Shown here in pieces: positions 1-35,463 of a stretch of DNA of 35,463 bases (positions are counted from its first letter, which is position 1; each line of letters opens with the position of its first letter). Source of the DNA: Promethearchaeota archaeon (GTDB taxonomy: Archaea; Asgardarchaeota; Lokiarchaeia; Sigynarchaeales; SOKP01); the NCBI GenBank assembly GCA_030605085.1, contig JAUWBH010000044.1:1-35463 (forward strand). Direction: 5' to 3'. Under the pieces are notes generated by a model, which was not told the origin of the DNA, did not search any database, and was given only the letters and a program-made list of their open reading frames with translations. The translations under genes and the position numbers were made by a program.

Positions 1-93
1 TCTGAAATTCAAAGAATAGTAATTTCCAGATTTGTTATGAAGCGTTATGAACATGCTATGCCAACTCTCGGTAAAGTTAGAAAAAGTTCATAA
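1..93 (+). CDS. Acyl-CoA dehydrogenase, C-terminal end (partial at window edge)
   Basis: The window opens in frame with 30 codons and a TAA stop. The residues begin SEIQRIVISRF, which is the conserved C-terminal helix of acyl-CoA dehydrogenases (family consensus YEGTSEIQR followed by hydrophobic residues), so the flavin-dependent alpha,beta-desaturation of acyl-CoA thioesters is the expected function. The catalytic domain lies outside the window. A second scrap of an acyl-CoA dehydrogenase, covering the segment just before this one, sits at 870-980. The family call rests on a short but distinctive motif. Confidence 0.75.
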   Translation, partial: SEIQRIVISRFVMKRYEHAMPTLGKVRKSS

Positions 94-177
94 GAAAAAA
101 TCCAATTTCTTAATTTTTTTTTTTAGTCTTAAAAGAAGTATACTACTATCCAGAATCTTTATTTAAAGTTCATTAAT

Positions 178-867
178 TTACATAAGAATGTAAATATAAA
201 ACCAGAGATATCCAATACCTAAAAGAATGTGTAATAAAGCAAAAAGACCTCCTACTTTCAAAAGTCTTTTATAGTCCATATCGAACACTTGATTTTTTTT
301 GGCATATTCTAAAGTCAGCATATCACAAGCCGCGCCTTGTGGCAATAGGTTTCCACCCAGATTTATACCTAAAATAAATGCGATAAGCAATGGAGTAGCA
401 GCGTATCCTGCATTAATAATTAGCGCTTCTATAATTGGAATATAGAGAATGGTAACTGGAACATTATCTAAAAATGCAGAAAGGATAGAGGTGGAAATTA
501 GGACAACTAAACAAATTATAAATAAATTCTCAGGGGTCGTCTGTAGGATAAAATTTATTAGGATATCAACAGTTCCATTAAGTTCCATACAATACACCAG
601 AATAAATAATGTAATAAAGAAAAATACCAATTTATAATCTACTTTGGACAAATAATACGATATATCCGGTCGTTTTTTCCCAGATTCATCTTTTCGGGGA
701 TTTATAACTACAAAAATTAACGCTCCAATAATGCCCACTAATAAAAGGTTCGGAACAATAAACAATAGAACGACAAAAATAATCATACCAGCTAAATTTC
801 GATTGAAAACTTTTTTATCAATGGGTTCCTCTACAATTGTTAATTCGTGTGAACAAATATATACCAT
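178..867 (-). pseudogene. Anion/arsenite-type permease, C-terminal half only
   Basis: The 229-residue frame is very hydrophobic with about six membrane segments. It carries two signatures of the ArsB/CitM/NhaD ion-transporter superfamily: SAFLDNVPVT (the helix-break Asn-Val-Pro hairpin) and GINLGGNLLPQGAACD (the second hairpin loop). Family members normally have 400 or more residues with two such halves; here only the second half is present. The first ten residues do not look like the family, and the ATG lies next to an oppositely oriented acyl-CoA dehydrogenase scrap that begins at 870, so the gene was cut by a rearrangement around 840-870. It is probably non-functional, although the frame is undamaged and a half-size protein cannot be excluded. 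Confidence 0.7.
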
Positions 868-869
868 AT

Positions 870-980
870 CAGAAGGTTCTTCGTTCTACTGAAGCTATTC
901 AGATTTTTGGCGGATATGGATACCTCAGAACTTATCCCGTAGAAAAATTATTTAGAGACGCAAAACTTTATCAAATATAA
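870..980 (+). pseudogene. Acyl-CoA dehydrogenase fragment (36 codons)
   Basis: Reading from 870 gives [20 protein letters not shown], then [16 protein letters not shown] and a TAA. This is the nearly universal acyl-CoA dehydrogenase segment around the IFGGYGY and RDAK motifs. The similarity stops at TAA exactly where the family continues YEGTSEIQR, the sequence found at window position 1. Nothing upstream of 870 in this frame resembles the family. It is therefore an internal scrap of the gene, downstream of and in the same direction as the gene ending at 93, and it abuts the truncated transporter. Too short to be functional. Confidence 0.75.
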
Positions 981-1318
981 CTCCCTATTATTAACATTCG
1001 CTATGTTTTAATCTAATAAAAAACCAATCAGAAGCTTCTTTATTCTTTAGTCCATCTTTTAAATCTTTTTTATTTTTTTTAAGTTGTTTTTTTTTAAATT
1101 CCCTTGATCGAGAAGAGTTTTTTAAATTTCGATTATATCCTTTAAACCTGTGTTTAATGTCTTTCTCTATCTTCTTATTTTTTACAATCTCTTACAATAT
1201 TATAACATCTATAACATCTATTTTGAGAAAGTTATTTATAACATTTGATTGGCTGACATTTAGGCTTATTAAATTAAAAAATAAATAAAAAATAAATAAA
1301 AAAAAAAGAAGAAAAAGT
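981..1318. other. AT-rich intergenic region, no gene seen
   Basis: This stretch is very AT-rich, with poly-A and poly-T runs (for example 1270-1318) and no credible reading frame on either strand. It lies downstream of the superoxide reductase gene, whose transcript probably terminates in the T-rich tract on its strand. Confidence 0.5.
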
Positions 1319-1717
1319 TTAGCTCTTCCATAAACCATGGAGATTGCAGTATTCTCTTGCCCAAACTCCTTCCGTATCGGCTACAACAAAAGTTGACTTT
1401 GGTTCGTCTCCTGGATTTAAAAATTTGCGCTTATAGCAATTATCTTTACATATGACCTCAATCCACATAATCCAATGTTCATTAGTCATAGGGTGAGGTG
1501 TACCCATGGAAATTCCAATGTCGACAGTGACCTTATTACCTTCAATAGTTATTTTAGGCACATGTTTCTCTTTTGTCCAGTCAGATGTTTGGGGATCCAT
1601 TAACTGCATTGGTTGTTCACAGCAGATGGTTTCGGGAACACCCGGATTAAGAATCTCGATAACCTTACCACATACATTACATTTCCAAATCTGTTTAAGT
1701 TTTGTCAATAATTTCAC
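1319..1717 (-). CDS. dfx: Desulfoferrodoxin / superoxide reductase
   Basis: This 132-residue cytoplasmic protein should reduce superoxide to hydrogen peroxide, a defence typical of anaerobes. The N-terminal desulforedoxin-like domain has C13-x2-C16 and the paired C32-C33, the four ligands of iron centre I. The neelaredoxin domain supplies the square-pyramidal centre II: H52 (KHVP), H75 and H81 (HPMTNEH), C124 and H127 (EYCNLHG). Glu50-Lys51 precede H52, like the catalytic Glu-Lys of the family. Length and ligand spacing match two-iron superoxide reductases. The start is GTG at 1717, with only a weak purine-rich stretch before it; no alternative start exists before the first Cys pair. It appears monocistronic. 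Confidence 0.93.
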   Translation of the reverse strand: MKLLTKLKQIWKCNVCGKVIEILNPGVPETICCEQPMQLMDPQTSDWTKEKHVPKITIEGNKVTVDIGISMGTPHPMTNEHWIMWIEVICKDNCYKRKFLNPGDEPKSTFVVADTEGVWAREYCNLHGLWKS

Positions 1718-1863
1718 CTTTTCGAAATATTTTTCATTTTAAGTTGGATAGGGTATTATTTAACTATTTTGCTTTTAATTTAGAAATATTTGATTTAAAA
1801 TTGAAAATCTTCCAAAGATTCATTTTATTTTGTGATGGTTATCAATAATTCACGATTATTGAA

Positions 1864-2385
1864 TTATCCAAGGAGCTTTTTAGCTTTTTCGAATGAAATT
1901 TCTAAAATATCATTTTTATCATATTTTAAAATCTGTTTTAAAATTTTAATGTCATTGGTATAAAGAATCGTTTTTAGAACATTTAAATTATATTTTTTAT
2001 GAATTTTTTCCCAAAATGAAAAATATATTTGATAACCTGTTTTTTTATATTCAAAATTGCATTTATAACATAAAAGTCTCGCTAAATAATGAGGCAATCC
2101 TTCTCTTACCCAATCTTCAATATATTTCTTTCTCTGTGTAATAGACTTCGCATGTAATAATTCAGTTAATAATAAACTATAATTGTATCTCTCTCTGTTT
2201 TTAATATAAACTGTTTTTTCATTCCATTTATAAAAACCAGGAATAATTTCACAATATAATTGATATCTTCTTTTAACTCTTTCTTGAAGTAATGTTAAGT
2301 TGTTAATGGAAATAGTTAATTTAAAATGGAAAAGAAAAATAGATCTTAGCTCAACATATGACCTATATATCACATTCTTTTTCAA
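1864..2385 (-). CDS. Orphan protein resembling a gluzincin metallopeptidase with a damaged HExxH
   Basis: I do not recognise a named family. Around residues 72-105 the sequence reads LLLTELLHAKS, then WVREGLPHYLA. The layout (HExxH helix, then a W-x-x-EG-x-x-x-Y helix supplying the third Glu ligand) is that of M1-like and related gluzincin zinc peptidases. The first motif is TELLH rather than HELLH, so one zinc-binding His is missing and the active site is probably dead. The protein is 173 residues, Lys/Tyr-rich, without signal peptide or clear membrane segment. The start is TTG at 2385; a stop lies just upstream and no ATG is available further in. Alternative: an unrelated helical orphan with chance resemblance. 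Confidence 0.5.
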   Translation of the reverse strand: MKKNVIYRSYVELRSIFLFHFKLTISINNLTLLQERVKRRYQLYCEIIPGFYKWNEKTVYIKNRERYNYSLLLTELLHAKSITQRKKYIEDWVREGLPHYLARLLCYKCNFEYKKTGYQIYFSFWEKIHKKYNLNVLKTILYTNDIKILKQILKYDKNDILEISFEKAKKLLG

Positions 2386-2513
2386 ATGTTATCGTTATAA
2401 CATTGACATGTATATGGAGATATTTCTCAGCATATTGAGAGGGAAATATTTATTCTCAAAAATTGAGTTTCCTAAAATAACAATTTACGATTAAAAAATA
2501 TTCGGGATTTAAA

Positions 2514-2777
2514 ATGATGAGTTCAAACGCAAGCTTTAGTGAAAAGGAATTAGTTCTCAACCTTAAAAAATTATTTAATGAGAGCGAAACTGATGAAGAA
2601 ATTAATAATTTTGAGCAAGAATTAGAAGAATTTAAGAATGATAATCTTATAATACTTAAAGAAATACAAGCTATCTTACAAAATTGTTCAACCTTAACAG
2701 ATAAGGAGAAATGGGACTACTGTAATAGTCAAAGGTACTTCATGAAATTATATTTAAAAGAAATAAGCAAGAGATAA
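2514..2777 (+). CDS. Small acidic helical protein, unknown
   Basis: This 87-residue protein is rich in Glu, Lys, Asn and Leu and predicted to be almost entirely helical (ELVLNLKKLFNES, EEINNFEQELEEFKND). No motif is recognised. It starts at the first of two tandem ATGs; no strong ribosome site is seen. The next gene begins 12 nt after its stop in the same direction, so the two are probably co-transcribed and may act together. Function unknown. Confidence 0.6.
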   Translation: MMSSNASFSEKELVLNLKKLFNESETDEEINNFEQELEEFKNDNLIILKEIQAILQNCSTLTDKEKWDYCNSQRYFMKLYLKEISKR

Positions 2778-2789
2778 TCGGTAATTGCG

Positions 2790-3401
2790 ATGGAGTATAA
2801 AAAATACATTGATTTTAAAGATTTTAAAATTGAACAGGAAAAAAGTTCTAAAGTAAAACTACTTACTGATAAAAGAGAAGCTTATAATTTAGATGTAGAG
2901 AGTATCAAGAAAGAGATAAATAGAATAAACGCAGAAGTCAGTGATCTCAAACAGAAAATTAAAATTTTAAAAGATAAAGACGTGTTAATAAATGAAAACT
3001 CTAAAGATGTAATCAAAATTTATGATTTAATGACTCTAAAACAAAAATTAAACGAAAATGTAAAAAAAATTCAAGACATATTTAACGAAAAAAAAGAAGA
3101 TTTGATTTATATACAAGAGAACATTGCTACTTCTCAAAATTTCCCAAATATAAAATCTCTTGAGAAATCAAAATTGTCAATCTTAAGATTGGAACTGAAT
3201 CATCTAAAACGCGAAGAAAATTCATATAGAGAAAAAATCATGAATATTGAAACAACAATTATTTTAAATTATAGAAAAAATAATTTGAGAAAAAATGAAT
3301 ATCTCAAGATTAAACAAGAATTAGCTACATTACAATACAGGTTATTAAGGAAAGAAAAAATGCTAAATGTGCTAATTACCTTGAAAAACTCCAAGATTTA
3401 A
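2790..3401 (+). CDS. Coiled-coil protein, unknown
   Basis: The 203-residue protein is a run of heptad-like Leu/Ile/Lys/Glu segments (for example NRINAEVSDLKQKIKILKDK and KSKLSILRLELNHLKREENS), indicating long coiled coils through most of residues 15-195. There is no signal peptide, membrane span, catalytic motif or Cys cluster. It follows the small helical gene by 12 nt, an operon-like arrangement suggesting that the two form a complex. It could be a structural or scaffold protein; the composition alone allows no firmer call. Confidence 0.6.
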   Translation: MEYKKYIDFKDFKIEQEKSSKVKLLTDKREAYNLDVESIKKEINRINAEVSDLKQKIKILKDKDVLINENSKDVIKIYDLMTLKQKLNENVKKIQDIFNEKKEDLIYIQENIATSQNFPNIKSLEKSKLSILRLELNHLKREENSYREKIMNIETTIILNYRKNNLRKNEYLKIKQELATLQYRLLRKEKMLNVLITLKNSKI

Positions 3402-3552
3402 AATTTTAGAAGAAGATTTGAAAAACTAATATAAACGCAACACTATTGAACAATGCTATTTATCACAAAATTAATATAATTTCAAATCAATCTTTTCTTA
3501 TTTTATCACATACTCAAGACTATTAAAATGAATAAAATGTATTCAAATTATT

Positions 3553-3772
3553 TCAAATAATATTATCAACGATGTTTTGCTGAATTATATGTGGCATTAG
3601 TCCGAACGCCTCTATCCCATCAACCGGAACGGAATTTGGGAATGCTTTTCTACTCCGAAAGGTAGTCATCCAGAACTGCACCAGAGGGTTTTTCAGGTAT
3701 ACTCTTCCATTCTCGATACGAGAAAACTTTTCTACTATTGAGGGAACTCCTCAATCTATTAATATTGAGTTA
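3553..3772. other. GC-richer, hairpin-rich island (candidate structured RNA or degraded mobile-element end)
   Basis: Between AT-rich flanks lies about 170 nt of visibly higher GC (3590-3760). It contains several inverted repeats: TTGAGG/CCTCAA (3738-3754), TTCTCG-TAT-CGAGAA (about 3709-3723), CTAC/GTAG (about 3650-3664), and GCATT...AATGC enclosing CCC...GGG (about 3594-3645). A 65-codon minus-strand frame (3553-3750) also runs through it and contains KNPLVQFWMTTFRSRKAF; I do not recognise it and it lacks a good start. A non-coding RNA, a MITE-like element or a gene remnant are all possible. The rest of 3402-3909 holds nothing recognisable apart from the presumed promoter of the gene at 3910. 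Confidence 0.35.
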
Positions 3773-3909
3773 AACTATTTAAACCTCTATAGTATAAAGC
3801 TTTTCTAATTTACAGTAGGATTTTGACAATAATTACAAAAATAATAATATTTGATAATATTTGGTATAAATGTTATTGATTTTTTTGACTATAAAGAATT
3901 CTAAAAGCT

Positions 3910-6180
3910 ATGATTGAAAAAGAAGACCTTAAATTAATCCGTACAGCTTGTCCAGCTCATTGTGGTATAGACGCATGTGGCATCTTAGCTCATGTGAAAG
4001 GAGATCGCGTTGTTAAACTGGAACCTGCCGATTTCCCGAATAAATATGACAATAGGATTTGTCTTCGAGGGCTTTCAAGTTTAGATATTACATATCATCC
4101 TGATCGCTTAAAATATCCCATGAAGCGGGTGGGTGAGCGGGGCGAAGGAAAGTTCGAACGAATATCTTGGGATGAAGCTTACGACATCATTGCAGATAGA
4201 TTAAAAAAAGTAGCTGAGCAATATGGATGGAAATCCATCGGATGGGTATTAGGAGGTCCTGGAGCGGGAACAACTAAGTTTGGAGCATATTTAAAGCTTG
4301 CGAGTCTTACTCAATCTACTCGAGTAAGCGCTTGGGGATACGGAGATGCGGGTTTACCGTGTGGTAGTCGAGTAATTTTTGGCAGTCAATTTCCCTATAT
4401 GTATCTTTTTGGGAAATTTTGGCAAAGAAATTGGCCAGAATTATTAGTCGTATGGGGGACAAATCCAGGAGAATCTATGCCTCTCCAGACGATGCGTAAA
4501 GTATTGGATGCAAAAGAAAACGGTACGCAAGTAGTTGTAATTGACCCCCGATTTACTGTGACTGCCTCTAAAGCCGATGAATATCTTGGGTTAAAACCTG
4601 GTACCGATAGTGCACTTGCTTTAGGGCTAATGAACATGATTTTCCAAAATAAGCTGCACAATGTAGAATTTATCCGAGATCATACGAATGGTCCCTATTT
4701 GGTAAGAAGCGATAACGGCAAACTTCTTCGCGGCAAAGATATCGGAGATAAAAAAGCAGATTCGTATATCATCTGGGAGGAAAATTCAAATTCTCCGAAA
4801 CTTGTTCGGCGTAAAAATGTAAAATCTGCGAGCATAACAGGAACTTATGATGTGAATGGGATTGAATGTAAGCCTGCATTTCAACTCCTAAAAGATTTAG
4901 CTCAGGAATATCCTCCTGAAAAGGCAGCAGAAATAACCGGAGTTGATGCTAACCTAATAATTAAATTAGCTAAAAAAATTGGAACTACAAAACCTGAAGA
5001 TGTTATTTTCTTCACATACATGGGCTTTACCCGAACTTATCACGGAGACATATCCTTGAGAGGATTAGCATCTGTGGCGAGCGTTACCGGCCATGTGGCT
5101 ACTTCTTTTAGCTCGGGCTATTTGCCAGCCATATTGAATTGGGATCCATTTCTCAAAGCTGTTCCGGGTAAGCCAAGTTTCCATAGGCTCGGTATACTTA
5201 ATTTGTATGAGGCTGTTATTTCTGGGAAACCTTATCCTATAAAGGCACTTTGGTTTGCATTTATCAACTTTTTAAATCAGTGTGTTGATTATAATAAAAT
5301 TATAACCGAATTCTATCCGAAATTGGAGTTTATTGTCCAAACAGAATTATTTATGACACCGTCAGCCCGTTATGCTGATCTTTTATTGCCCGTATGCAGT
5401 TTCTTTGAATTTTCAGACTTTATACCTCATCCATATCCTTATTTGCAACTCCAACAGAAAATTATTGAGCCACTGTATGAATCAAAATCAGATGTAAATA
5501 TCGTCTCAGGACTTGCTGAAAAGTTGGGATATGGAGAATATTTTAAGGGCGGAGAAGAAGCCATGATAGATATTATTACGGATCATTCTTCATTAGAAGG
5601 ATATAACAGAGAAACGCTAAGTAAAGGTGCTATGATCTTAAGAGAACTTCCTGAGGGCAGTAATTTTTCGTTAAATTTTAGGACACCATCGAGGAAAATC
5701 GAGCTTTATGCCGAACAACTTGTAGAAGACGGTCAGGCACTTCCCGTCTATTTACCCCCTATAGAAGCACCTATTACGCCTGGAGAGAAAAAATATCCTT
5801 TAACATTTATTCAAGGTCATAGTCGGTTTCGTACTCATTCAATGTTTTCTAATGTTAAATCTCTACTTGAACTAAATCCCGAACCAATTGTAGAAATCAA
5901 TCCGACTGATGCAAAAGTTCGGAATATTACTGATAATGATATGGTGACCGTTTATAATGATAGAGCACGTACAACTCTTAAAGCGAGAGTAACCGAAAGT
6001 GTTGGACCTGGAGTTGTTAACATTACTGAAGGTTGGTGGATTAACCAATTTAAAGAGGGAAGTGTCAATCATTTAACACATGATATCATTAATCCGGTAC
6101 AAAATAAAGTTTATGAGCCAAACATGCACATGAATGATGTAGCTGTTGATATAATCAAATATAAGGAGGGAGTATTATGA
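3910..6180 (+). CDS. Molybdopterin oxidoreductase, catalytic subunit (DMSO reductase superfamily)
   Basis: This 756-residue protein binds a molybdenum or tungsten bis-pterin cofactor and one [4Fe-4S] cluster. The cluster ligands are C14, C18, C23 and C51 (CPAHCGIDAC...RICLRG). WDEAYDII near residue 87 starts the Molybdopterin domain, VVWGTNPGES lies near 195, and the C-terminal dinucleotide-binding domain begins near 625 (LTFIQGHSRFRTHSMF). C151 in the GLPCGSR segment sits about where polysulfide/thiosulfate-type enzymes have their metal-ligand Cys. There is no twin-arginine signal, so the enzyme is cytoplasmic. The stop overlaps the start of the ferredoxin subunit (ATGA). No membrane anchor follows, so electrons probably go to a soluble carrier. 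The substrate (sulfur compound, arsenic compound or an acetylene-hydratase-like role) cannot be decided. Confidence 0.88.
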   Translation: MIEKEDLKLIRTACPAHCGIDACGILAHVKGDRVVKLEPADFPNKYDNRICLRGLSSLDITYHPDRLKYPMKRVGERGEGKFERISWDEAYDIIADRLKKVAEQYGWKSIGWVLGGPGAGTTKFGAYLKLASLTQSTRVSAWGYGDAGLPCGSRVIFGSQFPYMYLFGKFWQRNWPELLVVWGTNPGESMPLQTMRKVLDAKENGTQVVVIDPRFTVTASKADEYLGLKPGTDSALALGLMNMIFQNKLHNVEFIRDHTNGPYLVRSDNGKLLRGKDIGDKKADSYIIWEENSNSPKLVRRKNVKSASITGTYDVNGIECKPAFQLLKDLAQEYPPEKAAEITGVDANLIIKLAKKIGTTKPEDVIFFTYMGFTRTYHGDISLRGLASVASVTGHVATSFSSGYLPAILNWDPFLKAVPGKPSFHRLGILNLYEAVISGKPYPIKALWFAFINFLNQCVDYNKIITEFYPKLEFIVQTELFMTPSARYADLLLPVCSFFEFSDFIPHPYPYLQLQQKIIEPLYESKSDVNIVSGLAEKLGYGEYFKGGEEAMIDIITDHSSLEGYNRETLSKGAMILRELPEGSNFSLNFRTPSRKIELYAEQLVEDGQALPVYLPPIEAPITPGEKKYPLTFIQGHSRFRTHSMFSNVKSLLELNPEPIVEINPTDAKVRNITDNDMVTVYNDRARTTLKARVTESVGPGVVNITEGWWINQFKEGSVNHLTHDIINPVQNKVYEPNMHMNDVAVDIIKYKEGVL

Positions 6181-6755
6181 ACAAAAGATTAGGCTTAGTT
6201 ATAGACCAAGAAAGATGTATAGGGTGTGAAGCTTGCACAGTGGCATGTAAAATTGAGAATAACTCAACAGGCCACTGGATTCAAGTTGAGACTAAAAATG
6301 TGGCTCAAAAGGATACTCCTTCAGGCCAATTCCCAGATCTAAAATTGGAATGGTTACCCCGTCTTTGTAATCACTGTTCCAACCCACCTTGCGTAGATGC
6401 CTGTCCTAAAGAAGCTCTCTTGAAAAGGGAAGATGGACCAGTAATTCTACAAGAAGATAAATGCGATGGATGTCAAGCGTGCGTGAATGCTTGTCCTTAT
6501 AATGTTATAATCTATAATCAAGAAAAGAATACGATAGAAAAATGCACCCTTTGCGTCCATCGAATTGATCAGGGGCTAGAACCTTTCTGCGTCATTTGCT
6601 GTGAGGGACAAGCAATTCACTTTGGCGACTTGAATGATTCTAACAGTAAAGTTTCACAGATAATTGCCGAAAAAGAAACCTTTCGCCTCAATCTTGATGC
6701 AGGAACGGAACCAAATATCTATTATTCTCCTCCTAAACCACGAAGAAGGCTATAA
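6177..6755 (+). CDS. Four-cluster ferredoxin subunit of the molybdopterin oxidoreductase
   Basis: The 192-residue protein is the DmsB/PsrB-type electron-transfer subunit. Sixteen cysteines form four [4Fe-4S] sites: CIGCEACTVAC near residue 14, CNHCSNPPCVDACP near 65, CDGCQACVNACP near 95, and CTLC...FCVICC near 122-140. It overlaps the catalytic gene by 4 nt (ATGA), and a strong ribosome-binding site (AAGGAGGG) lies just upstream of the ATG, so the pair is translationally coupled. No Tat signal or anchor is present, consistent with a soluble cytoplasmic heterodimer. Its 3' end overlaps the convergent VWA gene by 6 nt. Confidence 0.92.
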   Translation: MNKRLGLVIDQERCIGCEACTVACKIENNSTGHWIQVETKNVAQKDTPSGQFPDLKLEWLPRLCNHCSNPPCVDACPKEALLKREDGPVILQEDKCDGCQACVNACPYNVIIYNQEKNTIEKCTLCVHRIDQGLEPFCVICCEGQAIHFGDLNDSNSKVSQIIAEKETFRLNLDAGTEPNIYYSPPKPRRRL

Positions 6756-8468
6756 ATAATATCTTTTTACTTCTTCTATTACTATATTAATTAAATCCTT
6801 TACACTCTTAATTGGGTAAAATGTAACTTTATCTAGCAAATCCTTAAATTTAGTCTTGGGTATGCTCGGGGAACCTATGAAAAATCCAACAATTTTATGA
6901 CCTCTCTGAGCCAAATTTATCATCGTTTTTTTAGCAGCCCCCCAATTATAAATTCCAAAATCAGTGATAATAAATACTAAAGCTTTCCTTTCCGCTTTAT
7001 CGCATTGAGCAGCAATATCTTTTATTGGTAAGTGTGTCCCTCCTCCCTGATATCTTAATAAAACCTTTTCTGCTTCCCTATAATCGTTAGTCCATTGACA
7101 GATATTTGCTCTATCCGAGAAATTTATTACGCTAAATTTAACGCCCCTAGAGGCTGCGAAATGAAGTGCTGCAAACGAGGCAACTAAAGCTGTGTGATAT
7201 GGACCTCTTCCGCTAGTAGTTGCTGCAACATAATTCCATCCCATGGAACCAGATGAGTCAAGGACTATTAAGAGATCGGGAATTTCTTTTTCTTCCAAAT
7301 AACCGGGCCCTTCTTTAAAAACCCATTTTCTCGTAGTAATATTAGGAATTATTACCGGACTATTCAAAAGCGTTAGCACCACATCCAATTGTTCCATTGG
7401 GTCTCCAATCCTCCAGACCTCCGGATAAACAGGCACCTCACCACCAGGTCTTTCTTCGTATATTCTAATTTCTATTAGATTTTTTGCTTGCCCACGATAC
7501 CATGTGGCTAAAGGATTTGCATCTATTAAAATTCCGGCCTGTCCCGCAGGAGCACCAAATTCTGAATATGGTATGTCCTTTGCAAATTTTTCCGCTTTTT
7601 GCCTTAATTCGTCCTCGTTGTCTTCTTTTAATTTGTCATTATTTTTATTTTCTAGCGGATTATCCATAATTTCTAAAACATCTTCTGGAACTTCAACATT
7701 ATTGCCCTTTCCACGGTTTCCAGGGGCTTTTCGTTTTGCTCTCCCGGGTTCACAGGTACCGCCACGACCTATTAATGAAAAAGTATCGTTAACTAAATCT
7801 TTCATGTAATAAGCTACTTTAGCTACTTTCTCTTCCCATTTAGTTTCGTCTTCAAAATCTTCCTCGATAACCTTTTTAACCTTATCTACAATAGAATCCA
7901 TGCCTACAAGAGAATTATCTTGAGAAACTTCTATAGCTAAAATTTTTTCGTAAGAACGGTATAAGAATTTCGCAAAATCGCTTAGTTGTTGTTCACCATT
8001 ATTAGTCACATGTGCATAGGACTTTTTTAGCTCCCATGACATAAGCTCAGGATATTTTCTAAATAACTTCGTATCAATAATTAAATCAGCAAATACATTT
8101 ACTACGATTGGAGCGAAATTTTGATTAACATATTTCATAGCGGCTCTTAGCAATTTAGCGTTAATAATTCCATCGTAAGGAATAATTTGATAATGTCCAA
8201 CTTCGTGAAGAGATATAACGTAAAAAAAATCGATGTATTCTCGATCTTCTGTAAAAAGCGGTGTATTCGCTAAATTCATGGTAATTTGCCATTTTTGAAC
8301 TATGTCAATATAGAATCCTTCTTTACGGGTGTAATCGAAAACAAAATTAGGCTCATCTAAAGGAGGAAAATAATATTCGCGTAGCGTTTTTCCCCACGCA
8401 TCTCTTGCTAATTCTATTAACTTTTTTTCTTTTTTTGCTAATTCTTTCTTACTTACCTTTCCTTTCAT
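6750..8468 (-). CDS. VWA-domain protein with N-terminal metallopeptidase-like domain
   Basis: The 572-residue cytoplasmic protein has two recognisable parts. Residues about 1-230 carry an intact zincin motif (HEVGH, 88-92), followed by NVFADLIID with D128 and D132 as possible third ligands, as in the putative metallopeptidase domain often fused to VWA. A charged linker (about 235-300) leads to a C-terminal VWA domain with a complete MIDAS motif (D404-x-S406-x-S408), GGGTHLP and ITDFG. It lies 32 nt downstream of a MoxR-type AAA+ ATPase, the classic ATPase/VWA pairing that acts as a chaperone for assembly or metal insertion (for example CoxD/CoxE). It is convergent with the molybdoenzyme operon, so a role in maturing that enzyme is possible but unproven. 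Confidence 0.85.
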   Translation of the reverse strand: MKGKVSKKELAKKEKKLIELARDAWGKTLREYYFPPLDEPNFVFDYTRKEGFYIDIVQKWQITMNLANTPLFTEDREYIDFFYVISLHEVGHYQIIPYDGIINAKLLRAAMKYVNQNFAPIVVNVFADLIIDTKLFRKYPELMSWELKKSYAHVTNNGEQQLSDFAKFLYRSYEKILAIEVSQDNSLVGMDSIVDKVKKVIEEDFEDETKWEEKVAKVAYYMKDLVNDTFSLIGRGGTCEPGRAKRKAPGNRGKGNNVEVPEDVLEIMDNPLENKNNDKLKEDNEDELRQKAEKFAKDIPYSEFGAPAGQAGILIDANPLATWYRGQAKNLIEIRIYEERPGGEVPVYPEVWRIGDPMEQLDVVLTLLNSPVIIPNITTRKWVFKEGPGYLEEKEIPDLLIVLDSSGSMGWNYVAATTSGRGPYHTALVASFAALHFAASRGVKFSVINFSDRANICQWTNDYREAEKVLLRYQGGGTHLPIKDIAAQCDKAERKALVFIITDFGIYNWGAAKKTMINLAQRGHKIVGFFIGSPSIPKTKFKDLLDKVTFYPIKSVKDLINIVIEEVKRYYL

Positions 8469-8500
8469 ATTGAATTCAACTATATCTGTCGTAAAATTTA

Positions 8501-10258
8501 TTATTCCTCCTTTTGAATGTAATCTAAATTATCCAGGATTGCTCTTAACTTTAGAGCTTCAGATCCCCCAGATATTTGAATATTCACAACCGAATCGTCA
8601 TCTGTTCCTGCTACATTAATCTCCATCAAAAGATCTTCTGTGCGTATCTGTTTAGTCTGTCTTCGACTGAAAGCCTCCTTTAAGGGTAGATCAAGATTTG
8701 AAAATTCCGATGCGATATCAGCCCATATTTCTTTCCAATAAGCATATCTGAAAACATAATCGGTAACAGTCTGTTTATAAAGCTCAATATTACACCAGTT
8801 TATTAAATCCGACCTATTAGGAATGTCAATGCTTCCCATTAGTTTATTTCTTATTTCTGCAAGTTCGTCAATTTTTCCTTTGTTAGACGCATCTTTGATT
8901 TTTTGAGCTAGGGCAGAATATTCCTTATCGTTAATAGCTTCTACAAACGGGAGTAAATCGTATTTAACAATTAAATCGTTTTTCTGGAATTTCTTTATTT
9001 CAGTCAAATCTGTTTTTTCAGGATTACCCATTCTAAATCTTTCGGCAATTTGGTAACAAATCTCGCGATTTTTGAATCTTTTTTGAATAATGTTTAAAAG
9101 GTTTTTTGAGAATTCGTATTTACTCCCCCAATAAGGTGATTTTTCTAATTCTCTTTTCACATAAGCAACTCTATGTGAAATTACATAAGGTGCAATTGTA
9201 TTAACGACATTAACATCAATCTTCTCAAGATCCAATAGCCAAGCTAACGCTTTAGAATATCTCAAGAGGTCTTTAGCAACTCGAACGCTTAAAATTGAAT
9301 CCATTTTATTACAAACATTCTGAGCTGTGTTAAAATGACACCCAGTACATAATCCGGTACTTGGTCTAAGATCCTCGGTATTACCTTTATCAATTCTAGT
9401 ACATAAAGTAAATTCCCTAATAATCGCATGAATGTAGTTATTTACATCGCTATCGTATTGAATTTTATTTACATAATACCAAATTTCCATTAACTCATCT
9501 ATAGTTAAAATTTTGGGCACTTGAATCAGCTCGTCGTAACCACTGTACTTTTCGTCCTTACCAACTAATATCAGTTGTAAATCCTGACTTGCCGGCATAG
9601 AAATTGGAATAGAAATACCAAATCGGTCCAAAAAGGGATTGGATAATTCAAATGTCCCTATATCTTGAGGATTTATGGTCGCATACAGAGAATACTTGCT
9701 AATTGTTTTTATTGAGTCGTAGTATTTTACTGTACCCTCCGCGAGAAGCGATAATAATATATCTTGAGCGTAAGGCGTTAATCTATTAACTTCGTCAATA
9801 ATCTTCCAAAAATTCGTAACAAATTGCCTCCAGACGACTTCTTCTTTCCCTTCGTGCATTAACTTTCCTAATTTAAGCGTTCCGACCAATTTCTCTTCCA
9901 TAAGTTGTGGTTAGCCGTTAACAGCTAAGAGCAATTAACTATGACCCCTTACGATGGAATTTTCAATCTCGCTAAGTGAATTGGCAGTGAACATACGACC
10001 TAATAGTTTCACGAGGGTTGTCTTACCACCGCCATGACCACCGACTAAAAGCATTGCCGAATTGGGAACTAAAGCGTTTAGAACGCATAATGTTATTATT
10101 TCTGGTAATTGTTTTTTTTCAACCTTTTTACTTATTTCATCGAGGTATTTAATCTCTAAATTTTTTGAATGAACAAACAACTGATTGGCCTGAATTAGGT
10201 TGATTATCTTCCATATTTTTTTTCTTAAATTGCTTTCTTCATCTATTTTTTTTGACAT
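8501..10258 (-). CDS. MoxR-type AAA+ ATPase, interrupted by a 30-nt intron
   Basis: Exon 1 is 10258-9941 (106 codons); exon 2 is 9910-8501 (469 codons plus stop). Joined, they encode 575 residues. Walker A is GGHGGGKT at 73-80, Walker B is IIDEVNR with D145-E146, sensor 1 is YATINPQD (N186), and the arginine finger is FLDRFG (R202). The junction reads SIVRGH+PQLMEEKLVGTL, as expected for MoxR-like proteins. Without splicing, translation stops two codons after GH and the Walker A and B halves would be separate. The rest of the frame is clean over 469 codons and its VWA partner is intact, arguing against a dead gene. Unusual: C276, C294, C297 and C306 form a possible Zn or Fe-S site in the C-terminal half. 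Confidence 0.82.
9911..9940 (-). other. 30-nt BHB-type intron in the AAA+ ATPase gene
   Basis: The segment has two in-frame UAA codons (its second and tenth). The RNA folds as a bulge-helix-bulge. Central helix: GGUC at the exon-1 end with GGCU near the intron end (4 bp, two G-U). Bulge 1 is AUA, bulge 2 is AAC. The intron hairpin is GUUAA/UUAAC (5 bp). The outer exon-exon helix is almost absent (one G-C). Cutting after the second base of each 3-nt bulge excises exactly these 30 nt and joins CAU to CCA, the junction the protein needs. The junction has no sliding ambiguity. Confidence 0.8.
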
Positions 10259-10563
10259 TCGGATAATCCTCTGAAGATTTTCATTAAATTAAAGTAAGTT
10301 TGCCTATTTATTTTTTTCTATTTTTTATATTAAATCTAACTTCTATGTTTTTTGAATAATCTTTTCTACTTTACAAACAAACATATGTTCAAAGGCGTTA
10401 TCATTTTCTTATTATAGTAGAATTTATTAACCAACACCTCATTCTGATAAATAGTTTTCATTTTTATAAATTAAGAATTTAAAGCTTAAATATATCAAAA
10501 TATCTATTTAATAATAAGAAATTTATAATTAAAAATAGAAAATAAAAGTTAAGTAGTAAGTTT
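10259..10563. other. AT-rich region between divergent genes
   Basis: These 305 nt separate the ATPase gene (leftward) from the 7TM gene (rightward) and must hold both promoters. A TATA-like stretch, CTTAAATATAT, lies at about 10485-10495, roughly 70 nt before the rightward ATG, and TTTAATAATAA lies near 10507. No reading frame or RNA gene is seen. Confidence 0.35.
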
Positions 10564-11310
10564 ATGCTATTCGTAGAATTGGACGAGGCAACTCGAATTT
10601 CGGGATATTTAGGCATAATAAGTCTTTTTGTAGTCTTATTAATTAGTACGCTCGTTCTTACCAGGGCAATTCACAGAAAAAATAAATTACTCTATATTTT
10701 CTTTATAGTAGTTTTATTAACTCCAAGTCCATGGTATCCTTCCAATTTCGAGTTTATTTATTGGTTAATTACAGGTAATACTTTTGATTATCACATATAT
10801 ATGCTCATAGGAACAATCGGGCTTCCTATTGCGTTACTCGGTTGGATCTACATATATATGACGACATTAAAACCAGAACGCACTAAATTAATTTTAACAA
10901 TTTATATAATATTTTCAATATTTTACCATGTTTACCTATTTTATTTTCTTTACCTTGCCCCCGATGCTCCAGTAGAAAGAATGCTTGGAAATAAAACTGG
11001 TCCACTTAATATGATTCATAAAGGTTTAATAATAATTTATTTTATGGTGGCACTGACAACAGCCACAATTACGGGGATACATTTCTCTTTAGTTTCGATG
11101 AGAAGCGATGTAAGAGAAGTTCGGTGGAAAGGTAAATTTTTATTAATTTCTTTTATCTTATTTGGAATTGGGGCTGTAGGAGATGGTTTTTTTGAGGTAG
11201 CACCAATACACATGTTTATTTTTAGAACTCTTCTAACGATATCAAGTGTATTCTATTATGTAGGATTTGTAATGCCGAGTTGGATGAAAGGAATTCTTTC
11301 GTTAGATTAG
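10564..11310 (+). CDS. Seven-transmembrane protein, unknown
   Basis: The 248-residue protein has about seven hydrophobic helices (roughly residues 15-35, 42-60, 78-99, 108-130, 155-175, 192-212 and 220-238) with short loops, and an outside N-terminus is plausible. The architecture resembles the 7TM sensor module found before archaeal histidine kinases, and the ending GFVMPSWMKGIL is like the membrane exit of such modules, but no signalling domain follows: the protein stops ten residues later. It could be a stand-alone receptor or a partner of a soluble kinase. No retinal-type Lys in helix 7 was identified. Divergent from the ATPase gene. Confidence 0.65.
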   Translation: MLFVELDEATRISGYLGIISLFVVLLISTLVLTRAIHRKNKLLYIFFIVVLLTPSPWYPSNFEFIYWLITGNTFDYHIYMLIGTIGLPIALLGWIYIYMTTLKPERTKLILTIYIIFSIFYHVYLFYFLYLAPDAPVERMLGNKTGPLNMIHKGLIIIYFMVALTTATITGIHFSLVSMRSDVREVRWKGKFLLISFILFGIGAVGDGFFEVAPIHMFIFRTLLTISSVFYYVGFVMPSWMKGILSLD

Positions 11311-11335
11311 TTCTATAATTAAATAGTGATAATGT

Positions 11336-12916
11336 TTAAAATACGTATTTTTTACCCTTTTCGGGGAGAATGATATTTCCCGATAGCCCAAACTCTTTAA
11401 AGGTTTCAGGATTTTCAGTGTGTATTGGAATAATATTATCTGCATCAATTTTCTGAAGAGCTTCAATTAAATCGTCCACATTACAATGCCCGGATGAATG
11501 AATAGTTTCGGTTTTTAAAATACCGAAACGCTCTAACCAAGCATTTAATCTTTCCGCTTGCAAAATCATTTCTTGATTGAATGGATCAGTAGTTGAGTTT
11601 ATGTACATAATGGTATCAGGTTTTAGATCTAAATCAATCAATTCAGTTAGCATGTAGAAATCGAGATAAAGTAAATAGTTTTCAGGATTTTTTTTAATGT
11701 TTTTATTTGTTACATAATGATAATGTTCAAAAATCTTTTTCTGATAAGTCTTATAATCTGTTAATTTGAATTTACCCGATCCCTTCCTTGGCAAATATAT
11801 AGTGAAATATTCGTCTTTAAAATTAGGAAGGTTATAAGCGTTCTGAAACTCTTTAACTAATTTTTCGTCCATATCATCTAGTCGAGCTTTAAAACTATCC
11901 AGTAATAAAAATATTTTTGGCGTAACAGCAAAAACTCGGTTAAATTTTTTTGATAATTTATAATATAATAATATTTTATCGAGATTTCTAGAGGGACAAT
12001 TAACTAAAATTAAACCAAGGAAATCATTGATTTTTTCCTCAGATTGGTTTTGAACGTCTTTCTCGGTTTGATCATCATCTCGATACGAACCATTGTTAAA
12101 ACCTTTTAAAGATGAAACTCTCGTGCCTTCGGTAATAATTGCGATTGGATTAGAGTTTCGAGCAATTTCAATGAATTTTTTAACCCATTCACTATGAAAT
12201 CCATGCCTTCTAAAATCTCCCGTATATACAATGCTTCTGCCATCGTGCTCGATTATATAAGAACAAGCACCAGGAATTGAATGATCAACGGGATACTGAG
12301 TAATATTGACCGCACCCACTGAAGATCTAAACGAATAAGGTTTCCCAAATTCCATAATTTTTACATTTCTTCTCGTTTCTGGTTTTATATAATCTCTTTT
12401 TGTAGCCCGTTTATATTCTATTTTCTCATCTTTCTTTTGTCTTTTTTTAGGAACCATTTTAAAGAATTCATGAAACTTTAGAATTTCATCCAATAAATAA
12501 TCACTCGAAGTTTTTGAAAGAAAATCAATCATAGCGCTCGATATCCAATTCATATAGATAGGGGTATTCTGCTTAAGAAATCCTATGAATCGATAATGAT
12601 CCATATGAGCATGAGTGAGAAAAAATGCGTCCACGACATTTTTATCAGTTGGTTTTATTCTGTAAGGATCTTTCAAAATATCTGTAAACGGAACTATATA
12701 ATCATTTCTATATAATTTATTTATTGGAGGAATAAGTCCCAAATATAAAAAATCTATTATTCCGTTAAACTTACGTGGGCTAAGAAACTCTGAAAAATAT
12801 TTATTATTATCTTTGAAAGAAAGTCCAAAGTCAAAAAGAAACTTTTTATTTCCCACATTAATGAAAATTTTATTTCCTCCAATTTCATTAACTCCACCCA
12901 GGATTTCTGTTTCCAT
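11336..12916 (-). CDS. RNase J-like beta-CASP metallo-beta-lactamase nuclease
   Basis: The start chosen is ATG at 12916 (METEILGGVNEIGGNK), the normal beginning of RNase J proteins; an upstream TTG at 12949 would add 11 unlikely residues. The 526-residue protein has the zinc-binding motif HAHMDH (102-107), the distal His in YPVDHS and Asp in YTGDFRRHG, then the beta-CASP motifs: acidic motif A in ITEGTR, motif B in SSGH and motif C in PIHTE. It should be a two-zinc 5'-3' exo- and endoribonuclease acting in RNA processing and decay. A Lys/Arg-rich insertion (FFKMVPKKRQKKDEK) before motif III is unusual and may bind RNA. No clear ribosome site. Confidence 0.85.
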   Translation of the reverse strand: METEILGGVNEIGGNKIFINVGNKKFLFDFGLSFKDNNKYFSEFLSPRKFNGIIDFLYLGLIPPINKLYRNDYIVPFTDILKDPYRIKPTDKNVVDAFFLTHAHMDHYRFIGFLKQNTPIYMNWISSAMIDFLSKTSSDYLLDEILKFHEFFKMVPKKRQKKDEKIEYKRATKRDYIKPETRRNVKIMEFGKPYSFRSSVGAVNITQYPVDHSIPGACSYIIEHDGRSIVYTGDFRRHGFHSEWVKKFIEIARNSNPIAIITEGTRVSSLKGFNNGSYRDDDQTEKDVQNQSEEKINDFLGLILVNCPSRNLDKILLYYKLSKKFNRVFAVTPKIFLLLDSFKARLDDMDEKLVKEFQNAYNLPNFKDEYFTIYLPRKGSGKFKLTDYKTYQKKIFEHYHYVTNKNIKKNPENYLLYLDFYMLTELIDLDLKPDTIMYINSTTDPFNQEMILQAERLNAWLERFGILKTETIHSSGHCNVDDLIEALQKIDADNIIPIHTENPETFKEFGLSGNIILPEKGKKYVF

Positions 12917-12992
12917 TGTTAATAATTCAACAAAAAATTTTATCTTCAATTAATTAAATCTTAGAAAAGAAATTTTTCCCTTATATAAAATA

Positions 12993-13688
12993 TTATGTTA
13001 AATATAGATTATAAAGTTCGAATAATTGCTCTATAACAAAATCAGGTTGATACTGCCAATCTTTATATCCAGAGGGATATTTGTTATGGTCCCTCTTTAT
13101 CAAACACGCATGAATATTAGCTCTCTTTGCTGCATATATATCTATACTTGAATCACCAACCATCAATGCTTTAGATTTATCAGGATTAAAATTTAATTTT
13201 CCCAAAACTTTAAGAACACCTTTAGGGGATGGTTTAGCTAATTTTTGGTCTTTATCGAATCCTAATCCAAAAGTTTCGTGAAAAAAATGATCGATCGAAA
13301 AACTATTCAATATATATTCTACAATATAATCTGCAGCATTTGAAATAATTGCAAGTTTTTTACCCGAATTATACAATTTATTTAGAACATCCTCGACATC
13401 GTTATATAGATTTAATTCCTTTCGATCAATCAGTATTTTCCTAAGCTCAAAATCAATTTCGTCGAAATGTAACCAAAAATGATTGACATCACCTACGCCC
13501 CAACCTTTTAACATATCTATGTAATTATCTCCAGAAAACCAGAACTTATTTCTTTCTTTCCTACTAGGTAATGGGGCTGTTGTAAGTCTTTTAATTGTCT
13601 CAAATAATACATTATCAAAATATTCTCCGGGATTTTGAAAATTTACTAAGCAATTATCTAAATCAAATAAGTAAAAGTCAAAATTCAT
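12993..13688 (-). CDS. HAD-superfamily phosphatase
   Basis: The 231-residue protein has all four HAD motifs: the nucleophile pair in FDLDNCLV (D9 and D11), ISNAAD as motif II, the Lys of LAKPSPKG as motif III and GDSSIDIYAA as motif IV. The helical cap sits between motif I and motif II, as in phosphoglycolate phosphatase-like (subfamily I) enzymes. It should hydrolyse a small phosphorylated metabolite in the cytoplasm; the substrate is not evident. It is oriented with RNase J, 76 nt upstream of that gene's ATG, and could share its transcript. Start ATG at 13688. Confidence 0.85.
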   Translation of the reverse strand: MNFDFYLFDLDNCLVNFQNPGEYFDNVLFETIKRLTTAPLPSRKERNKFWFSGDNYIDMLKGWGVGDVNHFWLHFDEIDFELRKILIDRKELNLYNDVEDVLNKLYNSGKKLAIISNAADYIVEYILNSFSIDHFFHETFGLGFDKDQKLAKPSPKGVLKVLGKLNFNPDKSKALMVGDSSIDIYAAKRANIHACLIKRDHNKYPSGYKDWQYQPDFVIEQLFELYNLYLT

Positions 13689-13811
13689 ATTATATGTCGA
13701 AAAATTATCAAGAAATTTTAAAATTAAGTAAAAATGAATAAATAAAAATATGAAACAAAAAGCTCAATTATATATTTTTTAATCTTATCGTCTTTAAAAA
13801 AGAATATATTA

Positions 13812-13833
13812 ATCAGGGATCGTATTCTCTGAT
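13812..13833. promoter_or_regulatory. 8-bp inverted repeat in an intergenic region
   Basis: ATCAGGGA and TCTCTGAT pair over 8 bp (one G-T) around the 6-nt loop TCGTAT. It lies between two leftward genes, downstream of the zinc-ribbon gene and upstream of the HAD gene. It could be a transcript-end hairpin or an operator; nothing else distinguishes the two. Confidence 0.3.
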
Positions 13834-13904
13834 ATTCTCAAGACGTACTAATGATTTAAAAAAAACTAAAGATTTATTTAAATAATTTAGCTGAGGGAAA
13901 GGAT

Positions 13905-14276
13905 TTAGAAGAATCCGATATGGCCTATATTATTACCCTCCTCATCTAACGCGTAAACTAAACCCATAGATAAAATTTCGTCATCATCAATATCTTCGTC
14001 TTTTTTCGTTGGTTTTGCAACCCTTTTTAAAGTCTCCAACTTTAATTGAAAGATTCCTCCACATTTTTTACATTTAATGTGTATATGTTTTATCTCCTTT
14101 TTGTCATCTTCGAATTTCTCCATTTTCAAGGGTTCTAATAGGTTTTTATCTTCATTGTCGCACCCTTTTAAGAAACACTGATCGAGGCTAATCTTTTCCA
14201 TGCCTCTTCTTGCTAATGAAATCCAAGCGTAACTAGGAATCTCAAACCATAAATCTTTTTCTTCTTTTTCTGTCAT
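13905..14276 (-). CDS. Zinc-ribbon-containing small protein, unknown
   Basis: The 123-residue, highly charged protein has CKKCGG near residue 69 and CFLKGC near residue 34 (QCFLKGCDNEDK), which together could form one four-Cys zinc site across about 40 residues. The N-terminus (WFEIPSYAWISLARRGMEK) and C-terminus (GLVYALDEEGNNIGHIGFF) look folded, with an acidic linker (KKDEDIDDDE). I do not recognise the family. Single gene, ATG at 14276. Confidence 0.6.
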   Translation of the reverse strand: MTEKEEKDLWFEIPSYAWISLARRGMEKISLDQCFLKGCDNEDKNLLEPLKMEKFEDDKKEIKHIHIKCKKCGGIFQLKLETLKRVAKPTKKDEDIDDDEILSMGLVYALDEEGNNIGHIGFF

Positions 14277-14491
14277 ATTTTAATTAATTCTTTTCAAAAT
14301 TAATTTCTTAAATATCTCAAATCTATTAATTGTTTATTTTATATTTTATAGAAAAATAATTGCCTTATATTTTTCAATTAAAGCGAATAAAAACGAATTT
14401 ATTATTTGATAATACCTTTTTGGTAATTAAGCTTAATTATTATCTTTACTTATATTTGATGGAGCAAAATAATCTATTTTAAAGGATCGCC

Positions 14492-14797
14492 ATGTCAAAA
14501 AAAGAAGAATTTTCGAAGGAAACTATTGATTACGTCTCAAGGTTAGCCCTATTAGATTTAACAGAGGAAGAAAAAGAAAAATTCTCGAAACAATTAAGTA
14601 ACATAATCTCATACTTTAAAAAATTAAACGATTTAGACACGAGTAATGTGAAGCCTACTACGCACGCAATAGAGGACTTAAAAAACGTGTTTAGGGAAGA
14701 TATTCCTTGGAAATCCTTATCACACGAGGAAGCGTTAAAAAACGCTGAGCATAAAAAAGATGGTTATTTCAAAGCACCAAGAATTTTAAAAGAATAA
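14492..14797 (+). CDS. gatC: Aspartyl/glutamyl-tRNA amidotransferase subunit C
   Basis: The 101-residue protein matches GatC over its whole length: an N-terminal helix pair (VSRLALLDLTEEEKEKFSKQ), LSNIISYFKKLNDLDTSNVKPTTH, and the C-terminal belt with FREDIPW and GYFKAPRILKE. GatC stabilises the GatA amidase on GatB in the heterotrimer that converts Glu-tRNA(Gln) or Asp-tRNA(Asn) to the amidated form. Neither gatA nor gatB is in the window, so here it stands alone. ATG at 14492; the next gene on the opposite strand ends 3 nt after its stop. Confidence 0.93.
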   Translation: MSKKEEFSKETIDYVSRLALLDLTEEEKEKFSKQLSNIISYFKKLNDLDTSNVKPTTHAIEDLKNVFREDIPWKSLSHEEALKNAEHKKDGYFKAPRILKE

Positions 14798-14800
14798 ATG

Positions 14801-15805
14801 TTATTCGTCTAACATGCTGGTAAGGATCTTTATAGCGTCTTCCATGTCTCTAAGTGCTTTTTTTCGCTCTTTGGATGTCATTTGATCAAAGTTATTTGAT
14901 AAATCTATTCCAATTGATTCTATTGAGGCGACATTTTTATATTTTTTATAAATTAACTCTAAAATATAACGCTCGTAATGATCTAAAGCCTTTTTTAGTT
15001 CTATGTCATTTTTAATTTCGTCCCATAATTTTAAAGTTTCGAATGATTTAATCCCTAAATCTATTCGGAACCAACTGATCGGAAATAAGATCTCTCTTTG
15101 AATTCCCATTTCTATAACTTTGATGTTATCACGATCAATATAAAGTTTAGAAGGTATATCATCTTTCAGAACAATATTACTGTTCATAACGTAAAGATTG
15201 GCTGCTCCTTGGCTCGTACAGACTATACCGGTAGCGAATCCTTTAGCCATTCTCAAATTTTCCGAAAGATCTTCTAACTTTGAACCGTAAAACTGCAAAT
15301 ATTTTTTCCCCTTACCTTGGAACTCGATTAAGATTTTTTTTATTCCACCTTTGTCGATAATAATATCTGGAAATAAATCTTTATCTCGAGTTTTCTTATG
15401 GGCTTCCAACAATTTATTTATAATTTCAATATCCAATTTAAGCCCGGGTATAACGCAGTTTTTATTCATAAAAGCGTCAACTTCAAAATCAGCAATACCG
15501 TAAAAGAGCCTGTGATCTTTGATGATATTATAAATATTCTTAGAAATTGTGTCAATTAAAGCTTCGGCATCATCTCTAACAGTCTCGTATTTTGTCATTG
15601 TAAATGTATCTATCTGATTTTCTAAACCTTCTATGTCTTTATAAAACTCTGCCCAGCTTAATTCTGTAAAAATATTACCTTCGTTGTAGAAATTGTGATT
15701 AACATCGATGCTAACAATGCTTTTATTTCCACCTAATTCTACACCTTCCTTAGTTCCGTGTGAAAAAAGAATCGGATCAGGGGGATTATAAAATTCTATG
15801 GTCAA
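14801..15805 (-). CDS. Unknown protein, weakly PD-(D/E)xK nuclease-like
   Basis: I do not recognise this 334-residue cytoplasmic protein. The middle contains LFPDIIIDKGGIKKILIEFQGKG (described here in parts: FPDIII, then ILIEFQGKG about 12 residues later), which has the spacing of the PD...ExK core of restriction-like nucleases, but with Gln where Lys is expected. The ends are helical (KYETVRDDAEALIDTISKNI; a C-terminal basic and acidic helix pair). Start is TTG at 15805. No neighbouring methylase or defence gene supports a nuclease role, so the call is only a hint. Confidence 0.45.
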   Translation of the reverse strand: MTIEFYNPPDPILFSHGTKEGVELGGNKSIVSIDVNHNFYNEGNIFTELSWAEFYKDIEGLENQIDTFTMTKYETVRDDAEALIDTISKNIYNIIKDHRLFYGIADFEVDAFMNKNCVIPGLKLDIEIINKLLEAHKKTRDKDLFPDIIIDKGGIKKILIEFQGKGKKYLQFYGSKLEDLSENLRMAKGFATGIVCTSQGAANLYVMNSNIVLKDDIPSKLYIDRDNIKVIEMGIQREILFPISWFRIDLGIKSFETLKLWDEIKNDIELKKALDHYERYILELIYKKYKNVASIESIGIDLSNNFDQMTSKERKKALRDMEDAIKILTSMLDE

Positions 15806-15967
15806 ATAATATCAAAACAGTTTTTTATTGTTTTTTTAAATAATTTCAATAATAATACAAAAGAATTTATATAAATAATTTCTGTAATTAAAAAGAATAA
15901 CGATAGCTGTTTTTCGTTTTTAATATAAAAATATCATTATTTAATATTCTTAATAAAATTGATAACC

Positions 15968-17071
15968 TTAGTTCACGGGAAGTTTAAACGAAAATTTTGA
16001 CCCTTTGTTGCTTCCTTTAGATTCTGCCCAGATCTTTCCGCCGTGTTGTTCAATGATCTCTTTAGAGATAAATAATCCTAATCCTGTGCTCTCAAAACTC
16101 TTTGAATCGCCTATTGATCTATCAGAACGGCTGAACTTCTTAAACAATTTGCCCATATCTCGTTTTGTAATGCCAACACCGTTATCTATAATTGAGGTCT
16201 CTACGAAATTTTTACTTTTTTTAACAATAATTCTAATTTTTCCATTGTTAGGCGTGTATTTAATAGCGTTTGATAATAAATTTGTAATTACTTGTTCGAT
16301 TTTGCCTTTATCAAGCTTTAAATGGATCTCATCAGGAAGTTCCATAGTAATTTTTAAGTTTTTTTCTCTTGTTAGATATGTCATATCCTTAACGCATCCT
16401 TTAATGATATTAACTAAATTTTCTCTCTGTCTGTGTAGAGAGAAAGAACCAGAATCTATTCTTGCACTATCGAGTAAATTAAAAATCAAATTCTTTAACT
16501 TTTTTCCCGCATTCAGCGCAATTTCAACGTATTCAATAGCTTTTTCACTAAGTTCTTCTCTACACACTTCGTTTAATAATTGAATTGCTCCATAAACGGA
16601 GGATAATGGTGTTTTTAATTCATGAGACGCTAGATTTACAAAATCATTTCTAGATTCATCCATTTCTTTTAGTTTCACCTCCATCATCTTATATTGGCTG
16701 ATGTCTTTAATTACCAGTAAAATTACATCGGAATCGTTGATTTCGATTAATAAGGCTTCAACATTTACCCAAATAGCATTACCGTCTTTTTTATAAGCTT
16801 TAAGATCGAATTGCTTTACTATTTCATCTTTCATTAATATATTTAAGTTTCGTTTAAGTAATTTTAAAGAATCTGGCGAAAATTTTGGAATGGATCTGAT
16901 ATTTTTACCAATTAATTCAGATTTATTATATCCAAATAATTTTTTCATGGATGAATTAATATCCATTATTTCTCCGATATCATTAAGTAAAATTATAGAA
17001 GAAGGAAAACAATTAAAGATTTCTCGATAATTTACTATGAATCCATTAATTTTCCTTCCTAATTTTATCAC
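15968..17071 (-). CDS. Soluble PAS-domain sensor histidine kinase
   Basis: The 367-residue protein has an N-terminal PAS domain (about 15-130: IILLNDIGEIMDIN, FGYNKSELIGKN, DISQYK), a dimerisation/phosphoacceptor helix with H150 in LASHELKTPLS, and an HATPase domain with N box (QVITNLLSNAIKY), G1 (DNGVGI), F box (FKKFSR) and G2 (STGLGLFISKEI). It should autophosphorylate on H150 and pass phosphate to a response regulator. There is no membrane segment, so it senses a cytoplasmic signal. No response regulator is adjacent. Start GTG at 17071. Just upstream lie two copies of a 32-bp repeat that could regulate it. Confidence 0.92.
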   Translation of the reverse strand: MIKLGRKINGFIVNYREIFNCFPSSIILLNDIGEIMDINSSMKKLFGYNKSELIGKNIRSIPKFSPDSLKLLKRNLNILMKDEIVKQFDLKAYKKDGNAIWVNVEALLIEINDSDVILLVIKDISQYKMMEVKLKEMDESRNDFVNLASHELKTPLSSVYGAIQLLNEVCREELSEKAIEYVEIALNAGKKLKNLIFNLLDSARIDSGSFSLHRQRENLVNIIKGCVKDMTYLTREKNLKITMELPDEIHLKLDKGKIEQVITNLLSNAIKYTPNNGKIRIIVKKSKNFVETSIIDNGVGITKRDMGKLFKKFSRSDRSIGDSKSFESTGLGLFISKEIIEQHGGKIWAESKGSNKGSKFSFKLPVN

Positions 17072-17098
17072 AAAATCACCGTATCATTGTTTCTGGTT

Positions 17099-17173
17099 TT
17101 ATTTAAATAATTATTTATACATATAAATCCTTATTTAAATAATTATTTATACATATAAATCCTCATTTAAATA
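17099..17173. repeat. Tandem 32-bp repeat (2.3 copies) upstream of the histidine kinase
   Basis: A 32-bp unit beginning TTATTTAAATAATTATTTAT occupies 17099-17130 and is repeated exactly at 17131-17162; a partial third copy (TCATTTAAATA) follows to about 17173. The unit contains the palindrome ATTTAAAT and TATA-like motifs. It sits within 30-100 bp of the kinase start, in its promoter region, so it may be a regulator site array or simply a slippage product. Confidence 0.75.
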
Positions 17174-17322
17174 GAAGATCGATCAATTATTTATATTTAT
17201 AGCTTGGTTTAAAAATTTTCAATTACAAATAAGACATCTTTTATATTAATTTAAATATTTTCAATTTTTAGAAAGAATATTAATTTTTTTTTAAAGAAAA
17301 AATATATAACGTCTCGGATAAA

Positions 17323-18831
17323 TTAAGAATTAAGAATGGGAGATATTTTTCTACGATATTCAGCATATTTATCCAGAACATTGAAACATTTTATCGGATA
17401 ATCCCATAAATCGAAAATTGGAATGTTTTCCTTGACAAATTCTTTGACCCACGAATTTGAATATCCTTGCGGACAAATATAAAAAATAGGAACGGATTTC
17501 TTTCGAACTATCTTTTGGATAGGTTTTAAATAAGCTCTAATCATCATTTCGTTATTCATCTGATCAAATACTTCGGGAATTTCTCCGCCAGACTTTTTAA
17601 CGACATCTAAAAACTCTTCCACGGCCCAGGCTGCGTAAATAACTATGCCGTCAACTTCGCCCGAATTAATCATGAGTTTTGGAATTTTTATATATTTATT
17701 ATGCACTCCGAATGAAAATGTTAGATCAAGAGGATTATTAATATTCGCTATATCTACAACTTGTTCTTTAAGTTTCGATTTTAATTCATCTGAAAATTCG
17801 GGAATTTCTAATCCAAAAGCTTCTGCTGCTTTCGCCATCATTGCAGCACACCCTCCTGAATCAGATATTATTCCAAGCCGATTTCCTTTCGGAAAAATTC
17901 CATTTGAAAATGACCTTAGGTAATAAATAAAATCCTTAATTGAAAATGTAGAAATTATGCCGGTCTCTTTAAATACTGCATCGTAAATTTTATTGTTTCC
18001 ACCAATAGATCCTGTATGACCCATAATTGATCTAGCTGCCGCTTTTGTACCTGCAGCATAAATTGCGACTATGGGCTTTTTGGGAGTAATTTCTTTTACT
18101 ACCTCAATAAATTCTTTTCCTCTCTTAATTTCTTCGATATAAAGGCCAATTACACTCGTCTCAGGATCATTTTTTAAATAATTTAAGCAATCAACTACAT
18201 CAATGTCATCCTCGTTTCCTATTGAAAGTGATTTACCAATCTTCACACCAATTTCTTTACAAGCCCAAAATATATGAGATGCTACAGTACCTGAATGAGC
18301 TACTATAGAAATATTACCTCTTTCGGGTGTTTCGTGAATCCACATCGTATTAAAGCAAGTTTCAGGAAATTCAGGATATCTATACCACGCATTATAAACT
18401 CCAAGACAATTAGGTCCTATAAATCTTATATCATATTTTTTAGTAATTCCAATAAGTTCCTTGTATAAATTTTGGTTACCTATCTCTCTGAATCCCCCTG
18501 AAGTAATTATAACTCTTTTTATTCCTTTTTGACCGCATTCTTCTAATACTTGAGATACTATATTCGGTCTTAAAATAATAAAAGCTAAATCTGGAGTCTC
18601 AGGTAAATCTAATACACTCTTATATGCTTTTAAACCTTGAATCTCTTTGAGTCTAGGGTGAATAGGGAAAATCTTATCTTTTGGAAATCCCCCGAAAATG
18701 ACATTTCGGAGTTGCATTGCACCCATGGTACCAATATATTCATTATTTGCTCCAAAAACGGTAATACTTTTAGGATTTAAAAAAAGATATAAAAAATGAC
18801 CTTCTAAAGGATGCTTATCCATTTCTTTCAT
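17323..18831 (-). CDS. ADP-forming acyl-CoA synthetase alpha-type protein (copy A)
   Basis: The 502-residue cytoplasmic protein has the CoA-binding Rossmann domain (PKSITVFGANN, about 20-145), then the two ligase domains of the NDP-forming acetyl-CoA synthetase alpha subunit. The phosphohistidine motif is kept: H272 in MGHTGSIGG. IGPNCLG (about 138-144) is also typical. The family makes acyl-phosphate and ATP from acyl-CoA, ADP and phosphate. The ATP-grasp beta subunit is neither fused nor adjacent, so a partner elsewhere or a non-classical role is implied. The paralogue at 18912-20453 lies 80 nt upstream in the same direction. Confidence 0.85.
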   Translation of the reverse strand: MKEMDKHPLEGHFLYLFLNPKSITVFGANNEYIGTMGAMQLRNVIFGGFPKDKIFPIHPRLKEIQGLKAYKSVLDLPETPDLAFIILRPNIVSQVLEECGQKGIKRVIITSGGFREIGNQNLYKELIGITKKYDIRFIGPNCLGVYNAWYRYPEFPETCFNTMWIHETPERGNISIVAHSGTVASHIFWACKEIGVKIGKSLSIGNEDDIDVVDCLNYLKNDPETSVIGLYIEEIKRGKEFIEVVKEITPKKPIVAIYAAGTKAAARSIMGHTGSIGGNNKIYDAVFKETGIISTFSIKDFIYYLRSFSNGIFPKGNRLGIISDSGGCAAMMAKAAEAFGLEIPEFSDELKSKLKEQVVDIANINNPLDLTFSFGVHNKYIKIPKLMINSGEVDGIVIYAAWAVEEFLDVVKKSGGEIPEVFDQMNNEMMIRAYLKPIQKIVRKKSVPIFYICPQGYSNSWVKEFVKENIPIFDLWDYPIKCFNVLDKYAEYRRKISPILNS

Positions 18832-18911
18832 GATTAAAAACTAAAAATTTTCTATGAGTTGAACTTTAAAATGAATAGAATAATTTGAACTTAATTTTAC
18901 AAAAAAGGAGA

Positions 18912-20453
18912 TTAGGAAAATTTTCTGCGATATTCTGAATATTTTACAAGCATAGCTAGCGAGCGTGTGGGATGGTCCCACAGCGAGAAAATCGGAATAT
19001 CATTAGAAATAAATAATTGATACATTGGATGAGTGTAAAGCTGAGGACCACTATAGAATAAAGGAATTGATTTCTTACGCGCTAATCGTTGTAAAGGTTT
19101 TATAACAATGTCAAAAAACGATCCCATCGAATTTTTAATTTTTTCGTCAACAGGAAATCCAGAGCTTTCCATTACCTCAAAAACTTCTTGAAAGTCGAAC
19201 ACACCATCAAAAAGTAAGCAATCTATTTCACCAGATTTAATTATTAATTTTGGCAATTTTACAAAAAAATCATAGTAGCTCCTAAAAAAAGTTATATCTA
19301 CAGGATTGGATTTGCTTCCTGTAGGAGGTATACATTTTGATATTTTATCTTGTAATTGCTTAGAGAATTCTGAGACTTTTAATCCGTATAATTCTGCTGT
19401 CTTCGTCAAAAGCGAAGCAGAACCACCAGAATCTGTAATAATTCCCACTTTCCGACCTTTCGGAAATATATTATTAGATTGAGCGTACGATAAAGTTCTA
19501 AGATAATATAGGAAATCCATGATGGAATTAGTACAAATAATACCCGTTTTTTTAAATACTGCGTTGTAAATTTTATCGTTTCCGCCAATAGACCCCGTGT
19601 GGCTCATGATTGACCTATTTGCAGCGTCAGTGCCCCCTGCATATATCGCAACTATAGGTTTCTTAGGAGTTATTTCTCGTGCTAAGTTAATAAATTCCTT
19701 TCCTCGCTTAACTTCTTCTAAATATATGCCAATTACATCGGTTTGAGGATCGTCTCTAAAGAATTCTAAAAAATCAACAACATCAATATTTTTTTCGTTT
19801 CCTATGGAAATAGACTTACCGATTTTAACTCCCATATTATTTGAATGCCAAGAAGTTTGAGCTGCTATAGTTCCGGATTGGCTTATAAGTGATATATTCC
19901 CTTTCTTATGCGGGATATAGATCCAAAACGTATTAAAGTAAGCGTCTTCTTTTTCAGGATAATGAAAATACCCATTATAAATACCTAAACAATTGGGACC
20001 AATAAAACGCATATCGTACTTCTTAGCAATTTCGTCTATTTTATGGGAGAGTCTAACACCCTCAGGACCACTTTCTCTGAATCCTCCAGAAGTAATTACT
20101 AAATGTTTTATCCCTTTTTGACCACATTCTTCCATGACCAGAGGAACAACTTTGGGAGGCAAAATAATAAAAGCTAAATCTGGTATCACAGGTAAATCTA
20201 ATACTGACTTGTACGCTTTAAATCCTTGAACATTATCCAATCTAGGATGAATAGGGTAAATATTTTCGTCAAAACCTCCACCAGCTATGCAATTTCTCAA
20301 TTGCATGCTTCCCATTGTTTGTATTAGGTTATTATTTGCTCCAAATACACACATGCTTTTTGGATTTAAAATTTTGTAAAGAAACTGATCTCTTAAGGGA
20401 TTTGCGTCGGTTTTACTTGATTTTGACAAGTCTTTTTCCTTGATGTTAGTCAA
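18912..20453 (-). CDS. ADP-forming acyl-CoA synthetase alpha-type protein (copy B)
   Basis: This 513-residue paralogue of the next gene has the same layout: CoA-binding domain from residue 28 (LNPKSMCVFGANN), ITSGGFRESG, IGPNCLGIYNG, SQSGTIAAQ, and H285 in MSHTGSIGGNDK as the phosphohistidine. The two copies share most motifs but differ clearly in the C-terminal third, so they are an old tandem duplication with probable substrate divergence. Start is TTG at 20453, preceded by AGGT-containing sequence. Again no ATP-grasp subunit is nearby. A role in acyl-CoA to ATP conversion would suit the acyl-CoA dehydrogenase and thiolase genes in the window. Confidence 0.85.
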   Translation of the reverse strand: MTNIKEKDLSKSSKTDANPLRDQFLYKILNPKSMCVFGANNNLIQTMGSMQLRNCIAGGGFDENIYPIHPRLDNVQGFKAYKSVLDLPVIPDLAFIILPPKVVPLVMEECGQKGIKHLVITSGGFRESGPEGVRLSHKIDEIAKKYDMRFIGPNCLGIYNGYFHYPEKEDAYFNTFWIYIPHKKGNISLISQSGTIAAQTSWHSNNMGVKIGKSISIGNEKNIDVVDFLEFFRDDPQTDVIGIYLEEVKRGKEFINLAREITPKKPIVAIYAGGTDAANRSIMSHTGSIGGNDKIYNAVFKKTGIICTNSIMDFLYYLRTLSYAQSNNIFPKGRKVGIITDSGGSASLLTKTAELYGLKVSEFSKQLQDKISKCIPPTGSKSNPVDITFFRSYYDFFVKLPKLIIKSGEIDCLLFDGVFDFQEVFEVMESSGFPVDEKIKNSMGSFFDIVIKPLQRLARKKSIPLFYSGPQLYTHPMYQLFISNDIPIFSLWDHPTRSLAMLVKYSEYRRKFS

Positions 20454-20557
20454 ATTTTTTACCTAACATAATATTATAATCTTTATTGAATAATATTTCA
20501 AGAAATTAACGAAATAATTTGAAGTTTATTTTTATAAAATAAGAAATACTAACGCAT

Positions 20558-21091
20558 TCACTTTTCTCCAGTAGAACCAAAACCTCCTAGACCCCGTTCA
20601 GAATCTGGCAATTTGTCAGTTTCAATAAATTCGTAATTATACATTTTTCCAAGAATAATCTGACAAATTCTGTCTCCTTTATTTAAAGTAACATCTCTAT
20701 TTGAAAGATTTACAACAATAGCTAACCACTCATTTCGAAATCCCGAATCTATAGTACCAGGAGAATTAACGATTGATATCCCTTCCCATAATGCTAAACC
20801 ACTCCTAGGAACTACTTTAAAATAATACCCGTCTGGAATTGCGGTTGCAAATCCTAATGGACAGCCTATACGCTTTAAAGGTTTAAGAACATATGAATCA
20901 GAATCAAGATCGATTAATTCTCGTTTTCCATTTTCGTTGATTATCTTTTTGAACCCCATTATGCGAGCATCAGCCCCTGCATCACCCGGTTTTGATGGTT
21001 TTGGAACGATTAATCCCTTTCTTATTGATTTAAGTGGAATCATTAGTTTTTCTTTTTCTTCAATTTTATTATTTTTTTTTAATTTCTTCAT
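20558..21091 (-). CDS. dut: Trimeric dUTPase
   Basis: The 177-residue protein shows all five dUTPase motifs in order: DAGADAR (motif 1), PRSGLALW (2), GTIDSGFRNEW (3, with the catalytic Asp; Phe replaces the usual uracil-stacking Tyr), GDRICQIIL (4) and RGLGGFGSTG (5, the C-terminal arm that closes over the triphosphate). It hydrolyses dUTP to dUMP and pyrophosphate, keeping uracil out of DNA and feeding dTMP synthesis. A basic N-terminal tail (MKKLKKNNKIEEKEK) precedes M17, which is a possible alternative start. The loop between motifs 1 and 2 is longer than in short bacterial enzymes. Confidence 0.92.
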   Translation of the reverse strand: MKKLKKNNKIEEKEKLMIPLKSIRKGLIVPKPSKPGDAGADARIMGFKKIINENGKRELIDLDSDSYVLKPLKRIGCPLGFATAIPDGYYFKVVPRSGLALWEGISIVNSPGTIDSGFRNEWLAIVVNLSNRDVTLNKGDRICQIILGKMYNYEFIETDKLPDSERGLGGFGSTGEK

Positions 21092-21185
21092 TTTCCGTCA
21101 TTTTTAATTATTTTGGTTTATAAAAAAGAATTTTTATTAAGGAATAATTACAAATTCAAAGCTAAATTGAAAATGTGATATTTGT

Positions 21186-21785
21186 TTGAGTAGCATTGAA
21201 AATCTTATAAACAAGGCAAAAAAACTAAAAGACGAAGAGAAATTCGAAGAAGCGATTGAAATCTTAGAAACCTTATTTAAGAAGGATCCTCACTCTGAAG
21301 AAATAAAAAGAAATCTCGTTGATGTTTTGTTTTCTTATGGAGGCTATCTAAATGACGATTTTGTTTTAGAATTTGAGAAATCAGTCGAAATTTTTAAAAA
21401 AATTCTTGAAATTGAACCGAATACTTATAGGGTTTTATATAATTTAGGCATCGCTTATTTTAATACGGGGGATATGGAAAGCGCACTGAAAGCTTATAAC
21501 GAGGCAATTAGCATAAAACCAGATTATAAACATTGCTATTATAATATTGGGTTGATTTATGAAGAAATGAACGATTTTGAAGAAGCATTGAAAAATTACG
21601 AGAAAGCTTTACAACTGGATCCTAAATTTACTTACGCTGTTCAAGCTAGAAATATTATTAGAGAGAAATTAGATTTAATAAAAAATGAAAGCATTAATCA
21701 ATCAAAATCAAGAATCTGTGAAAATTGTAGGACTTATAATAGAAATGAAGCAAAATTTTGCGATAACTGTGGTGCAGAACTATAA
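21186..21785 (+). CDS. TPR protein with C-terminal zinc ribbon
   Basis: The 199-residue protein has about four tetratricopeptide repeats (residues 10-155; clearest are YRVLYNLGIAYFNTGDMESA and KHCYYNIGLIYEEMNDFEEA), which form a protein-binding superhelix. The tail carries a zinc ribbon, CENC...FCDNCGAEL (two CxxC pairs), of the short type common in archaea. It probably acts as an adaptor. Start is TTG at 21186 (TTGAGTAGC); no in-frame ATG exists before the first repeat. Divergent from dut. Confidence 0.82.
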   Translation: MSSIENLINKAKKLKDEEKFEEAIEILETLFKKDPHSEEIKRNLVDVLFSYGGYLNDDFVLEFEKSVEIFKKILEIEPNTYRVLYNLGIAYFNTGDMESALKAYNEAISIKPDYKHCYYNIGLIYEEMNDFEEALKNYEKALQLDPKFTYAVQARNIIREKLDLIKNESINQSKSRICENCRTYNRNEAKFCDNCGAEL

Positions 21786-21805
21786 TTTTAAGTTAAATTA
21801 ATTAT

Positions 21806-21916
21806 TTATTTACTTTTTATAAGTTTATTATGGATAATACAGCAAATTATTATAATTGCTAACACAATTATGCCACCAATTAGATATCTGTAAAAAGTAA
21901 TTTCATACCATTCCAT
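21806..21916 (-). CDS. Predicted 36-residue single-span membrane peptide
   Basis: A short frame with ATG at 21916 and TAA at 21806 encodes MEWYEITFYRYLIGGIIVLA, continuing IIIICCIIHNKLIKSK. Residues 12-28 form one strongly hydrophobic helix, and the basic tail suggests a cytoplasmic C-terminus. No ribosome site is clear and no family is recognised. The composition is more protein-like than the surrounding AT-rich DNA, but the frame is short. Confidence 0.4.
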   Translation of the reverse strand: MEWYEITFYRYLIGGIIVLAIIIICCIIHNKLIKSK

Positions 21917-22014
21917 ATATAGAATTATGCTCTTCAATATATTAAAATTATTGGTATAATTTTTATAATTATAATATTAATAAAAAAAAAGGAATTTAGA
22001 GAGAGAATAGAGAA

Positions 22015-22205
22015 TTATTTCTCAGCTAATTGAAAATTTATCTGCACTCTAACGCGATAGATCAAAATATCCTTATCTTCTTTAACTTTAATATCTTTCT
22101 CAATAATTTGAATGGTTCTAATTCCTCTAATAGTTTCTTTTGCTACTTTATTAGATTTATAACCTTGTCCAACCATCGCTTAGAGATCACCAGTTCAATT
22201 TACAT
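22015..22205 (-). pseudogene. Second dodecin copy, decayed
   Basis: The 3' two thirds read VAKETIRGIRTIQIIEKDIK, then VKEDKDILIYRVRVQINFQLAEK and TAA, a clear dodecin C-terminal half. Upstream, in another frame, lies IELVISKRWLDKVINLI, the matching dodecin N-terminal half, with a 1-nt frameshift before KVAKE. The ATG at 22205 is followed at once by TAA, and two residues of the GTS loop are missing. Too little DNA is present for an intron to explain the defects (59 nt where 81 coding nt are expected), so this copy is a true pseudogene. It starts directly after the stop of the intron-containing copy and has no intron at the site of that gene's third intron. Confidence 0.65.
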
Positions 22206-22503
22206 CTATCTCTCAATTTGAAAATTAATTTGAACTCTAACACGGTAAATCAATTTATCGACATCCTCTTAAGTCGAGTCTCAGAATTTGATGATCTCTT
22301 TAACCTTAACATCAGATTCGATAATTTGGATATTTCTAATACCGCGTAGGGTTTTTTTAGCTTCGTTATAACAATTTATGACTGCATCAGCCCAGTTTTT
22401 TTCAGAGGTTCTGGATCTACCAGACATGACTGGAAGACTTTCCAACTAGTTGAATACTTTTATATATTAAAAGCGTAATGCATTTAATTTTATACACGGT
22501 CAT
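22206..22503 (-). CDS. Dodecin flavoprotein gene with three short introns
   Basis: Exons are 22503-22490, 22459-22440, 22408-22300 and 22269-22206: 207 nt, or 68 codons plus TAG. The joined protein begins MTVYKSIQLVGTSEKNWADA, continues through KKTLRGIRNIQIIESDVKVKE and ends DVDKLIYRVRVQINFQIER. This is a complete dodecin (strand, helix, two strands), comparable to the Thermus protein with VYKKVELVGTSEE. Dodecins form hollow 12-mers that store flavin. Unspliced, the sequence has one frameshift and several stops. Every one of the three breaks coincides with a foldable BHB segment of 30 or 31 nt. The start ATG follows a purine-rich GAAGTG stretch. The neighbouring decayed copy confirms the family. 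Confidence 0.8.
22270..22299 (-). other. BHB-type intron 3 of the dodecin gene (30 nt)
   Basis: It contains UGA and UAA in frame. By sequence alone the junction can slide over 5 nt (AAGAG repeated). Only one position gives a BHB: central helix GGUU/GACU (4 bp, two G-U), bulges AAA and UAA, intron helix GAG/CUC (3 bp, the weakest of the set). Cutting after the second bulge base joins GUUAA to AGAG and yields KVKEDVD. The exon-exon outer helix is missing. Confidence 0.65.
22409..22439 (-). other. BHB-type intron 2 of the dodecin gene (31 nt)
   Basis: This insert shifts the frame as well as adding a UAG. Fold: central helix UUGG/CCAG (4 bp, one G-U), bulges AAA and AAC, intron helix GUCU/AGAU (4 bp) continuing after a U-U mismatch with CCAG/CUGG (4 bp), loop UCAUGU, and a 2-bp exon-exon helix AG/CU. 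Cutting after the second base of each bulge removes 31 nt and restores the frame exactly: GTT GGA A joined to CC TCT GAA, giving VGTSE. Confidence 0.75.
22460..22489 (-). other. BHB-type intron 1 of the dodecin gene (30 nt)
   Basis: This insert has no stop and adds ten residues (IKCITLLIYK) after VYK if retained. It is flanked by the direct repeat TATAAAA, so the junction could slide by 7 nt. One position gives a full BHB: central helix GUAU/AUAU (4 bp, one G-U), bulges AAA and AAA, intron helix AUUAAA/UUUAAU (6 bp) with an 11-nt loop. Removal gives MTVYKSIQLVG, the normal dodecin length. Confidence 0.65.
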
Positions 22504-22747
22504 ATTTTTTTTTCACTTCATTATTTTTTATTTTTTGAAAATTTACACCTTTTTAATAAATTTTTTGATAGCTATCTTTGGTTTAGTTTGATATTTAAAT
22601 ATTATGCAACTTGACGAGTAAAATTTAGATTTCTAATGATTTTGTGAAAAATTACTTAAATTTAAAAAAGGTGTGGAAAAAAAATATAAGAAGAGAAAAA
22701 ATTGAAATTTTAAATTTGAAGTAATTATATTATGTAAATTTACTCGT

Positions 22748-22915
22748 TTACGCGTCAAGGTTTTCCAGTAAAATGGCGATTCCCTAACCGCCACCTACGC
22801 AAGCATTTGCGATACCATATTTGCCCTTTTTGTCTTTTAAAATTCGAGCTACTGTCCCTGCCAATCGTACCATTGTAGCGCCAAGTGGATGATCAATCGC
22901 AGTAGAACCGCGATT
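22748..22915 (-). pseudogene. Thiolase 3'-end remnant with in-frame TAG
   Basis: Reading leftward gives NRGSTAIDHPLGATMVRLAG, then TVARILKDKKGKYGIANACVGGG, a TAG, GIAILLENLDA and TAA. This is the last 55 codons of a thiolase closely resembling the intact gene at 23041-24345 (GGSTAIGHPLG; ACIGGGQGIAVLLENI). TAG replaces the Gln codon of GGGQG by one base change, and the active-site motif is GSTAID instead of AIG. The rest of the gene is missing: upstream of 22915 the similarity fades into AT-rich DNA. It is a diverged paralogue eroded to its 3' end. Confidence 0.8.
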
Positions 22916-23040
22916 GGTTGTATAGTTTGATATATAAATATTTTCCACGAAATCCTTCTTTTTTTGAAATAATTAAGTTATTCTATATATATATTCTATA
23001 AAAAGGAAAAAAAAGAAAGTTAAATCTTATAATGCTAAAT

Positions 23041-24345
23041 TTACACATTTATATTTTCAAGGAGAACTGCTATGCCTTGGCCGCCTCCAATGCAGGCGTT
23101 AGCAATTCCATATTTTGCATTCTTATCGTTTAGGATTCGGGCTAATGTTCCCGTTAAGCGTACCATTGTAGCGCCAAGTGGATGACCGATAGCCGTCGAG
23201 CCACCCATAATATTCACTTTTTCTTCAGGAATTTTTAATTGTCGCATACAATTTAAAGCAACAATGCAGAATGCTTCGTTGATTTCCCAGAAATCTATAT
23301 CATCGGCTGTTAATCCTGCATACTTTAAGGCCATTTCTGTAGCAGGTACAGGGCCTCGTCCCATTACGGAGGGATCAACACCAGCAAATCCTAACGAAAT
23401 GATCTTAGCCATGGGCTTGAGCCCTCTCTTTTCAGCTTCTTTAGCATCCATCATTAACAACGCTGTAGCTCCTGCATTAAGGGGTGAAGAGTTCCCAGCT
23501 GTAATGACTCCTTCCTTAGTGCCTTCCCTTTCCACATAACCTTGTCTACCTCCAAGATCTTCTCCATATACATTTTGCTTTAAATAGAAAGGTTTAGATA
23601 ATCGTTTTAATGTTCCTACTTTTTCTAAAGTAGATTTTCTTGCTGCCATATCTCTATCAATCATCATTTTTTCTTCAACATTACCCTCGGCATGTCCCTC
23701 TATAGGAATAATTTCTCCTTTAAACCATCCTTTCTCATGATTTTCAACAGTTAAATTGTGGCTTCTTACTCCAAACTTATCCATATCTTCTTTTGTAATA
23801 TTTGGTGATTCCTGTTCATAAAGTTTTTGAGCAGTCTGGAGCATGTTTATAGCAGTCATTAAATTGTAATTAGGTCTAAACCATTTACTTTTCTTATTGG
23901 CAATTGCTAGGTTAGGGTTAATATGTGTATTCTGCATACTAACTCGTGTCATATGTTCTACACCGCTACTCAGTACGCATTTGCTAAAGCCAGCCATTAT
24001 TTCCAAAGCACCATAATGTATACCTGCTCCCGCCGATCCGCATTGCTTATCAACAAATACAGCAGAAGTTTTAGCAGGGAAATCAGCTAGAAATAAGGGG
24101 AGTCTTCCTCCATAAGACCAATTTTCGTGCACCCCCATTGCTGTACCTACTGTGAACTCGTCAACATCTTCCTTTGTAACACCTTTATCCGCGAGTTTTT
24201 CATCAAAAAATTTCATTAATAATTCTCCAAGTAATTCATCACCACGATTATCGCCAAAAACATCGCGTTCAGGCTGTCTTGGTCTTGAACGAGAAAATGC
24301 TGTTCGTGCGTAATCAATAATGAAAACACCATTAAGTTCAACCAT
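23041..24345 (-). CDS. Thiolase (acetyl-CoA acetyltransferase / 3-ketoacyl-CoA thiolase)
   Basis: The 434-residue cytoplasmic enzyme either cleaves 3-ketoacyl-CoA or condenses two acetyl-CoA. Catalytic residues are present: C102 in KQCGSAGAGIH (acyl carrier), WEINEAF, H388 in AIGHPLG, and C418 in NACIGGGQG (the base). Length matches FadA/FadI-type thiolases (390-436). Start ATG at 24345 follows a poly-T region. It is divergent from purE. Together with the acyl-CoA dehydrogenase and the two acyl-CoA synthetase-type proteins it suggests fatty-acid or related acyl-CoA oxidation, though the direction of the reaction is not shown by sequence. Confidence 0.92.
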   Translation of the reverse strand: MVELNGVFIIDYARTAFSRSRPRQPERDVFGDNRGDELLGELLMKFFDEKLADKGVTKEDVDEFTVGTAMGVHENWSYGGRLPLFLADFPAKTSAVFVDKQCGSAGAGIHYGALEIMAGFSKCVLSSGVEHMTRVSMQNTHINPNLAIANKKSKWFRPNYNLMTAINMLQTAQKLYEQESPNITKEDMDKFGVRSHNLTVENHEKGWFKGEIIPIEGHAEGNVEEKMMIDRDMAARKSTLEKVGTLKRLSKPFYLKQNVYGEDLGGRQGYVEREGTKEGVITAGNSSPLNAGATALLMMDAKEAEKRGLKPMAKIISLGFAGVDPSVMGRGPVPATEMALKYAGLTADDIDFWEINEAFCIVALNCMRQLKIPEEKVNIMGGSTAIGHPLGATMVRLTGTLARILNDKNAKYGIANACIGGGQGIAVLLENINV

Positions 24346-24564
24346 TTTTAAATATCACTTTTATTTTTTTTTTTAATTTATTATTTAGAATTTAATTAGG
24401 GGAGTTTTAAAGAAATATTAAAGTTTTTGATATATTGGTTATCTAAGTGATAAGTCTAAATTTTTTACTTAAGTATTTTTTTTTTCTTCTTCTTTCATCA
24501 TCAATAATTTTAAGGTTAAAAACTAATTAGAATTATTTTTATTTATCAAATTTTTAGTTTTATT

Positions 24565-24987
24565 ATGTCAAATTCAAACATAGATAATAACAAAAAACCA
24601 TTGGTTTCAATAATAGCTGGTAGTACTTCAGATAAAGAAGTTTATGAGAAAGCAGAGAAAGTTTTAAAGGAAAATAATATTAATTACGACTTTCAGATTA
24701 TTTCAGCACATAGGGAACCTGAAAAATTAGAAAATTATATTAAAACTTGTGAATCCAAAATATATATTGCTGTCGCAGGGTTGTCAGCTGCTTTACCTGG
24801 CGTAATTGCGTCAAAAACAGACAAACCTGTAATAGGCGTTCCTGTAAGTTCAAAATTAGGCGGATTAGATGCGTTATTATCAATCGTACAAATGCCACCA
24901 AGAGTTCCCGTAGGATGTGTGGGAATTGATCGAGGTGAAAATGCCGCATATTTAGCGATTCGAATCCTAAATTTATTAAAAAATTAA
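24565..24987 (+). CDS. purE: Phosphoribosylaminoimidazole carboxylase / mutase PurE
   Basis: The 140-residue protein has the PurE signatures: [12 protein letters not shown] (phosphate loop), SAHREPEKL (active-site His), [15 protein letters not shown] and [30 protein letters not shown]. It makes 4-carboxy-AIR, either from AIR plus carbon dioxide or from N5-CAIR, in purine synthesis. It is slightly short of the usual 160 residues because of a trimmed C-terminus. No purK is adjacent. rpiA follows after 17 nt with a GGGAG ribosome site, so the two form an operon linked through ribose-phosphate metabolism. Confidence 0.93.
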
Positions 24988-25004
24988 GAATTGGGAGAAC
25001 ATAT

Positions 25005-25712
25005 ATGAGTGAAAACTTAGTCGAATTAGGGAAAAAAACAGCAGCAGAAAAAGCAGTAGAAGAAAATGTTAAAAGCAACATGATTCTAGGAATAGGAAGC
25101 GGATCTACTGTAGTTTACGCTGTAAAAAAAATAGCTGAATTGAATAGAGAAAAAGATCTGAATCTAAAGTGTATCCCAACTTCTTTTCAGTCATATCAAT
25201 TAATCATAGAAAACGGGCTTAATCTAGTTTCTTTGGATCAATACCCCGAAATTGATTTAGATATTGATGGGGCTGATGAAATTGACGCTAATTTGAACCT
25301 GATAAAAGGTGGAGGAGGTTGTTTGCTTCAAGAGAAAATTATTGCCTCGAATTCCGAAAAACTCGTAATAGTGGTGGATTTTAGAAAGAATTCGGAAAAA
25401 TTAGGCCAAAATTGGAAAAAAGGCGTTCCAATTGAGGTGATTCCAATTGCTTATGTTCCCATTATGAAGAAAATGGAAAAATTAGGGGGAAAACCCTCAC
25501 TTAGAATGGCCCAATCAAAAGCTGGGCCATTAATCACTGACAATGGTAATTTTATTATCGATGTTGATTTTGGAATAATTGACAATCCTTCAGAGCTTAA
25601 TCAAAAAATATTATTAATACCTGGAGTTGTAGAAACGGGTTTATTTTTAAATATGACATCAAAAGCGTATATTGGTCAAAAAGATGGAAATGTTTTAATT
25701 CTTCATAAATAG
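25005..25712 (+). CDS. rpiA: Ribose-5-phosphate isomerase A
   Basis: The 235-residue protein interconverts ribose-5-phosphate and ribulose-5-phosphate. RpiA motifs: GIGSGSTV (phosphate loop), PTSFQS, DLDIDGADEIDANLNLIKGGGG (the catalytic Asp/Glu region) and DFRKNSEKLG. ITDNGNFIIDVDFG and PGVVETGLF are the typical C-terminal signatures. Preceded at 17 nt by purE and by a GGGAG ribosome site, so probably co-transcribed, supplying ribose phosphate to purine synthesis. A partial, recently derived copy of its 3' end lies at 26519-26703. Confidence 0.95.
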   Translation: MSENLVELGKKTAAEKAVEENVKSNMILGIGSGSTVVYAVKKIAELNREKDLNLKCIPTSFQSYQLIIENGLNLVSLDQYPEIDLDIDGADEIDANLNLIKGGGGCLLQEKIIASNSEKLVIVVDFRKNSEKLGQNWKKGVPIEVIPIAYVPIMKKMEKLGGKPSLRMAQSKAGPLITDNGNFIIDVDFGIIDNPSELNQKILLIPGVVETGLFLNMTSKAYIGQKDGNVLILHK

Positions 25713-25743
25713 ATATAATATTTTAATTTTGAATTTTAATAAA

Positions 25744-25757
25744 CCTTTGGTTAAAGG
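25744..25757 (+). terminator. Hairpin plus T tract after rpiA
   Basis: CCTTT-GGTT-AAAGG (5-bp stem, 4-nt loop) 31 nt after the rpiA stop is followed by CTCTTTTGTC. This could mark the end of the purE-rpiA transcript. Archaeal termination depends mainly on T tracts, so the hairpin may be incidental. Confidence 0.35.
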
Positions 25758-25974
25758 CTCTTTTGTCGCAATAATAAATTCATTAAAATGCATGCTCATT
25801 TTTTATTTTGAATGTTTTTAAAGAAAAATTAAATCTATAATTTTTGAAGATAATATAAAGCATCATCAATATCCAATATAAACATCATTAATCTCATCAA
25901 ATATTTAAAAGAAAAAGAATTATTTATTTAAAATAGTTTTCTATTAATAAAAAAAAAATTTGCTGGTGAAAATA

Positions 25975-26451
25975 ATGGGTGAAAAAGTTCGCAAGCGGGC
26001 TGAAAGGTTAGGTTTAATCAAACTCCGTCCCACTATTCTTTATGGGAGACCAAAAAAGATCAGACGGATGGCCTCTAAGGGAAAGCCAGATATCGCTGAT
26101 GCAATCCGGGATTACATGAGGTTACTTGATCCAAACTCTGTCGAAGATTCTTCTATGCGCATGAAAAGTATGAGTGTTACGTATTATTCTATAGCGCCTC
26201 AAGCAAATTTATATGTTGAAGTACTTCTTAAGATAGCAGGATTATCAATCAAGGTTAAACCTGTCAATTGGGCGCTCCAAATTAGTATTTTTAGTGATAA
26301 CAACGAACACATTCGGGGAATTGCCAACGCTGTAAATCAAATATGGGAGGACAAAATTCTGGCTCATATAGACTGGAAAATAGTTGAAAAAAAATACAAT
26401 GTCAAGAGAAAGGATTGTATTGCCGCATGGAACGCTATCATCAAGAGGTAA
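25975..26451 (+). CDS. Basic protein of unknown function
   Basis: The likely start is ATG at 25975, with GGTGA a few bases upstream; a TTG at 25960 would add five residues. The 158-residue protein has a strongly basic N-terminus (MGEKVRKRAERLGLIKLRP, then GRPKKIRRMASKGK), suggesting nucleic-acid binding, followed by a mixed alpha/beta region and a basic C-terminal helix (EKKYNVKRKDC). No motif or family is recognised. It sits between rpiA and the rpiA 3' remnant; its promoter would be in the AT-rich 260 nt upstream, which otherwise hold only the putative terminator. Confidence 0.6.
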   Translation: MGEKVRKRAERLGLIKLRPTILYGRPKKIRRMASKGKPDIADAIRDYMRLLDPNSVEDSSMRMKSMSVTYYSIAPQANLYVEVLLKIAGLSIKVKPVNWALQISIFSDNNEHIRGIANAVNQIWEDKILAHIDWKIVEKKYNVKRKDCIAAWNAIIKR

Positions 26452-26518
26452 TTTAGACACCAAATTTCTTCTTTACAAGTTTTTTTGGTTTATTTTTTAT
26501 GCTATTAACAGTGATGGT

Positions 26519-26703
26519 GCAATTATTAAGCACGGACAATGGTAACTTTATTATAGATGTTGATTTTGGAATAATTGACAATCCTTCAGAGCTTAATCAA
26601 AAAATGTTATTAATCTTTGGAGTTTTAGAATACTGGATTTTTATAAGAATGCCTTCTAAAGAGTATTGGTCAAAAAGACGGGAATATTTTAATTCTTCAA
26701 AAA
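26519..26703 (+). pseudogene. rpiA 3'-end remnant
   Basis: Positions 26535-26610 are nearly identical in DNA to the rpiA segment coding DNGNFIIDVDFGIIDNPSEL, with only a few silent or near-silent changes, so the copy is recent. Similarity then decays (PGVVETGLF has become FGVLEYWIF), a 2-nt deletion breaks the frame near GQKDG, and the match ends with the last rpiA codons. It lies about 0.8 kb downstream of rpiA in the same direction, beyond an unrelated gene. The 5' two thirds of rpiA are missing. Confidence 0.85.
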
Positions 26704-26788
26704 TAAATCCAACATTTTTAATTGGGAAAAAAGAAAATTTTTTTAGAAATCTTTAACTATACCTATTATTATGAATGATCTTCAATAA

Positions 26789-26886
26789 GGGGACGTGGAT
26801 TAGACCGGAAGATCGTTCGCTTGGCATGCGAAAGTGGGTTCAATTCCCACCGTTTTAGGCCGCGGGTTCAATTCCCGCCGTCTCCA
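26789..26886 (+). tRNA. tRNA-Ala(GGC) with a 24-nt intron-like insert
   Basis: Acceptor stem GGGGACG/CGTCTCC (26789-26795 and 26879-26885, one G-T), discriminator A at 26886, D arm GATT/GATC, anticodon stem TTCGC/GCGAA, loop TTGGCAT (anticodon GGC, alanine), and T arm GCGGG-TTCAATT-CCCGC (26862-26878). CCA is not encoded. Between the anticodon stem and T arm lie 29 nt instead of the usual five. Removing 26833-26856 leaves AGGCC and a fully standard tRNA. A second T-arm-like hairpin lies inside the insert. A TATA-like TTTAACTATA is about 30 nt upstream. Confidence 0.88.
26833..26856 (+). other. 24-nt BHB-like insert (probable intron) in tRNA-Ala
   Basis: The insert folds as GUGGG-UUCAAUU-CCCAC, a hairpin identical in form to a T arm. 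Around it a BHB-like structure can be drawn: bulge 1 AAA, central helix UGCG/CGUU (three pairs plus one U-U mismatch), bulge 2 UUA, and an exon-exon helix GGC/GCC. Cutting after the second base of each bulge removes 24 nt. The position (43/44) is non-canonical, as seen for extra tRNA introns in some Thermoproteota. A tandem duplication of the T arm plus acceptor end is the alternative origin. Confidence 0.6.
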
Positions 26887-27091
26887 TTCTTATTGATATT
26901 TTAGTTTTATTAATTTTTTGAAAATTGAAATGTAAAGAGATAGAGTGCGTTTTAGAAAATTATAAAAAATAGAAAGAAAATATTTATTTCATTTTCTCAT
27001 TCTTCATTTTGAAAGGTTAGAAATTTTTTTTTACTTTCAATCTATATTTAATATAACCACTTCAATTTTGAATGGAATTTTTATATCTCAT

Positions 27092-29353
27092 ATGTTTGGC
27101 ACTAAGATTCCACGGAAAGACCTTATTCCAATAATTTTAGTAATGCTTCTTCTGTTTGTATCTATAGCTTGTGCTAACATGTTAATTCCCAGTTATGCAG
27201 CAATTGAAAAAGAATTTAATATTCCCGAAGCGCTAATTGCTATACCGGATGCGCTTTTCATTTTAGTTAGCGCTTGTTTCGCTCTCATTTGGGGCTACTG
27301 GGTGGATCGTATTAATAGGGGAAGGGTCATTCTCTTTGGAGCTTGCTGTTGGACCGTTGGAATGTTATTAACCGCTTTTAGCACATCCTATCAAATGCTT
27401 ATATTCTCTAGAATGTTAAGCGGAGCTGGTTTAGGATGCGTTTTACCTGTGGGATATTCAATTATTTCTGATGCAATTCCTCCTGAGGAGAGGTCGGGAT
27501 GGTTTGGAACATTAGCAATTCTAAGTTCGGTGTCAAATGGAATTGGTCAGGCATTATCGTCTTTTTTAGGACCTGTAGCAGGTTGAAGGTTTCCATTCCT
27601 TCTTTTATCGATAATAAGCGTAGTAATTCTAATTTTCCTTTTTTTTACAAAAAGATACATTCCACAACGTGGCGCAAGCGAAGACGAATTATTAGATTTA
27701 GCTCAATTAAGTTTAGAATATAGCTACAGAATTTCTACGTCTGAATTAGGAGAAATATTAAAAAAAAAAACAAACCGGTATTTAATGATTCAAGGGTTTT
27801 TCGCAATCATTCCAGGAACAATCTTAGTATACTTCTTAACTTCCATGTTTGCTCTCTACTACTTTGCAGACTTGCCTGAAGAAATTAGACTTCAAGTATC
27901 CTCTATATTTGCAGGAATGGCGGGCATAGGATACATCTTAGGAAACCTCGTTCTATCACGATTGGGGGATTATTTGTTTAAAAAAAACAAAAAGAATCGA
28001 ACTCGATTAGCAACATTTTGTTTGATTATCACAATTCCATTATTTCTTATAACACTTTTCCTCGTCGAACCTGTCAGTGTAAACAAATTAGATATTGATT
28101 ATCCAGATCCTATTCCCACTGGAGAGATGTGGCATTACATTATTTTAACTATTGGTGAAATTTTCAGGGTTTATCCTTCTTACATTTTTTATTTTATATT
28201 CGCTATAATCGGTACGATGACGGGTGCGGGTCCTGTCGCAAATAGAAACGCCACTATGATAGATGTTAACATGCCAGAACATAAAGGGACGGCAGCATCA
28301 TTTTTTAATCTCTCAGAACAGATCGGTAAAGGAGTTACATTGTTAATTTCGTTTATGTTAATAACATGGCTAGGAAGCATATACAATATGATGCTATTCT
28401 CCATAATCTTTTGGATTCCAGCAGCGATATTATGGTATTTTGTAACCAGAAATGTAGAAGAAGATATGTATTACAAATCGAGAATCTTAACTGAAAGAAA
28501 ACAAGTCACATTAATCGATTATATATTCGAATTAGAGATTCAAATGGACAGAGCGATTCAAAAAGTCCAAGATTCAAAATATTACATTGAAACAAATAAG
28601 GAAAAGTTCAATCAGTTGTTAAATGATTCGTTAAAAATAATAATATTCTGCGAAAGAGAGGGAGTATCAAGAAGTATAACAAATATCGAATCTAAAGCAC
28701 ATGTTTTAAAACTCAAAGTAATATTAACTAAACAAGAAGCAAATAGTATATACAAAAAATTAGAAGATAAAAATTTATCTGTTAAAGAAATTGACAATTT
28801 AAATGAGGGATTAAGAAAAATTAAGTTAAAGATTAGCGAATGGGAGCAAAGTACATTCGGTGAAATTCAAACTTATTACGAAGACGCTTATTTAAAAATA
28901 GTAGAAGCGAGATTATTGCGTCATATCAATTTGGTTAGGTGCGTAGGAAAAATAAAGGAAGCAATTAACATTTATCATCGAACAAAACACCTACTTAGTG
29001 AAAGAATTGAAATCACTAAGGATAAAGAGGACCTAACGGAAGAAGACTCAATTATGTTTGAGAAAGAACAAGATATATATGAAAAGTGCAGAAAATCTCT
29101 GTTAGCGACAGTTAAATTACGGGACGATATTGAATCCGTATTTCAACAGCTCGAAGATGCAGGAATCAGTAAAGGTGATCTCTTAAAAATTGTGGAACTT
29201 ACATTCGAATACGAAGTAGATCTTTACAATATTATAGTTGATACATTAGGAGTTGATAATAAAACTAAAGATGCTATTATGAAGATTTTAAAGAAAATTG
29301 ATATTTCTTTTAACGAGTATGATCAATGGATAGTCGATTTTCAAGTGTTCTAA
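27092..29353 (+). pseudogene. MFS transporter with cytoplasmic coiled-coil tail, interrupted by one UGA
   Basis: The frame runs from ATG at 27092 (or TTG at 27068) to TAA at 29353 with a single internal stop, TGA at 27584-27586. The sequence around it is GPVAG-stop-RFPFLL; MFS proteins have Trp here (G-W-R-x-P-F), so TGA stands for TGG. Residues 1-460 form 12 membrane helices with the motif GYWVDRINRGR after helix 2; residues from about 475 to 753 are a long, charged, coiled-coil-rich cytoplasmic tail. No other lesion is present over more than 580 downstream codons, so the mutation is recent, tolerated, read through, or a sequencing error. Substrate unknown. Confidence 0.8.
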
Positions 29354-29392
29354 AAGGTTTGAATTTTTTGAATTTTTTAAACTTATTAGTGT

Positions 29393-29941
29393 TTAAAATT
29401 CAATATTCTCGACGAATGATTCAATTGATTGTTCTAAATCTATAATATCGTCAATGTCTTTAATTTCTGCACTAGCTATTTTATTTAAAAATTCTTTTAA
29501 CAATTTTTCCTTGGCTTTATCGGTTGGGAAAAGAAGACTACTCTTGTAATGTTCCCAATCTAAAATATTCGAAAAGATTAAGAATAAAATCTCCATATGG
29601 CTATATTCAATTAGATCTCGAAATTTATCCTTAGTAATTAGTTGCTTAGTATGGTCCTTATAAAAATTTGATAGATCATTGTAGTAATTAGTGATCCGCG
29701 CTACATTATCCAATTGAGATTTCAACGCCGCTTTATTAATAGGGCTCTCTTCGTCTTTATAGATAATTTCAAAGTAGGTCATGATAAAGTCCTTTAACTT
29801 TTGTAATTTCTGTTGGAATACGCGAGTCTTAACAATCCTCTCGAACATCGGGCTCTCTTTTTGCTTATAAAAACTAAGTTCAAATTTTACGATCGATAAA
29901 ATGTCAAAGAACAATTCTCGAATGTCGATTTCTTCAGCCAT
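29393..29941 (-). CDS. Helical protein of unknown function
   Basis: The likely start is ATG at 29941 (MAEEIDIRELFFDIL); a GTG nine bases upstream is less likely. The 182-residue protein is almost all helical and charged, with no Cys cluster, signal or membrane span. It is convergent with the MFS gene and ends 40 nt from it. Its helical composition recalls the tail of that transporter, but no direct similarity is seen. Function unknown. Confidence 0.6.
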   Translation of the reverse strand: MAEEIDIRELFFDILSIVKFELSFYKQKESPMFERIVKTRVFQQKLQKLKDFIMTYFEIIYKDEESPINKAALKSQLDNVARITNYYNDLSNFYKDHTKQLITKDKFRDLIEYSHMEILFLIFSNILDWEHYKSSLLFPTDKAKEKLLKEFLNKIASAEIKDIDDIIDLEQSIESFVENIEF

Positions 29942-30059
29942 AATTTTCACATTTCTTAAATTTTTAGTATATAAATATGTAACAATATGATATAAATTTA
30001 GTATTTAAATTTTTTATTTCCTCAATTTAAAAAGAAGTTTAAATGACTATTAAAAAATT

Positions 30060-31004
30060 CTATAATGATTTAGAAGTTTTCGATTTTTTCGAGATTTTTT
30101 TTAATACATTCTTATAGATTATACCTTTTATGTGAATTTTTATTATTCTAAATGGACATTTTATCATAAAATCTAAATCAGAACGAGGAGATTTTCTTAA
30201 AGAGAGGAATCTTTTATAAAACTCTTTAGCTTGTTTTTTATATCTGGGGGATTTTTCAAGTATAACAAATCGATTAATTATATTCTCCAGAGAGGCTGAA
30301 TCTTCAAAACTATAGAAATTAGAAGCTCTTAATGCCCATTTAACAGCCTCTAATTGAAATCTCATTGAGTTTAGCGACTTAAATGGCGAAAACACCAAAG
30401 AAAAAGTGGAAATTATTAAGTTCATAATAATACTCTTCACCATGTCAAACGGAGGTATTATAATTTTTTTCTTGACGATTTCTCTTAAATCTAAACCATA
30501 TAACATATCGCTGTTGTCAATTACTGAGCATAATACAATCTTTTTTGGCGCGAATAACTTAGAAAAAACCTCGTTCACTTGAAATATTTTATGGAAAATC
30601 CCTAGCTCCCAATGTTTTTTTTTAGTAAGAAAATGGCTGATAAACATTCCTGTTGTCTGTTGAACTACACCTAAAATCTTAGTACTAATATTAGAATCGT
30701 ACTCTCTAAAGTGGTGTTTTATTTCCATTGCTATAAGATATTTTTCAATTTCCTTAAGCCATTTCTGAGGAACATTATCTTTAAATATAATTAGCAAATC
30801 ACAATCTGAGACGATTGTAGAATCAACTTTTTTATTGTTTGCGGCTTGGCTTCCAAATAAAATAACTGATATTACTTTATCAATTCCAATCTGATTATTA
30901 ATAAGGGAAATAACATCTTTAATATAATTTCTAGACTGTTCGTTAACGCACTCTAATTTAGTGTAAATTTCATTCTGAATCTTTTCTGAGATTTTAATTG
31001 ACAA
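30060..31004 (-). CDS. Nucleotidyltransferase-domain protein (polymerase beta superfamily)
   Basis: The 314-residue protein has an N-terminal nucleotidyltransferase core: LFGSQAA (G51-S52) and SDCDLLIIF with D67 and D69 as metal ligands, and a possible third acidic residue in MEIKHHFREYD. The C-terminal 170 residues are helical and basic (KSLNSMRFQLEAVKWALRAS), a layout like kanamycin-nucleotidyltransferase-type proteins that transfer a nucleotide to a small molecule, protein or RNA. No HEPN antitoxin partner is adjacent. Start is TTG at 31004, with no clear ribosome site. Confidence 0.75.
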   Translation of the reverse strand: MSIKISEKIQNEIYTKLECVNEQSRNYIKDVISLINNQIGIDKVISVILFGSQAANNKKVDSTIVSDCDLLIIFKDNVPQKWLKEIEKYLIAMEIKHHFREYDSNISTKILGVVQQTTGMFISHFLTKKKHWELGIFHKIFQVNEVFSKLFAPKKIVLCSVIDNSDMLYGLDLREIVKKKIIIPPFDMVKSIIMNLIISTFSLVFSPFKSLNSMRFQLEAVKWALRASNFYSFEDSASLENIINRFVILEKSPRYKKQAKEFYKRFLSLRKSPRSDLDFMIKCPFRIIKIHIKGIIYKNVLKKISKKSKTSKSL

Positions 31005-31102
31005 AATCTAATCGTTAAATTTTATTTTTTTTAATATTTTAAGATTCTTGAATAATATTTTTTTTTTATAATTTCTTTAAACTAATTATTTACGATTACT
31101 TA

Positions 31103-31250
31103 TTATTTTTTACCTCCTCCAACAGATTCGATGTATTCAACTTATATATAATCAAATTCAGTAATTTGGGAGAAACTTATATTCATCATCTTTAACGGGG
31201 AAAGGAGGTTAGAGATTTTATAGACGAAATCGTAATAATTTTTAATTTTT
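31103..31250 (-). other. Possible short gene remnant in an AT-rich gap
   Basis: Within the 317-nt gap 31005-31321, the minus strand reads VYKISNLLSPLKMMNISFSQ, ITEFDYI, a TAA, then VEYIESVGGGKK and a second TAA. The composition is more protein-like than its surroundings, but I recognise no family and cannot tell a remnant from chance. No BHB intron could be assigned to the internal stop. Confidence 0.2.
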
Positions 31251-31321
31251 TATTTAATTAAATTAAAAAGCGATTAATTAAAAATTTGTTTGATCAAAAA
31301 ATTATTAGAAAAAGACAAATA

Positions 31322-32107
31322 TTAACGGAAATAAGAATCGGTTCCTTTATCCTCGGGAGGCCCTTTCATAAAGGAATCTGCCTGCCTTTTAAGAGAATCG
31401 AATATGCTTTGCATTTCCTCTATCTTTTTATCTAACTCGTCGAAATTCATATCAATTTTAAAATATTCTTTCAAAATCATAACTAGAGCTTTTGAAGCCC
31501 TAGGATCAAGAGTCATCATAGGTAAAGGAATGGTTTCAGCTAACAAACAAACTCCTGGGGCGTATCCCTTTGCTCCTGCCCAGGCTGGCAATATACCATT
31601 TGCGCCAGCGATAATTCCGGATTTCATCATTTTAGTGTTTTCTAATTCTAAAAACGAGCGCATTAATTCTTTATCAGTACTGCAAACATGAACCATTGGT
31701 TCTTTGGTAATACTTTCAGCAATTAAAGCACCTGCGCTTACGTACGTTTTAATCTTTCCTCCAGTAATTTTATCCATTTCTTCACAAAACTTTTCAGCGA
31801 ATTCAAAAACACCATTAGGGCTCTGAGGTTGAAAGTCTGCAGTTAATATAAATAGATCGTTTTCAAGTTCTCTTGATTTATAATATACTTTAGCTGCAGG
31901 AATTTCCAGCACCCCTGTCTCAACCACGGATTTTGCAGGAAAGTCGAAAAATTCTATATTTAAAAATAAATCTGCGTTAATTGAATCTTTAATTGAGTCA
32001 ATTGCTAATTTTGATACAAGTGCAATTCCAGGCCAACCTATTAATACAATTGGATCGTTTATCTTATTAATATCTAAATCAAACTTTTTTTCAGTAGTAA
32101 ATTTCAT
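31322..32107 (-). CDS. PAC2-family protein (proteasome assembly chaperone-like)
   Basis: The 261-residue protein matches archaeal PAC2/DUF75 proteins: an N-terminal strand and glycine loop IVLIGWPGIALVSKLA, FPAKSVVETGVLEIP, the central ISAG-type segment KTYVSAGALIAES, and GIIAGANGILPAWAGAKGY with CLLAETIP. C-terminal helices (DELDKKIEEMQSIFDSLKRQ) form the coiled end. Some family members (PbaB) bind proteasome alpha subunits or other complexes as ATP-independent chaperones; others are of unknown role. Start ATG at 32107. No proteasome gene is in the window. Confidence 0.85.
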   Translation of the reverse strand: MKFTTEKKFDLDINKINDPIVLIGWPGIALVSKLAIDSIKDSINADLFLNIEFFDFPAKSVVETGVLEIPAAKVYYKSRELENDLFILTADFQPQSPNGVFEFAEKFCEEMDKITGGKIKTYVSAGALIAESITKEPMVHVCSTDKELMRSFLELENTKMMKSGIIAGANGILPAWAGAKGYAPGVCLLAETIPLPMMTLDPRASKALVMILKEYFKIDMNFDELDKKIEEMQSIFDSLKRQADSFMKGPPEDKGTDSYFR

Positions 32108-32423
32108 TGGAATATACTTAAATTATAAGTGATTATTCAATTTTTCGCATTATTTAATTAACATAGGTTTTTAAAAATAATAGAAATATATCTCTAAAGG
32201 ATTTATTTGCGAACCTTTGTTTATTTCTATACATTTTAATATTTTTTCAATTATTTATAATTTTTTAAACATATAATGATAAATTCTTGAGGAAAAATTT
32301 CTAAGCATATGCTCACCAAGTAAATTCAAATAATAGATAAAATTATTATAAAATGTAATTAAGAAATGATAGAGATAAAATTTACTCTATAAAATAATTA
32401 AGAGGAATAATTGTAATTAATTT
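32108..32423. other. AT-rich intergenic region with divergent promoters
   Basis: The 316 nt separate the PAC2 gene (leftward) and the DUF2070 gene (rightward). They contain several TATA-like A/T runs (for example around 32225-32275 and 32385-32400) but no reading frame, tRNA or strong inverted repeat that I can support. Confidence 0.4.
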
Positions 32424-34358
32424 ATGTATGTACAAAAACAAAAGGAACCATCTCGAAAGGCTCCAGGAATTTTTACGTATATTGAACATCTTTCTTCAAG
32501 ACCTATTGCCTATCTTTCATTTTTCGGCATGCCATTGTTAGTTGGCATTTTATCAACAATTCTAAACGCAATATATTGGGGTATCCCTTTTTCTACTTAT
32601 TCAATGTTAATACTATTTCAATATTTTTTAGAAATATACGTGATCTTTATGTTTACTTCTTTAATTGGAGCGTTGTTAGCATTAAAGTCTTCTAAGAAAG
32701 CTCCAATTTTAAAAGCTCCGCCAAAAGGATGGGCTATTCAAATGAATACGATGTTTAATTTTATTATAGGGGGTAGCTATCTTGTTGGACAAACATTAGC
32801 AATTTTTCTGCGTAATATTACTTTCCAAGAAGTATTCCTCATGTTAGGAACGATTGTTTCTTATATTTTAGCCTTCACGATTTATTTTTCGTTTACAACA
32901 GTAGGGAAATATAGACGGTTTATTTTATCATTGATCCAACCCGTAGCTGTTATCGTTCTTTCAGCTGTATACACGGCCCAAGTTTCAATTATATTTTTTA
33001 TAAGGGCTATGTTATTCTTTTCTACTTGTGCATTAATATTCACTATACCTTACGCAAGGGGAATGTTTCACGTCTCTAATATCTATAGAGAAACTACGGG
33101 ACTTGGGGGATATCCATTCATTCGAGCGTTCGTGCTATCTATGATGACTGATGGTAACGATGATAAGATTGAACAAATTTTCGATAAAGTTGGAGTAGAT
33201 TCCAGTGTTAAAATCCAATATTTAGCTATTAGAAGCGAAAAAACAAAGAATATTAAAGGATTATTTGTTTTACCACATATCCACTTTGGTCCCTTTAAAA
33301 CGTGTGGGTCTTCAAATTTGCCTGAACTAATTTATAAGACATTTAGAGTTTCAATACCAGGAACCACAGTTTATCATACAACCACCGATCACACACATAA
33401 TTTAACAAAACAACAAGACATAAATAAAGTTTTAAGAAGGATTAAAATTGATCTTAACCGTTTTAAAAGCGATCCAGATATAGTTTGGATAAAAGAGATT
33501 AAAGATTTTTCTAGAAAAATCTCAAATAATTCCAAACTTATTGGAATGGTTTTAGACAACGTATCTATTATTTTTTTGACTAGACATCCACTTCCTTCCG
33601 ATGATATACAAGCAGAAATTGGCAATAAAATAAGGAAATTTGCAATATCTAACAACTATAAAGAAGTCATGATAATTGATTCTCATAATTCAATAATTGG
33701 AGATGAGGTTTTAATTGCAAAAGATTCTATCGAGGGAAAAGAATTAATTAATGTTGCAAAAAAATTTTTGACAAGTAAAACAAAAGATAAGTATCAAAGA
33801 CTTCAATTATTATATGGAGTGGCTACGGACCCATTGAAAGAATTTTCAGAAAAAGATGGAATTGGTTATGGGGGCATGGTTGTCCACCTTTTTAAAAACT
33901 CTATTACAGATCAAAAAACTGCTTTAATTCATTTTGATGCTAATAATGCGTATGTAGATGTCCGTTCTTATATCTTAAACGCTCTTCAAAATAGAGGAAT
34001 AGAACGCTGTGAAATTACAACTTCTGATTCTCATACGGTGGCTAGACAATTAACAAGAAGAGGGTATTCACCAATCGGAGATAAAATCACATTGAATTTT
34101 ATAATAGAAAAATTAAATACATTAATACAAAAAGCAGAAAACGATTTAGAACCTGTAGAATTCCATTACGGTGATTCTACCGTTGAAGGAGTAAAAATTT
34201 GGGGAAATCCAAAATATTTTGATACAATTATTGATACATTACAAGAATGTATAAGAGTTTCTCAAAGATTACTAACGCTTAGCTTAATCGTCCCAATCTT
34301 TTTCTCTTTAATATTATTATTGTTTTATTACAACATTCCAATTACAGATATTATATAA
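32424..34358 (+). CDS. DUF2070 archaeal membrane protein
   Basis: The 644-residue protein has about seven membrane helices in residues 25-215, a large soluble domain (about 220-605), and one more helix near the C-terminus (LLTLSLIVPIFFSLILLLFY). It matches archaeal DUF2070 in layout and motifs: the domain has HIHFGPFKTCGSSNLP (near 286), VYHTTTDHTHN, DSHNS and TTSDSHTVARQ. These His/Asp-rich motifs look like a metal-binding hydrolase core, but the activity is unknown to me. The family is essentially archaeal, supporting the taxonomic guess. A truncated transposase abuts its 3' end. Confidence 0.85.
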   Translation: MYVQKQKEPSRKAPGIFTYIEHLSSRPIAYLSFFGMPLLVGILSTILNAIYWGIPFSTYSMLILFQYFLEIYVIFMFTSLIGALLALKSSKKAPILKAPPKGWAIQMNTMFNFIIGGSYLVGQTLAIFLRNITFQEVFLMLGTIVSYILAFTIYFSFTTVGKYRRFILSLIQPVAVIVLSAVYTAQVSIIFFIRAMLFFSTCALIFTIPYARGMFHVSNIYRETTGLGGYPFIRAFVLSMMTDGNDDKIEQIFDKVGVDSSVKIQYLAIRSEKTKNIKGLFVLPHIHFGPFKTCGSSNLPELIYKTFRVSIPGTTVYHTTTDHTHNLTKQQDINKVLRRIKIDLNRFKSDPDIVWIKEIKDFSRKISNNSKLIGMVLDNVSIIFLTRHPLPSDDIQAEIGNKIRKFAISNNYKEVMIIDSHNSIIGDEVLIAKDSIEGKELINVAKKFLTSKTKDKYQRLQLLYGVATDPLKEFSEKDGIGYGGMVVHLFKNSITDQKTALIHFDANNAYVDVRSYILNALQNRGIERCEITTSDSHTVARQLTRRGYSPIGDKITLNFIIEKLNTLIQKAENDLEPVEFHYGDSTVEGVKIWGNPKYFDTIIDTLQECIRVSQRLLTLSLIVPIFFSLILLLFYYNIPITDII

Positions 34359-34367
34359 GTAAATGGA

Positions 34368-34924
34368 TATCCACTAGATGGCACGGGCGTCTCTTTTAAC
34401 ATCTCTCTGAGCGGTTTTTCGCCTTTATTTATCCAATTGACGATGCTCGATTCGGAAATGTTGACTCCAAAATCAATTTCAAACACTTTTTTAATTTGAG
34501 AGGGCGTCAGACCTTTCATATAATGTTGTCTTGCCCTACGCTTGTAATTCTCATGGTAATTGGCGTTACTTGGCGCGATTCTTGAATAGTCTGGTTTAAT
34601 TTCCCCACATTTTTTGAAAATCTTTCGATGGAGTCGAAAATCTTGTTTCCCTAACCCATTATCGAATATCACGGTTCGAGGATTGCATCCATTCTTGCTC
34701 AATCGCTTGCCGCACTTAAGACAATGTGTTTCCCTAATATAGACCGTTCCATCCCTCTTCATTCCTAAATGATATGGATCTCCGTTAGAAAGTGCCATTC
34801 TACTCTCTATTTCGGATGGTAAACTGTCATCTGTAGGTTCAGGTAATTCTGGAAAAAATTTATTAAGGGTGGTTTGTTCTATCTTAATGGGAGTTAATTT
34901 TTCTCTTAATTTTGATAATCGCAT
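34368..34924 (-). pseudogene. Transposase, N-terminal part only
   Basis: From ATG at 34924 (MRLSKLREKL) the protein shows a zinc-binding module (HCLKCGKRLSKNGC, then IFKKCGE), a helix-turn-helix region (GLTPSQIKKVFEIDFGVNIS) and the linker LKETPVPSSGY, typical of the DNA-binding half of archaeal DDE transposases. The catalytic domain that should follow is missing: after GY the frame runs into the 3' end of the DUF2070 gene. No inverted or direct repeats of an insertion sequence were found. It is a fragment left by deletion or rearrangement and should be inactive. Confidence 0.7.
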
Positions 34925-35163
34925 ATTTAAATTATGGGAAAAGCTCCCTATAAATCTTTCCCTTATTATAAATTGTTTTTCGCAGGAAATTCTAGCAATC
35001 TTATTTATTTCTATTGGAAAACTTATCCATATCACGATCTTGATGCATTTCAGGATCAAACCCTTTCGTCATCACTGGATTTTGCAACCATCCACACTTT
35101 TTCTTTTATATACATTTAATTTATTCCAAATTTAAGTCTTAAAAATACCAATTGTGATAGCTT

Positions 35164-35463
35164 TTGAACGAATATGGGAGTGATTGGAGTGATAATGACA
35201 ATAAAGAATATAAAGATGACAAGGAAATAGAGAAAGAAATTGATAAAGAAGTTGATGTAGAAAAAGAATTTAAAACAGATTACGATCCCCAAGATCTTGA
35301 TACGAAGGAGTACCATCCATTTACACCTCCCGATTTGACTTTAAAAGATGTTGATTCGAAAGAATACGATCCATTTACACCTCCCGATTTAACTCTAAAT
35401 GATGATGATTCGAAAGAATATGATCCGTTTACACCTCCCGATTTGACTTTAAAAGATGATGAT
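35164..35463 (+). CDS. Acidic repeat protein, 5' part (open at window end)
   Basis: The frame begins at TTG 35164 (stops lie just upstream) and remains open for 100 codons to the window edge. Residues 1-49 are very acidic and charged (DWSDNDNKEYKDDKEIEKE), then repeats of the 18-residue unit YDPFTPPDLTLKDVDSKE follow. There is no signal peptide or membrane segment in the visible part, and no family is recognised. The repeated Pro/Thr/Asp unit suggests an extended, disordered region, perhaps a linker or surface spacer. True start and full length are unknown. Confidence 0.5.
   Translation, partial: MNEYGSDWSDNDNKEYKDDKEIEKEIDKEVDVEKEFKTDYDPQDLDTKEYHPFTPPDLTLKDVDSKEYDPFTPPDLTLNDDDSKEYDPFTPPDLTLKDDD
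35311..35463 (+). repeat. 54-bp tandem coding repeat (at least 2.8 units)
   Basis: Units start at 35311, 35365 and 35419, each coding Y-(D/H)-P-F-T-P-P-D-L-T-L-(K/N)-D-x-D-S-K-E. A degenerate unit (YDPQDLDTKE) precedes at 35281. The units differ mainly in third codon positions, so they were kept by selection on the protein rather than formed by a very recent slippage. The array continues past the window end. Confidence 0.85.

Follow-up and report, generated by a model that had tools for sequence, protein, structure and literature searches.

Few introns that are excised from archaeal mRNA by the tRNA-splicing pathway have been described. According to excerpts of a 2020 paper, the intron of the cbf5 mRNA is the only further archaeal mRNA bulge-helix-bulge (BHB) besides a case in a Haloferax 5' UTR (PMC7714728), and an excerpt of another paper lists introns of other archaeal protein genes as predicted, yet unconfirmed (PMC2738675). 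The cbf5 intron, found in Desulfurococcales and Sulfolobales, is short, its BHB is often unconventional, it is cut after the second of three bulge bases and it is absent from some lineages through loss (PMC2738675, PMC7714728, both in excerpt). The putative introns that we describe here in Lokiarchaeia resemble it in all these respects; unlike cbf5, which is one gene of Crenarchaeota, they occur in three gene families, measure 30-34 nt and reach three per gene in a dodecin of only 68 codons, a gene that holds six intron sites altogether. The BHB of HVO_1309 of Haloferax likewise makes an mRNA the substrate of an archaeal splicing endonuclease, as the processing predicted for Lokiarchaeia would, whereas it lies in a 5' UTR leader where its removal restores no protein, and the Lokiarchaeia inserts interrupt coding sequence (PMC7714728, in excerpt). 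In Asgard archaea, 92-95% of the tRNA genes of three genomes contain introns, which are BHB-type, can be several per gene and sit at non-canonical positions (PMC11291895, in excerpt). The Lokiarchaeia introns share these properties, but they reside in protein genes of Lokiarchaeia and not in tRNA genes of Atabeyarchaeia and Freyarchaeia. Archaeal group I introns are the topic of PMC6125680, and excerpts of PMC12397907, PMC12872463 and PMC12872458 offer references alone on this point. Among the titles and abstract openings listed by our searches of the open-licence literature, preprints aside, none describes BHB introns in the mRNA of an Asgard archaeon.

The window, by which we mean the whole 35,463-nt stretch of DNA that was analysed, carries on its minus strand a dodecin gene (22206..22503) interrupted by three putative introns. 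Exon 1 (22490..22503, 14 nt) begins with MTVYK, the conserved start of Asgard dodecins, and is followed by intron 1 (22460..22489, 30 nt, after coding nucleotide 14), exon 2 (22440..22459, 20 nt), intron 2 (22409..22439, 31 nt, after coding nucleotide 34), exon 3 (22300..22408, 109 nt), intron 3 (22270..22299, 30 nt, after coding nucleotide 143) and exon 4 (22206..22269, 64 nt including the TAG stop). Intron 1 preserves the reading frame and lacks stops, intron 2 shifts the frame and intron 3 brings in an in-frame stop. The four exons joined encode 68 residues and a stop (MTVYKSIQLVGTSEKNWADAVINCYNEAKKTLRGIRNIQIIESDVKVKEDVDKLIYRVRVQINFQIER), with MTVYKSIQLVGTSEK as an example of a peptide that spans a junction. 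This product matches Pfam Dodecin (PF07311) with 58.6 bits, against a cut-off of 22.5, over profile positions 1-64 of 64. At E <= 0.001 it has 366 matches in a large protein set; two intronless Asgard dodecins lead them, with 94% identity across 68/68 residues, and the organisms named among the matches listed are Asgard groups or a subsurface metagenome. Alignment with the intronless dodecins of related genomes, the check proposed along with the original prediction, comprises 34 relatives and is free of gaps at all three junctions. That prediction was exact in the coordinates of the split gene and of its three segments, whose removal does yield a 68-residue dodecin, as the full-length Pfam match and the identity of up to 94% attest, and it was right that the 31-nt segment corrects the frame, since intron 2 is the one that shifts it. 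The gene order of the window is kept in Lokiarchaeota assemblies, and in one of them (L014) thiolase, dodecin, TPR protein and dUTPase are consecutive likewise. On gene order and similarity, the window probably belongs to Lokiarchaeia. Immediately downstream of the split gene, at 22015-22205 on the minus strand, lies a tandem second dodecin copy without introns. Small deletions, a frameshift and a stop at codon 2 disrupt the N-terminal half of this copy, but the C-terminal half is intact, with 29/37 residues identical to the first copy; the copy is probably a decayed duplicate.

In the canonical topology of the BHB the final bases of the 5' exon are paired with the 3'-terminal part of the intron, and each three-base bulge is cut behind its second base. 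At the cuts given above, all three dodecin introns show 4/4 central pairs in this topology, with inner helices of 6, 4 and 3 bp for introns 1, 2 and 3. Opposite chirality, in which the 5' end of the intron would pair with the 3' exon, gave no match at these cuts, where the canonical form gave 4/4. Thus the cuts after the second bulge base do coincide with the frame-restoring junctions, as had been claimed. When the allowed slides are counted, the chance of four central pairs together with an inner helix of at least 3 bp is 0.038, 0.020 and 0.019 for introns 1, 2 and 3, and the joint chance is about 1.4e-5. The outer helix between the exons comprises 1, 2 and 0 bp, so that the strict BHB form with its outer helix is not found; given that this helix is weak or absent, we regard the three as relaxed BHBs. 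The fold energies are ordinary when compared with shuffled sequences (z -0.17, -1.20 and -0.72), intron 2 alone retains its central helix in the free minimum-energy fold, and forcing the BHB costs 3.3 kcal/mol in intron 1 and 1.2 kcal/mol in intron 3. Given the ordinary z values and a minimum-energy fold that preserves the central helix of intron 2 only, the structural case is one of pairing at the right position, not of stability. The earlier statement that each segment folds independently as a BHB is thus sound with respect to pairing potential, which amounts to 4/4 pairs in each, but not with respect to the energy minimum.

A question arises with intron 1, which is in frame and stop-free and therefore, if left in, adds merely 10 residues: are only introns 2 and 3 spliced, while translation of insert 1 lengthens the protein by 10 residues close to its N-terminus? 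Such a reading would agree with the lack of an in-frame stop, with a free fold that favours another structure by 3.3 kcal/mol, with the intron-aware aligner, which omits this intron under a stricter intron penalty, and with the mirror topology, which also passes at some slide in intron 1, the sole such case among 12 dodecin introns. Yet an insertion at this place occurs in 0/34 aligned relatives, the cut is flanked by 4 central and 6 inner pairs, and in another Lokiarchaeia dodecin (L046) the intron at the same nucleotide contains stops and has the same central pairs. The case for splicing of intron 1 comes from the relatives, from its BHB and from the stop-bearing intron of L046, and we consider translation of insert 1 improbable.

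The dodecin introns recur across Lokiarchaeia. A contig scan with the dodecin alignment returned 41 Lokiarchaeota loci, and a class-wide search of 83 genomes returned 64 with a match, 52 of which, by hand count, have a close Lokiarchaeia-type dodecin; as 8 of the 20 further places fetched duplicated earlier loci, the sample is 53 distinct genes, or 54 with the window's own. Introns were called by intron-aware alignment and refined by slides that preserve the product. We find 12 introns at six sites in 9/54 genes, or 8/53 intron-bearing genes once the window, whose introns were the reason for its choice, is set aside; one dodecin cut by a contig end (L042) was scored as intronless. The sites lie after coding nucleotides 14 (window, L046), 34 (window, L036), 47 (L032, L039), 65 (L040, L041), 143 (window, L038, L039) and 156 (L037). 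In L041 and L050-L054 the aligner also placed 'introns' of 18-89 nt among the first codons; these are artefacts of a forced start codon and were dropped. All three sites of the window are thus reused in other Lokiarchaeia, with a different inner sequence and with central pairs at equal positions. Under a strict rule of four central pairs and an inner helix of at least 3 bp, 9/12 dodecin introns qualify compared with 0.25 expected (P 6e-14), the expectation being derived from an equal number of slides tried at random places of intronless dodecins, whereas the mirror topology qualifies in 1/12, namely in intron 1 of the window. In a midpoint-rooted FastTree of the neighbour genes (43 loci, support values not inspected, L032 and L046 omitted for too little sequence), introns are scattered, and the window groups with the intronless L014 and L033, away from L036, L038 and L039. 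This scatter points to repeated gain or loss, and the introns were probably gained and lost repeatedly. A phylum-wide dodecin search (227 genomes, 158 matching) revealed, beyond the known Lokiarchaeia cases, none with internal stops among the matches listed.

Introns of the same kind interrupt two further genes. In the window itself, a MoxR-like ATPase gene on the minus strand consists of exon 1 (9941..10258, 106 codons, with the P-loop GGHGGGKTT) and exon 2 (8501..9910), separated by a 30-nt candidate BHB intron (9911..9940) whose removal restores RGHPQL. It has 4/4 central pairs, a 6-bp inner helix and a 1-bp outer helix, and its cut is unique in restoring this protein around RGHPQL. The homologues that cover at least 545 residues at a minimum of 64% identity (46 by hand count) are stop-free in 43/46 cases and have a stop inside in 3/46. 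These three genes (in G052, G009 and G051) contain exact 30-nt inserts, two of them at one shared site and one within the Walker A motif, and all have 4/4 central pairs at the restoring cut. An EF-2 paralogue frequently displays, among the matches listed, an internal stop together with about 30 extra nucleotides; 13 of the 16 stop-bearing places that were fetched hold 30-nt inserts, giving 14 introns at four sites, and four uninterrupted places used as controls contain 0 inserts. Four more matches to this paralogue with an internal stop (G071, G013, G042 and a second one of G032) stand outside the count. In two of three diverged EF-2 genes that were fetched (L104 of G012 and L105 of G081) the match is interrupted near reference residue 105, with a gap of some 25 nt that may mark additional introns beyond the main group, and the third (L110 of G031) has one internal stop. 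The surprise expressed in the original prediction at such a density of introns in a tiny gene was justified: putative introns recur in the dodecin genes of Lokiarchaeia, and the ATPase gene of the same window is split as well.

Taken together, the collection amounts to 30 introns, 12 in dodecin, 4 in the ATPase (the window and three other genomes) and 14 in the EF-2 paralogue, of which 23 are 30 nt long, four 31, two 32 and one 34. Four central pairs at the restoring cut are present in 29/30 in the canonical and in 0/30 in the mirror topology, while random positions give 2.5% and 2.7%; the exception is the first intron of L039, with 3/4. For the 18 introns of the ATPase and the EF-2 paralogue, where the protein limits the cut to 1-4 positions and the cuts were checked against all slides that yield the same protein, the count is 18/18 compared with 0.56 expected; the nominal P of 5e-30 overstates the case because related copies are included, nine of the 18 being copies at one site, hence not 18 independent events. 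At this nine-intron site, which comprises eight distinct sequences, 94.6% of cells pair versus at most 50% when the partners are slid by 1-3 columns, and the covariation score is matched by 3/500 shuffles. The pairs changed on both sides number 2, as many as in 161/500 shuffles, and further pair types are matched by 391/500. Covariation at this site modestly supports the helix. The free minimum-energy fold includes all four central pairs in 18/30 introns (1/4 in the window), and a forced BHB costs between 0 and 7.3 kcal/mol across the 30. Other classes of intron were considered and rejected: GT, expected at the 5' end of a spliceosomal intron, is found there in 0/30, and inserts of just 30-34 nt compare with some hundreds of nucleotides for the ribozyme core of a group I or group II self-splicing intron.

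Translational bypassing, in which the ribosome would skip every insert and the RNA would stay uncut, is known from phage T4 gene 60 and from the byp elements of some yeast mitochondria. The inserts described here resemble such elements in being short, near-constant in length and hairpin-containing, and 6/30, including dodecin introns 1 and 2 of the window, end on the triplet that also stands just before the cut. In 24/30, however, including intron 3 and the ATPase intron of the window, matching triplets are absent when compared at the cut and not in codon register, and bypassing gives no reason to expect the 5' exon to pair with the 3' end of the insert in a 4-bp helix flanked by 3-nt bulges at the junctions, as seen in 29/30 in this topology and in 0/30 in the mirror. 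We therefore hold bypassing to be very unlikely. Are the split genes, instead, decaying pseudogenes or assembly errors in which the pairing is coincidental? The sources are metagenome assemblies, and directly downstream of the split dodecin there is a degraded copy, both of which would be in keeping with this. Nevertheless separate assemblies carry inserts at the identical nucleotide, and as each dodecin site of the window is occupied in another Lokiarchaeia genome, an assembly error becomes very unlikely; furthermore, the coding sequence around the inserts is conserved, all 30 lengths fall within 30-34 nt and removal restores full proteins in three families. Decay or misassembly with chance pairing is in our view extremely unlikely. 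Programmed deletion, by which the segments would be removed from the DNA of some cells and not from the RNA, is compatible with the genome sequence taken alone, yet nothing in the data calls for removal of DNA and the structures are of the type that the tRNA-splicing endonuclease EndA takes as its RNA substrate; we attach next to no probability to it. None of these four alternatives, translation of insert 1 among them, accounts both for the pairing at the junctions in three gene families and for the shared sites.

How widespread are such introns? Of the 83 genomes, 65 matched the VWA gene with an internal stop in no case, 82 matched the thermosome, stop-free among the matches listed, and 77 matched rpoB, with a single stop-bearing match from a genome in which rpoB is spread over two contigs. 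Given that rpoB, the thermosome and the VWA gene show no such inserts among the matches listed, the introns are gene-specific. DUF2070 matched in 52/83 genomes, with some eleven matches that contain one stop and a signature of 30 additional nucleotides obvious in none, as judged from the search results alone. A homology scan of the dodecin neighbourhoods, with 389 ORFs of at least 150 aa as queries and cases required to have at least two supporting queries, found no split match of intron type and no stop-bearing insert on the sense frame; it did list some in-frame differences in length. A blind scan of 447 kb that combined open reading frames with the BHB rule gave 19 canonical versus 17 mirror clusters, which is no excess, and the ATPase intron was absent from its output; it required 30 open codons on each side, which makes the dodecin introns invisible to it. 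The introns are concentrated in particular Lokiarchaeia genes, and this implies no genome-wide density.

Other features of the window were recorded as well. An Rfam scan of the window returned nothing at gathering thresholds except one tRNA. This tRNA gene (26789-26886, plus strand, 52.3 bits) is Ala-like by its anticodon GGC, ARAGORN reports none, about 25 extra nucleotides that hold a second T-arm-like hairpin precede its T-arm, and the BHB rule identifies no candidate intron in it. An ORF at 26499-26756 (plus strand) is a partial duplicate of the ribose-5-phosphate isomerase gene (25005-25712), whose C-terminal part it repeats, with STDNGNFIIDVDFGIIDNPSELNQK in common. A transporter gene (27068-29353, plus strand) has a single in-frame TGA at 27584-27586, in a probable Trp position (GPVAG*RFPF). 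As no other stop interrupts the frame up to 29353, this is not an intron.

The enzymes that would act on these introns are encoded in the relatives. In a search of 10 Lokiarchaeia relatives, of which eight have introns in dodecin, the PF01974 endonuclease family (EndA) is found in 10/10, with at least two matches in 7/10, and RtcB is found in 10/10. According to an excerpt, a heteromeric splicing endonuclease has been linked to unconventional BHBs (PMC2738675), and two EndA-family genes would fit a heteromeric enzyme, which may form in Lokiarchaeia. We consider it highly likely, on the sequences, that the dodecin segments of 30, 31 and 30 nt are BHB introns cut from the mRNA by EndA, after which RtcB would rejoin the exons, and that they are part of a recurrent set of 30-34-nt introns. 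In the predicted mechanism the pre-mRNA would fold locally into a relaxed BHB, in which the final bases of the exon and the 3' end of the intron form a 4-bp central helix, bulged by 3 nt on either strand, and the intron's own hairpin would serve as the inner helix. The tRNA-splicing endonuclease EndA would then cut both bulges after the second base of each, giving exactly the junctions that the intronless relatives demand, and the ligase RtcB would rejoin the exons. Excision and ligation, like any benefit that they may bring to the cell, are what we infer from the sequences, the junctions, the pairing, the recurrence of sites and the enzyme genes of the relatives.

It is conceivable, by analogy and with considerable doubt, that this splicing is regulated, so that the dodecin, MoxR-like ATPase and EF-2 paralogue mRNAs would be spliced through the tRNA-splicing pathway at recurrent sites, with EndA and RtcB gating their output in the manner of XBP1/HAC1. 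The XBP1 intron is 26 nt long, and the XBP1/HAC1 mRNA is cut by IRE1 and not by EndA at a BHB. The eukaryotic system is similar in that a very short mRNA intron is removed and the exons are rejoined by a tRNA ligase, which in animals is RtcB (PMC10653391, in excerpt), an analogy of working and not of membership. The concentration of the introns in few genes makes regulation by splicing directly testable.

If the splicing is true, short introns in archaeal protein genes would be much commoner than the few published examples suggest, and gene prediction in Lokiarchaeia would truncate or miss proteins. EndA and RtcB would have a role on mRNA in archaea close to eukaryotes, and the gain and loss of mRNA introns that need no spliceosome would be traceable over dozens of genomes. 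Were the splicing regulated as well, a lineage of the archaea closest to eukaryotes would possess multi-intron protein genes without a spliceosome.
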